From the NCBI GenBank assembly GCA_025360815.1, contig JANYBL010000097.1:1-64000 (forward strand): 64,000 nucleotides of DNA, given 5' to 3'. Shown piece after piece: positions 1 to 64,000 of the stretch. Under the pieces are notes generated by a model. The model was not told the origin of the DNA. It saw nothing but the letters and a program-made list of their open reading frames with translations, and ran no database searches. Position 1 is the first letter of the stretch. Each line of letters begins with the position of its first letter. Position numbers and translations under genes: made by a program. This stretch comes from Burkholderiales bacterium. GTDB lineage: Bacteria; Pseudomonadota; Gammaproteobacteria; Burkholderiales; Usitatibacteraceae.

Positions 1-1
1 G

Positions 2-163
2 TTGGGCAAATACGCCAAGCAAATTGACTCCACCATGGATGATGGCAATACGGCGCTTGGCTCGATTCGCGTGGTTGCCACGGGTGCTGCGCGCGGCGCA
101 GCAGCGCTCGCTAACACCGCGATTGTCGATGGTTCACAATACATTGTGTGTGCTTCGTTCTGA
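2..163 (+). CDS. C-terminal end of a probable prepilin-like protein (5' truncated)
   Basis: The open frame enters from the left edge and ends with TGA at 161-163, giving about 53 residues. It contains the stretch IDSTMDDGNTALGSIRV, which resembles the IDxKxDDGxxxxG segment I know from minor pseudopilins and type IV prepilin-like proteins, and it ends in CASF. The N-terminal methylation motif that would prove this lies outside the window. The gene is followed closely by a strong terminator, so it is the last gene of its transcript. The prepilin reading is inference from one short motif; it could be another secreted protein. Confidence 0.4.
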   Translation: MGKYAKQIDSTMDDGNTALGSIRVVATGAARGAAALANTAIVDGSQYIVCASF

Positions 164-185
164 TTTAAAGCAACGTTACCTCAAT

Positions 186-211
186 AAAAAGCCCGCTTTT
201 GCGGGCTTTTT
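186..211. terminator. Rho-independent terminator, probably bidirectional
   Basis: A perfect stem of AAAAAGCCCGC and GCGGGCTTTTT surrounds a TTTT loop. It has a T-run on the plus strand and, read backwards, also on the minus strand. It lies 22 bases after the prepilin-like stop and 123 bases beyond the stop of the convergent antiporter gene, so it can serve both. Confidence 0.9.
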
Positions 212-334
212 ATTTTCTTGCGGGGCAAAATATTCGACGTAAACCCTAGTTCTGGGGCGGACTTTCAGGCATTTTCGTCTCAAAACGCGCTTCACCACTG
301 ATTGTCCGGCGGCGCGAGCTTTTGACGCCTCCCG

Positions 335-2305
335 TTAGCCCTGCAACAACTGAATCTCAGCCTTTGCGAGCGCCTCGGGCGTACCGGCTAAAATCAAAAT
401 GTCGGCAGCCTCGACCAGTGTTCCCAGTGCGGGGTTCGTTTCCCGCACGCCTTGTCTGCGGAGGGCGATCAGGGTCGCCCCCAAATCGCCGAGCTTAAGC
501 GCCTCAATCGTTTTGCCAACGGCGGCGGCACCATCGTCAACGAGCACGGACTGTAGTCGTGATTGTTGTCCGTCGAAAGCATGGTCTTCATCATCGGAGG
601 CGCCAGGAAAGAAGCCGCGCATGAGTTGGTAGCGTTCCCCGCGCACCCTGCGCAATCTTGACAATACTTTATTGAGCGGTATGCCGAGCAGCAGCATGGT
701 CTGCGTGGCCAACATGAGCGATCCTTCGACCACTTCAGCGACAATCTCGGCCGCACCCGCTTTCTTGAGTTTTTCGACATCGGTATCGTCAAACGTCCGC
801 ACGACCACCGGCACGTCGGGGCGCAGCTCGCGGGCATGGGCCAAGATAGTCATCGCGGCATGTGTATCAGCGAAGCTGACCACAATTGCGGCGGCCCGTG
901 CGAGGCCAGCCGCTGCTAACACTTCCTTGCGCGAAGCATCACCATACACCACCGAATCGCCGGCAGCGGCGGCTTGTTTGACCCGTGCCGGATCAGCGTC
1001 AAGCGCGATAATCGAGATCGCTTCCTGCTCTAAAAACCGCGCCAGGCTTTGCCCGGAGCGACCATAGCCACAAATAATGACATGGCCGCGTTTAGCCATC
1101 GATCGGATCGCAAGCTGTTGCAATTGCACCGCACGTTGCTCCCATTCACTGGCCACCAAGCGCATGACAATTTTTTCGCTATAAGCGAGTAGCAAAGGGG
1201 CAATCAACATTGAAATCAACATGGCGGCCAGCACTACCTGCAAAGTGGCTTGTGGGACGGCATTCACTTTTCCGGCGAGCGAGAGCAGCACAAAGCCAAA
1301 TTCACCGGCGGGCGCCAGCGCGAGCGCGGCGCGCAGCGCCACGCCACGATCATTTTTAAACAGCATGGCGAGGCCAACGATGATGCAAAATTTCAGTGCT
1401 AGTAGCGCCGTCAACACCAATAACACCAAGACAAAATGCGCAATCACCAAGTCAATATTGAGCAACATGCCAATCGTGACAAAAAACAAACCGAGCAGCA
1501 CATCCCGAAACGGCTTGATGTAATCCTCGACTTGATAGCGATACTCGGTCTCGGATATGAGCATGCCTGCCAGGAAAGCGCCGAGCGCCATCGAAACGCC
1601 AGCAATTTCGGTTACGAGCGATAGCCCCAGCGTGACCAGCAACACCGCAAGAACGAACAGTTCCGACGATTTTTGTGCGGCAATCACATGAAACAAAGGG
1701 CGCATAATGCGCTGGCCGACCAGCAAAATGACCGTTAATGCAGCTGCCGCCTTCAGCAACGCCATGCCGACCGCGACCATCAACTGTTCACCGGACAGCG
1801 CCAGTGCAGGCACCAAAACCAGCAGCGGAATCACAGCAATGTCCTGAAACAACAACACGCCCATAATTTGTTTGCCGTGCGAGGAATGGAGCTGAGTTTG
1901 CTCGGCCAGCGCTTTGGCAATGATCGCAGTCGAAGACATCGCCAGCACGCCGCCGACGATCACGCCGGTTTGCCAACCTTGCCCAGCAAATAGCACAGCG
2001 GCAAACACAATGGCCATCGTCACCAGCACCTGCGATAGACCAAAACCCAGCACTATATGCCGCATCGATTTTAATTGCGGCAGCGAGAATTCAAGGCCGA
2101 TCGAGAACATCAAAAACACCACGCCAAACTCCGCCAAATAGCGCGTACCGTCGGAATCAGGAATGATGCCCAGCGCATGCGGGCCAATCGCCATCCCAAC
2201 CATCAGATAGCCCAAAATTGGCGGCATATTCATGCGCCGAAATACCGCCACCGTGACCACGGCTGCTGCGAGCAGGATGACGATGAGGAGAAGGGTTGAA
2301 TGCAT
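335..2305 (-). CDS. CPA2-family monovalent cation:proton antiporter (KefB/YbaL type)
   Basis: Inner-membrane cation/proton antiporter of about 656 residues. The first roughly 380 residues form a run of hydrophobic helices of the Na+/H+ exchanger fold. A Rossmann nucleotide-binding TrkA-N domain follows, with the glycine motif GYGRSGQSLARFL and a downstream acidic ALDADP. A TrkA-C-like domain ends the protein. Family knowledge: such proteins mediate K+ efflux or pH/redox homeostasis gated by NAD(H) or glutathione; the exact ion is not decidable here. I chose the ATG at 2305 because the product then begins directly with the first membrane helix (MHSTLLLI); a TTG at 2359 would add 18 non-conserved residues. 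It is divergent from kdsD, a common arrangement in beta- and gammaproteobacteria. Confidence 0.88.
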   Translation of the reverse strand: MHSTLLLIVILLAAAVVTVAVFRRMNMPPILGYLMVGMAIGPHALGIIPDSDGTRYLAEFGVVFLMFSIGLEFSLPQLKSMRHIVLGFGLSQVLVTMAIVFAAVLFAGQGWQTGVIVGGVLAMSSTAIIAKALAEQTQLHSSHGKQIMGVLLFQDIAVIPLLVLVPALALSGEQLMVAVGMALLKAAAALTVILLVGQRIMRPLFHVIAAQKSSELFVLAVLLVTLGLSLVTEIAGVSMALGAFLAGMLISETEYRYQVEDYIKPFRDVLLGLFFVTIGMLLNIDLVIAHFVLVLLVLTALLALKFCIIVGLAMLFKNDRGVALRAALALAPAGEFGFVLLSLAGKVNAVPQATLQVVLAAMLISMLIAPLLLAYSEKIVMRLVASEWEQRAVQLQQLAIRSMAKRGHVIICGYGRSGQSLARFLEQEAISIIALDADPARVKQAAAAGDSVVYGDASRKEVLAAAGLARAAAIVVSFADTHAAMTILAHARELRPDVPVVVRTFDDTDVEKLKKAGAAEIVAEVVEGSLMLATQTMLLLGIPLNKVLSRLRRVRGERYQLMRGFFPGASDDEDHAFDGQQSRLQSVLVDDGAAAVGKTIEALKLGDLGATLIALRRQGVRETNPALGTLVEAADILILAGTPEALAKAEIQLLQG

Positions 2306-2376
2306 GTTTATGGTGGCGGTGTGCGATGTGGCATATTCTTTAAGAAAAATCAGTCCCAAGCCATTACAATCTCAGT

Positions 2377-3405
2377 ATGCCAAGTCTATTACATCCCCGC
2401 CCAGTTGCCGATACCGCGCGCACGCTCGCGTTGGCCGAAGAAACCTTTCAAATCGAAGCCGATGCCGTGATTGCGCTTAAAGCCAAGCTTCGAGGGGAGC
2501 GAGGCGATGATTTTATTGCCGCCCACAAGCTGCTCTTCGACGTTGCCGCAAACAAAGGCCGCGTGGTCGTGACTGGGATGGGTAAGAGCGGCCATATTGG
2601 CGGAAAAATCGCTTCAACCCTCGCTTCGACGGGTACGCCCGCGTTTTTCATGCATCCCGGTGAGGCCAGCCACGGCGATTTGGGCATGATTACCAAAGAT
2701 GACGTGGTGATCGCCATTTCTAACTCGGGTGAGTCCGATGAAATTTTAAAAATTCTCCCGCAACTCAAACGTCGCGGCACGCCGATTGTCGCGATTACCG
2801 GCAAACCCAACTCAACGCTGGCTAAAGCCGCCACTGTTCATCTGGATGCGGGTGTCGAAAAAGAAGCCTGCCCGCTGAATTTGGCGCCGACAGCCAGTAC
2901 GACGGCCACCTTGGCGCTTGGTGACGCATTAGCCGTTACACTACTCGATGCACGCGGCTTTGGGGAAGAAGATTACGCGATGCATCACCCTGGCGGCTCA
3001 TTGGGGCGACGCTTACTGGTGCATGTTGCTGATGTAATGGTGACAGGCAATCGGCTCCCCAAGGTGCCGCAAAATGCCTTGCTGCCGCAAGCATTCATGG
3101 AAATGTCGCGCAAGGGTTTGGGAATGACGGCGGTGGTTGATGCGGCCGATAAATTGCTAGGCGTGTTCAGCGACGGAGATTTACGCCGCGCTTTGGAAAC
3201 CCATGATAATTTCCGGGAAACCCGCGTGGTGGATGTGATGACCAAAACCCCGAAAACCATAACCGCTGACAAGCTGGCGGCAGAAGCAGCAGAACTGATC
3301 CAGCGCTACAAAATTGGCTCATCCGGCTTATTGGTCGTGGATGAGGCGGGCAAAATCGTCGGCGCGGTGCATGTGCTGGATTTAATGCGAATGGGTGTTT
3401 TGTGA
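2377..3405 (+). CDS. kdsD: D-arabinose 5-phosphate isomerase
   Basis: Converts ribulose 5-phosphate to arabinose 5-phosphate, the first step of Kdo synthesis for lipopolysaccharide, in the cytoplasm. The 342-residue product has an N-terminal SIS sugar-isomerase domain (GMGKSGHIG, then SNSGESDEI) and a pair of CBS domains in the last third, the classic KdsD layout and length. The conserved MHPGEASHGDLGMI and HHPGGSLGRRL segments are present. It starts 71 bases from the divergent antiporter and is followed by kdsC, the phosphatase two steps later in the same pathway, so the two are probably cotranscribed. Confidence 0.95.
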   Translation: MPSLLHPRPVADTARTLALAEETFQIEADAVIALKAKLRGERGDDFIAAHKLLFDVAANKGRVVVTGMGKSGHIGGKIASTLASTGTPAFFMHPGEASHGDLGMITKDDVVIAISNSGESDEILKILPQLKRRGTPIVAITGKPNSTLAKAATVHLDAGVEKEACPLNLAPTASTTATLALGDALAVTLLDARGFGEEDYAMHHPGGSLGRRLLVHVADVMVTGNRLPKVPQNALLPQAFMEMSRKGLGMTAVVDAADKLLGVFSDGDLRRALETHDNFRETRVVDVMTKTPKTITADKLAAEAAELIQRYKIGSSGLLVVDEAGKIVGAVHVLDLMRMGVL

Positions 3406-3443
3406 GGGGCGGTTTATGAAAGGCCCATTTTGAAAGACGCGTT

Positions 3444-3983
3444 GTGAAATTATCCCTTGAGATCGTCGCGCGGATTCGCGAAATCAAACTCGCGGTGTTC
3501 GATGTCGACGGCGTCATGACCGACGGCTCACTCTTTTATACCGACGCAGGCGAGACGATCAAAGTCTTCAATACACTCGACGGCCATGGCATGAAAATGC
3601 TGCAACGCAGCGGTGTCGAACTGGCGATTATTTCTGGGCGCGGCGGCAAAGCGTTGGAAATGCGTGCGCAAAATTTAGGCATCAAACATCTACTGCAACA
3701 TGTTGAAAATAAAGCGGACGCCTATCGCAAGCTGCTCGAAAGTCTTGGCCTGGCGCGGCGTTCAGCGGCATCGATTGGAGATGATGTGGTCGATTTGCCG
3801 ATCCTGTTGCATTGTGGTTTCTCGGCTGCCGTCCCGACAGCGCCTGCGTTTGTGCGAGCGCGGGTCAACTACGTGACAGAAGCGCGGGGCGGGCACGGTG
3901 CCGTGCGCGAGTTTTGCGAGATCATCATGGCAGCGCAAGGGACGCTGGATGGCGCGCTTGATCACTACACTGCAACAAACTAA
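3444..3983 (+). CDS. kdsC: 3-deoxy-D-manno-octulosonate 8-phosphate phosphatase
   Basis: HAD-superfamily hydrolase that removes phosphate from Kdo-8-phosphate. The 179-residue product has HAD motif I FDVDGVMTDG, motif II IISGR, and the later GDDVVDLPIL motif with paired acidic residues that bind Mg2+. It is the short cap-less tetrameric KdsC type. The start is a GTG at 3444; no in-frame ATG lies upstream, because the TTG just before it is in another frame. It is 38 bases downstream of kdsD. In many relatives lptC, lptA and lptB follow; here hemJ does. Confidence 0.94.
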   Translation: MKLSLEIVARIREIKLAVFDVDGVMTDGSLFYTDAGETIKVFNTLDGHGMKMLQRSGVELAIISGRGGKALEMRAQNLGIKHLLQHVENKADAYRKLLESLGLARRSAASIGDDVVDLPILLHCGFSAAVPTAPAFVRARVNYVTEARGGHGAVREFCEIIMAAQGTLDGALDHYTATN

Positions 3984-3998
3984 GTTAGGAATATTGAG

Positions 3999-4415
3999 AT
4001 GCTTTACATCAAGTCCGCACATGTTATTTTCATGATCACCTGGATGGCAGGACTATTCTATCTGCCGCGCTTGTTTGTTTATCACGCGCAAGCTACCGAT
4101 ACGATTTCGATTGAACGTTTTAAAATTATGGAGCGTAAACTTTATTTCGGCATCATGACGCCGGGCATGCTCTTGACTATTATTTTTGGCGCTTGGTTGT
4201 GGTTGGGCTATGGCTATCACGGCGGTTGGCTGCACGCAAAATTGTTGTTGGTCGCGCTCATGGTGGCGAACCATTTTTACCTCGGAAAATTGATCACCGA
4301 TTTCAAATATGGTCGTAATAAGCGCGGCCATGTTTTTTATCGTTGGCTCAATGAAATTCCGACCTTGCCACTATTGATTGGCATCGTAATTTTGGTGATC
4401 GTGAAGCCGTTTTGA
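3999..4415 (+). CDS. hemJ: Protoporphyrinogen IX oxidase HemJ
   Basis: Small integral membrane protein of 138 residues that oxidises protoporphyrinogen IX to protoporphyrin IX in heme synthesis. It matches the HemJ (formerly UPF0093) pattern: an N-terminal helix with the conserved His (KSAHVIFMITWMAGLFYLPR), an internal WLHAKLLLV segment, and the terminal PTLPLLIGIVILVIVKPF helix. Four membrane helices are visible. It begins 15 bases after kdsC, so it is probably in the same transcript even though the pathways differ. Confidence 0.93.
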   Translation: MLYIKSAHVIFMITWMAGLFYLPRLFVYHAQATDTISIERFKIMERKLYFGIMTPGMLLTIIFGAWLWLGYGYHGGWLHAKLLLVALMVANHFYLGKLITDFKYGRNKRGHVFYRWLNEIPTLPLLIGIVILVIVKPF

Positions 4416-4458
4416 ATCGTTCATCGTCGCTTTAAACGAATTGTAAGAATTAGCAATT

Positions 4459-5598
4459 ATGGAAAAATTTTTCGCTCCCTGTCCACGAGGGTTGTCTGCA
4501 CCACTTGCAGCCGAGTTGCTTGCGATTGGCGCACAAAATATCCAAGCCGATGACGCCGGCGTGGCGTTTGAAGGCGAACTTGTTGACGCCTACCGTGCCA
4601 ACTTGTATTCGCGCATCGCGAGTCGCGTGCTGTGGCAAATGGCGCATTTCCCGTATGAAAACGAACATCAAATTTACGATGCCGTGCTCCTGTTGCCATG
4701 GCCGCAACGCTTTGAGGTTTCCCGTACCATCAAGGTGGAGATGAACGCGCAAAAAAGCCCGCTAAAAAGTTTGGATTTCACCACCCTCAGAATCAAAGAT
4801 GCGGTGTGCGATAAATTCCGCGAAGTTGTCGGCTCCCGGCCCGATGTCGCTACCCGCGAACCGGATGTTCGAATCCATGTTTTTTTAAGCCCCACTCATG
4901 CCATGATTTATCTTGATATGTCTGGAGAACCCCTATTCAAGCGGGGTTCGAGGGAACACACGGGCGCCGCTCCGCTGAAAAAAAACTTGGCGGCAGGCAT
5001 TATTGCGCTGTCAGGTTGGCAGCCGGGCGAAGCGTTTTTAGATCCGATGTGCGGTAGCGGCACATTCTTGGTCGAAGCCGCCGAGATTGCGCTAAATTTT
5101 GCGCCCGGCGCACACCGACAGTTTGCGTTTCAAAAGTTGAAAAATTTTGATTCTGCCGCTTGGAGCAAGATGCTCAATGAAGCTCGCTTGGCTGAAAAGC
5201 CGAAGACCTTACTGCCCATTTATGGCTCGGATTTATACGGCGAGGCGCTCGACGACGCCCATGCCAATTTGCTCGCAAATGGACTAGGTGATTGTGTGCG
5301 GCTCAAGCAAGCCAATATTCTCGAAATTTCTGCGCCGGAAGAAACCGGCGTAATGGTAACTAACCCGCCTTATGGCGAACGGTTGGGCGAGACTTCCGCG
5401 TTAACCGATTTATATCCTAAGCTCGGTGATCTGTTAAAACAAAAATTCGCCGGCTGGCGCGCTTATTTTTTTACGGGCGACACGCTGCTGCCTAAAGGTG
5501 TGCGTCTCGCCGCGTCGAAAAAAACACCACTCTTCAACGGCAAAATTGAATGCCGATTGTATGAATACAAAATGGTCGCAGGCGGGAATCGAAAATAA
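4459..5598 (+). CDS. rlmL: THUMP-domain class I SAM RNA methyltransferase (RlmL type)
   Basis: Predicted 23S rRNA guanine-N2 methyltransferase of 379 residues, matching the stand-alone N-terminal half of the enterobacterial RlmKL fusion. An N-terminal ferredoxin-like/THUMP region (FFAPCPRGLSAPLAAELL) is followed by the SAM-binding motif DPMCGSGTFLVEAAEIA and the catalytic NPPYGERLG. The second (RlmK) methyltransferase is absent, as is usual in betaproteobacteria. The exact target base is family inference. It follows hemJ by 43 bases and ends the plus-strand group before the convergent AraC gene. Confidence 0.85.
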   Translation: MEKFFAPCPRGLSAPLAAELLAIGAQNIQADDAGVAFEGELVDAYRANLYSRIASRVLWQMAHFPYENEHQIYDAVLLLPWPQRFEVSRTIKVEMNAQKSPLKSLDFTTLRIKDAVCDKFREVVGSRPDVATREPDVRIHVFLSPTHAMIYLDMSGEPLFKRGSREHTGAAPLKKNLAAGIIALSGWQPGEAFLDPMCGSGTFLVEAAEIALNFAPGAHRQFAFQKLKNFDSAAWSKMLNEARLAEKPKTLLPIYGSDLYGEALDDAHANLLANGLGDCVRLKQANILEISAPEETGVMVTNPPYGERLGETSALTDLYPKLGDLLKQKFAGWRAYFFTGDTLLPKGVRLAASKKTPLFNGKIECRLYEYKMVAGGNRK

Positions 5599-5671
5599 CT
5601 AAATGTGACTGTTTGGCTAGCGCTTCCGACGGACTCTCCTTCGAAAAGCCCGCCAATACTAGAGTTTGACG

Positions 5672-6460
5672 CTATTCATGCAGCACCAATCGTTCTCGAT
5701 GCCGAAACAAGAATTCTGGCGCGACGCCCATGATGGCCCGAACCGTTCTAGATAAATGTGCCGAATCGGCAAAGCCAGCCGAGAGGGCGGCCGTGGTCAG
5801 CGAATCACCCGCCATCGCGAGATCAAGGGCGCGCCGCATTTTTTGCCATAGCACATAGCGCCGAACTGGCACGCCGACTTGCTCTTTGAACAAATGCGCA
5901 AACCGCGACGATGAAAGATGCACACGGTCCGCCAACGCATCGATACTGTCGTAAGCATCCGGCGCCTCGCGTAAAAACTGTAGTGCCTCGCTGATGCGCT
6001 GATCGTGCGAATGCGATCCGGCGCCCCCCATTTTATCGAGGCCGAATATTGCGGCGAGCAGTCCATCAGCTTGTGTGCGCGATGCGGATGCGTGATACAG
6101 CGCAGCCAACTCTTCGCGATTTTTGAACGGGCAAGGAAACCCACGCGCGGTCGTTGCATCAAACTGCGCCGCGGCGCGTTGAAAACTTTCGCTCTCGGTT
6201 TCCCAGTACAAGGCTGCGATCAGTGATGGCGCGTCCTCGGTCGAAAAAGCCGTCTCAGCTGGCACATAGATCACTTCATTTTCCAACACCGCGCCTGACG
6301 ATAATGTGACACGCAATGTGCCTTCACGCGCAACCAGCCATGTAGCGGCGTGATTGCGATGCATTGAGGTTCGGGTACTGGGGCCGAGGTATAAAAACCG
6401 TTCAGGCCATGTGTAAATGTGGATTTTTGGAGCGGCATTAGGTGTGGCGGTTTTCATCAT
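5672..6460 (-). CDS. AraC-family transcriptional regulator
   Basis: DNA-binding regulator of 262 residues. The N-terminal 130 residues look like a cupin-like sensor domain (VAREGTLRVTLSSGAV, then ENEVIYVPAETAF). The C-terminal 100 residues form the double helix-turn-helix of AraC proteins: the first helix pair around DALADRVHLSSSRFAHLFKE and the second ending in TAALSAGFADSAHLSRT with the family-typical PEFLF tail. Two adjacent ATGs (6460 and 6457) are possible starts. Upstream, in the shared intergenic region, lies a 21-bp-phased repeat array that is the likely binding site, followed by a divergently oriented small membrane protein that is the likely target. The effector is unknown. Confidence 0.88.
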   Translation of the reverse strand: MMKTATPNAAPKIHIYTWPERFLYLGPSTRTSMHRNHAATWLVAREGTLRVTLSSGAVLENEVIYVPAETAFSTEDAPSLIAALYWETESESFQRAAAQFDATTARGFPCPFKNREELAALYHASASRTQADGLLAAIFGLDKMGGAGSHSHDQRISEALQFLREAPDAYDSIDALADRVHLSSSRFAHLFKEQVGVPVRRYVLWQKMRRALDLAMAGDSLTTAALSAGFADSAHLSRTVRAIMGVAPEFLFRHRERLVLHE

Positions 6461-6477
6461 TCGCCAAGAATAGCCGA

Positions 6478-6528
6478 TTTGTTCAATCGAATAGCCAGTT
6501 TATTCAACAACTCGGCAGGTTTGTTCAA
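6478..6528. promoter_or_regulatory. Three direct repeats phased by 21 bp, probable AraC-type operator
   Basis: TTTGTTCAA at 6478-6486, TTTATTCAA at 6499-6507 and TTTGTTCAA at 6520-6528 repeat with exactly 21 bp between starts, two DNA helical turns, so all lie on one face. A further TGTTCAA is at 6563-6569. Directly repeated, helically phased half-sites are the usual target of AraC-family dimers. The array sits 18 bases from the araC-like start and before the small gene at 6613. Assignment to this regulator is inference. Confidence 0.6.
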
Positions 6529-6612
6529 GAAGGATCTATGTCCCAACAACATACTGTCATTGTGTTCAACAGATGATTTGCCGAGCACAAAACGCATCCC
6601 ACCAAGGAGTTC

Positions 6613-6756
6613 ATGATGAAACGGTTCCAAGAAAATTTAGCAAAGATCGGCACTGACCCAACCAACAACCTAGAAATGCCGTTGGCTGCCACACTGATCG
6701 TGCTGGTCGTTAGCGTTGGTTATTCGCTATTTAGCGCATTCAGATACTTAGCTTGA
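6613..6756 (+). CDS. Small single-pass membrane protein (47 residues), unrecognised
   Basis: The 47-codon frame from ATG 6613 (second ATG at 6616) has a strong ribosome binding site, AAGGAG at 6604-6609. The product has a charged N-terminus with KRFQENLAKIG, then a Pro/Asn turn and one hydrophobic segment (ATLIVLVVSVGYSLFSAF) near the C-terminus. I do not recognise a family. It is divergent from the AraC-type regulator, with the repeat array between them, so it is the obvious candidate target. No partner gene follows on the plus strand. Its small size means it could be missed by automatic annotation. Confidence 0.6.
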   Translation: MMKRFQENLAKIGTDPTNNLEMPLAATLIVLVVSVGYSLFSAFRYLA

Positions 6757-6816
6757 TGCAGCTTCAAAACCCGATCCAAAAACCGCCAAAAAGCTTGCCG
6801 AACGCTGCATTTGCTT

Positions 6817-7170
6817 TTATGGTTTTTTGTTGTCGCGTTTGGCCACGCAATTGCAGCCATTAAGCGCGGAACAAACCTTTACCTTGTCGTCGGCGCATTC
6901 GGGAACATCACGAAATTCAAGAGTTACTTTCGCGGGCGTCAAGGTGGCCATTATTTTGCTGGCAACGGCTAGATCCAAATCCAGACCAATGTCTGTCGGA
7001 GACTTTGTGTTGAGCTTGGCCGAAGCGACCGGGTAGCCAAGCGCACCCACTGAAGGTGCAGGGCTATTGTTATATTTCAACTTGTCTTCGGCAACCAGGC
7101 TCAAAACGGTGCAACTGCTGAGGACGATGACGAACACCGACATCAGTAAAAAGATCGCCATTTTCCGCAT
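6817..7170 (-). CDS. Small putative lipoprotein, unknown function
   Basis: The product is 117 residues with a signal peptide MRKMAIFLLMSVFVIVLSSC whose LSSC end is a lipobox, so export and lipidation are likely. The mature part carries four further cysteines near the C-terminus (VPECADDKVKVCSALNGCNC). The ATG at 7170 is chosen because GGGAGA lies at ribosome-binding distance and because a longer in-frame start at 7212 would overlap pilU and push the signal peptide inside. It follows pilU on the same strand with a gap of about 30 bases, so it may be cotranscribed with pilU. No family recognised. Confidence 0.65.
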   Translation of the reverse strand: MRKMAIFLLMSVFVIVLSSCTVLSLVAEDKLKYNNSPAPSVGALGYPVASAKLNTKSPTDIGLDLDLAVASKIMATLTPAKVTLEFRDVPECADDKVKVCSALNGCNCVAKRDNKKP

Positions 7171-7201
7171 TTGTGTCTCCCGACGCAAATGTGCAAATAA
7201 A

Positions 7202-8341
7202 CTATTTAACAATTTCCAGATGCTCCAAGCCGGAAGCCAAATCTTTTTCTTTTGAGGATTTGCCTTCGAGTTTTATTTTCAAACGCAGATCATTGAGTGA
7301 ATCGGCGTTACGTAGTGCGTCCTCATACGAGATCAGATCGGCCTCATATAAATCAAACAGCGCCATATCAAACGTTTGCATACCGATTTCACGCGAACGC
7401 TTCATGACTTCTTTAATCTCGTGGACCTCGCCTTTGAAGATCAAGTCTTGAATGAGTGGCGAATTGAGCAAAATTTCAATTGCTGCAACTCGACCTTTGC
7501 CTTCTTTTTTTGGAATCAAACGCTGTGAAATGAACGCCTTTAAATTGAGCGATAGATCCATCAGCAACTGGTGACGGCGCTCTTCAGGGAAGAAGTTAAT
7601 GATGCGGTCAAGCGCTTGGTTGGTCGAGTTGGCGTGCAGCGTCGACATACACAGGTGGCCGGTTTCGGCAAACGCAATCGCGTAATCCATGGTCTCACGG
7701 TCACGAATCTCACCGATCAAAATCACATCCGGCGCTTGCCGCAACGTGTTCTTCAGGGCCGCAAACCAATTGTCGGTATCCACGCCGATTTCGCGTTGTG
7801 TGACCACACAGTTTCTATGTTCATGGACATACTCAACCGGGTCTTCAATGGTGATGATGTGGCCAAACGTATTTTCATTCCGATAGCCGACCATCGCGGC
7901 TAGCGAGGTCGATTTGCCGGATCCGGTACCGCCGACCAAAATCACCAAACCGCGTTTGGTCATACAAACATCTTTGAGCACTTCGGGAAGGTTCAAATCT
8001 TCCATTTTCGGGATTGTCGTGGTGATGGTCCGCATCACCAAGCCAATCCGCCCCTGCTGGAAAAATGCATTCACCCGGAAGCGGCCAATGCCCGACGGCG
8101 AGATCGCGAAATTGCATTCTTTGGTCGCTTCAAATTCTGCAGTTTGCTTATCCGTCATTACCGATCGCGCGATTTCGCCGGTATGAACGGGCGATAAGCT
8201 TGACGATGAAACCGGTGTCATTTTTCCGTCGATTTTCATCGCGGGCGGAAAGCCGGCAGTGAGAAACAGATCAGAGCCTTTTTTGGCGATCATGGCACGC
8301 AATAACTCGTGCACAAATTTGAGGGCTTGTTCGCGTTCCAT
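7202..8341 (-). CDS. pilU: Type IV pilus retraction ATPase PilU
   Basis: Cytoplasmic hexameric ATPase that assists PilT in pilus retraction. The 379-residue product has the Walker A motif VGGTGSGKSTSL, the Asp-box region ITIEDPVEYVHEH, Walker B region DVILIGEIRDRETMDYA and the His box GHLCMSTLHANSTNQ. The long C-terminal tail and the EKDLASGLEHLEI end match PilU rather than PilT. pilT lies 62 bases upstream on the same strand, the standard pilT-pilU pair. Confidence 0.95.
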   Translation of the reverse strand: MEREQALKFVHELLRAMIAKKGSDLFLTAGFPPAMKIDGKMTPVSSSSLSPVHTGEIARSVMTDKQTAEFEATKECNFAISPSGIGRFRVNAFFQQGRIGLVMRTITTTIPKMEDLNLPEVLKDVCMTKRGLVILVGGTGSGKSTSLAAMVGYRNENTFGHIITIEDPVEYVHEHRNCVVTQREIGVDTDNWFAALKNTLRQAPDVILIGEIRDRETMDYAIAFAETGHLCMSTLHANSTNQALDRIINFFPEERRHQLLMDLSLNLKAFISQRLIPKKEGKGRVAAIEILLNSPLIQDLIFKGEVHEIKEVMKRSREIGMQTFDMALFDLYEADLISYEDALRNADSLNDLRLKIKLEGKSSKEKDLASGLEHLEIVK

Positions 8342-8403
8342 GGTTTCTCCTGGCTAAAATTAAGCTTGCGCTCAATTTCCTAATTTTCTTAATGAAAACG
8401 CGT

Positions 8404-9444
8404 TTAATTGAAAGCGTCTTTGTTGGAAGCTTTGTTGCGCGCTTCGGCCACGCTAATGACATTGCGGCGCACCAAATCAGCTAAATTTTGATCCATTGTT
8501 TGCATACCGATAGCCTGCCCGGTTTGGATCGCGGAATACATTTGCGCCACTTTTGCTTCGCGGATCAGGTTTCGAATTGCCGGTGTGCCGATCATGATTT
8601 CATGTGCCGCAACGCGACCCTGGCCGTCTTTGGTTTTGCACAACGTTTGGGAGATCACCGCCCGCAGACTCTCCGACAACATCGCGCGGATCATCTCTTT
8701 TTCAGCTGCAGGGAAGACGTCGATAATCCGATCTACCGTTTTGGCTGCCGATGAAGTATGCAGGGTGCCGAACACCAAGTGGCCGGTTTCAGCCGCTGTC
8801 ATTGCAAGGCGGATTGTTTCCAAATCACGCATCTCGCCCACCAAAATAATGTCCGGATCCTCACGCAACGCGGATCTCAAGGCATTGGCGAACGACAAGG
8901 TATGGGGGCCAACTTCCCGTTGATTGACCAAGCATTTTTTGGATTCATGCACAAATTCAATCGGGTCTTCCACCGTGAGCACGTGGCCGAACTCGTTTTC
9001 ATTCACGTAGTTCACCATCGCGGCCAACGTGGTGGACTTGCCTGAACCAGTCGGACCCGTTACCAACACCATGCCGCGAGGGGTCATCGCCAATTCGGAA
9101 AAAATTTTCGGGCAATTTAACTCTTCAAGCGACAATATTTTAGACGGAATCGTCCTCATCACCGCCCCGGAGCCCCGCTGGTGATTAAACGCATTCACCC
9201 GGAACCGCGCCAGGTTCGGGATCTCAAACGAGAAATCGCACTCCAAATTCTCTTCATACATCTTGCGCTGGCCGTCGTTCATGATGTCATAGACCATGCC
9301 GTGCACATCATCATGACTAAGCGCTGGAACGTTGATCCGGCGCACATCGCCGTGGACACGAATCATCGGTGGTAAACCTGCGGAAAGATGCAAGTCGGAA
9401 GCTTTGTTTTTTACGCCGAAGGCTAAGAGTTCTGCGATTTCCAT
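8404..9444 (-). CDS. pilT: Twitching motility/retraction ATPase PilT
   Basis: Motor ATPase that depolymerises type IV pili. The 346-residue product carries Walker A TGPTGSGKSTTL, Walker B region DIILVGEMRDLETI, the His box GHLVFGTLHTSSAAKT and the PilT signature AIRNLIREAK. Length and motifs are typical. It is divergent from yggS with a 99-bp gap that contains a short inverted repeat. The rest of the pilus apparatus is not here, although a possible prepilin end sits at the left edge. Confidence 0.97.
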   Translation of the reverse strand: MEIAELLAFGVKNKASDLHLSAGLPPMIRVHGDVRRINVPALSHDDVHGMVYDIMNDGQRKMYEENLECDFSFEIPNLARFRVNAFNHQRGSGAVMRTIPSKILSLEELNCPKIFSELAMTPRGMVLVTGPTGSGKSTTLAAMVNYVNENEFGHVLTVEDPIEFVHESKKCLVNQREVGPHTLSFANALRSALREDPDIILVGEMRDLETIRLAMTAAETGHLVFGTLHTSSAAKTVDRIIDVFPAAEKEMIRAMLSESLRAVISQTLCKTKDGQGRVAAHEIMIGTPAIRNLIREAKVAQMYSAIQTGQAIGMQTMDQNLADLVRRNVISVAEARNKASNKDAFN

Positions 9445-9501
9445 TTATACTTTCCTTGGATGGTTTTGGTCTCGAATTATTCTGTAATTGTACCCACGAA
9501 T

Positions 9502-9518
9502 TTGCGCGAGCCGCGCAA
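9502..9518. repeat. Short inverted repeat between pilT and yggS
   Basis: TTGCGCG and CGCGCAA form a perfect 7-bp inverted repeat around a 3-base centre in the 99-bp divergent intergenic region. It could be an operator acting on either promoter or simply chance; no regulator is suggested by the context. Confidence 0.3.
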
Positions 9519-9543
9519 TGAACGCACGCTGTGAACCCACTCA

Positions 9544-10278
9544 ATGATTATGTCCCCAATCGAAGCGAACTTGCAACAAATTCACCGTGAGAAAGATGCC
9601 GTGATTGCGGGACGCCTCGCCAATTTGGATCAAAATTTACGTCAAAACGTCACATTAGTCGCCGTCTCCAAAACGAAACCGGCGGCAGTTATATTCGAAG
9701 CATTCCAAGCCGGGCAACGGCATTTCGGCGAGAACTACGTCCAGGAAGGTGTGGCAAAAGTGGCTGAATTAGCGGCACTCGGGCTCACGCGCAAACAGGG
9801 CTTGATTTGGCATTTCATTGGCCCTTTACAGAGCAACAAGGCCAAACTGGTGGCGCATCATTTTGATTGGGTGCACGGTGTGGATCGTTTGAAAATTGCA
9901 GTGGCATTGTCAAACCACCGTGATGCCAGCCTAGCGCCGCTTAATGTTTGCGTCCAAGTAAATGTCAGCGGCGAGGATAGTAAAAGTGGCGTTGATCCGC
10001 AAGAAGCGTTGAGTCTCGCCACAGAGATCGCCACTTTGCCCAACCTCAACTTGCGTGGACTGATGACAATTATCGAAAATACGCCTGCGGTTGCAACCCA
10101 ACGGGCACAATTTCAGAAAATGCATGCATTGTGGCTTACATTGCGGCGTTACCCACCTCGTTCGGGCATGATGATTGATACTTTGTCTATGGGCATGTCG
10201 CAGGATTTTAAAATCGCGATTGAAGAAGGCTCAACGATGATCAGAATTGGCAGCGCTATTTTTGGCGCAAGGAATTAA
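9544..10278 (+). CDS. yggS: YggS-family pyridoxal phosphate homeostasis protein
   Basis: PLP-binding fold-type III protein of 244 residues that buffers free pyridoxal phosphate; no enzymatic activity is established for the family. The Schiff-base lysine lies in LVAVSKTKPA, and HFGENYVQE, WHFIGPLQSNK, GLMTI and LSMGMSQDF are family hallmarks. A second in-frame ATG at 9550 is an alternative start. It is followed 11 bases later by proC, a neighbour pairing found in many proteobacteria, and these two with yggT form one probable operon. Confidence 0.94.
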   Translation: MIMSPIEANLQQIHREKDAVIAGRLANLDQNLRQNVTLVAVSKTKPAAVIFEAFQAGQRHFGENYVQEGVAKVAELAALGLTRKQGLIWHFIGPLQSNKAKLVAHHFDWVHGVDRLKIAVALSNHRDASLAPLNVCVQVNVSGEDSKSGVDPQEALSLATEIATLPNLNLRGLMTIIENTPAVATQRAQFQKMHALWLTLRRYPPRSGMMIDTLSMGMSQDFKIAIEEGSTMIRIGSAIFGARN

Positions 10279-10289
10279 GGTCAGATCCA

Positions 10290-11135
10290 ATGTCAGAAAC
10301 GGTCAAACTTGTTTTCATCGGCGGCGGCAACATGAGCCAAGCGATTCTGGGCGGCCTGATTGCCAAAGGTCAAGCGCTAGTTGATTGTTGGGTGATTGAT
10401 CCATTCGAGCCTGCACGCGCCAAGATGGAGGAATTGGGGGTTCCGGTATCGGCCGAAGTCGATGATCGCGTCATGGAAACTCTGTTGGTAGCAACCGCGA
10501 TTGTGTTGGCCGTAAAGCCGCAAATGATGGAAGCGGCGCTGGTACCGTTGTCTGGCAAACTGACGCGCCAATTGGTGATTAGCATTGCCGCTGGTGTCAG
10601 TATCGAATCGATGGCGAAGTGGCTTGGCACAGCGCAGCAACCCTACACGCAGATTGTGCGCACCATGCCCAACACACCAGCGCTGATCCAGGCGGGCATT
10701 ACCGGACTTTACGCGCCGCCGAATGTGGCCGCTATTGACCGGACGATTGCCGAAAATTTGCTGCACGCGGTTGGCAAAACGGTTTGGTTTGAGAGCGAGG
10801 ATATGTTGAACGCGGTGACAGCGGTCTCGGGTAGCGGCCCCGCTTACGTGTTCTATTTTATTGAGGCGCTTGAGGCGGCGGCAATAGAGCTGGGATTCCC
10901 GGTCGACGCGGCGCGGCTGTTTGCGCAGGAAACCTTTTTAGGCGGCGCAAAATTGGCAGCGCAAAGTTCAGATTCGCCGGCACAGTTGCGCGCAAAAGTT
11001 ACCTCCAAACATGGCACAACGGAACGGGCCATTGAATATTTTGATGCCGTTGCGTTAAAGTCTATCTTTATCGATGGCGTGAAGGCGGCTTGTGCCCGAT
11101 CGCGCGAGCTGGGTGAAACACTCAAAAATGAATAG
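10290..11135 (+). CDS. proC: Pyrroline-5-carboxylate reductase
   Basis: Catalyses the last step of proline synthesis, NADPH-dependent reduction of pyrroline-5-carboxylate. The 281-residue product begins with the Rossmann motif FIGGGNMSQAILGGL and has MPNTPALIQAG and the dimerisation/active-site segment VSGSGPAYVFYFIEAL. Length is typical. proA, the preceding pathway step, is elsewhere in this window at 18.8 kb on the other strand. Confidence 0.96.
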   Translation: MSETVKLVFIGGGNMSQAILGGLIAKGQALVDCWVIDPFEPARAKMEELGVPVSAEVDDRVMETLLVATAIVLAVKPQMMEAALVPLSGKLTRQLVISIAAGVSIESMAKWLGTAQQPYTQIVRTMPNTPALIQAGITGLYAPPNVAAIDRTIAENLLHAVGKTVWFESEDMLNAVTAVSGSGPAYVFYFIEALEAAAIELGFPVDAARLFAQETFLGGAKLAAQSSDSPAQLRAKVTSKHGTTERAIEYFDAVALKSIFIDGVKAACARSRELGETLKNE

Positions 11136-11225
11136 GAGGAACAATTTGCAATATTGCCGTGGGAATTGCGATGGAAAACTTGGCGCTATGCCGCTGATGG
11201 GGCGGTTCCCGGAAGCGCGCCATTC

Positions 11226-11813
11226 ATGTTGATCCAAGCCGTTATTTATGTTCTCACTACGTTGGTGAATCTGTTCGTATTGGCGGTGTTAATGCGGTTC
11301 TATGCGCAGGCATTTCGCGCGTCGTTTCGCAATCCAATTGCGCAATTTGTCGTCGCTTTCACTGACTGGGCAGTGAAGCCAACGCGTCGTATCGTGCCCC
11401 AACTTTTCGGCCTCGACAGCGCCTCGTTGATAGTGGCTTGGGTGGTTGAAATTGTACTCTGGGGCGTTGTTTTGGCGTTGTTGGGTGCGGCAGCTTTTGA
11501 AAACCCGATTTTTTGGGCAGCATTAGTGGCCTATGGCTTAGTAATGGTGATTAAACTCTCGATCTACTTATTGATGGGTGTGGTCGTGGTTCAAGCCGTG
11601 TTGTCGTGGGTGAATCCGTACCATCCCATCCAGCCTTTCTTTGATTCGCTATGCAAGCCGTTTTTACGTCCGTTCCAGCGCATCATTCCATTGGTGGGTG
11701 GTGTTGATCTTTCGCCAATGGTGTTGCTAATCGCGTTGCAGGTATTGTTGATGCTGCCAATTTCCTTGCTTGAGGGCACGGTTCGCCAAATCCTGCGGGA
11801 TTTGCCTATTTAG
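11226..11813 (+). CDS. yggT: YggT-family membrane protein
   Basis: Integral membrane protein of about 195 residues with two YGGT repeat units: VLMRFYAQAF...RNPIAQFVVAFTDW in the first and QAVLSWVNPYHPIQPFFDSL in the second, each flanked by hydrophobic helices. Family members have been linked to osmotic stress and to cytoplasmic membrane organisation, but the biochemical role is unsettled. I start at ATG 11226, where the family-typical first helix begins (MLIQAVIYVL). A TTG at 11154 is in frame but adds 24 non-conserved residues. It lies downstream of proC in the same direction. Confidence 0.88.
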   Translation: MLIQAVIYVLTTLVNLFVLAVLMRFYAQAFRASFRNPIAQFVVAFTDWAVKPTRRIVPQLFGLDSASLIVAWVVEIVLWGVVLALLGAAAFENPIFWAALVAYGLVMVIKLSIYLLMGVVVVQAVLSWVNPYHPIQPFFDSLCKPFLRPFQRIIPLVGGVDLSPMVLLIALQVLLMLPISLLEGTVRQILRDLPI

Positions 11814-11970
11814 GGGCGGCGGGCATCCCTAACTAGGTGTACGATATAGAAGATTTTGCCTCTATCGCGACGACAAAGTTAGAAAATAACCCGTTCTGTT
11901 GCAAAGGCTGATTCGACCAATGATTTTTGTCTTTAAATAGCTTAAAAATATTCCTAAATGCTTCTCTAAA

Positions 11971-14097
11971 GTGGCAACGATAAAAACCGTGGAATCCACC
12001 TCTCGCCTTGAATCTGAAATAGCTCGCTACCATGAATGGCGCACCGCTTTGTCACGCGCTGTGCATGACTATCATGATTGGCTGGAGCAGACGAATCAGC
12101 TAGACGTTCAACAGTCGATCCGGTTTTACGATCTGCTGGAAACGCTCAATAAAGGCCATATGCTGCTGGCATTTTTAGCCGAGTTTTCGCGCGGCAAATC
12201 TGAGCTTATTAACGCGCTGTTTTTTTCCAGTTTTAAAGAACGCCTGCTGCCTTCAGATGTGGGTCGCACCACGATGTGCCCTACCGAAATTTTTCATGAT
12301 CCGAACGAGGAGCCCTATCTGAAGCTCTTGTCGGTTGAAACCCGCTACCGCGATGAATCGATCTCGCAACTTAAAAATATGCCAGTGGAATGGTCAAAAA
12401 TCCGCTTAAATGTTGATGATCCGAAACAGATGAAACAAGCGCTATCCGCGCTGGCGGATACCAAACGGGTTTATGCGCTCGATGCCCGAATGATGGGCTT
12501 GATTCCCATGTTCGATGATTCGGGTGCAGCACCGAATGAAGACGATGTGGTCGAAGTACCAGCATGGCGTTACGCCATCATTAATTATCCGCACCCGCTG
12601 CTGATAAGTGGTTTATCAGTACTGGATACGCCGGGTTTAAACGCGCTCGGTTTGGAACCGGAACTGACCTTATCGACCGTACCCAATGCTCATGCGGTGT
12701 TATTTTTGCTAGGCATTGATACCGGTGTGACTAAAAGCGATTTGGAAATTTGGGAACGCTATGTCAAATCAGCGCTGCCCGCGAAAATGGCGGTGCTGAA
12801 CAAAATTGACCTCATGTGGGACGAGCTGAAAACGCAGCCTGAAATCCAGGCAGGCGTTACGCGCATGATCGAAACCACTTGCCAGCAATTGCATTTAACG
12901 AGCGATAAAGTTTTCGCCGTGTCGGCGCAAAAAGCGCTGGTAGGGCGGATCAAAGATGATCCAGAAATGGTCGAACGTTCGGGTATTGGTCGCTTGGAAA
13001 CCTATCTGGCCACTAAAATTATCCCGATTAAACGCCAAATTTTGGCCAAGGCCGTCACCAATGAAATTGGCACCATGATGGTGACGAGCCATCGCAGTTG
13101 TTCGCAAAAACTGGAAGCGAACAAAGTGCAGCTTGCAGAGCTCAACTTGCTGGCAGGTAAGGGGCGCGATCTGACGATGAAACTATGGCAAAAGGTCAGT
13201 GCAGAAAAAGAAAGTTATAACGCCGCACTAAGCGAATACAAAATGCAGCGCGCCGTATTTAATCAAAAGCGCAATGCCGTTATTGATGTTTTTAATCCGG
13301 CCAAATTGGATATTTTGTGTTCGCAGAGCCGTCAAGCAATCAGCGATTCATGGACCACAATGGGGCTCACGAAGGGGATGCGGGACCTGATTAAACGCAT
13401 TAATACTGAGTTCAGCGGTGTCACGCTGGCAGGCGAAGATGTGTTGCGCTTGATGGAAGGGGTTTACAACACATTCCATGAGCGGTTTCAGTTTGAAAAA
13501 ATGGAAATGCCGCCACTCGACTTTGAGGGGCCGCGCAATAAGCTGAAATTATTGGTGTATGAGACGGAGCAATTTTGTAAAGATCCGGTCAACATCGTGG
13601 TGCGCGCCAAGACGCCGATGATCCGGCGCTATTGGAGCATGTTGATTGACCAAGCCCGCAAGATTTTTAACGAAGCCCGCGCCGATACAGAACGTTGGTT
13701 AGCGGCCGTTCCGCTACCCCTTGAAACACAGATCCGCGACCACAAAGCGCAACTGGAGGCGCGTCTTGCCACGCTCGCTAAGATTAACGAGCGCGCCAGT
13801 GCCATGAAAGAAGAAGTCGCTAAACTGGAGGCGGAACGAAAAAAAATTCAGGGACAACTCGATTTAATTACCGGCCTGATTATGAAGGTTCGCGATGTGG
13901 GGCCGGCACCAGATGTGTCATCGGCGAGCCATACCGCATGGGCAAGCACTCCCACACCTGTGCCACTGGCGCCAACCATCAGCAGCACGGCCTTTGCCGA
14001 GACGGTGCGGTTTTCAGTTGCGCAGCCTGCCTCCGATAGCAGCGATAAAACGGCATTTATGGATACGGTGAAATTTGAATCATCCGCCAAGGTTTGA
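11971..14097 (+). CDS. Dynamin-like GTPase
   Basis: Large GTPase of 708 residues. An N-terminal helical stretch precedes the G domain with P-loop AEFSRGKSELINAL (about residue 70), a Thr-rich switch I (DVGRTTMCPTEI), G3 DTPGLNALGL and G4 LNKIDLMWDE. The remainder is mostly helical, with a predicted coiled coil near residues 605-650 (LEARLATLAKINERASAM onwards). The C-terminus holds two copies of a TAFxxTVxF motif. Bacterial dynamin-like proteins remodel or guard membranes, some in stress or phage defence; the role here is unknown. The start is GTG at 11971, since the nearby ATG frame stops at once. It stands alone, convergent with rng. Confidence 0.8.
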   Translation: MATIKTVESTSRLESEIARYHEWRTALSRAVHDYHDWLEQTNQLDVQQSIRFYDLLETLNKGHMLLAFLAEFSRGKSELINALFFSSFKERLLPSDVGRTTMCPTEIFHDPNEEPYLKLLSVETRYRDESISQLKNMPVEWSKIRLNVDDPKQMKQALSALADTKRVYALDARMMGLIPMFDDSGAAPNEDDVVEVPAWRYAIINYPHPLLISGLSVLDTPGLNALGLEPELTLSTVPNAHAVLFLLGIDTGVTKSDLEIWERYVKSALPAKMAVLNKIDLMWDELKTQPEIQAGVTRMIETTCQQLHLTSDKVFAVSAQKALVGRIKDDPEMVERSGIGRLETYLATKIIPIKRQILAKAVTNEIGTMMVTSHRSCSQKLEANKVQLAELNLLAGKGRDLTMKLWQKVSAEKESYNAALSEYKMQRAVFNQKRNAVIDVFNPAKLDILCSQSRQAISDSWTTMGLTKGMRDLIKRINTEFSGVTLAGEDVLRLMEGVYNTFHERFQFEKMEMPPLDFEGPRNKLKLLVYETEQFCKDPVNIVVRAKTPMIRRYWSMLIDQARKIFNEARADTERWLAAVPLPLETQIRDHKAQLEARLATLAKINERASAMKEEVAKLEAERKKIQGQLDLITGLIMKVRDVGPAPDVSSASHTAWASTPTPVPLAPTISSTAFAETVRFSVAQPASDSSDKTAFMDTVKFESSAKV

Positions 14098-14207
14098 GAG
14101 CCTTTTGCGGCCGAACGATCGCCCGACCGGTGGTAGCGCAATCAGCGAAACGTTGAAGTTAAAGCGCAACGGCGTGGTGCCTGTGGGGTAAGTGCAGCGA
14201 GGCAAAC

Positions 14208-15659
14208 TCAAACCAAAATCACATCAAACTGCTCCTGCGTATAAGAAGTTTCAACCGATAATGAAATCGGCTTTTTGATGAAATCCTCCAGCATTGTCAC
14301 GCCCTGCGATTCTTCATCCAAGAATCGGTCAATGACACTTTGCGCGGCTAAAATACGAAATTCTTTGGCATCAAACTGACGAGCTGATCGCATAATTTCG
14401 CGTAGCACCTCATAACAAACCGTTTGCGCCGATTTAATCTCGCCTCGCCCCGAACAGGTCGGGCAGGATTCACACAATACATGCGCCAAACTTTCGCGGG
14501 TACGTTTGCGCGTCATCTCGACTAAGCCAAGTTGCGTGAAGCCATTAACGGTGATCCGTGTGCGATCACGCGAAAGCCCCTTGTTAAATTCGGCTAGCAC
14601 AGCGTTTTTATGTTCATCGTTATCCATGTCGATAAAATCAACGATGATAATACCGCCCAAATTGCGCAGCCGCAGTTGGCGCGCAATCGCTTGCGTGGCT
14701 TCCAGATTGGTTTTAAATATAGTGTCGTCAAAGCTTCGGCCCGATACAAAGGCACCGGTATTCACGTCCACCGTGGTGAGCGCTTCGGTCTGATCGATAA
14801 TCACATAGCCGCCAGATTTCAAGTCAACACGGCGCTTCAATGCGCGCTCAATTTCATCTTCCACGCCGAACAAATCAAACAGCGGACGGTCCCCCGCATA
14901 ATGTTCCAGCACACTCAATGATTTTCGGCTGTATTGCTCGGCGAATTGCGTGAGCTTCAGATGTGTGTCGCGCGAATCGACGATAATGCGCTCAGTCTCC
15001 GACGTCACCAAATCACGCAACGCCCGCAGCGTCAAATCGAGATCTTGGTAGAGCAATGCTTGTGGCGCAGCGGTTTTTGATTTTCCCAAAATGCCACGCC
15101 AAAGCTTGATCAAGTATTCAATGTCAGCGGTTAACTCCTCATCAGTTGCCGTCTCGGCGACGGTGCGAACAATGAATCCGCCCGTCTCGCTCGGCGGCAT
15201 GAGCGCATGCACCTTCTCGCGTAAATGTTCGCGTTCGGCTTCGTCTTCAATGCGCTGCGAAATGCCGATGTGCTGATCTTGCGGCAGGTACACCAGCAAG
15301 CGACCGGCAAATGAGATTTGCGTTGAGAGACGCGCGCCCTTGCTGCCAATCGGGTCTTTGATAACCTGCACAACAATGGTCTGACCTTCGTGCAGCAATT
15401 TTTCAATTGGTTTTTGCTCAGCCGTTTTGTTGCCCGACCAAACCTCGGCAACATGCAAAAAAGCCGCACGCGCCAAGCCGATTTCAATAAACGCCGACTG
15501 CATTCCCGGCAACACACGCCCGACGCGCCCAAGATAAACATTGCCCACCAGCCCTCGGTTGGAGCCACGTTCCACATGCAGCTCCTGCACCGCACCCTGT
15601 TCTAAGATCGCCACCCGCGATTCTTGCGGCGTGACGTTAATCAGTATTTGCTCGTTCAA
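14208..15659 (-). CDS. rng: Ribonuclease G
   Basis: Endoribonuclease that matures the 5' end of 16S rRNA and turns over mRNAs. The 483-residue product has the S1 domain near the start (NVYLGRVGRVLPGMQSAFIEIG), the RNase E/G catalytic DFIDM segment with its Mg2+-binding Asp, and the Zn-link CPTCSGRG. It is of RNase G length and lacks the long scaffold tail of RNase E. The start codon is TTG at 15659 with GGAG upstream. It is downstream of maf on the same strand, a common pairing, but separated by about 545 bases here. Confidence 0.95.
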   Translation of the reverse strand: MNEQILINVTPQESRVAILEQGAVQELHVERGSNRGLVGNVYLGRVGRVLPGMQSAFIEIGLARAAFLHVAEVWSGNKTAEQKPIEKLLHEGQTIVVQVIKDPIGSKGARLSTQISFAGRLLVYLPQDQHIGISQRIEDEAEREHLREKVHALMPPSETGGFIVRTVAETATDEELTADIEYLIKLWRGILGKSKTAAPQALLYQDLDLTLRALRDLVTSETERIIVDSRDTHLKLTQFAEQYSRKSLSVLEHYAGDRPLFDLFGVEDEIERALKRRVDLKSGGYVIIDQTEALTTVDVNTGAFVSGRSFDDTIFKTNLEATQAIARQLRLRNLGGIIIVDFIDMDNDEHKNAVLAEFNKGLSRDRTRITVNGFTQLGLVEMTRKRTRESLAHVLCESCPTCSGRGEIKSAQTVCYEVLREIMRSARQFDAKEFRILAAQSVIDRFLDEESQGVTMLEDFIKKPISLSVETSYTQEQFDVILV

Positions 15660-15899
15660 AGAAGTGCTCCGCTAAAGTTTTAGTCTAGCTGGAGTTTACC
15701 TGATGCCTCGCATGTCGCGCTCGAATCAATTGTCGAAACTATTTGTGAAAAGCAGGAAATTTTACCTACACGATCAGAGCGCCTTGCCTTGAATATAACG
15801 GTACGCTTGGGTCAACCCCTGATAGTCTCACGAGTATCCGCGGACATCATGGATTACGATGTCACTTGTTGGGGCGAGTCAGCCAATGATGCCTTCGAT

Positions 15900-16208
15900 T
15901 CAGGCAAACCCCCGACTAACATACAGCGCTTTCGCATCTTTGGTGTTGGTTCCTTCCGTGACCTTTATGTCGAAATGGCGTTTGTACACGTTGCCATGAT
16001 CAAACTCACCACAGAAAAAGTCTACGGTGAGAATATGCTTGAAAAACACATACCCCAGCGTGCTGCGTATATGCCGCTCATACCGAGCCGCGTACTGGTT
16101 CAGGTTCAGCAAATCGAAGCTGAGCGCGTTCCTGAAATGGATATATTTCTCAAATTGAACGTCAAATACGGCGGTTAATAAAATGGTTTTGGCCACAAGC
16201 CAACTCAA
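15900..16208 (-). CDS. Hypothetical ORF between maf and rng
   Basis: A 102-codon frame on the minus strand begins with TTG at 16208, which overlaps the maf stop codon as TTGA, an arrangement that favours coupled translation. The codons look ordinary. The product has an N-terminal hydrophobic stretch (VAKTILLTAVFDV) and a basic aromatic-rich body, with no family recognised. A competing plus-strand frame runs 15789-16178 (TTG start). maf and rng usually lie side by side, so this 545-bp interval may be an insertion or a degraded gene. Beyond 15899 toward rng nothing else is visible. Confidence 0.3.
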   Translation of the reverse strand: MSWLVAKTILLTAVFDVQFEKYIHFRNALSFDLLNLNQYAARYERHIRSTLGYVFFKHILTVDFFCGEFDHGNVYKRHFDIKVTEGTNTKDAKALYVSRGFA

Positions 16209-16885
16209 ACCCGAAGCCCCGCCTTACGCAACAACTCCGCCGTCTCAAATAAGGGTAAGCCCATCACGCCGGTATAGCTGCCGGAAATCTTGCTGATGAA
16301 TTTTGCGGCATGGCCTTGGATACCGTACGCACCCGCTTTATCCATCGGTTCGCCAGTTTCGACGTAGCGTTTGATGTCGGCGTCAGATATGGCAGCAAAG
16401 GTGACAAAACTTGTTGAAAGTACGAAATCGGTTTCGCCGTGCGCGTAGACGGCCACTCCTGTTAACACTTGATGGGTTTGACCGGAAAGGCGTTTTAACA
16501 TCCCGATCGCATCGGCTGCATCGATTGGCTTGCCTAAAATCCCATCGCCGATAGCGACGGTGGTGTCCGCTGTTAGAATTGGGCGCGATGATAGTTTGCG
16601 AGAACGCATCATACGCTGCGCTGTGTCGGCTTTGAGGCGCACAATACGCTCGACGTAGAGTCTTGGCAACTCTCCCTCGCGCGGCGATTCATCGACATCC
16701 AGATCGACTGGCAAGGCACGACCATCCTCACGCATCGCGTCCTGCTGCATGTGCGGAGCCTCTCGCATCATCAGCAATTCGTATTGCACCCCAATCTGCT
16801 TCAACAACTCGCGACGGCGCGGGCTTTTAGAAGCCAGATAGATTATTTTGGCTTGTACATGCTGGGGGTTTTGCTGCGGATTCAC
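16205..16885 (-). CDS. maf: Maf-family nucleotide pyrophosphatase
   Basis: House-cleaning nucleoside triphosphate pyrophosphatase of 226 residues. It has the N-terminal LASKSPRRRELLKQIGV motif, the catalytic LTADTTVAIGDGILGKP segment and the terminal KISGSYTGVMGLPLFET signature. A stretch of roughly 25 extra residues after YELLMM is seen in betaproteobacterial members and accounts for the length. The start appears to be GTG at 16885. It is in line with rlmH, rsfS and nadD on the same strand. Confidence 0.93.
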   Translation of the reverse strand: MNPQQNPQHVQAKIIYLASKSPRRRELLKQIGVQYELLMMREAPHMQQDAMREDGRALPVDLDVDESPREGELPRLYVERIVRLKADTAQRMMRSRKLSSRPILTADTTVAIGDGILGKPIDAADAIGMLKRLSGQTHQVLTGVAVYAHGETDFVLSTSFVTFAAISDADIKRYVETGEPMDKAGAYGIQGHAAKFISKISGSYTGVMGLPLFETAELLRKAGLRV

Positions 16886-16926
16886 GATTTATTCTTTACC
16901 GGTTTGCTGTTGTCTGAGATTGGCTG

Positions 16927-17394
16927 TTATTCACGGTGATATGGGTGATTTTGGTTGATCGACCAGGCCCGATAAAGCTGCTCGGTCAACATTATGCGCA
17001 CCATGCCATGTGGTAGCGTACAGCCCGATAGTGCAATCGTTTTGTCTGCGCTGGCTTTGAGCGATGGTGCCAAGCCGTCAGCGCTACCAATCATAAAGCA
17101 GGGGTTCACACCATCAGCCATCCATTGTTTTAACCATTCAGCAAGTTGTACGGTATTTACCTTGGCGCCTCGTTCGTCAAGCACCACACGCACCGCTGAC
17201 TTCGGCAACGCGGCCTCGATTCGCACTGCTTCTTGCTCTAATACTTTTGCGACTTGTTTGCTGGCGCGGTCCTCCGGCTTTAGCTCAATCAATTCGATGC
17301 GCGCCTCAGGCGGCATGCGCTTGGCATATTCCGAAAAGCCGGTTTGAATCCATGCTGGCATTTTATGTCCGACTGCGATGATGTATAGCTTCAC
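16927..17394 (-). CDS. rlmH: 23S rRNA pseudouridine-1915 N3-methyltransferase
   Basis: SPOUT-class methyltransferase of 155 residues acting on the 70S ribosome. It has the [13 protein letters not shown]-binding knot, [17 protein letters not shown], and the C-terminal HPYHRE that is the family hallmark. Its start overlaps the rsfS stop by 4 bases (17391-17394), so the two are translationally coupled. Confidence 0.97.
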
Positions 17395-18065
17395 ACGGTC
17401 GATTTACGGGCGGCAGGTTTTTTAGCAGCCAAAGTTTTGGCCGCTGGCTTCTTCGCTGCAGGCTTTTTTACATCGGGTTTTTTCGCCGCGGGTACTTTAG
17501 CCGCAGGCTTCTTTGCGACGGGTTTCTTCGCAACTGGCTTTTTGGCCGCGACGGTTTTTGCCGTCGGTTTTTTAGCAACCGGTTTCTTTGCAGGTGTCTT
17601 TTTGACCGCCACCTTTCTGCCAACGGTTTTTTTCTCAACAGCTTCTTCAGCAACCAAGTGCTTCACGACTTTAGGCCTTGGGAACTCAATTTTGCCTTCA
17701 CGCCATAATTCTTCGAGTTTGTAATATTCGCGCACGGCGGGCTGCATGATGTGCACCACAATATCGCCGCAATCAACCAACACCCACTCACCGGTGCCTT
17801 CGCCCTCCGTGCCGATGATATGAAAGCCAGCCTCTTTAACCTTTTCGATCACGTTATTGGCAAGCGCTTTGGTTTGGCGCGTGGAATCGGCACTGGCGAT
17901 CGCGATGTAATCGAAAACCGAAGTGATTTTCATTACGTTGACGAGCTGAATATCGCGCGCCTTGATGTCTTCAAGTGCATCGATCACGATATCCGTTAGA
18001 TTTTTAGGTTGGGGTAGTTTTTTGGACCTGGTTTTGGATTCGAGTTTGATTTTTGCGGTAGCCAT
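17391..18065 (-). CDS. rsfS: Ribosomal silencing factor RsfS with a histone-H1-like tail
   Basis: RsfS binds ribosomal protein uL14 and blocks subunit joining in slow growth. Residues about 23-125 are the RsfS domain ([48 protein letters not shown]). The last 80 or so residues are a repetitive Lys/Ala/Pro tail built from units such as KKPAAK and KKPVAK, like bacterial histone-H1 homologues. RsfS alone is usually 105-125 residues, so the tail nearly doubles it. Such tails bind nucleic acid; here it may add ribosome or RNA affinity, which is inference. nadD lies upstream, as in most bacteria. Confidence 0.93.
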
Positions 18066-18127
18066 GTTGTGGGGGTATCTCCGAGAAATAAGCAGTATTT
18101 TTGTATTGATTGGAAGTGAATGGGAAT

Positions 18128-18790
18128 TTAAGAAGAAGGTAAATAAAGCCGATGTTGCTCAATATAGTCGCAAACGGTGTTGGGTAGCAAACCGCGTATC
18201 GCCTCGCCGTTTTCAAGCCGCGCGCGAATATCGGTTGACGAGACCTTGGGCGGGATGGTTTTAAGTAATATGACGCACCCTGCGGGCGATTTGTCGACGT
18301 CCGTCGCGCCAGCAAAACGATATCGGGTTGAAATCATCGCGTTCAGATCGGCGCTCGCCGAGGATTCAATCGGCGCATCTCCCGGCCGCATCACGACAGC
18401 AAAATGGGTTAATTCAAACAACATTGACCAATCTTTCCAAGTATCAATTTTTGCAAACGCATCCGAGCCGATCAGCCAAATGAGCGGGATTTTCTCGCCT
18501 AGCTCGTTGCGCAATTCGCGCAAGGTATCAAATGTGTAGGTCGGCCCAGTGCGGTGCAACTCACGTTTATCAATCACCACCTTGGTCGCGCCAAGCCCCA
18601 TCGCCATTGACAGCATCGCTACCCGATCACCGGCCTTTGCCAGTGGCATGCGACCACGCTGATAGGGGTTGCCCGCCGGTAACACGATTATTTTTTGCGG
18701 GTCAAACGCATCGGCCGCGGCTTGGGCAATCGCGACATGCCCGTGATGAACGGGATCAAACGTGCCGCCGAAAAGGACGATGGGTTTCAA
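18128..18790 (-). CDS. nadD: Nicotinate-nucleotide adenylyltransferase
   Basis: Adenylates nicotinate mononucleotide in NAD synthesis. The 220-residue product has the nucleotidyltransferase motif GGTFDPVHHGHVAIA at the N-terminus and the ISSTDIR-like SSTDIRARLENG signature near the end, with the final VCDYIEQHRLY. Length is typical. It is followed by rsfS with a 62-bp gap and preceded by proA. Confidence 0.96.
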   Translation of the reverse strand: MKPIVLFGGTFDPVHHGHVAIAQAAADAFDPQKIIVLPAGNPYQRGRMPLAKAGDRVAMLSMAMGLGATKVVIDKRELHRTGPTYTFDTLRELRNELGEKIPLIWLIGSDAFAKIDTWKDWSMLFELTHFAVVMRPGDAPIESSASADLNAMISTRYRFAGATDVDKSPAGCVILLKTIPPKVSSTDIRARLENGEAIRGLLPNTVCDYIEQHRLYLPSS

Positions 18791-18841
18791 CTGAATTGAC
18801 TGGCGGTGGTTTTGGGAGCCATGAATTTAAGTTTGACGATG

Positions 18842-20179
18842 TTAAGTTCGAATCTGGCCATCGCCAAACACCACCCATTTTTGTGACGTTAATCCTTCCA
18901 ACCCCACCGGGCCGCGGGCATGGAGCTTGTCGGTCGAGATGCCAATCTCGGCCCCCAAACCGAATTCAAAACCGTCGGCAAAACGTGTTGAGGCATTAAT
19001 CATCACCGAGGCCGAATCGACCTCACGCAAAAATCGCATTGCGTGCGAATAGTTTTCAGTAACGATGGCATCCGTGTGCGCGGAGCCGTATCGGGCAATA
19101 TGCGCCATCGCCTCGTCTAAATCGGTAACTATTTTAATGGCGACAATTGGCGCAGAATATTCGGCGAACCAATCATCAATGCTTGCATCAGTCAGAAGTG
19201 CATAGTCGGCAAAATCGCCCGCCCCCGGTCGGCGGTCTCCATCGGCAGAGTCAAGCAGGGCGCGGCTTTCGGGGCAACAGCGCATTTCAACTTGCTTGGC
19301 GGCGTATATTTTTGCAATCGGAATCAACGTTTCCTTCGCGATGCTGCGTGCAATCAGCAATGTTTCCATTGTGTTGCAGGGCGCATAGCGTTGCGTCTTG
19401 GCGTTATCAGCAATGGCAATCGCTTTTTGGACATCGGCGGCAGAATCAATATAAACATGACATACGCCATCCAAATGTTTAATCACCGGTACCTTGGCCT
19501 CATTGGCGATTTTGGCGGTCAAGCTTTTACCACCGCGCGGAATGAGCACGTCAATGGTCCCGCGCATGTTGAGCATTTCGGTCACTGCTGCGCGGTCAGT
19601 GGTGCCAACGAGCTGCACACAGTCCGTGGATAAATTCGTGCTCCGCAAACCGGCCGTCACGCATTCATGAATCGCCCGATTGCTTTCAAAAGCCTCTGAG
19701 CCGCCGCGCAAAATGCACGCATTGCCCGATTTCAAACACAGTGCTGCTGCATCCGCGGTTACGTTCGGACGCGATTCGTAAATCATGCCAACCACGCCTA
19801 ACGGCACGCGCATCTTGCCAACTTGAATGCCGGACGGACGGAATTTAAGTTCGGTTATTTCTCCTATTGGATCAGCAAGCGATGCGACTTCGCGCACACC
19901 ACCGGCCATGGCGGAGATGGATTTTTCGGTTAGCGTTAAACGATCAATAAAAGCTTGATCAAATCCGCCGACTTTGGCACGTGCAGTGTCAATTGCATTG
20001 GCGCTCAAAATTTTCGGTATTGCCGCCAGAATGGCGTCAGCAGCCGCAATCAATGCTGCGTTTTTTTGCGTAGTACTGGCGCGTGTCAATACATGGGCGC
20101 TGGCTTTGGCGCGAACGCCAACATCGCGCATCATGTCAGCGATGTTTAAATTTTTTACCGGAAAAAGATTGTTGCTCAT
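18842..20179 (-). CDS. proA: Gamma-glutamyl phosphate reductase
   Basis: NADPH-dependent enzyme of the proline pathway, aldehyde dehydrogenase superfamily, about 445 residues. Seen: [34 protein letters not shown], the catalytic cysteine region [12 protein letters not shown] and the C-terminal [15 protein letters not shown]-like segment. ATG 20179 is taken as the start; a GTG two codons upstream (20185) is possible. The partner kinase proB is not in the window. Confidence 0.95.
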
Positions 20180-20239
20180 GTTCACTATTCTAACTGCTTC
20201 GAGTTTGTATCAGGTTTGATGACGGGCGTTGGGCAAATC

Positions 20240-21274
20240 TCAAGCGGCACGCCGCTTTGCCGCCGCTGACATGGGCGCCCGCACCCCACCGATGCCGCAA
20301 GCCAGCTGCGCCAGTGCATCCCAAGGATCGTTGCTGTCCAAGCCTTTAATCATGCGGTCAATCTTGGCGGCTTGGATGTTCAATGCGGTCAAGCTTTTTT
20401 TGGTATGCTTCCTCGAAACCTGTTCCAGCGCTCGTGCCTTCGACGGATGCGGTGGCCGCCCGCCACGGGTAAAGCCGCATAGCCGCATCAGCATTCGCAA
20501 TTCGGTTGTCAGCACCCACAAAATCAACGGTGGCGCCTCACCTTCCGCCTTCATGCCGTCAAGCATGCGATACATTCGCGCCGCTTTAGTCGTATCTTGA
20601 TCGCCCGCCTCGTACATTGCAGCAACCAACTGAAACGGATTAAACCGCGAAACATTGGTCACGCTATCTTCCAGCACTTTCAACGAAATCTCACCAGGCG
20701 GGCAGAGTAGTCCTAACTTTTTAATTTCCTGTTGCGCGGCGAGCAGATTACCTTCTACCCGATCCGCCAAAAACGCTAGTGCGCTTGCGTTGGCACTTTG
20801 TTGCTGGCGCGACAGGCGATGCGCCAGCCAGCGCGGCAGCTGGCTACGATCCACCGGCATCGCTTCAATCGCGGCGGCTTTGGCTTCTAGCGCAGAAAAC
20901 CATTTCGTCTGTTTGCCTTGCCAATCCATTTCAGGCAGCAAAAACAAGGTGATCGTGTCGCCCGGCAGCCGTTGACAATAGGCTTCAATGGCGGCCGAGC
21001 CTTCTTTACCGGGCTTGCCGGTGGGGATGCGAACTTCGATCAAACGCAGGGTGGCGAATAGCGACAGCGCATTGCTCGCACCCGTCAATTTGCCCCAATC
21101 GAAGCCCGATTCAGCGATAAAAACTTCGCGCTCCGCATAGCCGGTTTTGCGTGCAATATCGCGCAAACAATCGGCCGCCTCTAACGCAGCAAGCGGCTCC
21201 GCGCCGTGGATCACATAAAGCGGCGCGAGTGATTTTGGCGGACGCTCTAAAAATTGTTCGGCGGTTTGGCGCAT
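20240..21274 (-). CDS. holA: DNA polymerase III subunit delta
   Basis: Clamp-loader subunit that opens the beta sliding clamp, 344 residues. It has the HolA features PLYVIHGAEPLAALEAAD, an LRLIEVRIPTGKPG segment and the helical C-terminal collar domain (NPFQLVAAMYEAGD). It follows lptE and leuS in the same direction, the widely conserved leuS-lptE-holA order. Confidence 0.93.
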   Translation of the reverse strand: MRQTAEQFLERPPKSLAPLYVIHGAEPLAALEAADCLRDIARKTGYAEREVFIAESGFDWGKLTGASNALSLFATLRLIEVRIPTGKPGKEGSAAIEAYCQRLPGDTITLFLLPEMDWQGKQTKWFSALEAKAAAIEAMPVDRSQLPRWLAHRLSRQQQSANASALAFLADRVEGNLLAAQQEIKKLGLLCPPGEISLKVLEDSVTNVSRFNPFQLVAAMYEAGDQDTTKAARMYRMLDGMKAEGEAPPLILWVLTTELRMLMRLCGFTRGGRPPHPSKARALEQVSRKHTKKSLTALNIQAAKIDRMIKGLDSNDPWDALAQLACGIGGVRAPMSAAAKRRAA

Positions 21275-21323
21275 GGGTTAATGGTTTAGTTGCGGTTGGC
21301 TGTGGTGCAGTTTCTGGTCCGGG

Positions 21324-21827
21324 CTACTGCGCGGTCGAACCGGCACGCTTGACCACCACCATGCGGCGTAAAATTTGCCCCACAGCATCGCGCTCCATAT
21401 CGGTATAGAGCAACGCTTCTTCCTGCTGCTTGGCGATGATTTTGCTGTCGTCATAAGCCAAAATCCGCACGAGCCGAATCTCACTCACCGGAATCACCGT
21501 CATCCCCTTGCCATCGTTTAATTGATACCGAACGACCATGCGCAGCTCGTATTCGCGCACCTTTCCCGAACCGGAAAGAGAGAGAATTTGCCGGTCCCGG
21601 CGTTCTTCCAAAATGTTGAGTTGTGCATCGGCATCTTTGAGCGATGGCATCACTCTCACATTGCTACCGGTTAATTCTCGGCGAATATTACTCGCCACCA
21701 GCGACGTCATGGGCGCGGCCACATAAACACCCTGATATGGCAATTCGTAAGAGCCGCGAAGTTGGAAACCGCAGCCCGCAAGCATCGCGATCAGAACGGT
21801 GAGGACAAGTTTTTTAGACGACGACAT
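21324..21827 (-). CDS. lptE: LPS-assembly lipoprotein LptE
   Basis: Outer-membrane lipoprotein that plugs the LptD barrel and helps insert lipopolysaccharide. The 167-residue product has a signal peptide ending in the lipobox MLAGC, followed by the family-typical [17 protein letters not shown], and a basic C-terminus. Its start overlaps leuS by 14 bases, so translation is coupled. Confidence 0.93.
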
Positions 21828-24477
21828 TGATCAGCTTTCCGGGCACGACGATTAATTTTTTAATCGGTTTACCCTCGGTATGTTTCGCCACACTCGCGTC
21901 AGCCAGTGCGAGCGTTTCGATTGCTTCTTTCGAAGCCGATGCGGGCACCGTGATCTGGCCGCGCAGTTTGCCGTTCACCTGCACGACGATTTGCACTTCA
22001 TCTTGCACTAAGGCGGCGGCGTCAACTTGCGGCCATGCGGTATCGATAATTTCACCATCGGTTTTTGCAAAGCCCAATTCGTTCCACAAATGAAAATTCA
22101 AATGCGGTGCGATGGGATACAACATACGAATTAAAATCGATACGCTCTCACGCTTGATTGCCTGCGCCGCCGCCTCAAACTCCGCTCTGGGAGCGGTGTT
22201 TGAGGCATTTTCATCCTCCAATGTGTTCAACATCTTCATCGCCGCCGAGACTACTGTGTTGTATTGCAAGCGTTGGTAGTCGTGTGTAGCTTGCTTGAGA
22301 ATACTGTGAATGGTGTGGCGAATGGCTTTTAATTCGCGCGGTAATTCGGCGGCATTAAAGCTTTTATCCGCGTTGATAATCGCTTCGCGTTGCGCATGTC
22401 CGTACACAAACAGCCTGCGCAAAAACCGGAACACCCCCTCAGCGCCGGAATCCGACCATGCCGCGCTTTGATCCGGTGGCCCGGCAAACATGACGTAAGC
22501 GCGCGCGGTGTCAGCACCAAATTTCGCAATGATGTCTTTGGGCTCGACGACATTGTTTTTCGACTTCGACATCTTTTCCATGCCGCCCAGCATCACGGCG
22601 CGGCCGTCCTCAACCGAGACCGCGCCTGTTGGACGGCCTTTGTCGTCGAAATGAACCGTCACTTCATCGGGGTAGTACCAGCGTTTTTTACCGTTGGAAT
22701 CTTCGCGATAGAAACATTCGGCCGACAACATGCCCTGCGTAAACAGGTTCGTAAACGGCTCATCGAATTTAATCAAACCGAAATCGCGCATCACCTTCGT
22801 CCAGAAACGCGCGTAGAGCAAATGCAGAACCGCATGCTCAATACCGCCGATGTATTGATCCATCGGCATCCAATAATCATTGCGCGCGTCCACCATTGCA
22901 TTGGCTGAATCGGGCGAACAGTAACGCATGAAATACCACGAGGAATCGACGAAGGTATCCATCGTGTCCGTCTCCCGACGGGCAGGCTTTTGGCATGTAG
23001 GGCACACGCATTTTAAAAACCGCTCGTCCTTATTGAGCGGATTGCCTGAGCCATCGGGCACTAAATCTTCGGGTAATTTCACCGGCAAATCGGCATAGGG
23101 GACCGGCACTGCACCGCAATCGCTGCAGTGAATAATCGGAATCGGTGTACCCCAATAGCGCTGACGTGAGATGCCCCAATCGCGAAGGCGGTATTGGATT
23201 TTTTTCTCGCCGCCGAATGGTTTTAGTTGGTCCGCGACGTAGTCAATGGCGGCGTTATAGTTCATGCCATTCATTGCGCCGGAATCGATGCAGGTGCCGA
23301 GATCGCTGTAACTCGGCTGCCATGCATCGAGCGAATACGCTTTCCCCGCCTCGATCACTTGCTTGACGAGCAAATCATATTTTTTTGCAAACGCAAAATC
23401 CCGCTCATCATGCGCGGGCACACCCATCACGGCGCCATCGCCGTAGGTCATCAATACATAATTGCCGACCCACACTGGCAACTGTTCTTGCGTGAGGGGA
23501 TGGGTGACAAATAGTCCTGTCGCCATGCCTTTTTTCTCGGCTGTCGCCATATCCGCTTCAGCCACCCCACCGCGTTTGCAGTCTTCAATAAATTCGACAA
23601 GCGTTGGATTGTTCACCGCCGCAACGGTGGCAATGGGATGCTCTGCTGCCACCGCGCAAAACGTCACGCCCATGATCGTGTCGGCACGCGTGGTGAAAAC
23701 AAATAATTTGCCGTCTTGTACCAACTTCCCGGCTGCATCGTTAATTTTATGCGGAAAGGCAAACCGCACACCGGTCGATTTGCCGATCCAATTTTCTTGC
23801 ATGGTGCGCACGCGATCCGGCCAGCCAGTGAGTTTGGTTTTAACGCCTTCCAACAACTCTTCTGCATAAGATGTAATTGCCAAGTAATAGCCAGGGATCT
23901 CGCGTTTTTCTACCGGCACACCTGAGCGCCAGCCCTTGCCGTCGATCACTTGTTCATTCGCCAACACGGTCTGGTCAACCGGGTCCCAGTTCACAACTTG
24001 CGTCCGGCGGTAGGCAATGCCTTTTTCGAGCATCTTTAAGAACAACCATTGATTCCATTTGTAGTAATCCGGGTCACAGGTTGCCAACTCGCGCGACCAA
24101 TCAAACGCTAACCCCAACGGCTGCATTTGCGCTTTCATGTCAGCAATATTGGCGCGCGTCCATTGCGCGGGCGGCACGTTGTTGGCAATCGCGGCGTTTT
24201 CGGCGGGCATCCCAAACGCATCCCAGCCCATCGGCATCAATACGTTATCGCCATTCATCCGGCGATAGCGCAGCATCACATCGTTGATTGTGTAGTTGCG
24301 CACATGGCCCATGTGTAGCTTGCCGGAAGGATAGGGCAGCATCGAGCAGGCGTAGAACTTTGGCTTGATGTTGCCGTTTTTATCTTTGGCGTTTTCGTTA
24401 ACTTTGTACGCGTTCGTGCTGAGCCAATGCGCTTGGGCGCTGGCTTCAATTGCTTTGGGAAGGTATGCGGGATCCAT
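21814..24477 (-). CDS. leuS: Leucyl-tRNA synthetase
   Basis: Class I aminoacyl-tRNA synthetase of 887 residues. The HIGH-type motif is in [15 protein letters not shown], the KMSKS loop is [16 protein letters not shown], and the CP1 editing domain with its threonine-rich [12 protein letters not shown] segment lies between. A zinc-ribbon-like CPTCQKPA is present. Start ATG at 24477. Upstream on the template strand is a run of G-tracts; downstream genes lptE and holA overlap or follow closely. Confidence 0.98.
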
Positions 24478-24495
24478 CAGGAACAGTATGAAAGA

Positions 24496-24525
24496 GGGGG
24501 AAAAGGGGGAAAAGGGGGCAAAGGG
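24496..24525 (+). other. G-tract cluster with G-quadruplex potential upstream of leuS
   Basis: GGGGG, GGGGG, GGGGG and GGG occur with spacers of 4-5 bases within 30 bp, 19 bases upstream of the leuS start and on its template strand, so the leuS leader RNA would carry the matching C-runs. The rest of 24478-24811 shows no gene or clear promoter that I can support. Confidence 0.5.
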
Positions 24526-24811
24526 TGTTAAGCAAGCTGAAATTATTGGATTTTCAGAGCGGGAATAACATAAAAATCATTATACATGGCGGATGTTTAA
24601 TCGGCCTTGGTGCGTGCTAGTGCGAGGCTGGGCAAGCCAAAAGCACACCAAAAAGAGTGAGATCAAGCAGATCAGAAATTTGTCTTAACGACGAAACGCT
24701 AGTCTAGGCAAGCGTTTCCAAGGCAAAATGAATGAAGAGCCCCGTCTAATAAGGAGTTTGCCTAGCACAACGTTGATACCGCTTTCGCGCCACATAGCCC
24801 TTAACGGCAAA

Positions 24812-25192
24812 TCACTGCCGTTTAGCCCTTACCATTTTTGCGATCAACCATTGAGCACCAAAACGGTGAAACGGAATAACGAAAGACAGGTAAATTTTCC
24901 CGAGGGTGTTATGGATCTTGCAAACAGTTGATGCGATCGCGCTTGATGTCGTCTCTACCGGTTTGTTTATGCTTGTCCCATCTGTTTTATTTGCGGTAAC
25001 ACAGTCCGCTGCGATTTCTACTTCCCGAAATATAGCGATACGAAAATCCAAATGTTTATCGTTGCGGCCTGCGATCCGTTCGGTTTCGGCCAGATTAAAA
25101 ATTGGCCATGAGCCGATGCCGTCATTGCCCAAGAACAAGGGCTGGCGAGGACTTTTAGACGTTGACCTCCGAACAGATGAAGCTATTTCAGT
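24812..25192 (-). pseudogene. Truncated DUF2867 protein gene
   Basis: This open frame encodes an excellent DUF2867 C-terminal half: a GIGSWPIFNLAETERIAG segment, then DKHLDFRIAIF, then a final CKIHNTLGKIYLSFVIPFHR that matches the family end. The N-terminal half expected in the family (about 70 residues) is missing: the frame is closed by TAG at 25193-25195 and the SDR gene begins its stop at 25265, leaving no room. DUF2867 is often fused to or beside SDR oxidoreductases, which fits its place just after one. It may be a deletion remnant, or a short protein from an internal TTG near 25138. Confidence 0.6.
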
Positions 25193-25264
25193 CTAAAAGA
25201 CTAAAAGCGGGCGTGATTTTTTGTTGGTGCTCAGACCGTTCAACAAGTCAGTTGAAAGAAATAT

Positions 25265-26137
25265 TTATTGCACCACTGATTGAAATTCGGCAATCGTCGC
25301 GGGCTGTCTGCGCATCCATCTTGTGAAGGCGCGTTTGTCGCCGGTGTGCTGGTGCTCCATTAAATCCAATGCTTCGGGTGTGATCGTGCGTGCGCCGCAA
25401 AATGCAGCGCACGCCAAACCGGCTCGCATCCACCGGTTGGGAACTAAGATCACGGTCGCTCGCGAACGGCCGCGGGCTTGGCGTAATGCTTGGAGGTAGC
25501 TGGCAATAGTGCATTCTTCTGCACCAACGGCATCAACATCGCAGCCCAGCGCCCGCACCGTGCTGACAAGCGATAAACAGAGCGCAGCAAGATCATCGAC
25601 GTGAATGGGTGCGATACTTTTAGTGTCTGACGGCAAGCAGAGTAACGGCAAGTATGACTGCATCAACAACAGCTGCGTTGCGGGGGAATCACGACCAAAC
25701 ACCAGAGAAGGCCTGACGATAATGGCACCCGAATGTGCACTACGAACAGCATCCTCGCCCCGACGTTTGCTTTGAAAATAATCGGTGTTGGCGGCGTTCT
25801 CCAAGCCCAGCATCGACACATGCAGGAACGATTTTTTAAGTGCGGCACAAGCCGCTGCTAGCGCAGCTGGCGCGTTAACATGGACTGCTTGGAATTCGGC
25901 TGAGTTGGCGTGCAAAAGGCCGACTGTGTTGATAATGGCATCAATGTTCGTGAGCCGGGATAACCATGCGGCAGTGTTGGTATCGGTTAGCAGGTCGCAT
26001 TCAATCGTGCCGTCCGGATCTGACGCATTGCGCACACCAAGAATCACTTTGTGACCTGCCGCCGCACACATTGTTGCGATGTGGCGGCCGATAAAGCCGT
26101 TGCCGCCGACGATGAGGATATTTAGATGCGATTTCAT
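25265..26137 (-). CDS. NAD(P)-binding SDR / complex I NDUFA9-like protein
   Basis: Atypical short-chain dehydrogenase of 290 residues with the Rossmann motif IVGGNGFIGRHIA at the N-terminus, INTVGLL, and the YFQSKRRGE segment containing the YxxxK-like pair, then RPSLVFGRDS. This resembles the NDUFA9/SDR_a5 group; substrate unknown. The start ATG at 26137 has GAGGAGA just upstream. It is the fourth or fifth gene of the GbsR-associated operon and begins with an ATGA overlap to the end of the frame that continues beyond the TAA of the preceding gene. Confidence 0.8.
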   Translation of the reverse strand: MKSHLNILIVGGNGFIGRHIATMCAAAGHKVILGVRNASDPDGTIECDLLTDTNTAAWLSRLTNIDAIINTVGLLHANSAEFQAVHVNAPAALAAACAALKKSFLHVSMLGLENAANTDYFQSKRRGEDAVRSAHSGAIIVRPSLVFGRDSPATQLLLMQSYLPLLCLPSDTKSIAPIHVDDLAALCLSLVSTVRALGCDVDAVGAEECTIASYLQALRQARGRSRATVILVPNRWMRAGLACAAFCGARTITPEALDLMEHQHTGDKRAFTRWMRRQPATIAEFQSVVQ

Positions 26138-26277
26138 GTTTGTCTCCTCGTCAACGATTCTGCTTTGACCGGTTTTTTATTTTCTTGGTAGGTTAGATAC
26201 CCGCCAAGCATGCCACCGGCAAATATGCCGTGCGGCAGCACGAGTATCCAACCCTGGTAGCGATCTACTTCGATTGC
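26134..26277 (-). pseudogene. In-frame continuation of the membrane-protein gene beyond its TAA
   Basis: Directly after the TAA at 26278-26280, the same frame stays open for 47 codons and ends in TGA that overlaps the SDR start as ATGA. The reading includes GWILVLPHGIFAGGMLGGYL, a convincing membrane segment, then a polar Lys/Arg end. The 4-base overlap is the normal junction of coupled genes and suggests that the membrane protein originally extended to 26134. A TAA from CAA change would explain it. A separate small gene from an internal GTG is the alternative. Confidence 0.5.
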
Positions 26278-26691
26278 TTACACCAACGCTAAACGCGCGG
26301 CTTCAAAGCTGGCCGACGGCGTCGAAATAAGTGGCGATCCAATCGCCGCGACGATGCAGCCGACCGCGCCAAATAATGCCCCGAACGCCGCACCCAGCAT
26401 GGTGTTTGGCGGACCACCCGCTCTGAGCCAGATGGCAAAACACGCGCCACCGATGAGCGCGGGACCAGCTCCAAAGAGGTACGCGAACGCGATGGGGAAT
26501 AAGGCCCAAAGATAGGGCAGCCCGCCAATGAGCGGTCCTACAAACACGGCTCTGCCCACAATTTTCCAAAAGCCTAGTTCGTTTGATGGCCTGCTCGCCG
26601 CCATGATTTTTTGGTCAAATCTGGTCGGCACAAATTGTGGCGATTCAAGATGATTGCTCAATTCTGTGCGGGGTTGGAGTGTCGTGTTCAT
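26278..26691 (-). CDS. Small multi-pass membrane protein, probably truncated by a nonsense codon
   Basis: The 137-residue product has a polar N-terminal 50 residues and then three hydrophobic segments (AVFVGPLIGGLPYLWALFPI, then FGAGPALIGGACFAIWL, then MLGAAFGALFGAVGCIVAAI). The ATG at 26691 is preferred over an upstream start at 26748 because GAGGAG precedes it at the right distance. No family recognised. It stops at TAA 26278, beyond which the frame continues with coding character. An 8-bp tandem repeat lies 75-130 bases upstream. Confidence 0.6.
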   Translation of the reverse strand: MNTTLQPRTELSNHLESPQFVPTRFDQKIMAASRPSNELGFWKIVGRAVFVGPLIGGLPYLWALFPIAFAYLFGAGPALIGGACFAIWLRAGGPPNTMLGAAFGALFGAVGCIVAAIGSPLISTPSASFEAARLALV

Positions 26692-26765
26692 ACCATTCTC
26701 CTCATGCTTCGTCAGGTACAGCGTTGTAAGTTTTGCGTTGTCTAGCAACCAATGTACGGTTTAAT

Positions 26766-26821
26766 CTTGCTCACTTGCTCACTTGCTCACTTGCTCACTT
26801 GCTCACTTGCTCACTTGCTCA
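26766..26821. repeat. Seven tandem copies of an 8-bp unit
   Basis: The unit CTTGCTCA is repeated seven times without error over 56 bp in the 261-bp gap between two genes of the GbsR-associated operon. Perfect short tandem repeats like this slip during replication, so copy number probably varies between strains. A unit of 8 bp is not a multiple of 3. It lies upstream of, not inside, the nearest start codon. The remainder of the gap (26824-26952) has a weak GACCGC hairpin at 26906-26924 and no gene. Confidence 0.9.
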
Positions 26822-26952
26822 CTTGATGACGCGATGATGGCGCGCCGTTGGCAAGTGGGCGCGAGCCAGCGCCGAGCTCCTTCGTTGCTATGGCGCAACG
26901 GCCTAGACCGCTTTCGGGGCGGTCGATAGGGTGGCATTCGTCGCAGCATTGG

Positions 26953-27273
26953 CTACGATTGACACACGCCCCCAATATTGCTCGATACAAACATCACTGT
27001 GATGAACACGCCTATGAGCGCCAAGATGAGCGTGATGCGGGCAGCATCAGCCCAATCGACGTTAGTTTTACCGAACATCAGCACGAGCATGAGTGAACCG
27101 CTCAGCGCCAGCACCAGCACCTTAGCGGTTCTGAGCCAGAACTTGGCGCTGATTTCACTGCGATCGCAAAGCTCCATCAACACGCTTCGGCTGACGGGCC
27201 GCAGATACAGCATAGGCAACATGACGATGGCCAGGGTTAACGCGAGTGAGACAAAAAAGAGTCCGATTTGCAT
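26953..27273 (-). CDS. Small membrane protein, unrecognised
   Basis: The product is 106 residues with three or so hydrophobic helices: an N-terminal one (LFFVSLALTLAIVMLPMLYL), a middle one (VLVLALSGSLMLVLMF) and a C-terminal one (ITLILALIGVFITVMFV). The conserved-looking LRPVSRSVLMELCDR loop lies between. ATG 27273 is favoured: the upstream ATG 27288 sits inside the ribosome binding site GAAGGA. It is packed against the DCC gene, whose TAA ends directly before 27288. Function unknown; its place suggests cooperation with the DCC protein. Confidence 0.7.
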   Translation of the reverse strand: MQIGLFFVSLALTLAIVMLPMLYLRPVSRSVLMELCDRSEISAKFWLRTAKVLVLALSGSLMLVLMFGKTNVDWADAARITLILALIGVFITVMFVSSNIGGVCQS

Positions 27274-27288
27274 GATGGATTCCTTCAT

Positions 27289-27897
27289 TTAATGGTTGGT
27301 GGTGCTAAACGATGTCGCACAATTTTTTCGATCCACCGCGCAGACTTGGCTTTGTGCATATGCCACTTTCGCCAGCGCTGTTTGTGTCGTGAGTTGGTCG
27401 GCACGCGCTTTGGCGCGCTTGGAAAATATTTCCAGCAACCGGTGCAAGCCAATTTTGGACATGCGATAGCGGTTGCGCACGATCCACGGATACAGTCGTG
27501 CCGCATAGGGTTTGATTAATCGGTGCGCCAAGATGCTGCTGACAACGCCCAGATCGGCAGCCGCGTAGCAGGCCACAAACACATCCACCCCGCGCAGCCA
27601 TCGCCCCGCTGCATCGCGGGCGTGGATCATATTCATCATGGTTTCGCGGCTGGCTGGCAAGGCGCTGTCGTCAAAATCGACTGGGCTGCAATCAATTAAA
27701 TTGAGCATCGGCGCGCTATTTTGTTGAATGGCGCGAATCACATCGCGCGCGACGAAATTTTGCATTTCGCCGCTGCAAAGGCGGCATGAACCATCAAAAT
27801 AGACGGTGAGCGGGTAGGTGATCGCGACCTGGTTGCCGAGGCTGTTGGTCTCTTGCGGATTGGGCAAGGCATGCGTTGGCGTTTTTACGGTTGTCAT
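27289..27897 (-). CDS. DCC (DUF393) thiol-disulfide oxidoreductase-like protein
   Basis: Product of about 202 residues. The family signature DxxCxxC is seen as YFDGSCRLCSGEM near residue 35, and a matching GVDVFVACYAAAD segment and WIVRNRYRMSKIG end follow as in DUF393 proteins. The cysteines suggest redox activity; substrates are unknown for most members. The C-terminal 40 residues extend past the usual domain. ATG 27897 is taken; GTG 27903 has better spacing to the AAGGA ribosome binding site. It is the first gene downstream of the second palindromic operator. Confidence 0.8.
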   Translation of the reverse strand: MTTVKTPTHALPNPQETNSLGNQVAITYPLTVYFDGSCRLCSGEMQNFVARDVIRAIQQNSAPMLNLIDCSPVDFDDSALPASRETMMNMIHARDAAGRWLRGVDVFVACYAAADLGVVSSILAHRLIKPYAARLYPWIVRNRYRMSKIGLHRLLEIFSKRAKARADQLTTQTALAKVAYAQSQVCAVDRKNCATSFSTTNH

Positions 27898-27976
27898 CTT
27901 CACACAGGTTCCTTTCACTGCGAAATTTCAACGGCGCTTCAACACCATTTCAACTTCAATTGTTTTTTGTTTCTTT

Positions 27977-27998
27977 AGTTTCAGTAAATAATGAAATA
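27977..27998. promoter_or_regulatory. Second copy of the GbsR-associated palindrome
   Basis: TTTCAGT, spacer AAATA, then ATGAAATA matches the palindrome before the regulator gene with three mismatches over 21 positions. It is 80 bases upstream of the DCC start in an AT-rich stretch. The likely function is regulator binding at the operon promoter. The interval 28003-28200 otherwise shows nothing I can support. Confidence 0.55.
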
Positions 27999-28200
27999 AA
28001 AAGTTAAAAATTTTTCGCTTGTTTCTACTGCGGTACTGTTAAAGCCAACTTCAACCTCAGCTTCCACCCCGGTACCAAACCCTCACCAGAACAACCGAAA
28101 ACCGACAACACCCGAATTACGCCGAACACCTCGCCCGGCGCGGAGTTTGACGGATTGAGCCAACGGCAGCATTCAGCTTGCATCCGACAAACCTGTTCTG

Positions 28201-28734
28201 TTAACTTTCCGACTTGCTGCGCACAAACTGCTGCACCTTCGCGCCCATCTTAATCACTTTCATCATCGTCTCGGGCTCCAGGCGAATCATCTCTGATGCC
28301 CATGATGAAAGCGCTTCCATTAATGCCAACGTCTCCTTAATCCGCAGCTGCGCGGCTTTATCCTCAGAGGCAATATCGCCGCTTTTCAAACAATCGCGCA
28401 ATACCTCGATGGTGGGATCAAACTCGCGAGACTTGCGCTCCCGCACGACAGTGCGAAAAAGCTCCCACACATCGGTGGTCGTCTCGTAGTGATCGCGCCG
28501 ATCACCCATCAGCGGTATCGAGCGGATGAGGTTCCAATTCGAGAGTTCTTTCAAACTCATGCTCACGTTTGACCGCGCCACGCCAAGCGTTTCGGTGATT
28601 TCATCGGCATTCATGGGGTGCCCAGAAATGAACAGCAACGCGTGGATTTGCGCCACGGTGCGGTTAACGCCCCAAGTGGTGCCCATTTCGCCCCAGTGGA
28701 GCACGAATTTTTTGGCGACGGGTTTGAGTTCCAT
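28201..28734 (-). CDS. GbsR/MarR-family transcriptional regulator
   Basis: Winged helix-turn-helix regulator of 177 residues. Seen: the GbsR-type opening MGTTWGVNRTVAQIHALLFI, the recognition region EITETLGVARSNVSMSLKEL, then the wing with LIRSIPLMGDRRDHYETT, and a helical C-terminal half. Relatives control osmoprotectant or membrane-stress genes and respond to small molecules such as choline; the ligand here is unknown. A perfect palindrome lies 24 bases upstream of its start and a similar one before the DCC operon downstream, so autoregulation and control of that operon are inferred. Confidence 0.88.
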   Translation of the reverse strand: MELKPVAKKFVLHWGEMGTTWGVNRTVAQIHALLFISGHPMNADEITETLGVARSNVSMSLKELSNWNLIRSIPLMGDRRDHYETTTDVWELFRTVVRERKSREFDPTIEVLRDCLKSGDIASEDKAAQLRIKETLALMEALSSWASEMIRLEPETMMKVIKMGAKVQQFVRSKSES

Positions 28735-28757
28735 ATCAATAATTTACGCCTTCCAGT

Positions 28758-28779
28758 TATTTCAGTCAATACTGAAATA
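28758..28779. promoter_or_regulatory. Perfect palindrome upstream of the GbsR-type gene, probable operator
   Basis: Arms TATTTCAGT and ACTGAAATA are exact inverse complements around the 4-base centre CAAT. Its position, 24 bases before the regulator start in the divergent gap to uvrD, fits an operator overlapping a promoter. A close copy is at 27977-27998. Confidence 0.7.
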
Positions 28780-28874
28780 GAAAATATTTTACGACGACTT
28801 CATGCCCGACTCAGTTGATCGGCGTACCACCACTTATAATAAGACAAGCTTTCCCGCTTTCTTTCGGTGCACCC

Positions 28875-31265
28875 ATGCAAGCCTCAGATCCCCAATCCCA
28901 TGTCTCCCCCCGCCTGCTCGACAACCTCAATCCCGAACAACGCAACGCAGTCACCCTTGGTCGGGAGAGCGCATTGGTGCTGGCGGGCGCGGGCAGCGGC
29001 AAGACGCGAGTGCTCACGACACGCATTGCCTACCTAATCCAAACCGGCCAAGTCAGTCCCAGCGGTTTGTTGGCAGTGACGTTCACCAATAAAGCCTCGC
29101 GCGAGATGCTGACGCGTTTGACTTCAATGATGCCGATTAACACCCGAGGGATGTGGGTTGGCACGTTCCATGGCCTGTGTAATCGGATGCTGCGGGCGCA
29201 TTATCGCGACGTGAATTTGCCGCAGACGTTTCAGATTCTTGATTCTGGCGATCAGCAATCAGCCATCAAACGATTGCTCAAAGCGCTGAATGTCGACGAT
29301 GAAAAATTCAAACCACGCGAAATGTCGTGGTTTATCAACAGCGCTAAAGAACAAGGCCTGCGCTCGCATGTGGTGGAAGCCAAAGACGAGTTCACCCGCC
29401 GCCAAGTCGAAATTTACCAAGCCTACGACGAGCAATGCAACCGCGAGGGTGTGGTCGATTTTGCAGAATTGCTGCTACGCTGCTACGAATTGCTTAGCAA
29501 AAATAAACCGCTTTGCGAGCATTATCAAAACCGGTTCAAATTTATTTTGGTCGATGAGTTTCAAGACACCAACCGGCTGCAATACAAATGGATCCAGCTC
29601 TTGGCGGGTTCTCGCACGGCGGAGCAATCGAATGTGGTTTTCGCGGTTGGTGACGACGATCAATCGATCTACGGCTTTCGGGGTGCCGAAGTTGGCAATA
29701 TGCGCGATTTTCAGCGCGATTTTGCCAATGGGAATGTCATTAAGCTCGAACAAAACTATCGATCAGAAGGCGCGATTCTGGATGCGGCGAACGCTGTTAT
29801 TTCGCACAACAAAGATCGTCTTGGCAAAAATTTATGGACAGATGCAGGCAAAGGTGAAAACCTCCGCATCTATCCCGCTTCAACTGATTTGGATGAAGCT
29901 GAGTTTGTGGTGGAAGAAGCGCGAACGCTGAATCGCGAAGGCATGGCGTTTGCCGACATGGCGTTGCTCTATCGATCGAACGCACAATCGCGAGTCCTTG
30001 AGCACGCTCTTTTCAGGTCGGGAATTTCATATCGTGTTTATGGCGGATTGCGGTTTTTTGAACGGCTTGAAATTAAACATGCGCTCGCTTATTTGCGGCT
30101 CGCGGGCAACCCGGATGATGATGGTGCTTTCTCGCGGGTGGTGAATTTCCCGCCACGTGGCATTGGCGCGCGCTCGGTAGAGCAAGTGATGGACTTGGCC
30201 AAGCGCTACAATATTTCGCTTTATGCGGCGGCCGCCAACGGCATTGCGAACGGCGATTTGGCGGGGCGGGCGGGTTTGGCAGTGGGCTCGTTTTTGAAGA
30301 TCTGCGAGGCGCTGAAATCGTCCTCGGGCAAGGTCTCGTTGGCCGAATTAGTTGATGAATGCTTGGAATTGAGTGGTCTCAAAACGCATTACGCCGCCGA
30401 GCGCGAAGGTGCAGATCGATTGGCAAACTTGAGCGAATTGGTCACTGCCTGCGCGCAGTTTGAGGAAACCTTCGAGGGACCGCTGGAAGGCGAAGAACCC
30501 ACCGATGCGCTCACCAGCTTCCTAACCCACGCGAGCTTGGAAGCCGGCGAACATGAAGCAGGCGAGAGCGACGATGCGCTGCAACTGATGACGGTTCACG
30601 CTGCCAAGGGCTTGGAATTTAACGCGGTGTTTTTAAGCGGCTGCGAAGAAGGGTTGTTCCCGCACGAACAATCGATGAACGATTTTGACGGCTTGGAAGA
30701 AGAGCGGCGGCTGATGTACGTGGCAATCACCCGCGCCCGCAAACGGCTCTACCTAACCTATGCGGGCTCGCGTATGTTGCACGGCCAAACGCGCTACGGG
30801 GTAGTTTCGCGCTTTATCGATGAGATTCCGGAAGCGCTTTGCAAGTGGTTGGTGGTGCCGGATAAAAACGCAGCCTATGGAGCGCATTTTGGAGCAGGTG
30901 GTTTCAATGGTGGATACATTGGCAATAGTGGCGTTCGTGCCGGTGGCTTAGGTAGCGACAATGCTTCATCTGGCAGCGCGTATACTGGACATAAGCAGAG
31001 TTATTCATCCCAGCATTACGCCGAACAGGGCAATCAACCCTACGGCCGCCAAGGCGCGCCAGACACGACCCGCGCTGGTTTTGAAACCAAAAAAGCCGAT
31101 ACGCACCCGTTCGCGGTAGGTCAAAACGTGAAGCATGAAAAATTTGGCGAAGGTGTGGTGGTGAATTTTGAAGGCCGTGCCAACGACGCCCGCGTGCAGG
31201 TGAAATTCCGCACCGAAGGCGTAAAGTGGTTGTCGTTGCAGTATGCAAAGTTAAGTGTCTTGTAG
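28875..31265 (+). CDS. uvrD: DNA helicase II, UvrD/PcrA type
   Basis: Superfamily 1A 3'-5' helicase of 796 residues for nucleotide-excision and mismatch repair. Seen in order: Q motif LNPEQRNAV, Walker A AGAGSGKTRVL, VTFTNKASREM, VDEFQDTN (Walker B), GDDDQSIYGFRGA, QNYRS, MTVHAAKGLEF and MYVAITRARKRL. A Gly/Ser-rich linker (about residues 680-735) joins to a C-terminal Tudor-like domain with VGQNVKHEKFGEGVV. ATG 28875 is chosen because the longer frame from 28815 adds a non-conserved leader. Confidence 0.94.
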   Translation: MQASDPQSHVSPRLLDNLNPEQRNAVTLGRESALVLAGAGSGKTRVLTTRIAYLIQTGQVSPSGLLAVTFTNKASREMLTRLTSMMPINTRGMWVGTFHGLCNRMLRAHYRDVNLPQTFQILDSGDQQSAIKRLLKALNVDDEKFKPREMSWFINSAKEQGLRSHVVEAKDEFTRRQVEIYQAYDEQCNREGVVDFAELLLRCYELLSKNKPLCEHYQNRFKFILVDEFQDTNRLQYKWIQLLAGSRTAEQSNVVFAVGDDDQSIYGFRGAEVGNMRDFQRDFANGNVIKLEQNYRSEGAILDAANAVISHNKDRLGKNLWTDAGKGENLRIYPASTDLDEAEFVVEEARTLNREGMAFADMALLYRSNAQSRVLEHALFRSGISYRVYGGLRFFERLEIKHALAYLRLAGNPDDDGAFSRVVNFPPRGIGARSVEQVMDLAKRYNISLYAAAANGIANGDLAGRAGLAVGSFLKICEALKSSSGKVSLAELVDECLELSGLKTHYAAEREGADRLANLSELVTACAQFEETFEGPLEGEEPTDALTSFLTHASLEAGEHEAGESDDALQLMTVHAAKGLEFNAVFLSGCEEGLFPHEQSMNDFDGLEEERRLMYVAITRARKRLYLTYAGSRMLHGQTRYGVVSRFIDEIPEALCKWLVVPDKNAAYGAHFGAGGFNGGYIGNSGVRAGGLGSDNASSGSAYTGHKQSYSSQHYAEQGNQPYGRQGAPDTTRAGFETKKADTHPFAVGQNVKHEKFGEGVVVNFEGRANDARVQVKFRTEGVKWLSLQYAKLSVL

Positions 31266-31356
31266 TTTGACTTTGCAGCGATCGGCGGACGACCAACCTT
31301 CGCAAAAATACTGCCAGCAAATCGGCCAACGATAGACCTCGCGCAAGTTCCCCATT

Positions 31357-31402
31357 AACGATCTTGCCGCGCCACCCCAAAAAACATCGCGGCAAGATCG
31401 TT
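31357..31402. repeat. Perfect 15-bp inverted repeat downstream of uvrD
   Basis: AACGATCTTGCCGCG (31357-31371) and CGCGGCAAGATCGTT (31388-31402) surround a 16-base spacer. The stem is stable enough to act as an RNA hairpin, but no T-run follows on either side, so a simple Rho-independent terminator is not supported. It lies in the 312-bp gap between uvrD and hisH, which holds no gene I can support. Confidence 0.75.
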
Positions 31403-31577
31403 GTGGCATTTCACAGCAATGCCCTGCATCGGTGGCGTATTGGCAGCTAAGCCGGGCGTCGCCTTCTGAGGTAAAATCTTGCTTGAACGCTGCGGCTGAT
31501 TTAAACGCAAATCTAACTAAATGCCTCAAGGTGGTCGCCAATGCTGGTGTTTGGCATGATTTACCAATAAAAGCAAT

Positions 31578-32306
31578 ATGCAAAAACTCGTCGTCATCGA
31601 TTATGGAATGGGCAACTTGCGCTCGGTAGCGAAGGCGTTTGAGTTCGTCGTACGCGAGCACGCGCTACCGTTTCAGGTGTCGATTTCCGGCTCTCCACAA
31701 GACGTGGCAAACGCCGACCGCGTCGTATTTCCTGGGCAGGGCGCAATGCCCGACTGCATGAAATATTTGCGTGAAAGCGGTTTGGAACAAGCCGTGCGAG
31801 ACGCGGCAAATTCGCCGACGAAATCAAAACCATTCTTCGGCGTTTGCGTCGGTATGCAGATGTTGTTTGACACCTCGGAAGAGGCGAATTTGCAAACCCA
31901 TACCGACGGTCTCGGTATTTTTTCTGGCACCGTTCAAAAATTTCGCCCGACGGATACGTCCCTAAAAGTCCCGCACATGGGTTGGAATGAAGTTTACCAA
32001 TGCGCGGGATTTTTCGGGATGCATCCGATATGGAAAAACATTCCCGATGCAGAACGTTTTTATTTCGTGCATAGTTATTACTGTGAGCCGTCGGAAGTCG
32101 AACCTGCAATGGGCAACGCGGATGAAACTGACCGAAATGCCAAAAGCAACAAAGCCAGCAATGTGCGTGCTGCCATGGCAAACTATGGTATTCAGTTCAC
32201 CGCTGCGATTGCCCGCGATAATATTTTTGCCACACAATTTCATCCTGAAAAAAGTCATCACGCCGGTCTGACGCTCTACAAAAATTTCCTGCAATGGAAT
32301 CCTTAA
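31578..32306 (+). CDS. hisH: Imidazole glycerol phosphate synthase, glutaminase subunit
   Basis: Releases ammonia from glutamine for HisF in histidine synthesis. The 242-residue product has the nucleophile elbow [11 protein letters not shown] with the catalytic Cys and the His/Glu pair in QFHPEKS. It is longer than the typical 200-215 residues: about 20 extra polar residues ([18 protein letters not shown]) lie before the [18 protein letters not shown] segment. hisA and hisF follow, so the heterodimer partners are made together. hisB, often just upstream, is not present. Confidence 0.95.
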
Positions 32307-32316
32307 ATTTCCCATC

Positions 32317-33057
32317 ATGTTGATCATCCCGGCCATTGATATCAAAGACGGCAAATGCGTGCGCCTTGAAAAAGGTGAAATGGATTCTGCCAAAATTTTC
32401 TCTGATAATGCCGGCGAAACCGCCCGCAAATGGCTAGCCATGGGTGCCAGACGATTGCATGTCGTTGATCTCAACGGCGCGTTTGCCGGCAAGCCGAAAA
32501 ACGAGAATGTGGTCAAACAAATCATTGCCGAAGTCGGCGATGAAATGGCAATCCAACTCGGCGGCGGCATTCGTGATTTAGATACCATTGAGCGCTATTT
32601 GGATGACGGTGTTTCCTATATTGTCATCGGCACGGCAGCGGTCAAAATTTCCGGTTTCCTGCACGAAGCCTGTGACGCATTCCCCGGACATATCATTGTG
32701 GCGCTGGATGCCAAAGACGGCAAAGTCGCTACCGATGGCTGGTCAAAGTTAACCGGCCATGATGTGATTGATTTAGCGGTGCGCTTCCAAGACTATGGCG
32801 TGGAGGCCGTTCTTTATACCGACATCGGCCGCGACGGCATGATGACCGGCGTGAACATAGAAGCTACAGTAAAGCTTGCCAAAGCGTTGTCGATTCCCGT
32901 CATCGCCAGCGGCGGTTTGAATAATATCGATAACGTAAAGCGCCTCATGGCCGTGGAAGACGAAGGCATCATGGGCGCGATCACAGGGCGGGCGATTTAT
33001 GAAGGCAAGCTCGATTTTGCAAAGGCTTGTGAAATCGCGCATGCGACCGAATTGTAG
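32317..33057 (+). CDS. hisA: ProFAR isomerase
   Basis: Phosphoribosylformimino-5-aminoimidazole carboxamide ribotide isomerase, a half-barrel-duplicated TIM barrel of 246 residues. Catalytic Asp near the N-terminus is in [15 protein letters not shown], with [19 protein letters not shown] in the first half and [13 protein letters not shown] plus [11 protein letters not shown] in the second. It starts 10 bases after hisH. Confidence 0.97.
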
Positions 33058-33171
33058 TTCGGTGTTGTTGCTATTTCTCGCTTCGCTCTCATGGCAAAAA
33101 TTTAAACCCTTGTATTAAAGCCGTTCTTCAGGCATTAATGGCTGAAACGCCGCGCCCACTCTAGACTTACT

Positions 33172-33933
33172 ATGTTAGCCAAACGCATCATTCCCTGTCT
33201 CGACGTTAACGCTGGCCGTGTGGTCAAAGGCGTTAATTTCCTGAACCTGCGCGACGCGGGTGATCCGGTTGAAATCGCAAAAAAATATAACGATGAAAGT
33301 GCTGATGAAATTACCTTCCTCGACATCACGGCCAGCGCCGATCAACGCGGTTTGATTCTGGATATTATCGAGCGCGTGGCCGAGCAAGTTTTTATTCCGC
33401 TTACCGTCGGCGGCGGCGTGCGCGAGGTGAATGATGTACGCCGTTTGCTTAATGCAGGCGCAGACAAAATCAGCATCAATACTTCAGCGGTCACGAACCC
33501 GCAGTTAGTGAAAGAAGCCGCCGATAAATTCGGTTCGCAAGCGATTGTGGTGGCGATCGATGCGCGGAAAAAAGTCAACGCCGAGGGATGGGAAGTTTTC
33601 ACCCACGGCGGTCGCAAAGCAACCGGGCTCGACGTTGTCGAATGGGCGCGGTACATGAACGCGCTGGGCGCAGGTGAAATTTTACTCACCAGCATGGATC
33701 GTGACGGCACCAAATCTGGTTTTGATTTAGCGCTCACCCGCGCCGTCGCTGAGGCCGTGAGCGTGCCGGTGATCGCGTCAGGTGGTGTTGGCACGCTCGA
33801 TGATTTGGCGAATGGTGTGATCGACGGCAAGGCGGATGCGGTGTTGGCGGCCTCAATTTTTCACTTTGGCGAATTTACGGTCAGGCAGGCGAAGCAGCAT
33901 TTGGCTTCGCGTGGGATTGAGATGCGATTATGA
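33172..33933 (+). CDS. hisF: Imidazole glycerol phosphate synthase, cyclase subunit
   Basis: TIM-barrel cyclase of 253 residues producing imidazole glycerol phosphate and AICAR. Seen: [20 protein letters not shown] with the catalytic Asp, [17 protein letters not shown], and [17 protein letters not shown] with the second catalytic Asp, then [11 protein letters not shown]. It pairs with HisH. It ends 4 bases into hisI (33930-33933), so the two are coupled. Confidence 0.98.
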
Positions 33934-34325
33934 GTACGACGTTAGCCGCCGCCGTTAAGTGGAACGACCAAAACCTAGTCGCGGCCATCGCGCAAGATGC
34001 GACGACCAAAGACGTGTTGATGATGGCGTGGATGAGTCGTGAATCGCTTGCGTTAACACTTGAAACTGGCGATGCGCATTATTGGTCACGTTCGCGCCAA
34101 GCAATGTGGAAAAAAGGTGAGTCGTCCGGCCATATTCAGCATGTCAAATCGATCCGGCTTGATTGCGATGGCGATACTATTTTGCTCGTCGTGGAGCAGG
34201 TCGGCGGCATTGCTTGCCACACGGGGCGGGCGAATTGTTTTTTCAATTTAAACAATCATGGCGAATGGGTCGCCGATCCGCAGATGCGGGTGTTGTCATC
34301 GCCCGGAAATTTCACGGCTGATTAA
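33930..34325 (+). CDS. hisI: Phosphoribosyl-AMP cyclohydrolase
   Basis: Zinc/magnesium-dependent cyclohydrolase of 131 residues. It has [20 protein letters not shown], the [17 protein letters not shown] signature, the metal-binding LDCDGDTI acidic residues and [13 protein letters not shown] with the zinc cysteines. It is the monofunctional type, with hisE as a separate gene. Confidence 0.97.
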
Positions 34326-34355
34326 TAACGCTCACAAGCTGAGCAGATTAAATTT

Positions 34356-34676
34356 ATGAACGATACGTTACAAAAACTCGAAGCCACCATCGCCGCTCGG
34401 CAAAACACCGCGCCAGAATCGTCCTACGTGGCGAAGCTGAACGCCAAAGGTTTGGACACAATCCTGAAAAAGCTAGGCGAAGAAGCGGTTGAAACCATTA
34501 TCGCCGCCAAATCTGGCGACCGTGATGCGACTGTCTATGAGGCCGCCGATTTACTGTTTCATACGCTCGTCATGCTGGGCCATCAAAATATTAAATTAGC
34601 GGATGTGTTGGCCGAGCTGGATCGCCGCGAGGGCGTTTCGGGCATTGATGAAAAAAACGCACGGGATGGAAAGTAG
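34356..34676 (+). CDS. hisE: Phosphoribosyl-ATP pyrophosphohydrolase
   Basis: MazG-like helical enzyme of 106 residues that hydrolyses phosphoribosyl-ATP. It has SYVAKLNAKGLDTILKKLGE, then EEAVETIIAAK with metal-binding acidic residues, and the YEAADLLFHTLVML helix. It precedes the HIT gene by three bases. Confidence 0.96.
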   Translation: MNDTLQKLEATIAARQNTAPESSYVAKLNAKGLDTILKKLGEEAVETIIAAKSGDRDATVYEAADLLFHTLVMLGHQNIKLADVLAELDRREGVSGIDEKNARDGK

Positions 34677-34679
34677 CCG

Positions 34680-35045
34680 ATGAGCTTTTTAGAAAACCCC
34701 ACGATTTTCGGCAAAATTTTACGCGGTGAGATCCCGTGCAAAAAAGTCTATGAAGACGACGAAATTTTCGCTTTTCACGATATTCATCCGATTGCCGATG
34801 TTCATTTTTTGATTATTCCGAAGAAATTTATCCCGACGTTGGCTGATGTTCAACCTGACGATTCGGCACTCTTGGGCAAACTGCTCGCCATGGCACCCGT
34901 GTTGGCAAAAGCACAGGGCTTAACGGATGGTTTTCGCACGGCGATCAATACCGGCAAGTTAGGTGGGCAAGAAGTGTATCATTTGCATATTCATGTGTTT
35001 GGCAACCGCCCCGGCTCTGCCGCATTGCGAGTGATGGGCGGTTAG
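34680..35045 (+). CDS. HIT-family nucleotide hydrolase (HinT type)
   Basis: Histidine-triad protein of 121 residues with the catalytic triad in VYHLHIHVFGNR near the C-terminus and the N-terminal IFGKILRGEIPCKKVYEDD motif. Members hydrolyse purine nucleoside phosphoramidates. It starts 3 bases after hisE and is regularly found between hisE and tatA in betaproteobacteria. Confidence 0.93.
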   Translation: MSFLENPTIFGKILRGEIPCKKVYEDDEIFAFHDIHPIADVHFLIIPKKFIPTLADVQPDDSALLGKLLAMAPVLAKAQGLTDGFRTAINTGKLGGQEVYHLHIHVFGNRPGSAALRVMGG

Positions 35046-35214
35046 CCCCTTATTATTGAATGGGACGACGGGAACATTCGGCGCCGCCAGTAAGTCGAAG
35101 CATGTAGATGAAGCGTTAAAGTAGCTTAATTATGTTCAAAGAAGTTCATTTTTCAACCGCATCGTAGGCGTGAACACACCGCGCGCGATGCGGAAAATTT
35201 TATAGGAGGTTCTT

Positions 35215-35442
35215 ATGGGCGGTTTTGGTAGCGTTACACACTGGATTATTCTGTTAGTGATCGTTCTGTTGGTTTTTGGCACGAAAAAATTACGCAATAT
35301 CGGCGGCGACTTGGGTGGTGCGGTCAAAAATTTTAAAGACAGCATGAAGCCCGATGATGCTGATAAAAAACCCGAGCAACTTGTGGCTGAAAATTCGGGG
35401 CAGACCGTTGAGGGTGAAGTCAAAGACAAACAAAAATCGTAG
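35215..35442 (+). CDS. tatA: Twin-arginine translocase subunit TatA
   Basis: Pore-forming single-span Tat subunit of 75 residues: an N-terminal helix ([20 protein letters not shown]), then an amphipathic [15 protein letters not shown] segment and an acidic/basic polar tail. A good GGAGG ribosome binding site precedes ATG 35215. It is the first gene of tatABC. Confidence 0.95.
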
Positions 35443-35535
35443 CCGTTGCGAACGCTTCCGTGGTGGGCTTGATCAGGATGAACTGCGGCCGCACCGTTAC
35501 ATTTTGTTCTAGCACCGTGACGTCAGACTTCCGCT

Positions 35536-36117
35536 ATGTTTGATATTAGTTTTTTTAAAATCGCCGTTATTGGTGCAGTCGCGCTTGTGGTTCTGGGACC
35601 CGAGCGCTTGCCCAAAGTCGCCAAGACGGCGGGGCACTTATTTGGTCGCATACAGCGCTATGTGAACGGTGTCAAAGCCGATATTGCCCGCGAGATAGAG
35701 TCTTCCGAATTGGCGAACATAAAAAAGGAAGTAGTGGATGCGGCGCGTTCATTCGAGCAAACACTGCAACAGCAGGCAGGCGATTTCAAAACGGAAGTAA
35801 AATCGCTGGAAGAATCGGCGCGAAACACGATAGGCGGGACTGTCGCAATGGCAGAAGCATCGCCCCAGACATGGCCTGACATGGTCGCGCTCGATTCAAC
35901 CACTTATATGCCGGCCAGTGCGACAAGTGACTCATCCGCAACGGGGGGACTCCGTCAAAACGTCGCGCCCGTGCTTGGTTTGGGGGCAATATCTAGCAAT
36001 GAATCTGTTGCGCCCGCCGATCATTTTGGCCAAGGATTGTTTGACTTTGGTGTAGAAGCAAAACGCCCTGTGCTCGCGAAAGCGAACGCAGGGTCCGCCT
36101 TACCCGTATCGTCATGA
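35536..36117 (+). CDS. tatB: Twin-arginine translocase subunit TatB
   Basis: Substrate-receptor partner of TatC, 193 residues, with the TatB N-terminus MFDISFFKIAVIGAVALVVL and GPERLPKVAKTAG, then a long amphipathic helix. The low-complexity C-terminus of about 80 residues is poorly conserved in the family. Its stop overlaps the tatC start by four bases. Confidence 0.95.
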   Translation: MFDISFFKIAVIGAVALVVLGPERLPKVAKTAGHLFGRIQRYVNGVKADIAREIESSELANIKKEVVDAARSFEQTLQQQAGDFKTEVKSLEESARNTIGGTVAMAEASPQTWPDMVALDSTTYMPASATSDSSATGGLRQNVAPVLGLGAISSNESVAPADHFGQGLFDFGVEAKRPVLAKANAGSALPVSS

Positions 36118-36883
36118 GTGCGGAATCGGAAGCCAGCGGCCAAGATACCTTCGTTTCGCATTTGATTGAGCTACGAAGCCGCTTGGTAACAGCGGCATTC
36201 GCGTGGGTGGCTGTGCTGATCCCGCTGGTAACGCCGCCGTGGTTTATCGCCGGGAAGCTCTATGATTTTGTGGCGCAACCGATGATAAATGCGCTGCCCG
36301 TAGGCTCAAAAATGATCGCCACTGGCGTGATCTCACCGTTTATGATTCCCTTCCAAATCGCCATGCTTGTCGCTTTTTTGGTGGCATTGCCGGTGATCTT
36401 GTACCAAGCTTGGGCATTTATTGCCCCCGGTCTTTATAAACACGAAAAACGCTTTGTACTCCCGCTGATTTTTAGCAGCACCCTGTTATTTTATGTGGGT
36501 ATGGCGTTTTGCTATTTCGTGGTCTTTAAAATGGTGTTCAGCTTTATTGCGCAAATCGCGCCCAGCTCGATTACGGTCGCCCCCGATATCGAAAATTATC
36601 TCAACTTTGTGCTTGGTATGTTTCTGGCGTTTGGCTTGGCGTTTGAAACACCAATCGTGGTTGTTGTGCTGGTGGCAACCGGCTTGGTGAGTGTAAAAAA
36701 GCTCCGCGAGGTACGTGGCTACGTGATGGTCGGCGCGTTTGGCGTATCGGCGATAGCCACCCCGCCAGATGCAGCGTCGATGTTTGCCCTTGCGATTCCG
36801 CTCTGTATTTTGTATGAAATTGGGATTATTTTTGCGCGGTTTTTTGTCAAAGAGAAGGGTGCGGAGCCTGAACCCGTTGCCGA

Positions 36884-36887
<4 letters not shown>
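36114..36887 (+). CDS. tatC: Twin-arginine translocase subunit TatC
   Basis: Six-helix inner-membrane receptor of 257 residues that recognises twin-arginine signal peptides. Seen: FVSHLIELRSRLV near the start, FIAPGLYKHEKRFVLPLI with the conserved Glu/Lys loop, FGLAFETPIVVVVL, and SAIATPPDAASMFALAIPL. Convergent with the protease gene, overlapping it by four bases at the 3' ends. Confidence 0.97.
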
Positions 36888-38167
<1,280 letters not shown>

Positions 38168-38276
38168 AGTGATTCTATAAAAAGTTGGCATTCATGAAAA
38201 TTGCTGCGGAAACAACTAAACCACAAATCACATAATTAGTATGGGGGCGAGGCGTGAAAAAAACAACGCTCAAAAT

Positions 38277-38307
38277 AAACAGGGCATTCACTTGGAATGC
38301 CCTGTTT
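38277..38307. terminator. Rho-independent-type hairpin downstream of mscL
   Basis: AAACAGGGCATTC and GAATGCCCTGTTT pair perfectly (13 bp) around ACTTG. On the minus strand it is followed by ATTTTG, and it lies about 100 bases beyond the mscL stop and upstream of the protease gene, so it probably ends the mscL transcript. Confidence 0.75.
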
Positions 38308-38408
38308 GTAACGCAAAGTAACTAAAATGCGACGCTAATTAGATTTCTGCAAGTTTGAAGCGTTAAATCCTCGAAATAATGAGCTGTAGATTATAAAACT
38401 CACTGATG

Positions 38409-38822
38409 TCATTTTTTCAACGAATCGCGAATTTCGCGCAGCAAAACGACATCTTCCGGCGTCGGCGCAGGTGCTGCTGGCGGGACATCGTTTTTCATTT
38501 TATTCATTTGCTTGACGAGCATGAAAATGATTAGTGCCAAAATAGCAAAATTGATTACCACTGTAATGAAATTGCCGTAGGCAAAAACCGCGCCGAGTTT
38601 TTTAGCTTCCACGAGCGTCAACCCGGCCGCTTGATTGTTGAGGCCGATGAACATATTCGAAAAATCGAGGCCTCCGAAGATTTTGCCGACGATCGGCATT
38701 ATCAAATCGCCCACCACAGAATCGACAATCTTGCCAAACGCCGCGCCAATAATGACGCCGACGGCTAGATCCATCACATTGCCCTTCACTGCAAACTCTT
38801 TGAATTCCGAGGAAAAACTCAT
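38409..38822 (-). CDS. mscL: Large-conductance mechanosensitive channel
   Basis: Pentameric osmotic safety valve of 137 residues. Seen: [20 protein letters not shown] and [20 protein letters not shown] in the first transmembrane region, [20 protein letters not shown] in the second, and the C-terminal bundle ending in [13 protein letters not shown]. Length is typical. Confidence 0.97.
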
Positions 38823-38910
38823 ACTTAGGTCCCTTTTTTAATGTGGATCAGCAAGGATAGCTGAACACCACGGAATGTATGCGCCTAGCGGGGTTATGTC
38901 AATAATCGAG

Positions 38911-39117
38911 TCAAAAAGTGACTTTGACGGATTTCTCAATGCAGACTACTTTGCCGTTTTCCTTCGATAAAGTCCCTCGATAGTTGCCTCCAATATCAGG
39001 GGCGGGCAGGAAACTTTTAATGGAATCAACCAACCAAAGCACGAAACCGCTGGTCGTCTGGTTGGGATTAACGCCTGATTTTTTTGTATTGCGTACTGCG
39101 TTGCTTGCTTGCTGACT
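38911..39117 (-). other. Possible small coding region, frame interrupted near an A7 run
   Basis: A 68-codon open stretch on the minus strand with coding-like codon use ends in TGA at 38911. The segment SFLPAPDIGGNYRGTLSKEN followed by a Lys-rich end looks protein-like, but no family is recognised. It lacks a good start: the only nearby ATG (39121) is in another frame and would join after deletion of one base in the A7 run at 39079-39085. The rest of the 565-bp gap between mscL and petA (38823-39387) shows only the repeat noted at 39327. Confidence 0.25.
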
Positions 39118-39326
39118 TCATCGCGAACGCCCCATTAAACCGGCTAAGGAGGGAAACCAAGCCAAAATCGCCGATAAACCCAAGAATTCTGGTCACAATC
39201 TTCTACAGGGGGCTTAAGTTTATTGTTCGGTTCAGCTAAAATAACAGTTCTTTGCTTACTCTAATTGTTGCGCTTCTTTGCAGTGCAATCATTCGAACAC
39301 GACTTGGCAGCTACAAAGTCAAAAAA

Positions 39327-39359
39327 ATCCAACACTGATCCAACACTGATTCAACTCAG
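39327..39359. repeat. Three 11-bp direct repeats upstream of petA
   Basis: ATCCAACACTG occurs twice in tandem and is followed by the variant ATTCAACTCAG, 28 bases before the petA start. An 11-bp period is one helical turn, so this could be a phased protein-binding site or a simple tandem duplication. Confidence 0.5.
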
Positions 39360-39387
39360 ATTCACCACAAACACCACGAGACTGCTT

Positions 39388-39990
39388 ATGAGCGCGATTG
39401 TCCTAGACGAAGTTGACCCCAAAAAACGCCGTATTTTAATTGCTGCCTCGGCGGGAGTCGGCGCGATCGCGGCGGCTTCCGTCGCCATCCCATTGGCGGT
39501 TAGTATGAAGCCGTCCGCGCGCGCGCTGGCCGCAGGGGCTGCTGTGCAGGTGCCACTAGGCACTATTGAGCCTGGCCAAATGTTGACCGTAGAATTCCGT
39601 GGCGCACCACACTGGATTTTGCGCCGCACGCCCGAAATGAGCGCCCAGCTAGCCAAAAACGACGGGCTGCTTTCAGATCCCGATTGCAAGAGCAGCAAAC
39701 AGCCGTCCTATGTGAAGGGCGCTGGACGTTCGATCAAAGAGGAATGGTTTGTCGCCAAAGGCGTTTGCACGCACCTAGGCTGCTCGCCAACGCTTCGCAA
39801 GGAAATTGGTGCAGCTGATCTGGGCGCCGACTGGCCGGGTGGGTTTTTCTGCCCGTGTCATCAATCCAAATTCGATTTGGCTGGCCGTGTTTTTAAAGGG
39901 ATGCCCGCACCATTGAATCTCGCAATTCCCTCATACACATTCGTCACCGATACGCTGTTGATGATCGGCGAAGATCCCAAAGGAGCATAA
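39388..39990 (+). CDS. petA: Ubiquinol-cytochrome c reductase, Rieske iron-sulfur subunit
   Basis: Electron-transfer subunit of the cytochrome bc1 complex, about 200 residues. The 2Fe-2S cluster motifs are VCTHLGCSP and FFCPCHQSKFD. The N-terminus has a twin arginine (KKRRILIAAS) before a hydrophobic anchor, as expected for a Tat-exported Rieske protein, and tatABC lies 3 kb upstream. ATG 39388 is preferred to a longer frame from 39265, whose first 41 residues are not Rieske-like. petB follows at 39994. Confidence 0.96.
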   Translation: MSAIVLDEVDPKKRRILIAASAGVGAIAAASVAIPLAVSMKPSARALAAGAAVQVPLGTIEPGQMLTVEFRGAPHWILRRTPEMSAQLAKNDGLLSDPDCKSSKQPSYVKGAGRSIKEEWFVAKGVCTHLGCSPTLRKEIGAADLGADWPGGFFCPCHQSKFDLAGRVFKGMPAPLNLAIPSYTFVTDTLLMIGEDPKGA

Positions 39991-39993
39991 CGT

Positions 39994-41313
39994 ATGGCCA
40001 GCATTCCACAAACACCCGCCAAGCCGCAGCTTGGTGGCCTAGCCGGTAAGGCACTGGGCTGGGTCGATGATCGATTCCCGCTTTCAAAGCTGTACAACGA
40101 ACATTTGGGTGAGTATTACGCACCCAAAAACTTTAACTTTTGGTACTACTTCGGCTCACTCGCATTGCTGATTTTGGTGATGCAGATTGTCACTGGCATT
40201 TTCCTGACGATGAACTACAAGCCTGATGCAAAGTTCGCTTTTGCATCTGTTGAATACATCATGCGTGATGTTTCATGGGGTTGGTTGATTCGCTATATGC
40301 ATTCCACCGGCGCGTCGATGTTCTTCCTCGTTGTGTATCTACACATGATGCGCGGCTTGATGTATGGCTCGTATCGCAAGCCCCGCGAATTGCTATGGAT
40401 TTTCGGCTGCATGATCTATCTGGCGCTGATGGCAGAGGCCTTTTTTGGCTACCTACTGCCTTGGGGGCAGATGTCGTATTGGGGCGCGCAAGTGATTATT
40501 AATTTGTTTGGCGCGATCCCGCTTGTTGGGGAAGATTTGGCGATCTGGATTCGAGGCGATTACAACATCGGTGATGCCACCCTAAACCGCTTTTTTGCGT
40601 TCCATGTCATTGCCATCCCAATGGTGCTGCTGGGCTTGGTCGCTGCGCATTTGGTGGCTTTGCATGAAGTGGGGTCAAATAATCCTGACGGTATTGATAT
40701 CAAGAAAAACAAGGATCCCGTTAATGGCACCCCGCTGGACGGCATCCCATTCCACCCTTACTACACCGTAAAAGACTTAGTCGGCGTGGTGGTGTTCCTG
40801 GGTGCGTTTACCTCGATTGTGTTTTTTGCGCCCGAGATGGGGGGGTACTTTTTGGAAGGGCCAAACTTTGTTCCGGCTGATCCCCTGGTCACGCCGGCAC
40901 ACATCGCGCCCGTTTGGTATTTCACCCCATTCTACGCAATGCTACGCGCGGTACCTTCCATGCTCGGCTCTCAATTTCCAGGCGTGGCCGTGATGGGTGG
41001 GGCGACACTAATTCTGTTCACGCTGCCATGGCTTGACCGCGGCAAGGTACGCTCGGTGCGCTATCGCGGCCCGATTTATAAAGGCTTCCTGACCGCGTTT
41101 GTGGTGAGCTTTTTAATTCTTGGCTATTTGGGTGTCGTGCCCACCACGGTCTGGGGACAGCTTCCGAAAGGCGTGCCAATGTTAGGTGGCGTGGACACCG
41201 CAACACTGGTGTCACGCATGTTGACGATTGTCTATTTCTCATTCTTCATCTTGATGCCCTGGTATACCAAGATCGACAAAGAAAAACCAGAACCGACACG
41301 GGTTAACTACTGA
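39994..41313 (+). CDS. petB: Cytochrome b of the bc1 complex
   Basis: Membrane subunit binding two b hemes and the quinol/quinone sites, 439 residues. Heme-ligand histidines are seen in RYMHSTGASMFFLVVYLHMM and FFAFHVIAIP with LVAAHLVALHEVG, and the Qo motif appears as DPLVTPAHIAPVWYF. GYLLPWGQMSYWGAQV is a cytochrome b signature. Its last base overlaps the petC start. Confidence 0.98.
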   Translation: MASIPQTPAKPQLGGLAGKALGWVDDRFPLSKLYNEHLGEYYAPKNFNFWYYFGSLALLILVMQIVTGIFLTMNYKPDAKFAFASVEYIMRDVSWGWLIRYMHSTGASMFFLVVYLHMMRGLMYGSYRKPRELLWIFGCMIYLALMAEAFFGYLLPWGQMSYWGAQVIINLFGAIPLVGEDLAIWIRGDYNIGDATLNRFFAFHVIAIPMVLLGLVAAHLVALHEVGSNNPDGIDIKKNKDPVNGTPLDGIPFHPYYTVKDLVGVVVFLGAFTSIVFFAPEMGGYFLEGPNFVPADPLVTPAHIAPVWYFTPFYAMLRAVPSMLGSQFPGVAVMGGATLILFTLPWLDRGKVRSVRYRGPIYKGFLTAFVVSFLILGYLGVVPTTVWGQLPKGVPMLGGVDTATLVSRMLTIVYFSFFILMPWYTKIDKEKPEPTRVNY

Positions 41314-42065
41314 TGAAAACTTTGCTCAAAAATTTCCTTGCGGCACCGTTGCTGGCGCTGACCATTGCCGGGCCAGCGATGGCGAATACAGAAGAAGTGC
41401 GCCTTGATGCCGCGCCAATTAACCTGCGCGACCAGCCATCGTTGCAACGTGGCGCGAAAACGTTCGTCAACAATTGCCTGAATTGCCATAACGCGCAGTT
41501 CATGCGCTACAGCCACCTGACGCAAATCGGTTTAACGGAGGATCAGGTCAAGAAAAACCTGATGTTCACTACCGACAAAATAGCGGACAGCATGGTGTCC
41601 GCGCTTGATCCAAAAGACGCAAAAGAATGGTTTGGAAAGGTGCCGCCCGACCTAACTCTCGTTGCCCGCGTCCGTGGCGCGGATTGGCTCTATAGCTATT
41701 TGCGCAGCTATTACCGTGATGACGCGAGCCCCACCGGCTGGAATAACTTGGTATTCAAAAATGTCGGCATGCCGCATATTTTGCATGAGTTGCAAGGCAC
41801 GCAGGTACTAACCAAGGTCGGCGAAAAGAAGGGTCATGGCGAGCATATGGAGCCGGTCATGAAGCTGACCATGGACAAGCCCGGCACAATGACCCCGGTT
41901 GAATACGATGCCTACGTGACCGACTTGGTGAATTATCTGACTTACATGGGCGAGCCAGCACGTCCACAACGCACCCAGCTGGGGGTGATTGCATTGTTTT
42001 TCTTGGTGCTTGCGTTTTTTGCAACCCTTTGGCTGAAGAACGAATATTGGAAAGATGTTAGGTAG
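41313..42065 (+). CDS. petC: Cytochrome c1
   Basis: Heme-c subunit of the bc1 complex, 250 residues. A signal peptide (LLALTIAGPAMA) is followed by the CxxCH heme motif NNCLNCHN, the axial-ligand region VGMPHILHELQGTQ and a C-terminal membrane anchor (LGVIALFFLVLAFFATLWL). Third gene of petABC, overlapping petB by one base. Confidence 0.97.
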   Translation: MKTLLKNFLAAPLLALTIAGPAMANTEEVRLDAAPINLRDQPSLQRGAKTFVNNCLNCHNAQFMRYSHLTQIGLTEDQVKKNLMFTTDKIADSMVSALDPKDAKEWFGKVPPDLTLVARVRGADWLYSYLRSYYRDDASPTGWNNLVFKNVGMPHILHELQGTQVLTKVGEKKGHGEHMEPVMKLTMDKPGTMTPVEYDAYVTDLVNYLTYMGEPARPQRTQLGVIALFFLVLAFFATLWLKNEYWKDVR

Positions 42066-42086
42066 TTTCACTTAACGGCAACAAAC

Positions 42087-42124
42087 GCCGCGCAGCGAAC
42101 AGCTAAAAAGCTATTCAGCGCGGC
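42087..42124 (+). terminator. Terminator-like hairpin after petC
   Basis: GCCGCGC (42087-42093) and GCGCGGC (42118-42124) form a stem with an inner AGCT/AGCT pairing in the loop, followed by TTTGCGTTTTCATGTTTT. It lies 21 bases after the petC stop and probably separates petABC from sspA. Confidence 0.55.
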
Positions 42125-42205
42125 TTTGCGTTTTCATGTTTTGTTGATGTTCATGTTTTTGGTAAGTTTAATAAAGTTGTATAAAAAGAAAGTTGGTGAT
42201 TCATC

Positions 42206-42805
42206 ATGATGACGCTCTATTCCGGAACCACTTGTCCGTTTAGCCACCGCTGCCGTATTGTGCTTTACGAAAAAGGTATGGATTTCCAAATTTTGGATGT
42301 CGATCTCATGAATAAGCCTGAAGATTTGGCCGTCATGAATCCGTACAATCGCACGCCGGTATTAGTTGAGCGCGATTTGATTTTGTACGAATCCAACATC
42401 ATCAACGAATACATTGACGAGCGTTTCCCACACCCCCAATTGATGCCTGCTGACCCCGTCATGCGGGCCCGCGCACGGTTGATTTTGTTCCGCATGGAGA
42501 ATGAAATTTTCAATCACGTCGACGTCTTGGAGCGCGGCAAATCCAACACGCACGATAAAGCCCGCCTTTACGTGCGTGAAAATCTGATTCAGCTCGCCCC
42601 TATTTTTGTTAAACAAAAACACATGCTGGGTGACGAGTTTTCGATGCTCGACGTCGCAATTGCCCCCCTGTTATGGCGGCTGGAGCATTATCAAATTGAG
42701 ATGCCCAAAACGGCTGCAGCATTGCTCAAATATGCGGAGCGGTTATTTTCTCGCCAGGCGTTTATTGACTCCATGACCGCGTCCGAAAAAGCGATGCGCA
42801 AGTAA
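42206..42805 (+). CDS. sspA: Stringent starvation protein A
   Basis: GST-fold RNA-polymerase-associated protein of 199 residues that affects stress and stationary-phase transcription. Seen: the thioredoxin-like N-terminus YSGTTCPFSHRCRIVLYEKG, NPYNRTPVLVERDLILYES and the helical C-terminal domain with LDVAIAPLLWRLEHY. Start ATG 42206 or 42209. sspB follows, the usual pair. Confidence 0.94.
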   Translation: MMTLYSGTTCPFSHRCRIVLYEKGMDFQILDVDLMNKPEDLAVMNPYNRTPVLVERDLILYESNIINEYIDERFPHPQLMPADPVMRARARLILFRMENEIFNHVDVLERGKSNTHDKARLYVRENLIQLAPIFVKQKHMLGDEFSMLDVAIAPLLWRLEHYQIEMPKTAAALLKYAERLFSRQAFIDSMTASEKAMRK

Positions 42806-42868
42806 TTTCGCTGACACCATTCATCGTTAGCAAATTGCTTGGCGATGGGTGATCTTGAGATTCCCCCG

Positions 42869-43501
42869 ATGGCTGAACTTTCCACCAAGCCCTACCTGAT
42901 CCGCGCCATTTATGAATGGTGTGCGGATTGCGGTTTCACGCCGTATATCGGGGTGAATGTTGACCAAAACACCCGCGTGCCGATGGAGTACGTTAAAAAG
43001 GGTCAGATTGTTTTATCGATCGGCATGCAGGCAACACGCGATCTAACCATTGGTAATGACTTAATCCAGTTTTCCGCCCGTTTTAGCGGCGTATCGCGTG
43101 AGATTGCCGTCCCGATTTATGCCGTCGCTAGTATTTTTGCCCGCGAGAATGGTCAGGGAATGCATTTTGAACGCGAGCCGGCGCCCCTTACGTCGGTGCC
43201 TGCACCCACCAGTGTCCCGGAAAGCGGGCCAACGCTGGTTCTGCAGCCCCAGTTGCAAGTTCAGCCCCAGCTACAATCAGTTCATAGCGGCGTCGCTGCC
43301 GAAGTGGCGCCGGCGACAGAACATGTTGCAGCTCATTCAGCCCAAGATTTGGGGGCGACTGGCAAAAAACTCAACGATAACAAACCGACTGACGATAAAA
43401 CGACTAACGATAAACCGACCGACGACGCCACGGCAAACGATAGTCCCCTAGGCCATAAACCCAAAGGCACGCCGCGCGGGAAGCTACGCATTATTAAATG
43501 A
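42869..43501 (+). CDS. sspB: ClpXP adaptor / stringent starvation protein B
   Basis: Adaptor that delivers ssrA-tagged proteins to ClpXP, about 210 residues. Seen: STKPYLIRAIYEWCADCGFT, then GFTPYIGV, then IPIYAVASIFARENGQGM, and the C-terminal ClpX-binding tail PRGKLRIIK. Between domain and tail is an unusually long low-complexity linker with near repeats of NDKPTDD. ATG 42869 is chosen by family similarity; ATG 42845 and TTG 42839 are in frame. Confidence 0.92.
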   Translation: MAELSTKPYLIRAIYEWCADCGFTPYIGVNVDQNTRVPMEYVKKGQIVLSIGMQATRDLTIGNDLIQFSARFSGVSREIAVPIYAVASIFARENGQGMHFEREPAPLTSVPAPTSVPESGPTLVLQPQLQVQPQLQSVHSGVAAEVAPATEHVAAHSAQDLGATGKKLNDNKPTDDKTTNDKPTDDATANDSPLGHKPKGTPRGKLRIIK

Positions 43502-43714
43502 CGTGAACGCGGCAAGTCGTATGTTAAGGAGCGGTGCAATTTGGTTGAATGCGGGATGGCGAAAAAGTGAGTAGCTCGGATTGGATTTTCTAAAAGCGCA
43601 CACAGCTAACTTGCCAAAATTGCGTTGGCTAGTAGAGACTCCCGCACAAACCCTGTTGTTATGTTGTAATCGTGCGGATGCTGTTTATCTTTCACCATCA
43701 TAGACAATCTAAAC

Positions 43715-44179
43715 ATGAATGCTACCGTTGCAGAACTGCTAAAAGATAAAGCCAAGCAAGCCTCGCAAACCGTCGCCAGCGCACTCTATGCAGTGGCGCC
43801 AGACTGTACCGTTGCCAACGCCGTTGCGCTGATGGTTGAACAAAAAATTAGCTCGGTTGTCATCAAAGACAATGAAGTAATGGTTGGGCTGATTACCCTG
43901 CGGGAATTGCTAAAGGGCATTCACCTGCATGGCGAAAAGCTAACCCAAGCCGAATGTCGCGACGTGATGAAAACTAACCCGCCCGTTGCCAGACTAGATG
44001 ACTCGGTTGATCACCTGCGCGGCCTCATGACAGAGCTGCATATCACGCATGTGCCGGTGATGAATCAAGACCGACTTGTCGGCATTTTAAGCTTCCACGA
44101 CATTGCCCGCAGCGCCATCAAAGATGCGGACTTTGAGAATAAATTACTCAAACAATATATTCGGAATTGGCCTGAATAA
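43715..44179 (+). CDS. CBS-domain-pair protein
   Basis: Stand-alone two-CBS protein of 154 residues: a first unit with DCTVANAVALMVEQKISSVV and a second with DDSVDHLRGLMTELHITHVP. CBS pairs bind adenosyl ligands and commonly regulate partners; none is identifiable here. It ends in EFENKLLKQYI-like helix (DADFENKLLKQYIRNW). The 213-bp gap before it holds nothing recognisable. Confidence 0.85.
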   Translation: MNATVAELLKDKAKQASQTVASALYAVAPDCTVANAVALMVEQKISSVVIKDNEVMVGLITLRELLKGIHLHGEKLTQAECRDVMKTNPPVARLDDSVDHLRGLMTELHITHVPVMNQDRLVGILSFHDIARSAIKDADFENKLLKQYIRNWPE

Positions 44180-44299
44180 TTTGCGGGGCGCCGCCGATAG
44201 CCGCGCGTATTTCCTGCGGACTCGTTTCTACAAACGCTAGCGTTGGCGCAGCTGCCAAGCATTTTTGGTTGTGTCTGAGTTCCCTTCCAAATTTATTGA

Positions 44300-45388
44300 T
44301 TGGACAATAATTGTCTTCCCGCCCCCTCGAATGACCGCCCGTTTTTCCCCCAGAACGCACTAGGACTTACTCTGAAGATACTGATCATCAAGAGAGATAA
44401 ACTCGGCGATCTGCTCCTAACCACGCCAATGCTGCGTATCCTTCGGGAGGCATGGCCGGACGCGGAAATTCATTTGCTCGCCAGCGACTACAGCGCATGG
44501 GTGGTGGAAGAAAACGCCTGCATCGATAAGCGTTGGGTTTACCGGCGGGTGCGGACAGGGCGCCGTATTGATTTCGGTGCCGCGATTCGGCAGATCGCGT
44601 TATTCTGGAAGCTCAAACGTGAAAAGTTCGATGTTGCTATTGCCGCAGGCGGCTCTGAATCACCGCGTGCGATTGGGCGAGCGTTGCATGTGGGTGCTAT
44701 CAAAACGATTGCATGTGCCACCTCTGCAAAATGGCAAGCCAAGCTAACCGACGCGCAAACAATCAATGAGGCCGACCATGAATCGGTGCGTATCGCTAAG
44801 CATTTGCTGCCGCTCAATATTGCGCTTCCAGCCAGCTTGCCATTTCCAGAATATCAGCCGCCTGATTTCGCCTTGCAGTTTGCGGATGAGTGGCTTAAAT
44901 CAAAATCAATTGCGCCACAAAAGTATTGGGTACTGGGGATTGGTGCCCGTGATACCGAAGTGCAGCCCACCACCCGACAAATTCTGAAATGGGCAGCATG
45001 GATGCACGAGCAACATGGCCTCACCACCGTTTTTATTTGGACGCCCGGCAAACCCAATAATCCGCTCTATCGGGGTGATGACGATATTGCGCAGCCGGTG
45101 CTGGATGCAAAGTTGCCCTACATAGTCTCGTTCCGCGGACCAATCAAAGAGGCCATTGGTTTGATCTGGCGGGCACGAACCTCGTTAATACCCGATAGCG
45201 GGTTGATGCATTTTGCCGCCGCAAGCCCGGGCGGCGTGTTGGGCTTGTTTGCCTATTCAAACTATTTGCCGAGCCCAGCGCAATGGGCGCCGATTGGTGC
45301 AAAGACGTCATTTTTGGATGCGCCTAAAAATGTCTACGAATTAAGCGACACCATCGTGTTCGAACACTTGGGGCATCTGCTCAAATAA
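44300..45388 (+). CDS. Glycosyltransferase family 9 (heptosyltransferase-like)
   Basis: GT9-type enzyme, probably acting in lipopolysaccharide or glycan synthesis. The family opening ILIIKRDKLGDLLLTTPML begins near residue 27 of the 362-residue frame, and the C-terminal nucleotide-sugar motif IPDSGLMHFAAASPG is present. The start is uncertain: only TTG 44300 is an accepted start codon in frame, adding 24 non-family residues, while CTG 44372 would place the start exactly where the family begins. Convergent with the DUF4254 gene three bases beyond. Confidence 0.8.
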   Translation: MDNNCLPAPSNDRPFFPQNALGLTLKILIIKRDKLGDLLLTTPMLRILREAWPDAEIHLLASDYSAWVVEENACIDKRWVYRRVRTGRRIDFGAAIRQIALFWKLKREKFDVAIAAGGSESPRAIGRALHVGAIKTIACATSAKWQAKLTDAQTINEADHESVRIAKHLLPLNIALPASLPFPEYQPPDFALQFADEWLKSKSIAPQKYWVLGIGARDTEVQPTTRQILKWAAWMHEQHGLTTVFIWTPGKPNNPLYRGDDDIAQPVLDAKLPYIVSFRGPIKEAIGLIWRARTSLIPDSGLMHFAAASPGGVLGLFAYSNYLPSPAQWAPIGAKTSFLDAPKNVYELSDTIVFEHLGHLLK

Positions 45389-45391
45389 ATT

Positions 45392-46030
45392 TTAATGCTG
45401 CAACGATGTTTGGGCAGCGTAGAGCTGCGGATTCAGCTTGGGATCGTTATACATCTTGAATTGCCGGTAAAGATGGTACCGCGCCCGCCCCGCCGCGCAA
45501 TCGGCAAGTAGCGTATCAAGACACGCCGCCAAATCGTCACGTTGCTCGTTTAAGCGCGCGAGCTTCTCACCGCAGGTCGCGCTATGCGCTGCATCTGCAT
45601 CCCCGCGTAAAGTCTGTCCACGCATTGCGATGATCTTCAACGCCAGAATCGACAGGCGATCCATCATCATGCCGGCCGTTTCAGAATGGAGCCGTGCAGC
45701 GGGGTTTAACTGGTTAGCAAGTGCTTGCAAAAGTAAGTCGTCGATGCGTTCAACCGCATCATTACGCCGTTGATTAAAGCCATCGATATGCCGTTTATTT
45801 TGCGCAATCTCACCGTCTGCCACATGGCGGCGGCGCGCCAAATCTTCCTCATCCCACAACATACTGTTAAAGCGGTGGTTGGCCTCTATCCAGTGCCACG
45901 GCGAAACGGCGTCAGCAAATTTAACGGGCAAGACGGTCCCCCAACGCGGCGTGGCGAGGCAGGCATCATGAAACGCAATCAGATCGGTGGCGGTTGGAAT
46001 ATTCAAACGGCATGTCCTTTTGTGTGACAT
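45392..46030 (-). CDS. DUF4254 protein
   Basis: Predicted 212-residue helical protein with DUF4254 features: the FHDACLATPRWGTVLP-like opening, WHWIEANHRFNSMLWDEEDL, and DRLSILALKIIAM. Function unknown; members often lie beside glycosyltransferase genes, as here (GT9 convergent, GT2 divergent). ATG 46030 is the start; a TTG just upstream is not preferred. Confidence 0.8.
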   Translation of the reverse strand: MSHKRTCRLNIPTATDLIAFHDACLATPRWGTVLPVKFADAVSPWHWIEANHRFNSMLWDEEDLARRRHVADGEIAQNKRHIDGFNQRRNDAVERIDDLLLQALANQLNPAARLHSETAGMMMDRLSILALKIIAMRGQTLRGDADAAHSATCGEKLARLNEQRDDLAACLDTLLADCAAGRARYHLYRQFKMYNDPKLNPQLYAAQTSLQH

Positions 46031-46089
46031 CAATTGTTTCGGCGTCGGTAATCAAAGAGACAACAGAGACCGCGTGCTATTCTCGCATT

Positions 46090-47070
46090 ATGCCTGTTTT
46101 CGATTCTATGGTTGACCCTATGCTTGGTCCTATTTCTAGCGCAAAATCCATTGCCACGCAACCAGCGCAATCCGCCAAACTGCAAATGCCAGCAGCACAT
46201 ATTGCGGTGTCCATTGTCTGTTACCGCCCGGATTTTGATTGGCTCGACACGACGCTGCTCTCGTTGCATGAAGCCTTAAAGCATGCACAATCGCAAGGAA
46301 AAATTAGCCGTGCCGAGGTGATGTTGGTGGGCAATGGCTCGGACGCAGAAAATGAAACCATTCAAGCCGCACTCAAAAAATGGCTCGGCAATTCCCCGGT
46401 CTGGCTCCGCGCGCGGCTGATTGCAGGGCAGGGCAACGTGGGTTACGGCCGAGGCAATAATCTCGCGATCGTGGAAAGTACCAAAAGTGCTAAAAATACC
46501 GAAAGGGCGGAGCAGGCGAGAGCTGATATCCATTTGGTGCTCAATCCCGATGTGACGATCACCCGCGATGCGCTGACTGAAGCGTTGCAATATTTTCAGG
46601 TCACGCCGCGCTGCGTCATGATTACGCCCGTTGCCACCGCCGAGGACGGCACGCCGCAATATCTTGTCAAACGCTATCCGACCGTGCTGACGCTGGCGCT
46701 GCGCGGTTTTGCACCCAGCGTTATTCGGCAAGCCTTTGCCAGACGGCTCAGTCGGTACGAGCGTACGGAAACGCCATTTGATGCGCCCATGACCGATGCA
46801 GAAATTGTCAGCGGCTGCTTCATGTTGATACGCCGTTCCGCATTGGATGCAACTGGCGGATTTGACCCGGCGTTTTTTTTATATTTTGAAGATTTTGATT
46901 TGAGCTATCGCGTTTGCCGATCAAGTCCAGAAGCCGAAATTCATCGCGTGACGGGCTGCCGCATTGTCCATGGCGGCGGGCAGGCGGCCGGCAAAGGTGG
47001 GCGACATATTGCGTTGTTTTGTCGCTCGGCAATTCGTTTTTTTTCAAAACATGGATGGCGGATTGTCTAA
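46090..47070 (+). CDS. Glycosyltransferase family 2 (rhamnosyltransferase-like)
   Basis: GT-A-fold glycosyltransferase of 326 residues. Seen: AVSIVCYRPDFDWLDTTLLS, a NVGYGRGNN loop, the DxD-like LVLNPDVTITRDAL, and the C-terminal GCFMLIRRSAL with FDPAFFLYFEDFDLSYRV acceptor region. It resembles rhamnosyltransferases of O-antigen synthesis. ATG 46090 is chosen; upstream codons in frame would overlap the divergent DUF4254 gene. Confidence 0.85.
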   Translation: MPVFDSMVDPMLGPISSAKSIATQPAQSAKLQMPAAHIAVSIVCYRPDFDWLDTTLLSLHEALKHAQSQGKISRAEVMLVGNGSDAENETIQAALKKWLGNSPVWLRARLIAGQGNVGYGRGNNLAIVESTKSAKNTERAEQARADIHLVLNPDVTITRDALTEALQYFQVTPRCVMITPVATAEDGTPQYLVKRYPTVLTLALRGFAPSVIRQAFARRLSRYERTETPFDAPMTDAEIVSGCFMLIRRSALDATGGFDPAFFLYFEDFDLSYRVCRSSPEAEIHRVTGCRIVHGGGQAAGKGGRHIALFCRSAIRFFSKHGWRIV

Positions 47071-47115
47071 CGTGTATTCCCCCAACTTTTTAGCCAGTTG
47101 GCGCCAATACTTGGC

Positions 47116-49407
47116 CTACTCTTTCACTTTCTCTTTCGGAAAATAGCTCTCCAGCAACGGTAATTTTTTGCGCAATTCATTGGTTACGGCGCGTGCTTCA
47201 TCATCGTTACTCATGACGACTGGGGTAATGAGCAACACCAATTCAGAGCGATTATTGGTGTATCCCTGCGTGCCGAAGAGGCCGCCAATGACAGGGATTT
47301 TTGATAGAAGTGGAAGGCCTGAGGTGTTGAAACTGGAAGTTTTTGAAATCAATCCAGCCAGCGGCAAAGTTTCGCCGGACGCGACATTAACCACCGTTTG
47401 CGCTTTCTTGGTAAAAATATCCGGATTTCCAGTGGTGGATGTCCCGGAGGTGTCACTCACCTCTTGGTTGATTTCCAGCGTGACGCGTCCGCCAGCGTTA
47501 ATGCGCGGCGTAATGGTGAGCAACACACCGGTATCAATATAAGAAAATGAATTAACCGTATTGGCCGTGGTCGTGCCAACGGTTTGTCCGGTACTGACGG
47601 AAATTTTCTTCCCTACATTGATTGTCGCCTGTTCATTATCGAGCACGGTGATATTAGGTGTCGAAATAATCGTTGAGCGACCATCATCACCGAGCGCTTG
47701 CAGTACAGCCCGAATATTGCCGCCACCTGCCAAGTTTATAAGTTGCAAACCAAATGAGGGCCCTACGGCGGTGGGAACCGTTACGGTTGTGCCGGCCGTT
47801 GTCGTTGACGTCGATGGTAAAAATGTTGACGGAAGTAAAGAGGGAACAGAAGACGCTGCTGTGCCAAGTGCTCCATTTCTCAACGTACCTGTCGTGTTAT
47901 TCCGCGTATTGATAAACCACTCGATACCGTATTTCAATTCGTCTTTTAGCTGCACCTCGGCGATTAACACTTCCACCTTTACCTGTCTGCGTTGCACGTC
48001 CAGTTGCTTTAAGGCGCTTAAGATAGTTTCATAATCCGATGGCGAAGCCAAAATCAACAGGGCATTGTTATCCACATCCGCGATGATGCGCGTATTTTGT
48101 GACACACCCAAGCCGCTGCTTTGGAAAGCGCTGGCGAGGGCTTGTAGCGGCGTTTGAGGCGTTGCCTGCGGGCGTTGTTGGTTCTGCTGAATATTGGGCG
48201 TTGTAGTGATCTGCGCGGCACGCTGGCCCGGTGCAACCGAGGGACTGGTACCGCCGCTACGGCTCCCGTTGCCATAAACATCACTCAATAATTGTGCAAG
48301 CTTATCGGCTTTGCCGTACTGCACTTGATACACATTGAGTCGCATTCCGCCCGCCACGCCACCCGCTTTGTCGAGGCGCTCGATCCACTTACGGGCTTCT
48401 TCCAAGTATTTTGGTTGCGTACTCACCACCAGCAAGCCGTTCATCCGCTCAATTGGAATAATACGAACGATTCCCGCGAGCGGGCTGACATTAGCGCCTG
48501 CCCCAGCCGCGCCGCCAAATAACCGATCCAAATCACCTGCCAATGATTTCACATCGGTCTGCATCGGGAACAAGCCAACTGAATAACCTGATAGAAAGTC
48601 GACATCAAAGATCTCGATGATATCGAGCAAATGCTTAAGCTCTCGCTGCGTTCCGCTCAAAATGACGAGGTTGCGTGCGTCGTCAGTTCGTACCGAAACC
48701 ATCGGATCAATCGCGTAAGGTTCCAGAATGCGCTGCATATCTTTTGCGCCGACAAATTTAAGCTGCACCATTTGTACCGAATAACCGTTTGGTAGCGGCG
48801 TTGTGCCTGCCACTTGCGGGGTCGTTGTGCCGCGCGTGCTCACTGTTTGTGGGCGGATTTTGTAAATCCCTTCTTCACGCACCATCACCTGGCCGTTATC
48901 GCGCAGCAACATCTCTAACATTGGCACGAGATCTCGTTTGGCAACCGGTTGCGAGGTACGGATCGTCACTGTGCCGGTTACTTGTGGGTGAATAGTGAAC
49001 GATTCACGCAGATAATCGCCCAAAATCGACTGGATTAGTACGCGAATATCTTGTGCTTCAAAATTCAGGTTGAAGCTTTCTTCACCACCTTTAGGCGCGG
49101 TCGGCTCAGGCGCCGCTTGCTTCACAAACTGGCCGGTGCCAGCGTAAACGCGGCTGTTGTCCGAGTTGCTATTGATTGTTAAGGGGAGGTTTGACGTCGA
49201 GTCGGCGGAGGCGCCGGTTGTAACAACAGCACTACGGCTTTTCGCCGATGCGCTTTCTGAATTGTTTGGCGGTGCTGGCGTAATCGTTGATTTTGGTGTC
49301 GAGCAACTTGCCAGTACAAGTATAGCCAACACGACGGAAGCCGCCAAACGATGCGGCGATTCTCGTTGACGGGCTTCAACAGACGACGATGGTTTTGTGT
49401 TCATCAT
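47116..49407 (-). CDS. gspD: Type II secretion outer-membrane secretin GspD
   Basis: Ring-forming outer-membrane secretin of about 763 residues. An N-terminal signal peptide ends in LASC, a lipobox, as in the Xanthomonas XpsD lipoprotein. The N domains follow (FEAQDIRVLIQSILGDY), then a Pro/Gln/Ser-rich insert and the secretin core with GGNIRAVLQALGDDGRSTII and a C-terminal GLPLLSKIPVIGGLFG. Start codons ATG 49407 or 49404. It is the last gene of the T2SS operon, the Xps-type position. Confidence 0.93.
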   Translation of the reverse strand: MMNTKPSSSVEARQRESPHRLAASVVLAILVLASCSTPKSTITPAPPNNSESASAKSRSAVVTTGASADSTSNLPLTINSNSDNSRVYAGTGQFVKQAAPEPTAPKGGEESFNLNFEAQDIRVLIQSILGDYLRESFTIHPQVTGTVTIRTSQPVAKRDLVPMLEMLLRDNGQVMVREEGIYKIRPQTVSTRGTTTPQVAGTTPLPNGYSVQMVQLKFVGAKDMQRILEPYAIDPMVSVRTDDARNLVILSGTQRELKHLLDIIEIFDVDFLSGYSVGLFPMQTDVKSLAGDLDRLFGGAAGAGANVSPLAGIVRIIPIERMNGLLVVSTQPKYLEEARKWIERLDKAGGVAGGMRLNVYQVQYGKADKLAQLLSDVYGNGSRSGGTSPSVAPGQRAAQITTTPNIQQNQQRPQATPQTPLQALASAFQSSGLGVSQNTRIIADVDNNALLILASPSDYETILSALKQLDVQRRQVKVEVLIAEVQLKDELKYGIEWFINTRNNTTGTLRNGALGTAASSVPSLLPSTFLPSTSTTTAGTTVTVPTAVGPSFGLQLINLAGGGNIRAVLQALGDDGRSTIISTPNITVLDNEQATINVGKKISVSTGQTVGTTTANTVNSFSYIDTGVLLTITPRINAGGRVTLEINQEVSDTSGTSTTGNPDIFTKKAQTVVNVASGETLPLAGLISKTSSFNTSGLPLLSKIPVIGGLFGTQGYTNNRSELVLLITPVVMSNDDEARAVTNELRKKLPLLESYFPKEKVKE

Positions 49408-49478
49408 TTTTAGGTTCTGGCTTTTTAAAAATATCGACAATGTTGCTGGCGTTGGTGGGTTATTGGAGAACTCGTTTG

Positions 49479-50327
49479 CTATTGCTGCGGTAAATTTTGG
49501 AAGCGGCGACGCCTGAGCACCGACGCCGCAGGATCGACCGGCGGCTGCGGCGCTACGCCAGAGAGCGAACTTGCTTCCGCTGGCGATTTTGGTGCGTTGG
49601 CAGAATTTGCTGCGCCAATTGGCGTCGCGTTTGCCGGTTGCCCTGGCAACTGCGGTCGCACACCGGCAAACTGGCCAGGCGCCTCACCCGGCATTCCCGG
49701 CGGGAATGGTGGCTGATTGGCTTGGGCATTGGTCCCATTGCTACCGTTAGGCAGTATCTGGCCGGGCGGCGCTTGATTTGCCGCCAAAGCCGCGGGCGAT
49801 GGGCGTGGTGAGGTTGCCGTGCGAAGTGTTAACTCTTCAGTCTCATCGCCCTGCCGCAGCACCACGCGCGTTGCCTCAACCTTGTCGATTTTGATACCGC
49901 CGCTTTGCAAAACCTCCGCGCCGAGATTGGCTCGCAACCCTTTCCCGGTGGAAATTTCCACCAAATAGGCGACCGTCATGCCTGCGTTGATGGCAGTGCC
50001 AGTTAATTTGTATTGGCCTTTTCGCATGCTGGTCATCGTTGTCGAACCCGCAGGCGCCGGACGGCGGGTTGGTATAAACAACGGGCGCTCAACTGTTTCT
50101 TGATAGGTCGGGTCAATCGGCGGCATTGTGTAGCTAGGGAGCAACGCCTGTTCGGCGTTGGATGCAACAGTCTTTCGGGTTGGAACATCCGTAAGCGCAG
50201 CACCCTGTCCCCAATCCACCTCGTAACCAATGATCGCCGCGATGCCGACGCCTGAGGCGGCAAGCAATGCGGTAACGCCATAGCGGCGCAGCCATGGCGG
50301 ATTCAATCGATTGGCAGTTGGGTTCAT
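49479..50327 (-). CDS. T2SS inner-membrane protein of the GspC/XpsN type
   Basis: Bitopic inner-membrane protein of 282 residues that links the inner-membrane platform to the secretin. It has an N-terminal membrane helix (VTALLAASGVGIAAIIG) and an HR-like domain (KLTGTAINAGMTVAYLVEI, then IDKVEATRVVLRQGDE), followed by a long Pro/Ala/Asn-rich tail. No PDZ domain is seen. Its position between gspM and gspD matches XpsN. The stop overlaps gspM by four bases. Confidence 0.8.
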   Translation of the reverse strand: MNPTANRLNPPWLRRYGVTALLAASGVGIAAIIGYEVDWGQGAALTDVPTRKTVASNAEQALLPSYTMPPIDPTYQETVERPLFIPTRRPAPAGSTTMTSMRKGQYKLTGTAINAGMTVAYLVEISTGKGLRANLGAEVLQSGGIKIDKVEATRVVLRQGDETEELTLRTATSPRPSPAALAANQAPPGQILPNGSNGTNAQANQPPFPPGMPGEAPGQFAGVRPQLPGQPANATPIGAANSANAPKSPAEASSLSGVAPQPPVDPAASVLRRRRFQNLPQQ

Positions 50328-50944
50328 GATTTGCCCCCAGCGTCCGCAGCTGCGATCGTAGGCGTTATGTTCGAGTAGGCGGCAACATCAAATTCGACAA
50401 ACATGTCAGGTTCTATTCCCGGCGCAGGCTTAAACCCGGCGGGAACCTGCGCTTGAACACGCAGGCCGTCAATAAATAAGTACGGCTCTTTGGATTCCAA
50501 GGCGTACAACACGCGGCGCAGATTTTGAATATTCACGCTCATCTGGATTTTTGTGGAAACTTGCCGATAGCCGCCGTCTTCCTTGTTGGCGATGGCTTGG
50601 GTGGACAATAATCGGCCGCCGTTGTTTTCAATGATTGCCTTGGCAATGTCTTGTAGCTCGGCAGTTGCTAAGGCGGGTGTGGCGCCTTTCAGATAGAATT
50701 TTTTCGCATCTTTTACACGCAACAATTCCACCGATTGCAGCAACATTGGCCGCGTTTGGTTCAACGATTTGTATGCGCCAAGCAAACGCGACGATTTGGC
50801 GTTTGCGGCATCGTAATGCTCGCGTGCCAAATACGTCGGCACTGCAATCAACGCGATTAGTGTCACGACCAAGAACGCTAGAATAACCAACGCGGCCAGA
50901 CGATTCGCTCGCGGGGTTTGTAAATTTAAGCCATTGCGCTTCAT
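50324..50944 (-). CDS. gspM: Type II secretion protein GspM
   Basis: Inner-membrane platform protein of 206 residues with one N-terminal helix (LAALVILAFLVVTLIALIAV) and a periplasmic ferredoxin-like domain (SVELLRVKDAKKFYLKGATP, then VNIQNLRRVLYALESKEPYL). This matches the GspM_b variety. It overlaps gspL by four bases (50941-50944). Confidence 0.85.
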   Translation of the reverse strand: MKRNGLNLQTPRANRLAALVILAFLVVTLIALIAVPTYLAREHYDAANAKSSRLLGAYKSLNQTRPMLLQSVELLRVKDAKKFYLKGATPALATAELQDIAKAIIENNGGRLLSTQAIANKEDGGYRQVSTKIQMSVNIQNLRRVLYALESKEPYLFIDGLRVQAQVPAGFKPAPGIEPDMFVEFDVAAYSNITPTIAAADAGGKS

Positions 50945-52632
50945 GATGCCGTCCGATTGACGAACAGAGAGGGCGCAATGGTGGACTTGGTGGACTTGGC
51001 GCCGGCGGGCGCGGGCGGTTCAACCGAGCCGGGTGGCGGCAAGCCTGGAAAGCTCGTTGATGGGGCAGGCGACGGCGGGAGGGCAGGTGCGGCAGGAACA
51101 GGTAGCATGGCGGGTGAAGCACCGGATGGCATCGCTGGTGGCGAAACGTAAACGGGCGTTGGCTGCGATGTTTGTGCGGGTTTAGTGGTGACGGGTTTGA
51201 GCGGCGCAGATGCCGATGCGGCTGTGGCTGCGGAGGCAGCCTTGTTGGCCGTATTGTGTGCATCTGTATTACCGGTTGCGGAGGTGTGTGCAGCTGTGCT
51301 TGCGGCAGCGGGGCCGGCGGCTGTTGCTTGGTTTGGCGATGGAGATCGCGATGGCGTTGGTTTCGCCATGTCGGCAGGCTCAAGCGCTGCTACTGGCGCG
51401 GCTCCCAGGGCAATTAATGGCGAAGCTGCAGGCAGGGCGCGGGGTTTCAATTCAGTGGCAATTTGGAAGCGTTCCAAGTTGGGCTGGCTACCGCGTGTGG
51501 TTTGCGCACGCTGGGAGGCGTTTTGTAACAACTTCGATTGCTCCAACAGTTCAATCATTTTTGATGCCGATGCGGCCTCGCCCATCAATTGCACTTCACG
51601 TACGGCAGGGCCGGATTTGTTGGTGAGAGTTTTAATTTCCAGCGTTTGAATCCACGTGGTATCGGGCGAAATTCTTGATAGTTCTTCGACAATTTCCAAA
51701 ACCGGCTGAACAGTATATTTTTTGCCCACTGCAAAGTTATATTCTTGCGATAAGCGGGTAAATTCTGCTTCTACTTTTTTGGTGACCTCGGCCTCGGTCT
51801 GCGCTTTTTGTAGCAATGGCTGCAGCGCAATTGCCTGTTCGCGCTTTTGCCAAATCGGTACCACAATCGCCACCACCACCAACAGTACTGCGAAGCCAAG
51901 CAATATAAAATTAATGACCTGCAAGCGCGTCAAACGACGCGCCGGCTTTTCCGCAGCAGGCAATAACTCAAAGCGGGGGCTGCCTGCGTCACCGGCGATG
52001 CCGATGCTGCGCACGCTGGCGCCCGCCTCCCGCAACGCCTGCAATCCCGGTTGCAAGGCCTGGCGCGGCACGGCGAGCAGATCAACGCCGACCATTGGGT
52101 TCGTCTCGGAACCCATGCCGCCGCCGACCACATGCGCACTATTTGCCCGTCGGGCATCAAAATAAACCTGCGATGCGTTAAATGGTGTTTGCCGATCCAT
52201 ATCAAAAGATACGACATCGTGTAAATTTTCCAGTGCCGCCGCCGGGTAAGTGACGTGCTTTTGCAGCGCCAAACATGGCGCGATGAGGAGATTAACGTCC
52301 TTAGCGCGGGCACTGAGTGCCGCGATGACCGCGTGTCTGAGTTCGTCCGGCGCGAGCGCTGCGCCGTCGGCGTTTCTCATGTCAATGCGATCAATGCCAC
52401 CGTTGATGTTATTCGCGGCCACCCCAGCGAAAACGGGTTGGGTGAACACCAGCGAAACCCCGTCACACACTAGCGCCGAGATGTCTGCCTCGTTGTTTAA
52501 CCAACGTACCGACCAAGGCTGAAAAAAATGGCGTAACTCGCCCGTCCACCAGCGCCAAAGATCAGTGATGCCGAATTTGGCCAGCGTGGATGCGGCGCTG
52601 CGGGTAATAGAGGATGCTGGAATAGAAGCCAT
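50941..52632 (-). CDS. gspL: Type II secretion protein GspL with long Pro/Ala-rich tail
   Basis: Inner-membrane protein that anchors the GspE ATPase. The N-terminal actin-like cytoplasmic half is followed by one helix (VINFILLGFAVLLVVVAIVV) and a PilN-like periplasmic domain (VLEIVEELSRISPDTTWIQT) to about residue 395. The remaining 165 residues are almost wholly Pro/Ala/Ser/Thr (for example TSATGNTDAHNTANKAAS), not seen in typical GspL. This may be a flexible periplasmic spacer. It is 563 residues in total, versus roughly 380-420 usual. Confidence 0.85.
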   Translation of the reverse strand: MASIPASSITRSAASTLAKFGITDLWRWWTGELRHFFQPWSVRWLNNEADISALVCDGVSLVFTQPVFAGVAANNINGGIDRIDMRNADGAALAPDELRHAVIAALSARAKDVNLLIAPCLALQKHVTYPAAALENLHDVVSFDMDRQTPFNASQVYFDARRANSAHVVGGGMGSETNPMVGVDLLAVPRQALQPGLQALREAGASVRSIGIAGDAGSPRFELLPAAEKPARRLTRLQVINFILLGFAVLLVVVAIVVPIWQKREQAIALQPLLQKAQTEAEVTKKVEAEFTRLSQEYNFAVGKKYTVQPVLEIVEELSRISPDTTWIQTLEIKTLTNKSGPAVREVQLMGEAASASKMIELLEQSKLLQNASQRAQTTRGSQPNLERFQIATELKPRALPAASPLIALGAAPVAALEPADMAKPTPSRSPSPNQATAAGPAAASTAAHTSATGNTDAHNTANKAASAATAASASAPLKPVTTKPAQTSQPTPVYVSPPAMPSGASPAMLPVPAAPALPPSPAPSTSFPGLPPPGSVEPPAPAGAKSTKSTIAPSLFVNRTAS

Positions 52633-52637
52633 GGTGC

Positions 52638-53735
52638 CTATTTTACCTTTGTTCCTAGCGGTGTTCCCTGCTTGGAAGGCTGTTGCGCCGCAGGAAAGGA
52701 AGATTGTTGCGTGGCGAGTGGCGATGCCTTCGCCGATAGTGAGCCCGATGTTGGGCCAAGGGCGCTGATTATTCCGCCTGCTGCCGCTTGTTCACGCCCC
52801 TCTTTCCACTGTAGAAATGCATAAAACCGCTTCGGGTTGCCGAGCTGCCGGCCTACCGCTTCGCGAATAAAACTCGAGCCATCCGGCAGCTTTGCTTCTG
52901 CGCGAATCCGCGTGATGTAGCCCGAACCTACCGACAAATATGCCGCGCCAGCAGTGAAAATAGGGATTGCGGCCTTTGCCTGCCGCGCCTGTTCGCGAAG
53001 CTGGATGTAGGCGTCAATTTGCTCCTCCGTCACATTTGGAATCGCCCGCAGCACCTCGCGCGACGCAATCTGCGAGTAAACGCCCGGCTGTCTAGCGTAA
53101 ATCGTAATCAACGGCGCGATCTGATCATAAAGTTGCGGCGTCATGCCCAACACCAGTTTGAGTTCTTCGGGCGCCTGAAAAGCGGCGTTGGCGGGTTTAT
53201 ATTTCAACCCCGCCGCCGTATACTCCGCTTCTTCCGCGCCATGCAAACGCTTCAGCGAATCAGTATCGCGCCAATCGGCCATCGCATCGACCATAGCGAC
53301 CGCGTCATCGGGCGTCATCCCTTGCGATTGGAACAGGCCGCGCAGCAAAGGTTCACTGGCGGTGTTGATATCAATCTTGCCCGCCTCATCATTCATCGTG
53401 ATAATGAGGGCGGCATCCTGATAGCCCCATTCTCGCGGCACCCCGTCTGCCGCCCAGCGATCCGGTGTGTTGATCGGCTTGAACAACTCAAACATGGCCC
53501 GTTGAATGCCCGCATTGGCCGCTGCTTCCGCCTTGGCGCGCCCAATACTGTTGGTGACGAGCCGGACATCGCTGCGCATCACCACCACAAAGCTGGCGGC
53601 GATCAGCGACAACAACGTGATCACCCACAACACAATAATGAGTGCTATCCCGCGCTGCCCCTGCTGGGCACTTTGATGCCGACACGATTGGCGGCGCAAT
53701 GGGTTGCACCATCCATGTTGAAGCTCAACTCTCAC
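52638..53735 (-). CDS. gspK: Type II secretion minor pseudopilin GspK
   Basis: Pilus-tip pseudopilin, about 365 residues. A basic leader ends in QRG before the hydrophobic IALIIVLWVITLLSLIAASF; position 5 of the mature protein is not Glu, as is normal for GspK. The body has the GspK helical domains (DINTASEPLLRGLF, LKLVLGMTPQLYDQI). The GTG start at 53735 overlaps the gspJ stop as GTGA; an upstream ATG (53759) in frame would overlap gspJ by 28 bases. Confidence 0.88.
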   Translation of the reverse strand: MRVELQHGWCNPLRRQSCRHQSAQQGQRGIALIIVLWVITLLSLIAASFVVVMRSDVRLVTNSIGRAKAEAAANAGIQRAMFELFKPINTPDRWAADGVPREWGYQDAALIITMNDEAGKIDINTASEPLLRGLFQSQGMTPDDAVAMVDAMADWRDTDSLKRLHGAEEAEYTAAGLKYKPANAAFQAPEELKLVLGMTPQLYDQIAPLITIYARQPGVYSQIASREVLRAIPNVTEEQIDAYIQLREQARQAKAAIPIFTAGAAYLSVGSGYITRIRAEAKLPDGSSFIREAVGRQLGNPKRFYAFLQWKEGREQAAAGGIISALGPTSGSLSAKASPLATQQSSFPAAQQPSKQGTPLGTKVK

Positions 53736-54448
53736 AGCGCCGCCCGCCGTGCGCCACATTGCCGCTGAAAATTATTGTCGTAACAGCCGGCTTCCTCACC
53801 AATGTGTGGTTGCACAATCAAGTCCGGCGTTTCGCGGCCATTTTCATTTTTGAAGATAAATTTAATCAACAACGGCATGCGTAGCGGGTTCTTCCATTCG
53901 TCGGCCCATTGCGGATCAACCGTGTCGTTTTCAGCGCCAAAATAGCTAATATCCATCGACGCAATTCCGCCCAATAGTTTGGTTGCTTGCGTCACGGGCA
54001 CGTTATCAAGCCCAGTCCAGTCTTTGGCTTGCAGATCAAACGGCTCGCGTTTTAGATAGAGTGCCTTGCCGATTGAGCCACGTGCGTCGTCATCACGCAG
54101 TTGCAAATGCGCCCACTGCAAGCCGCCGTCTTTTATGCCCGCATCTAGGTTCAGCGCCGTGACAAAACGGATGTCGGTCTTGCCGCCTTCGAACGCAATT
54201 TTGGATTCGGGAATGCCGCGCCAACGCACCGGAAAAAGTTGCGAAAACTCGCGTCGCATGAAGGCTTGCGCAATGCGTTTTTGTCCGCCTTCGCCGACCC
54301 GCGCATCGCCCGCGTCCCAAGAGCGAATGCCAACATTGAGTGCCGAATAAACGAGCACCATCATCAACGCCAGCAGCGTTAAACCGATGAGCAATTCGAT
54401 TAGCGTGAAGCCCTGTTGAGGTGGGCGCGGAATCCTGTTTGGCGTCAC
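53732..54448 (-). CDS. gspJ: Type II secretion minor pseudopilin GspJ
   Basis: Pseudopilin of 238 residues with the leader MTPNRIPRPPQQG, cleavage before FTLIELLIGLTLLALMMVLV, and the Glu at mature position 5. The globular GspJ domain follows (RIAQAFMRREFSQLFPVRWR). Start overlaps gspI by four bases (ATGA). Confidence 0.9.
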   Translation of the reverse strand: MTPNRIPRPPQQGFTLIELLIGLTLLALMMVLVYSALNVGIRSWDAGDARVGEGGQKRIAQAFMRREFSQLFPVRWRGIPESKIAFEGGKTDIRFVTALNLDAGIKDGGLQWAHLQLRDDDARGSIGKALYLKREPFDLQAKDWTGLDNVPVTQATKLLGGIASMDISYFGAENDTVDPQWADEWKNPLRMPLLIKFIFKNENGRETPDLIVQPHIGEEAGCYDNNFQRQCGARRAAL

Positions 54449-54966
54449 GTCTTCCCCCCAATCAGCAAGGTGTTTAACGTCACTTGCCGATCGCGGTTAT
54501 CGTCGCTTTGGAAACTGACGGTCAGCGAAACATCAAATAGCTTCACGGCCATTAGCGATTCGATATCGACACCCCCATTTGCGGCCAAGGCGGTGGGGTC
54601 TTTGGGCGTTGGGTCAACAAAAGGTGTGACCTGTAAACGCCACTGAAAGCTGGCATCAAATTTGCCGGTTGTCTCACCTTCTTGCAGCACGCTTTCAATA
54701 CCAACAGTAGCCAGCTTGGATTCGGCCATCATCGTTGCTTTGGCATATTGATCAGCCAACCCGGCGCCATTGACGCCGCGCGAGAATATCTGCATCAAAA
54801 TGCCCATTGCTAATGCCAGCAATGTGAATGCGACAAGGATTTCTAAGATAGAAAAGCCGCGCGCGTAATCATGCCCGAACCCCAGTCTGGGCGCGGCGTT
54901 ACGGGTCAAAATGCTTGGAACACGTCTATCCACGGCCACTTTGCGCCAATTCCAAAATAGTGACAC
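54445..54966 (-). CDS. gspI: Type II secretion minor pseudopilin GspI
   Basis: Pseudopilin with the FSILEILVAFTLLALAMGIL prepilin segment, cleavage after ARG, and a GspI-type end (KLFDVSLTVSF, then RQVTLNTLLIGGK). The 54966 GTG gives 173 residues and a 37-residue leader that overlaps gspH by 41 bases; GTG 54933, overlapping only 8 bases, is a plausible shorter start. Confidence 0.88.
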   Translation of the reverse strand: MSLFWNWRKVAVDRRVPSILTRNAAPRLGFGHDYARGFSILEILVAFTLLALAMGILMQIFSRGVNGAGLADQYAKATMMAESKLATVGIESVLQEGETTGKFDASFQWRLQVTPFVDPTPKDPTALAANGGVDIESLMAVKLFDVSLTVSFQSDDNRDRQVTLNTLLIGGKT

Positions 54967-55462
54967 GACCCGTTAGCCAATCTACATCGACCGCAAAATC
55001 ACGCCCGCCAGCGCCGACGGTAATGCGCCCACCGTTCGACGAGCCATCGGGATAAAAACGAATGGCGCCAATTTTGTCCGACACCAGATCGGCTTGCGAG
55101 GTGAATAGCTTAACGTCAATTTTTTCGTTCAACTTATGTTGCTTGCCATCGTCTTGCACAGTAAACACGCGCGCGTCCAAGTCGATCGTCATCATCGCTT
55201 CACGTTTAGTGCTGATTGCCACGTCACGCGTGAGCCGCAAGCCAGTTGCGACGGCGCGTACATTTGATTTTAGTTCTGCCCCCGAGACACCGCCCAACGC
55301 CATCTTTGGCACGAGTGCGTAAGCCAAGCCAATGAGTGTGATGACGACCAATAGCTCAATTAGCGTAAAGCCAGCGCTACGAGCGCAGCCATTGCTGCAG
55401 CCGAGCTTCTCAGCGGACCAACGATAACGATCAAGGATTGAAGGCGCGGCACACATCGGCAT
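54926..55462 (-). CDS. gspH: Type II secretion minor pseudopilin GspH
   Basis: Pseudopilin of 178 residues. A leader of about 31 residues ends in RSAG before FTLIELLVVITLIGLAYALV with Glu at position 5. The GspH domain includes ATGLRLTRDVAISTKREAMM and IRFYPDGSSNGGRIT. The leader is long; ATG 55456 would trim two residues. Confidence 0.9.
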   Translation of the reverse strand: MPMCAAPSILDRYRWSAEKLGCSNGCARSAGFTLIELLVVITLIGLAYALVPKMALGGVSGAELKSNVRAVATGLRLTRDVAISTKREAMMTIDLDARVFTVQDDGKQHKLNEKIDVKLFTSQADLVSDKIGAIRFYPDGSSNGGRITVGAGGRDFAVDVDWLTGRVTILELAQSGRG

Positions 55463-55512
55463 GCATCGGCTTAATTTAGGGAAGAGGAGGGGAATATTGC
55501 CAGTTTGGCCGC

Positions 55513-55953
55513 TTATTGCCAGCTATTTAGGTCCTTGTTCACGCCCTCACCACCTTCGCGATTGTCCGCGCCTAGCGAAATGATTTCGTATGGGCGATTG
55601 TCGGTGCCGGGTGACCGGTAAATCATGTCATTTGTCCACGCATCCTTGATCGCGTTGGGATTCTTGGCATAAGGACCGTTCCAATTAGCGGCACCCGCAG
55701 GCGCTTGCAACAAGGCTTTTAATCCTTCAGCAGTGGTCGGGTAACGTCCTGTTTCGAGCTTGTATAAATCCAGTTGTCCCGTCAGCTCCGAGATGCGGCC
55801 TTTCGTGAGGCTGGCTTTAGCCGTCTCACCTTGGCCGAAAATCCGGCTAGCCGCAAACGCGAGGATTGAGCCGATGATGACAATAACGATCAAAATTTCG
55901 ATCAGCGTGAAACCTTGGTGGTGGGGTCGTTGGCGAAATGGATGTGTGCGCAT
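55513..55953 (-). CDS. gspG: Type II secretion major pseudopilin GspG
   Basis: Main structural subunit of the pseudopilus, 146 residues. Cleavage after the Gly14 before FTLIEILIVIVIIGSILAFA; the GspG signatures TGRYPTTAEGLKALLQAP, WNGPYAKNP, DAWTNDMIYRSPG and LGADNREGGEG are present, including the calcium-loop region at the end. Confidence 0.96.
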   Translation of the reverse strand: MRTHPFRQRPHHQGFTLIEILIVIVIIGSILAFAASRIFGQGETAKASLTKGRISELTGQLDLYKLETGRYPTTAEGLKALLQAPAGAANWNGPYAKNPNAIKDAWTNDMIYRSPGTDNRPYEIISLGADNREGGEGVNKDLNSWQ

Positions 55954-56007
55954 AAAAACCTCTGAAAAGCAGCATTAAAAAATAGTGAATTGGACAGCAA
56001 AAGGATC

Positions 56008-57261
56008 CTATTTGATCGCGTCCATCAGCGATAGCATTGGATCCAAAATTAAAAACATAATTAAACCGATGATCAGCGCAAGCCCAATAATCATCACCGG
56101 CTGTAGTAGCGCCAACGCACGTTTTGTGGCAGCAGCCACTTGCCGGTCGTAGACTTCGGCGACTTGAAACAGCATTTCATCTAAGCGTCCCGTTTCTTCT
56201 CCGACGCTAATCATTTGCGTGGCGAGCTTGGGGAATACCCCAGTTTCCATCATAGGTTTGGCCATCCCACGACCCTCTTTTAATTCACGCGCCACAAAAT
56301 CCACTGCCTCGCGAAACACCGCGTTGCCGAGCGTATCTTTCAAAATGGTGAGGGACGCCAACAACGGCACACCGTTTTGCAACAACGTGCCGAGTGATCG
56401 AGAAAATTTTGCCATTTCGATCCGCGCAACCAGACCGCCCGCAATCGGCCATGTCAGCAATTTTCGATCCCACTTCGCTCTGGATCCGGGATGGGAAAAC
56501 GAACGCATAACAATCCATAAAGCCGTTGCAACGCCAATTACTAACAGCAGCCAATAATCGCGAAAAAAAGTGCTAGCCGCTAGCAATCCTTGCGTGCCCA
56601 ATGATAGCGTTGCCCCCGATTGCTCAAAAATTTGCTTGAACTGTGGCACCACCGCCGTCAAAATAACAATGATTGAAACGACGGAAACCAACATTAAAAT
56701 CACCGGGTAAATCATTGCGGATTTGACGCCCTCTTTTAATTCCATCGCGCGATCCAAATGATCTGCCAAGCGCATCAACACCGCACCCAATGCGCCGCCC
56801 GCTTCGCCAGCTTTAACCATATTGATATAAAAACGCGAAAACACATCGCGATGCTGATCAAGCGCTTTTGAGAGAGCGGTACCGCCGCGAACTTCGTTGC
56901 GGATAGTCGTGAGCAGCGCCGCGATTTTTTCACGCTCGGCCAGGTTAATCAAAATCTCAAAGCTACGATCCAATGGCAGGCCAGCCTTCAACAACGTCGC
57001 AAGTTCACGGGTGATCAGCGATAAATCCGTGGCGTTTAAAGTTGCGCCCGCAAACAGTGATCTGCGGGGTGCGGACGCTCGAAGCCCGATCCCTGAAGGC
57101 AATGCGCTGGTGTTACCAGCAGCATCAACCTCTGCTGCCCGAATCGGAATCAAACCGAGCGATTGTAAATGTGCAATGACACCCGATTGCGTTGTGCCTT
57201 CGAGCACACCTTCTTTGATGTCGCCCTCCGCACTAACGGCTTTATATTGGAAGAGCGGCAT
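56008..57261 (-). CDS. gspF: Type II secretion inner-membrane protein GspF
   Basis: Platform protein of 417 residues with two T2SSF domains (the first with TDLSLITRELATLLKAGLPL, the second with FSRSLGTLLQNGVPLLASLT) and membrane helices such as VILMLVSVVSIIVILTAVVP. It interacts with GspE and GspL. The gene lies 9 bases after gspE on the same strand. Confidence 0.96.
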   Translation of the reverse strand: MPLFQYKAVSAEGDIKEGVLEGTTQSGVIAHLQSLGLIPIRAAEVDAAGNTSALPSGIGLRASAPRRSLFAGATLNATDLSLITRELATLLKAGLPLDRSFEILINLAEREKIAALLTTIRNEVRGGTALSKALDQHRDVFSRFYINMVKAGEAGGALGAVLMRLADHLDRAMELKEGVKSAMIYPVILMLVSVVSIIVILTAVVPQFKQIFEQSGATLSLGTQGLLAASTFFRDYWLLLVIGVATALWIVMRSFSHPGSRAKWDRKLLTWPIAGGLVARIEMAKFSRSLGTLLQNGVPLLASLTILKDTLGNAVFREAVDFVARELKEGRGMAKPMMETGVFPKLATQMISVGEETGRLDEMLFQVAEVYDRQVAAATKRALALLQPVMIIGLALIIGLIMFLILDPMLSLMDAIK

Positions 57262-57270
57262 TATCGCTTT

Positions 57271-59052
57271 CTAATCCTCGCGAGTAACACGCAAGACTTC
57301 ATCCATCGTCGTCACACCCAACACCGCTTTTTTCAAACCGTTCTCATACATCGTTTCCATCCCCTCGCCAATGGCGGCGGTACGCAGCTCGCCCGATGTG
57401 GCGTGGCGCATCACTAGGCTCCTGAGGCCATCACTCATCGGCATGATTTCCATAATGGATTCACGACCAAAGTATCCAGTGTGGCCGCAGTGTTCGCAGC
57501 CTTTCGCTTGATGAAGCGTAATGCGCTCATCGCCGGCCGGGTTTGCTAAAAATCGTCGCAAGCCCATTTGCGCAACCACTTCTTCCACCGGGTGATAAGG
57601 CTCTTTGCAATGCGTGCACAGCAGCCGCACCAAGCGTTGTGCCTGAATGCCGACTACGGTGGAGGTCAACAAATAATCATCGACCCCCATATCAAGTAAG
57701 CGATTAAGCGATGACGCAGCATCGTTGGTATGCAAGGTGCTCAAAACCAAGTGCCCGGTGAGGGCGGACTGCACCGCGATTTGCGCAGTTTCCAAATCGC
57801 GGACCTCGCCAATCATGATCACGTCCGGGTCTTGGCGGACAATGGAGCGCAGCGCGTTGGCAAAGGTGAGATTAATCTGCGGCTTCACTTGAATTTGGTT
57901 GATGCCCGGCATTTGATATTCGACGGGGTCTTCAACCGTTAAGATTTTAACATCCGGCTGATTAAGCCGATCAAGTGCGGTATAGAGCGTGGTGGTTTTG
58001 CCCGAACCGGTGGGACCCGTGACTAAAATAATGCCGTGTGGTTGCGAGAGGATATCGGTGAAAATTTTTAAATTACGATCATCGAAGCCGAGCGCATGGA
58101 AATCAAGTGCTACTCCACCCTTGTCGAGAATACGCATCACCACCGATTCACCATGCATGGTGGGTACCGTTGAGACGCGCAGATCAATCTCTTTGCCCTG
58201 AATACGCAACTTGATGCGGCCGTCCTGCGGTAAACGTCGCTCGGCAATATCCAAATTCGCCATGATTTTGATCCGCGAAATCACGGCGGCCGATAAGCGT
58301 CGCGGCGGAGATTCGGTCTCGTGCAGAACACCGTCCACGCGGTAGCGAACAATTAGTCGATTCTCAAACGGCTCAATATGAATGTCCGAAGCCCGACGCT
58401 CAAGCGCATGGTTAATCACCAGATTGACGAGGCGGATGACCGGCGCTTCGGAGGCAAGATCTTTAAGTTGCTCGATGTCACCAAATTCCTGCTCTTCATC
58501 GCGCGTTGAAATATTGTCGACAATCTGACCCATCGACGATTTGCCGTTGCCGTACAAACGATCAAACAACAACTCAAAATCATTCAGTGGCAGGAGCTTG
58601 GTACGAATACGCTTTTGTGTGGCCGCGCCAAAGGCTTGCAGCGTGTAAGCGTCGGCCGGATCAGTCATCGCCACCAACACCTCATCGTCGGTGTCGGACA
58701 ACGGAATGGCACGCGACTCGTGAATAAAACGCGATGAAACGGACTCTTCGAGAACCGGCAATTCGGGGAACTCGCTCGCCTCGACAATCACCCATCCGCG
58801 TTGATGCGCGAGGGCTTCGGCCAAATCGCGGCTGGATACCATACCAAGCCTGGTTAAAATGGAGCCTAATTTTTCAGTCGAGCCAAGCTCTACGCGAGCC
58901 GATTCTTGCACCTTGAGCGCGCGGTCCAAATTCGCGGCATCAAGCTTGCCGCGCGACACCAGAATTTCGCCTAATTTTTCTACGGTAGATACCAACTTAC
59001 GCTTTCTTAGCCGGCCATTAAATTGAGTCCCAAAGTATAGCAGCCGCACCAT
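57271..59052 (-). CDS. gspE: Type II secretion ATPase GspE
   Basis: Cytoplasmic hexameric ATPase of 593 residues powering pseudopilus assembly. Seen: an N-terminal MshEN-type domain, Walker A GPTGSGKTTTLYTALD, Asp box ILTVEDPVEYQMPGINQ, Walker B VIMIGEVRDLETAQIA, His box GHLVLSTLHTNDAASS, and the tetracysteine Zn motif (LLCTHCKEP, GCEHCG). First gene of the eleven-gene operon. ATG 59052 is assumed; a TTG at 58995 could start the conserved part. Confidence 0.95.
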   Translation of the reverse strand: MVRLLYFGTQFNGRLRKRKLVSTVEKLGEILVSRGKLDAANLDRALKVQESARVELGSTEKLGSILTRLGMVSSRDLAEALAHQRGWVIVEASEFPELPVLEESVSSRFIHESRAIPLSDTDDEVLVAMTDPADAYTLQAFGAATQKRIRTKLLPLNDFELLFDRLYGNGKSSMGQIVDNISTRDEEQEFGDIEQLKDLASEAPVIRLVNLVINHALERRASDIHIEPFENRLIVRYRVDGVLHETESPPRRLSAAVISRIKIMANLDIAERRLPQDGRIKLRIQGKEIDLRVSTVPTMHGESVVMRILDKGGVALDFHALGFDDRNLKIFTDILSQPHGIILVTGPTGSGKTTTLYTALDRLNQPDVKILTVEDPVEYQMPGINQIQVKPQINLTFANALRSIVRQDPDVIMIGEVRDLETAQIAVQSALTGHLVLSTLHTNDAASSLNRLLDMGVDDYLLTSTVVGIQAQRLVRLLCTHCKEPYHPVEEVVAQMGLRRFLANPAGDERITLHQAKGCEHCGHTGYFGRESIMEIMPMSDGLRSLVMRHATSGELRTAAIGEGMETMYENGLKKAVLGVTTMDEVLRVTRED

Positions 59053-59082
59053 TAGCCGCGGCGGCTTCCTTACTTTTAACTC

Positions 59083-59112
59083 AACTCAGCACAACTCAGC
59101 ACAACTCAACAC
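59083..59112. repeat. Three 10-bp direct repeats upstream of gspE
   Basis: AACTCAGCAC occurs twice, then the variant AACTCAACAC, about 30 bases before the gspE start within the 182-bp gap. A period near one helical turn fits either a regulator site or simple duplication. The rest of the gap shows no further element I can support. Confidence 0.45.
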
Positions 59113-59234
59113 AGCGCCCCAACTTTATTCTTATACTTTGAGGGCAGTCAACGATTTAAGTTCGCATTAGCACGTCGGCGTTATAGAGCTTGCCCTATAA
59201 AATGCAATATTAAAACCCATTGCGGGCGACATGC

Positions 59235-60200
59235 TCACTTTCTGAAAGGAAGGCCTAATTGTTTTAAATACAGGGGAAATTTTTCTAGGTTTTGGCGCAT
59301 GGTCATTAGAAACTGCTCGAAAACCGCAGTATTAATTTGCTGGCTTCTTAAATGTTCCAAAATAGCGTCTTGAACATTTTCGCCGCAAATGCCCGATTGC
59401 CAGCAAAGTTGCTCGCTCACGATGCCGCCGCTCCTACAGTCATCACCCATTTGGCACAATAAAAATGGAACGGCAAGGATTCGTAGTGCTGAAGCTTGTT
59501 CTGGCGGATAATCTTTTGTCAGGGCTCCGCTATTGGCGAGGCCGGCATACAAAAATCCTTCCATTGCGCCCAGCATGGGTTCCGAAATAATTTTCTCCAT
59601 AAATTCTTTTGTGGCAACAGCATCACTACCAAAATTTTCTTTCTGCCCCGCTTTTACCAATCTGCGCCATTGTGAAGTGTTGGGTTGTGCATTAAATGCC
59701 ACCCATTCATCGGCAGAGAGTGGTGAGCCTTCAAACAGTTTTGAGCATGCTTCAATGGATCGCGAGAGGGCGATCTGCCTTGTTGCTGGCGTCGCGCGCC
59801 CATACAATAGCTTATCAGTTTCACTTAGTTTCGCTACTGCATTAGCGCTGTCCTCAACAGTTTTCGCCGCTCCCCCGGGGCTCAAAAAGGACAAGCACTG
59901 TGTGTTTACACGCAAGCGAGCGTAATCGAGTTTCGCCATTTTATCGGATCGCAGGAGCGACCTTACTGGCTCGTTGAATAGCCCGATGCCGCTATTATTC
60001 AAAGCTCGTGACGTTAATTCATTACTTGTAGAAGTCACGACACTGCTGTGCTTAATGTCGGCAGCGACTGAAATCGGTTTTAGGTCAGTTGGAGCTGAAG
60101 AAACTGCTGCGTCTTCTTTATTGCTGGTTTGAAAGTACCAAACGCCCGCACCAATGATCGCTAGCCCCAAAAATATGTAAATTGTTTTTTTAATTCGCAC
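59235..60200 (-). CDS. Anchored Cys-rich hypothetical protein
   Basis: Unrecognised 321-residue protein. An N-terminal hydrophobic anchor (TIYIFLGLAIIGAGVWYF) follows a KK charge cluster, so the bulk is extracytoplasmic. The C-terminal half has cysteines grouped as LLCQMGDDCRS and LCWQSGICGEN, likely disulfides. It is encoded on the same strand as, and 87 bases downstream of, the interrupted secreted-protein gene, and upstream of the T2SS operon. A role with T2SS or polysaccharide export is only a guess from position. Confidence 0.7.
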   Translation of the reverse strand: MRIKKTIYIFLGLAIIGAGVWYFQTSNKEDAAVSSAPTDLKPISVAADIKHSSVVTSTSNELTSRALNNSGIGLFNEPVRSLLRSDKMAKLDYARLRVNTQCLSFLSPGGAAKTVEDSANAVAKLSETDKLLYGRATPATRQIALSRSIEACSKLFEGSPLSADEWVAFNAQPNTSQWRRLVKAGQKENFGSDAVATKEFMEKIISEPMLGAMEGFLYAGLANSGALTKDYPPEQASALRILAVPFLLCQMGDDCRSGGIVSEQLCWQSGICGENVQDAILEHLRSQQINTAVFEQFLMTMRQNLEKFPLYLKQLGLPFRK

Positions 60201-60286
60201 TGGGTTTCTGCCCTGCTAGCACGGGTTTGTGTTGGCACAATCATTGACAGCTGCCTCTACCCCAACTGCCGAGGCGCAAAGACTAA

Positions 60287-60673
60287 CTAGCCCCCAAACC
60301 CTTGGCAGACTCCTCTATTTAGCGTCGTTATGTCACCAACAGTCATTCGTGTACTCCATCCGGGGGTGCAGCTTTGTGACGCTTTTTTGCAAAAACGCTT
60401 GTCCGATTTAATGAGATCCGTAAACAGTGGCAAGGGAGGTGGGGTTGGATCAGAGGGAGGTAAAGTTCCGGTAGCTAGAGCCCATAACCAACCTAAAAAT
60501 GACAACAGCTCGGTTGTGCCAGCTGAATCAGATAAATCGCCTAACGTACGGCCGGTAACAACTATTCTTTCCAATTTCACTTCCGGTTCGGGCGGCGGCG
60601 GTGTTTATGCGAAAGCCAGCGAGTTAAATGCGAAGAACAATACCAACGCAAGCGATCTTGTTACAACATTCAT
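60287..60673 (-). pseudogene. Secreted-protein gene interrupted by an in-frame TAA
   Basis: From ATG 60673 (with AGGGGG upstream) the frame encodes a textbook 22-residue signal peptide MNVVTRSLALVLFFAFNS and LAFA, then TAA at 60605-60607, then continues open for 105 codons to TAG at 60287. The downstream part opens TPPPPEPEVKLERIVVTGR and ends in a Cys-rich segment. A CAA would give the common AFAQT cleavage site, so a CAA to TAA change is likely. Alternatives are stop readthrough, sequencing error, or internal initiation at GTG 60580. No family recognised beyond the IVVTG fragment. Confidence 0.6.
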
Positions 60674-60990
60674 GACGATTCCCCCTTTGTGAAATTGAGC
60701 AAATTAACGATAAATCTTGATGAAAATCAATGTAACTGGATTTTTTGGCGGGGTCAAGCGTTATGTGAATAAAATATTTTACTTGGTAAAAAACTAACTA
60801 TTGCTGAACTTGCTCGGGACTAATTTGAATGAGAAAGCGTGTATTTGCGGCTCGACGCTCATTGCTATTCAATCTTATTATGCGTTGATTTGAATTTTAA
60901 ATGTTCATTTCGCGTAGCCTCGCCCGTTTGAGATTTTGTGTGCGTAGACGCAAATGCTGGACGACTGGCGAGACAATATCTGAAAAAATA
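60674..60990. other. AT-rich intergenic stretch, no gene seen
   Basis: This 317-bp interval lies between the stop of the large glycosyltransferase and the start of the interrupted gene on the minus strand. Its AT content is visibly higher than neighbours. On the minus strand, TTGATT with GTTAAT about 16 bases on is a possible promoter for the two genes downstream; nothing more can be supported. Confidence 0.3.
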
Positions 60991-62973
60991 TTATTTAAAC
61001 AGCCTTGCAACTTCCCTTCTGAGGTAATTGCGCAAAGCGCGTACTGGGTTGGTGTTGGGCGAGCGGCAATTCGAAACGTTAGCTGCCGCCACTAGCATCG
61101 CCAAGAATGGTGTCAACACCGCCCGCGTCTCAAATTTAGCTTTAACGTCGTTCAGTGCATGCTCGGCAATCGCATGGCGTACGGCCGCATCATCAATCAG
61201 CCGTTCGATTTGCGTACGCCAACTCGCCACCGTGTCATCAGCCAACAGCCCATTTTCGCCATCGCGTACATAATCGGTATAGGGCTGCGTATTCGAATAG
61301 ACGCCCGCCGCACCACACGCCGTGATTTCGAGATATTTGTTTGGGCATTTACTGGCTTCAAAACGGGTACTGCCAACGGGCGCAATCAGTACATCTGGCG
61401 CGGCTTTGCAAACTATTTTGGCGTATGCAGCGTAGCTAAATTGATACGGCTGAAATGTAACTCGCCCTTCAGGGAGGACTGAGAGTTCTACCGGTAGTGC
61501 GTTCGACATAACGAAAATTTTTACTGCCGGCCGCGCGTGGGCGATTTCAACTAAGGCTTGAAACGGCTGCGCATTTTTGCGTATAGAGCCGACGTAACCA
61601 ATGGTAACGTTACTACTTCCAACACGGGGCTGGCGTGGGAACGAAGCTAACGCTACATTTGTCGGCAGCAGCGTAAGGCGGTTAGTATTTTTTACATAAG
61701 GCTGTAAATCATCCGCCAAATGTTGGTTGTAGGTCAGCACGGTATCAGCGTTTTTCATGCAGTGCATGAATTGCTCAAACACCGGCTTGCCTGGCGTAAA
61801 TAGTGGCGCGTATTCAGCCCATTCACGCCCCAGCCAAAACCAGTTGTCGTCCAACATGTATAGCGTGGCGATGTTGTTCGCGTTGCAAAAATCCATCAAT
61901 GCCACGCCATTTTTACTTTTCACCCGGCTGAAAATAACCAGATCGCTGTCGGCCAAATCATCAGGGTGAGCGATGTCGTCAATGATCGAGCGCCACGACA
62001 GCAATCCCCAGTTTTTGACCAACGCAAAATAATTAAAAAAACAAAGCTGGTTGTGTACCGGTTCATTCACGCCGCCCAGCACCGTAATGCGAAGGCCCGC
62101 GCCGCCATTGACTTTCCGAGCATGTTGCACTTTCTGTTGCAGCGATCGTGACAACTGCGTCCATTGCGAATCGGAGCGCCAATCAATCGATTTTTCCAAG
62201 GTGCCCATCATGACTCGCACAGCGTCATCGGTCAGCGCGGCTAACGGCGCTGCAAACCGATAGCGATGCCAACTTTCTACCGGAATCGGTTGTAAGGGAA
62301 GGCTTTCGATTTTCGTCACTTCGCTGGCACGCAACGTGAAGTCCCACCAAAAACAGCGCTGTAGCAAAGCGTTTTCGGTGAAGCCCAATCGCCGGACAAA
62401 ATCTGTTTTAACGAGCGCATTCGCCATCGGCACCAGGTCCAGCATTTGCAGCCAGGCGTGCGGATAATCGCTGGAGAAGCCGTCGTCAGGATGTACCAGC
62501 TGGCTCTCGGTACTGCCGATCGCTTGCAAGCGCGATTCACCCGCGCCGCGATAACCCGCGATGATGTTAGCGTTTCGCACCAAAGCGCCCGTTAGCAATT
62601 CCGCCTTGTTTGCATACCACGTGCTGATTTCTGTACCCGGCCAGCAAAATGAAACCCAGTCGGTTTTAACCGCTGCGACAGCTCGATTCGCCAACACCCC
62701 AGGCAAATCGGTGACATGCTCTAGCGTGACCACCGTGAGCCAAGGCGCCGTCAGTAAATCATCTGGTAATGCTCGGCGCCAATCGGCGCCATCGATCGCC
62801 ACGGTAACGGAATCACTACTGGTCGACACTTCGCCGGCAACATCCGCACTCAGTTCAACAAAATAACGAAGCTCGCGCAGCAGACGAATCGCTTCATCTC
62901 TCAACGCATGAATGTCGCCAACGATCAGCGCAATGGTAGTGACGGCGGCGGAGCTGTCGGCATTGGAGGACAT
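60991..62973 (-). CDS. Large glycosyltransferase (GT4-like C-terminus)
   Basis: 660-residue protein. The N-terminal part resembles GT-A-type nucleotide-sugar binding regions but without a clear DxD. The C-terminal 350 residues show a GT-B fold with IGYVGSIRKNAQPFQALVEI, APVGSTRFEASKCPNKYLE and ACGAAGVYSNTQPYTDYV, the glycosyltransferase group 1 pattern. It may be a two-domain enzyme of O-antigen or capsule synthesis. It sits 12 bases from the ABC transporter ATPase gene, in one operon with it. Substrate unknown. Confidence 0.75.
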   Translation of the reverse strand: MSSNADSSAAVTTIALIVGDIHALRDEAIRLLRELRYFVELSADVAGEVSTSSDSVTVAIDGADWRRALPDDLLTAPWLTVVTLEHVTDLPGVLANRAVAAVKTDWVSFCWPGTEISTWYANKAELLTGALVRNANIIAGYRGAGESRLQAIGSTESQLVHPDDGFSSDYPHAWLQMLDLVPMANALVKTDFVRRLGFTENALLQRCFWWDFTLRASEVTKIESLPLQPIPVESWHRYRFAAPLAALTDDAVRVMMGTLEKSIDWRSDSQWTQLSRSLQQKVQHARKVNGGAGLRITVLGGVNEPVHNQLCFFNYFALVKNWGLLSWRSIIDDIAHPDDLADSDLVIFSRVKSKNGVALMDFCNANNIATLYMLDDNWFWLGREWAEYAPLFTPGKPVFEQFMHCMKNADTVLTYNQHLADDLQPYVKNTNRLTLLPTNVALASFPRQPRVGSSNVTIGYVGSIRKNAQPFQALVEIAHARPAVKIFVMSNALPVELSVLPEGRVTFQPYQFSYAAYAKIVCKAAPDVLIAPVGSTRFEASKCPNKYLEITACGAAGVYSNTQPYTDYVRDGENGLLADDTVASWRTQIERLIDDAAVRHAIAEHALNDVKAKFETRAVLTPFLAMLVAAANVSNCRSPNTNPVRALRNYLRREVARLFK

Positions 62974-62985
62974 GGATTCGCCCGT

Positions 62986-63753
62986 CTAGACTCGCGCGGG
63001 GCTCAGGACCGAATTTTTATAATGCTGCACCACATCCGCCGTTGGCCCGTCCTCCCGGATGACGCCGTGATCCATCCAGATCGTACGGTTGCAATATTCG
63101 GTTAGCAGCTCCATCGAGTGTGACGAAAAAACTAAAATCTTTCCCTGATCCATAAATTCACGCATGCGTTTATTCGCCTTTTCGGTGAACGATAAATCGC
63201 CCGCGCCCATTACTTCATCGAGCAATAGAATTTCGGGGTTCACGGCCGTGGAAACGGCAAACGCCAAGCGCACGAACATGCCGGTCGAATAGGTTCGCAC
63301 CGGATAATCCAGAAAATTTCCCAATTCGGAAAACGCGGCGATCTCCGGTAGCTTGGCTTCGATTTCATCCGGGGTCATGCCGAGCAACATGCCGCGTATA
63401 CGAATATTTTCCCAACCGGAGCGGTGATATTCAAAGCCTGTCGCGAATTCAAATAACGGGCAGACGTGACCGCGGGTCACGGCAGTGCCTGTGACAGGCG
63501 GGTAGATGCCCGCCATGACTTTCAACAGCGTGGATTTACCCGCGCCGTTGTGGCCAATCAGACCGACCCGTTCGCCCGCCACAATTTTTACACTCACACC
63601 TTTGAGCGCGTCAACAAAGGGCGCCACATTTCGCCCGCCGGGGCCATTTTTAAGTGAGGCTAAGAAGCCTTTCAGCGTCTGCCCGTCAGCATTGCCGACT
63701 TGAAAGCGGACAACGGCATCGGTGACGGTGATGGAGAGAGGGGATGAGTTCAT
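62986..63753 (-). CDS. Polysaccharide ABC transporter ATPase (Wzt/KpsT type)
   Basis: Nucleotide-binding subunit of 255 residues. Walker A is GHNGAGKSTLL, the signature is TYSTGMFVRLAFAVSTAV and Walker B is EILLLDEVMGAGD, with the H-loop in VFSSHSMELL. It lacks the C-terminal glycan-binding domain of Wzt from O-antigen systems of the Escherichia O9a kind, so it is closer to the KpsT/TagH class. The permease gene lies 10 bases upstream. Confidence 0.92.
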   Translation of the reverse strand: MNSSPLSITVTDAVVRFQVGNADGQTLKGFLASLKNGPGGRNVAPFVDALKGVSVKIVAGERVGLIGHNGAGKSTLLKVMAGIYPPVTGTAVTRGHVCPLFEFATGFEYHRSGWENIRIRGMLLGMTPDEIEAKLPEIAAFSELGNFLDYPVRTYSTGMFVRLAFAVSTAVNPEILLLDEVMGAGDLSFTEKANKRMREFMDQGKILVFSSHSMELLTEYCNRTIWMDHGVIREDGPTADVVQHYKNSVLSPARV

Positions 63754-63763
63754 ATCGATGTGT

Positions 63764-64000
63764 TCACAACATATAAACTACGCGTTTATCGAAGCGCTTG
63801 GCCACCGCAATCAACACTACAAATAGCAACACTAAATATCCGCCAGTAACCCCGTAAATTTCCATTGCGGCGGGCTCGGAAAAAACCAGTGGATGCCGTA
63901 CTACCTCAATCAGGTAATACAGTGGGTTGAGTTGATAGATAAAATCAAGTCCGCGTTCTTTTAACGTTTTTACCGGGAAGAATATTGGCGTGACGAACAT
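63764..64000 (-). CDS. Polysaccharide ABC transporter permease (Wzm type), 5' part missing
   Basis: The right window edge cuts this minus-strand gene; 78 C-terminal codons are present. They show the ABC-2 permease end: FFPVKTLKERGLDFIYQLNP, YYLIEVVRHPLVF and a last helix (YLVLLFVVLIAVAKRF). The Met at the window edge is internal, not the start. It pairs with the ATPase gene that follows. Confidence 0.88.
   Translation of the reverse strand: MFVTPIFFPVKTLKERGLDFIYQLNPLYYLIEVVRHPLVFSEPAAMEIYGVTGGYLVLLFVVLIAVAKRFDKRVVYML

Follow-up and report, generated by a model that had tools for sequence, protein, structure and literature searches.

Two matching palindromes beside a regulator gene

The 64,000-nt stretch of Burkholderiales DNA analysed here (the window) has a palindrome in front of a gene for a GbsR-type regulator and a near copy of it behind that gene, ahead of a gene for a DCC1-like thiol-disulfide oxidoreductase. 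Which protein, if any, reads the two sites, and which genes would it control? The comparisons below indicate that the palindromes are very probably operators of the adjacent regulator, a GbsR-type repressor of a subfamily that is not linked to cydA and that would repress both its own gene and the DCC operon.

The earlier note had described a perfect 9+4+9 palindrome and a three-change copy, and both are present where it placed them (Table 1): TATTTCAGTCAATACTGAAATA has no mismatch and AGTTTCAGTAAATAATGAAATA has three, one of which falls within the core. At up to three mismatches the 22-mer has two matches in the 64-kb window against a mean of 0.01 in shuffled sequence, and no shuffle reached two, so chance is excluded as the source of the pair. 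Operator 1 lies between the divergent starts of the regulator gene and uvrD, with 23 nt between it and the regulator ATG, and operator 2 is separated by 73 or 79 nt from the likely DCC start (GTG 27903 or ATG 27897). The ORF caller’s GTG, at 27918, stands ahead of a Shine-Dalgarno-like AAAGGA at 27915-27910.

Many unrelated genomic copies would have told against an operator, as the earlier note pointed out, but few exist: at up to three mismatches the 3.74-Mb genome has three sites, the two palindromes and one within a 536-aa open frame. The looser core TTTCWGT-N4-ACWGAAA, with one mismatch allowed, occurs nine times, and its reversed control pattern not at all. Three of the nine sites are the two palindromes and the operator of a second GbsR-type gene (on contig C72). 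Of the remaining six, four are in ORFs and two are intergenic. Three coding-frame sites (in groEL-like, TonB-receptor-like and ubiE-like frames, named by eye) were considered as a wider regulon and set aside as chance. The remaining coding site, a TTTCAG-type palindrome with one mismatch (L033, about 1501-1518; G000 C54:25035-25052), is at an ORF end, ~100 bp before a CtaA (COX15) gene, making a target among oxidase assembly genes possible. The intergenic pair (L032 and L031, each about 1501-1518; G000 C42:9656-9673 and C4:12178-12195) comprises two one-mismatch motifs, one of which precedes an AhpC/TSA-redoxin gene by 75-92 bp and the other an HPPD-type ORF by 23-40 bp. As a wider regulon, the sites before the CtaA, AhpC/TSA-redoxin and HPPD-type genes are leads only.

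Table 1. Sites and genes of the regulator locus, in window coordinates.
Feature	Positions	Strand	Remarks
NAD-dependent epimerase/SDR protein, 290 aa	25265..26137	-	PF01370; last gene of presumed operon
Small hydrophobic protein	26278..26691	-	ORF 26278-26748 (156 aa), likely ATG 26691; no Pfam family
Small hydrophobic protein, 111 aa	26953..27288	-	Next gene of presumed operon; no Pfam family above cut-off
DCC1-like thiol-disulfide oxidoreductase	27289..27918	-	PF04134, E=1.4e-14; likely true start 27903 or 27897
Third half-site, weak	27970..27975	-	AAGAAA, 1 mismatch; past operator 2
Operator 2 (putative)	27977..27998	.	Imperfect copy, core 27979-27996; between regulator and DCC gene
GbsR-type (MarR superfamily) regulator, 177 aa	28201..28734	-	Recognition helix 54-66, Met59
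Predicted -10 box TAAATT	28741..28746	-	17-nt spacer; 6 nt before ATG
Third half-site	28751..28756	-	CTGGAA, 1 mismatch to CNGAAA; 3 bp past core of operator 1
Operator 1 (putative)	28758..28779	.	Perfect palindrome, core 28760-28777; 5' of regulator; over predicted -35 box
Predicted -35 box TTGACT	28764..28769	-	In operator 1; promoter scan; conserved TTGA centre

The regulator and its subfamily

The regulator has a MarR-like winged helix at its N-terminus (PF12802, 37.9 bits, cut-off 27). Its structure model (mean pLDDT 93) has helices at 43-50 and 54-66 followed by two strands, which places 54-66 as the recognition helix. Homology to Mj223 (PDB 1ku9) extends over both domains by profile and by Foldseek, and this identifies the protein as GbsR-type: among PDB entries, Mj223 ranks best by profile (profile A1, E=4.9e-21, profile positions 9-151) and first by Foldseek E-value (1.6e-9; 20% identity). 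Bcav_2135 (PDB 5jbr) is second in both searches, with higher TM-scores (0.66-0.68 of the query) and 26-28% identity. We know of no operators for Mj223 or Bcav_2135. The protein does not belong to the osmoprotectant group (GbsR/OpuAR/CudC), scoring 46.5 bits with the NCBIfam CudC equivalog against a cut-off of 218, and no osmoprotectant synthesis or uptake genes stand next to it; the nearest genes are DCC, SDR and uvrD. Nor does it adjoin cydAB as the CydE/CioR group does, DCC/SDR genes standing there instead.

Relatives were gathered in two sets. The first comprises 61 genomes (the window’s own and 60 relatives), with 26 homologues in 21 genomes, the window’s own included. The wider set adds to these the best 80 of 582 named relatives together with matches from 369 class-level and 399 order-level genomes, giving 228 rows and 227 distinct regulators, 149 of type A and 78 of type B. 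The newest 101 loci contributed 94 rows, seven having been dropped as already-present proteins (L196, L208 and L213, which are duplicate loci, among them); a further batch of loci that duplicated others in the set was left out, and L181 has no residue call. Typing was done partly by residue 59 (defined below) in the 134 older rows, and by HWGE or HFGE in the newer ones. The tree, which covers 133 rows (L075 and the 94 newest rows are outside it), separates an A clade of 106 rows from a B clade of 27, both forks at 100/100; its midpoint root is for drawing only and the tree program flags long branches. Its groups agree with the typing of the older rows (106 plus L075 in A, 27 in B). The window’s regulator falls in the A clade and the cydA-linked rows in B, setting it apart from the presumed CydE/CioR clade. 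Among B regulators, 72 of 78 stand before a cydA match, and B is here presumed to be the CydE/CioR type.

The sites accompany the regulator gene

Within the 61 genomes, TTTCWGT-N4-ACWGAAA with at most two mismatches is found upstream of all 26 regulators, as against 0.3% of trials with shuffled 160-bp upstream stretches. The exact motif has 27 copies in these genomes, 23 of them within 1.5 kb of a GbsR-type gene and four away from one (in G030, G040, G042 and G046), while the reversed control has four copies in all. In the wider set, TTTCNG-N6-CNGAAA with at most one mismatch is upstream of 147/149 A and 65/78 B regulators (shuffles about 1%); six of the 227 (L092, L180, L183, L240, L264 and L292) have no site at two mismatches or fewer. 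The subfamilies differ in a second copy, which follows the regulator stop codon by no more than 350 bp in 102/149 A and 0/78 B loci, with shuffles again at about 1%. In some A clusters the second site is more distant: in L043 it precedes the SDR-DoxX ORF, in L044 a saccharopine-dehydrogenase-like ORF, and in L041 a second ORF within the DCC cluster. In eight A loci, mostly of Lysobacteraceae (L083, L086, L091, L126, L133, L134, L140 and L153), the regulator diverges from an SDR or SDR-DoxX gene, and the operator is at -77 to -122 in the intergenic region between the two.

Many sites are accompanied by a third half-site, CNGAAA with at most one mismatch, 3 bp on. It is found at 58 of 101 TTGA-centred A upstream sites (0-11 of 101 at other offsets), and at the same offset in 26/46 of the other A upstream class, 22/65 B sites and 48/102 second operators, where other offsets give at most 11.

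One recognition-helix residue covaries with the half-site

Residue 59, the position after RSNVS in the recognition helix, varies together with base 5 of the half-site, a base that the scoring pattern left free. Across the 227 regulators, those with Met, Ile, Leu or Val at this position have A at base 5 in 150 half-sites, T in 3 and G in 1, and those with Thr or Asn have A in 20, T in 262 and C in 4. The A clade is mostly Thr/Asn with TTTCTG and the cydA-linked clade Met/Ile with TTTCAG; within subfamily A alone, the A:T ratio is 8:2 for a hydrophobic residue against 20:262 for Thr/Asn. Because the rows are related and independent switches are few, Fisher p-values overstate this code and are not to be read as probabilities, and its weight lies on the independent switches. 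On the tree, starred branches force three changes of the Met label, at the A/B split, in the window’s lineage (L004-L006) and in L143, an Azoarcus MAG. A is the base found in each of the two A-type Met lineages, and all 8 second-operator half-sites of L004-L006 and L143 carry it. The exceptions are 20 of the 282 A/T half-sites of Thr/Asn regulators, which have A, L006 (Met), with one T half-site, L207 (Val), with A/T, and L257 (Ile), whose best site has two mismatches and reads T/G. These sequence comparisons suggest that residue 59 predicts base 5, Met going with A and Thr/Asn with T.

Three cydA-linked regulators of one family (L224, L230 and L244) have RSNVGI in place of RSNVSM and TTCCAG-N6-CTGGAA sites. 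We do not claim a second switch, Gly58-Ile59 with TTCCAG...CTGGAA, as these are three genomes of one family and L257 has RSNVGI without such a site.

The position of operator 1 between divergent starts could also suit an unrelated regulator, such as one acting on uvrD. This is very unlikely: uvrD is the neighbour only in L040 of 16 loci compared, yet operators still accompany the regulators, and the base-residue covariation is with the adjacent regulator.

The second paralog

The window’s genome has a second GbsR-type gene, on C72, which adjoins CydA and CydB genes (checked with Pfam). The two palindromes might bind mainly this cydA-linked protein, instead of or besides the adjacent regulator, and the DCC operon would then be tied to cytochrome bd control. 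Both paralogs here have Met59 and TTTCAG half-sites, as in one sister genome (G007), and the C72 operator is one mismatch away from the core. Elsewhere the paralogs mostly differ. Of the 28 genomes that have both types, 25 combine an A regulator with Thr/Asn at residue 59 and a B regulator with Met/Ile there, and the operators differ likewise; the other three have Met in both (the window’s genome and G007) or Val and Ile (G664). Among those 25 genomes, 21 have a T/T operator for A and four a mixed one (G284, G460, G546 and G657); for B, 22 have A/A, and G284, G522 and G606 lack a good site. This pattern implies that sites track the adjacent gene. The site centres also differ, being often TNTTGA in A and TAATTA in B. 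We therefore consider it improbable that the second paralog is the main reader of the two sites, and retain the adjacent regulator in that role.

Met59 with TTTCAG in both paralogs nevertheless leads us to predict cross-talk with the cytochrome bd repressor. It is possible, and we propose this only tentatively, that residue 59 is the main specificity switch separating the paralogs, and that the A regulator, together with its two operators, switched to the CydE reading in the window’s lineage, so that control of cytochrome bd and of the DCC/SDR operon merged.

A predicted promoter over operator 1

The promoter scan of the region found two promoters against a shuffle mean of 1.7, a weak result alone; the comparison with relatives carries more. 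The operator centre coincides with the TTGA of a -35 box in 82 A promoters, with 30-40 nt from there to the start codon. Of these 82 comparable promoters, 74 have a TANNNT at 16-18 nt spacing; at six shifted offsets the count is 0-5 of 82. Of 79 TTGAC-centred A sites, 65 lie at -42 to -45 from the expected ATG. Another 46 A operators are without a TTGA centre; a -35/-10 pair that reaches a score of 9 of 12 or more, and whose -10 lies at the operator edge, is present in 30 of them, an uncalibrated count that takes the best of several placements. The predicted -10 box ends so close to the ATG that the regulator mRNA is predicted, on sequence grounds, to be leaderless and to start at its ATG. A strict Shine-Dalgarno motif is found in 0/82 A promoters, but this says little alone because it is also missing in most B regulators (71/77); the argument is the fixed geometry.

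The scan of the window found no promoter for operator 2. Upstream of the second operator, 78 of 98 Thr/Asn A loci have a T-run, at least six T in 30 bp; in every third locus, inspected by eye, no consistent -10 was seen.

The near-fixed distance to the ATG bears on one more reading, that the sites are hairpins or mobile repeats of no regulatory meaning. Repeats and terminators are possible sources of perfect inverted repeats, but this geometry, an asymmetrical centre that fits a -35 box, the mere three copies in the genome and the footprint of the homologue CydE (PMC6096048) leave the structural reading barely credible.

The DCC/SDR cluster

Around A regulators, DCC matches are found at no fewer than 81 of 149 loci, SDR-DoxX matches at 103 and DUF2269 matches at 55; these are lower bounds from long and short flanks mixed, and in the newer rows one SDR gene may match two queries. 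By the same kind of count, the 111-aa protein has matches near 15/149 A regulators, for instance between DCC and SDR-DoxX in L076, L113 and L145, and the second small hydrophobic protein in only 2 A loci, leaving its place in the presumed operon uncertain. With Pfam, neither a DoxX match in the SDR protein nor DUF2269 was found in the presumed operon, both being common in the clusters of relatives. The extent of the operon is uncertain because of internal gaps of about 200-260 and 140 bp. The earlier note’s claim of an operon under the regulator is supported by comparison for the DCC gene, and the extent beyond that gene is read from gene order. The DCC and SDR families are the sole ground for our guess of a role in a membrane or thiol redox response.

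At 26766-26825, in the gap that separates the genes of the two small membrane proteins, are 7.5 perfect copies of the 8-mer CTTGCTCA. This tract, if variable in length, could affect expression of the genes downstream.

Proposed mechanism and comparison with known systems

The earlier note’s proposal of an operator pair serving a GbsR-type regulator and a DCC operon is supported by a motif that follows the regulator gene, a conserved two-site layout and the covariation of base and residue. In the mechanism that we propose, a repressor dimer would insert the recognition helix of each subunit into the TTTCAG half-sites, with residue 59 reading base 5. Binding at operator 1 would cover the repressor gene’s own -35 box and result in autorepression of a promoter that would start a leaderless mRNA at the ATG, binding at operator 2 would repress an operon of DCC, small membrane protein(s) and SDR, and a signal would release the repressor. 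Binding by the regulator, repression, the leaderless start and the operon extent are all things that we infer. An operator, a two-site layout and a candidate operon are thus now proposed for a second large GbsR-type subfamily. The one-residue rule for operator choice makes paralog insulation, and its loss in the window’s lineage, testable, and the promoter geometry predicts that many such repressors are made from leaderless mRNAs with the -35 box as part of the operator.

GbsR-type regulators are described as widespread and poorly characterised (PMC6207618, PMC11837568). A family survey, in the text available from it, lists 34 of 179 genes as cyd-linked and groups others as ‘unknown’ (PMC6207618). 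Among the matches listed in the open-licence PubMed Central literature, none appears to describe the A subfamily or its operator use; the operator type itself is already known for one homologue, CydE.

GbsR and OpuAR of Bacillus share with the window’s regulator the family name, the winged helix with a helical C-terminal domain and the Mj223 template (PMC6207618). They differ in their osmoprotectant genes and inducers (PMC6207618), and genes of that kind are absent beside the window’s regulator; in GbsR proper, an aromatic cage near the linker is the inducer site (PMC6207618). CioR of Chromobacterium violaceum directly represses cioRAB, with autorepression and binding both reported (PMC11837568). 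Its target is cytochrome bd (cioAB) (PMC11837568), unlike the DCC/SDR surroundings here; A-type regulators are present in other Chromobacterium species (L132, L138 and L146).

The closest parallel is CydE of Alishewanella sp. WH16-1, a GbsR-type repressor of cydAB that represses its own operon (PMC6096048). Its DNase I footprint, in the parts of the report available, covers two sites, TATTTCAGAAATTTCTGAAAGTTCA (site 1) and GGGATGCGCATATGCAAAT (PMC6096048). Site 1 has the TTTCAG-N6-CTGAAA core, as does operator 1, so that a homologous regulator footprinted on the same kind of sequence also backs the operator reading (PMC6096048). The second CydE site is unlike the palindrome, and no counterpart of it was seen here. 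The window’s regulator differs from CydE in its separate clade, its place beside DCC/SDR genes, a second operator after the gene and a TTGA-centred operator. The system would share its fold and core operator with the GbsR/CydE kind, and differ from it in clade, target genes and layout.
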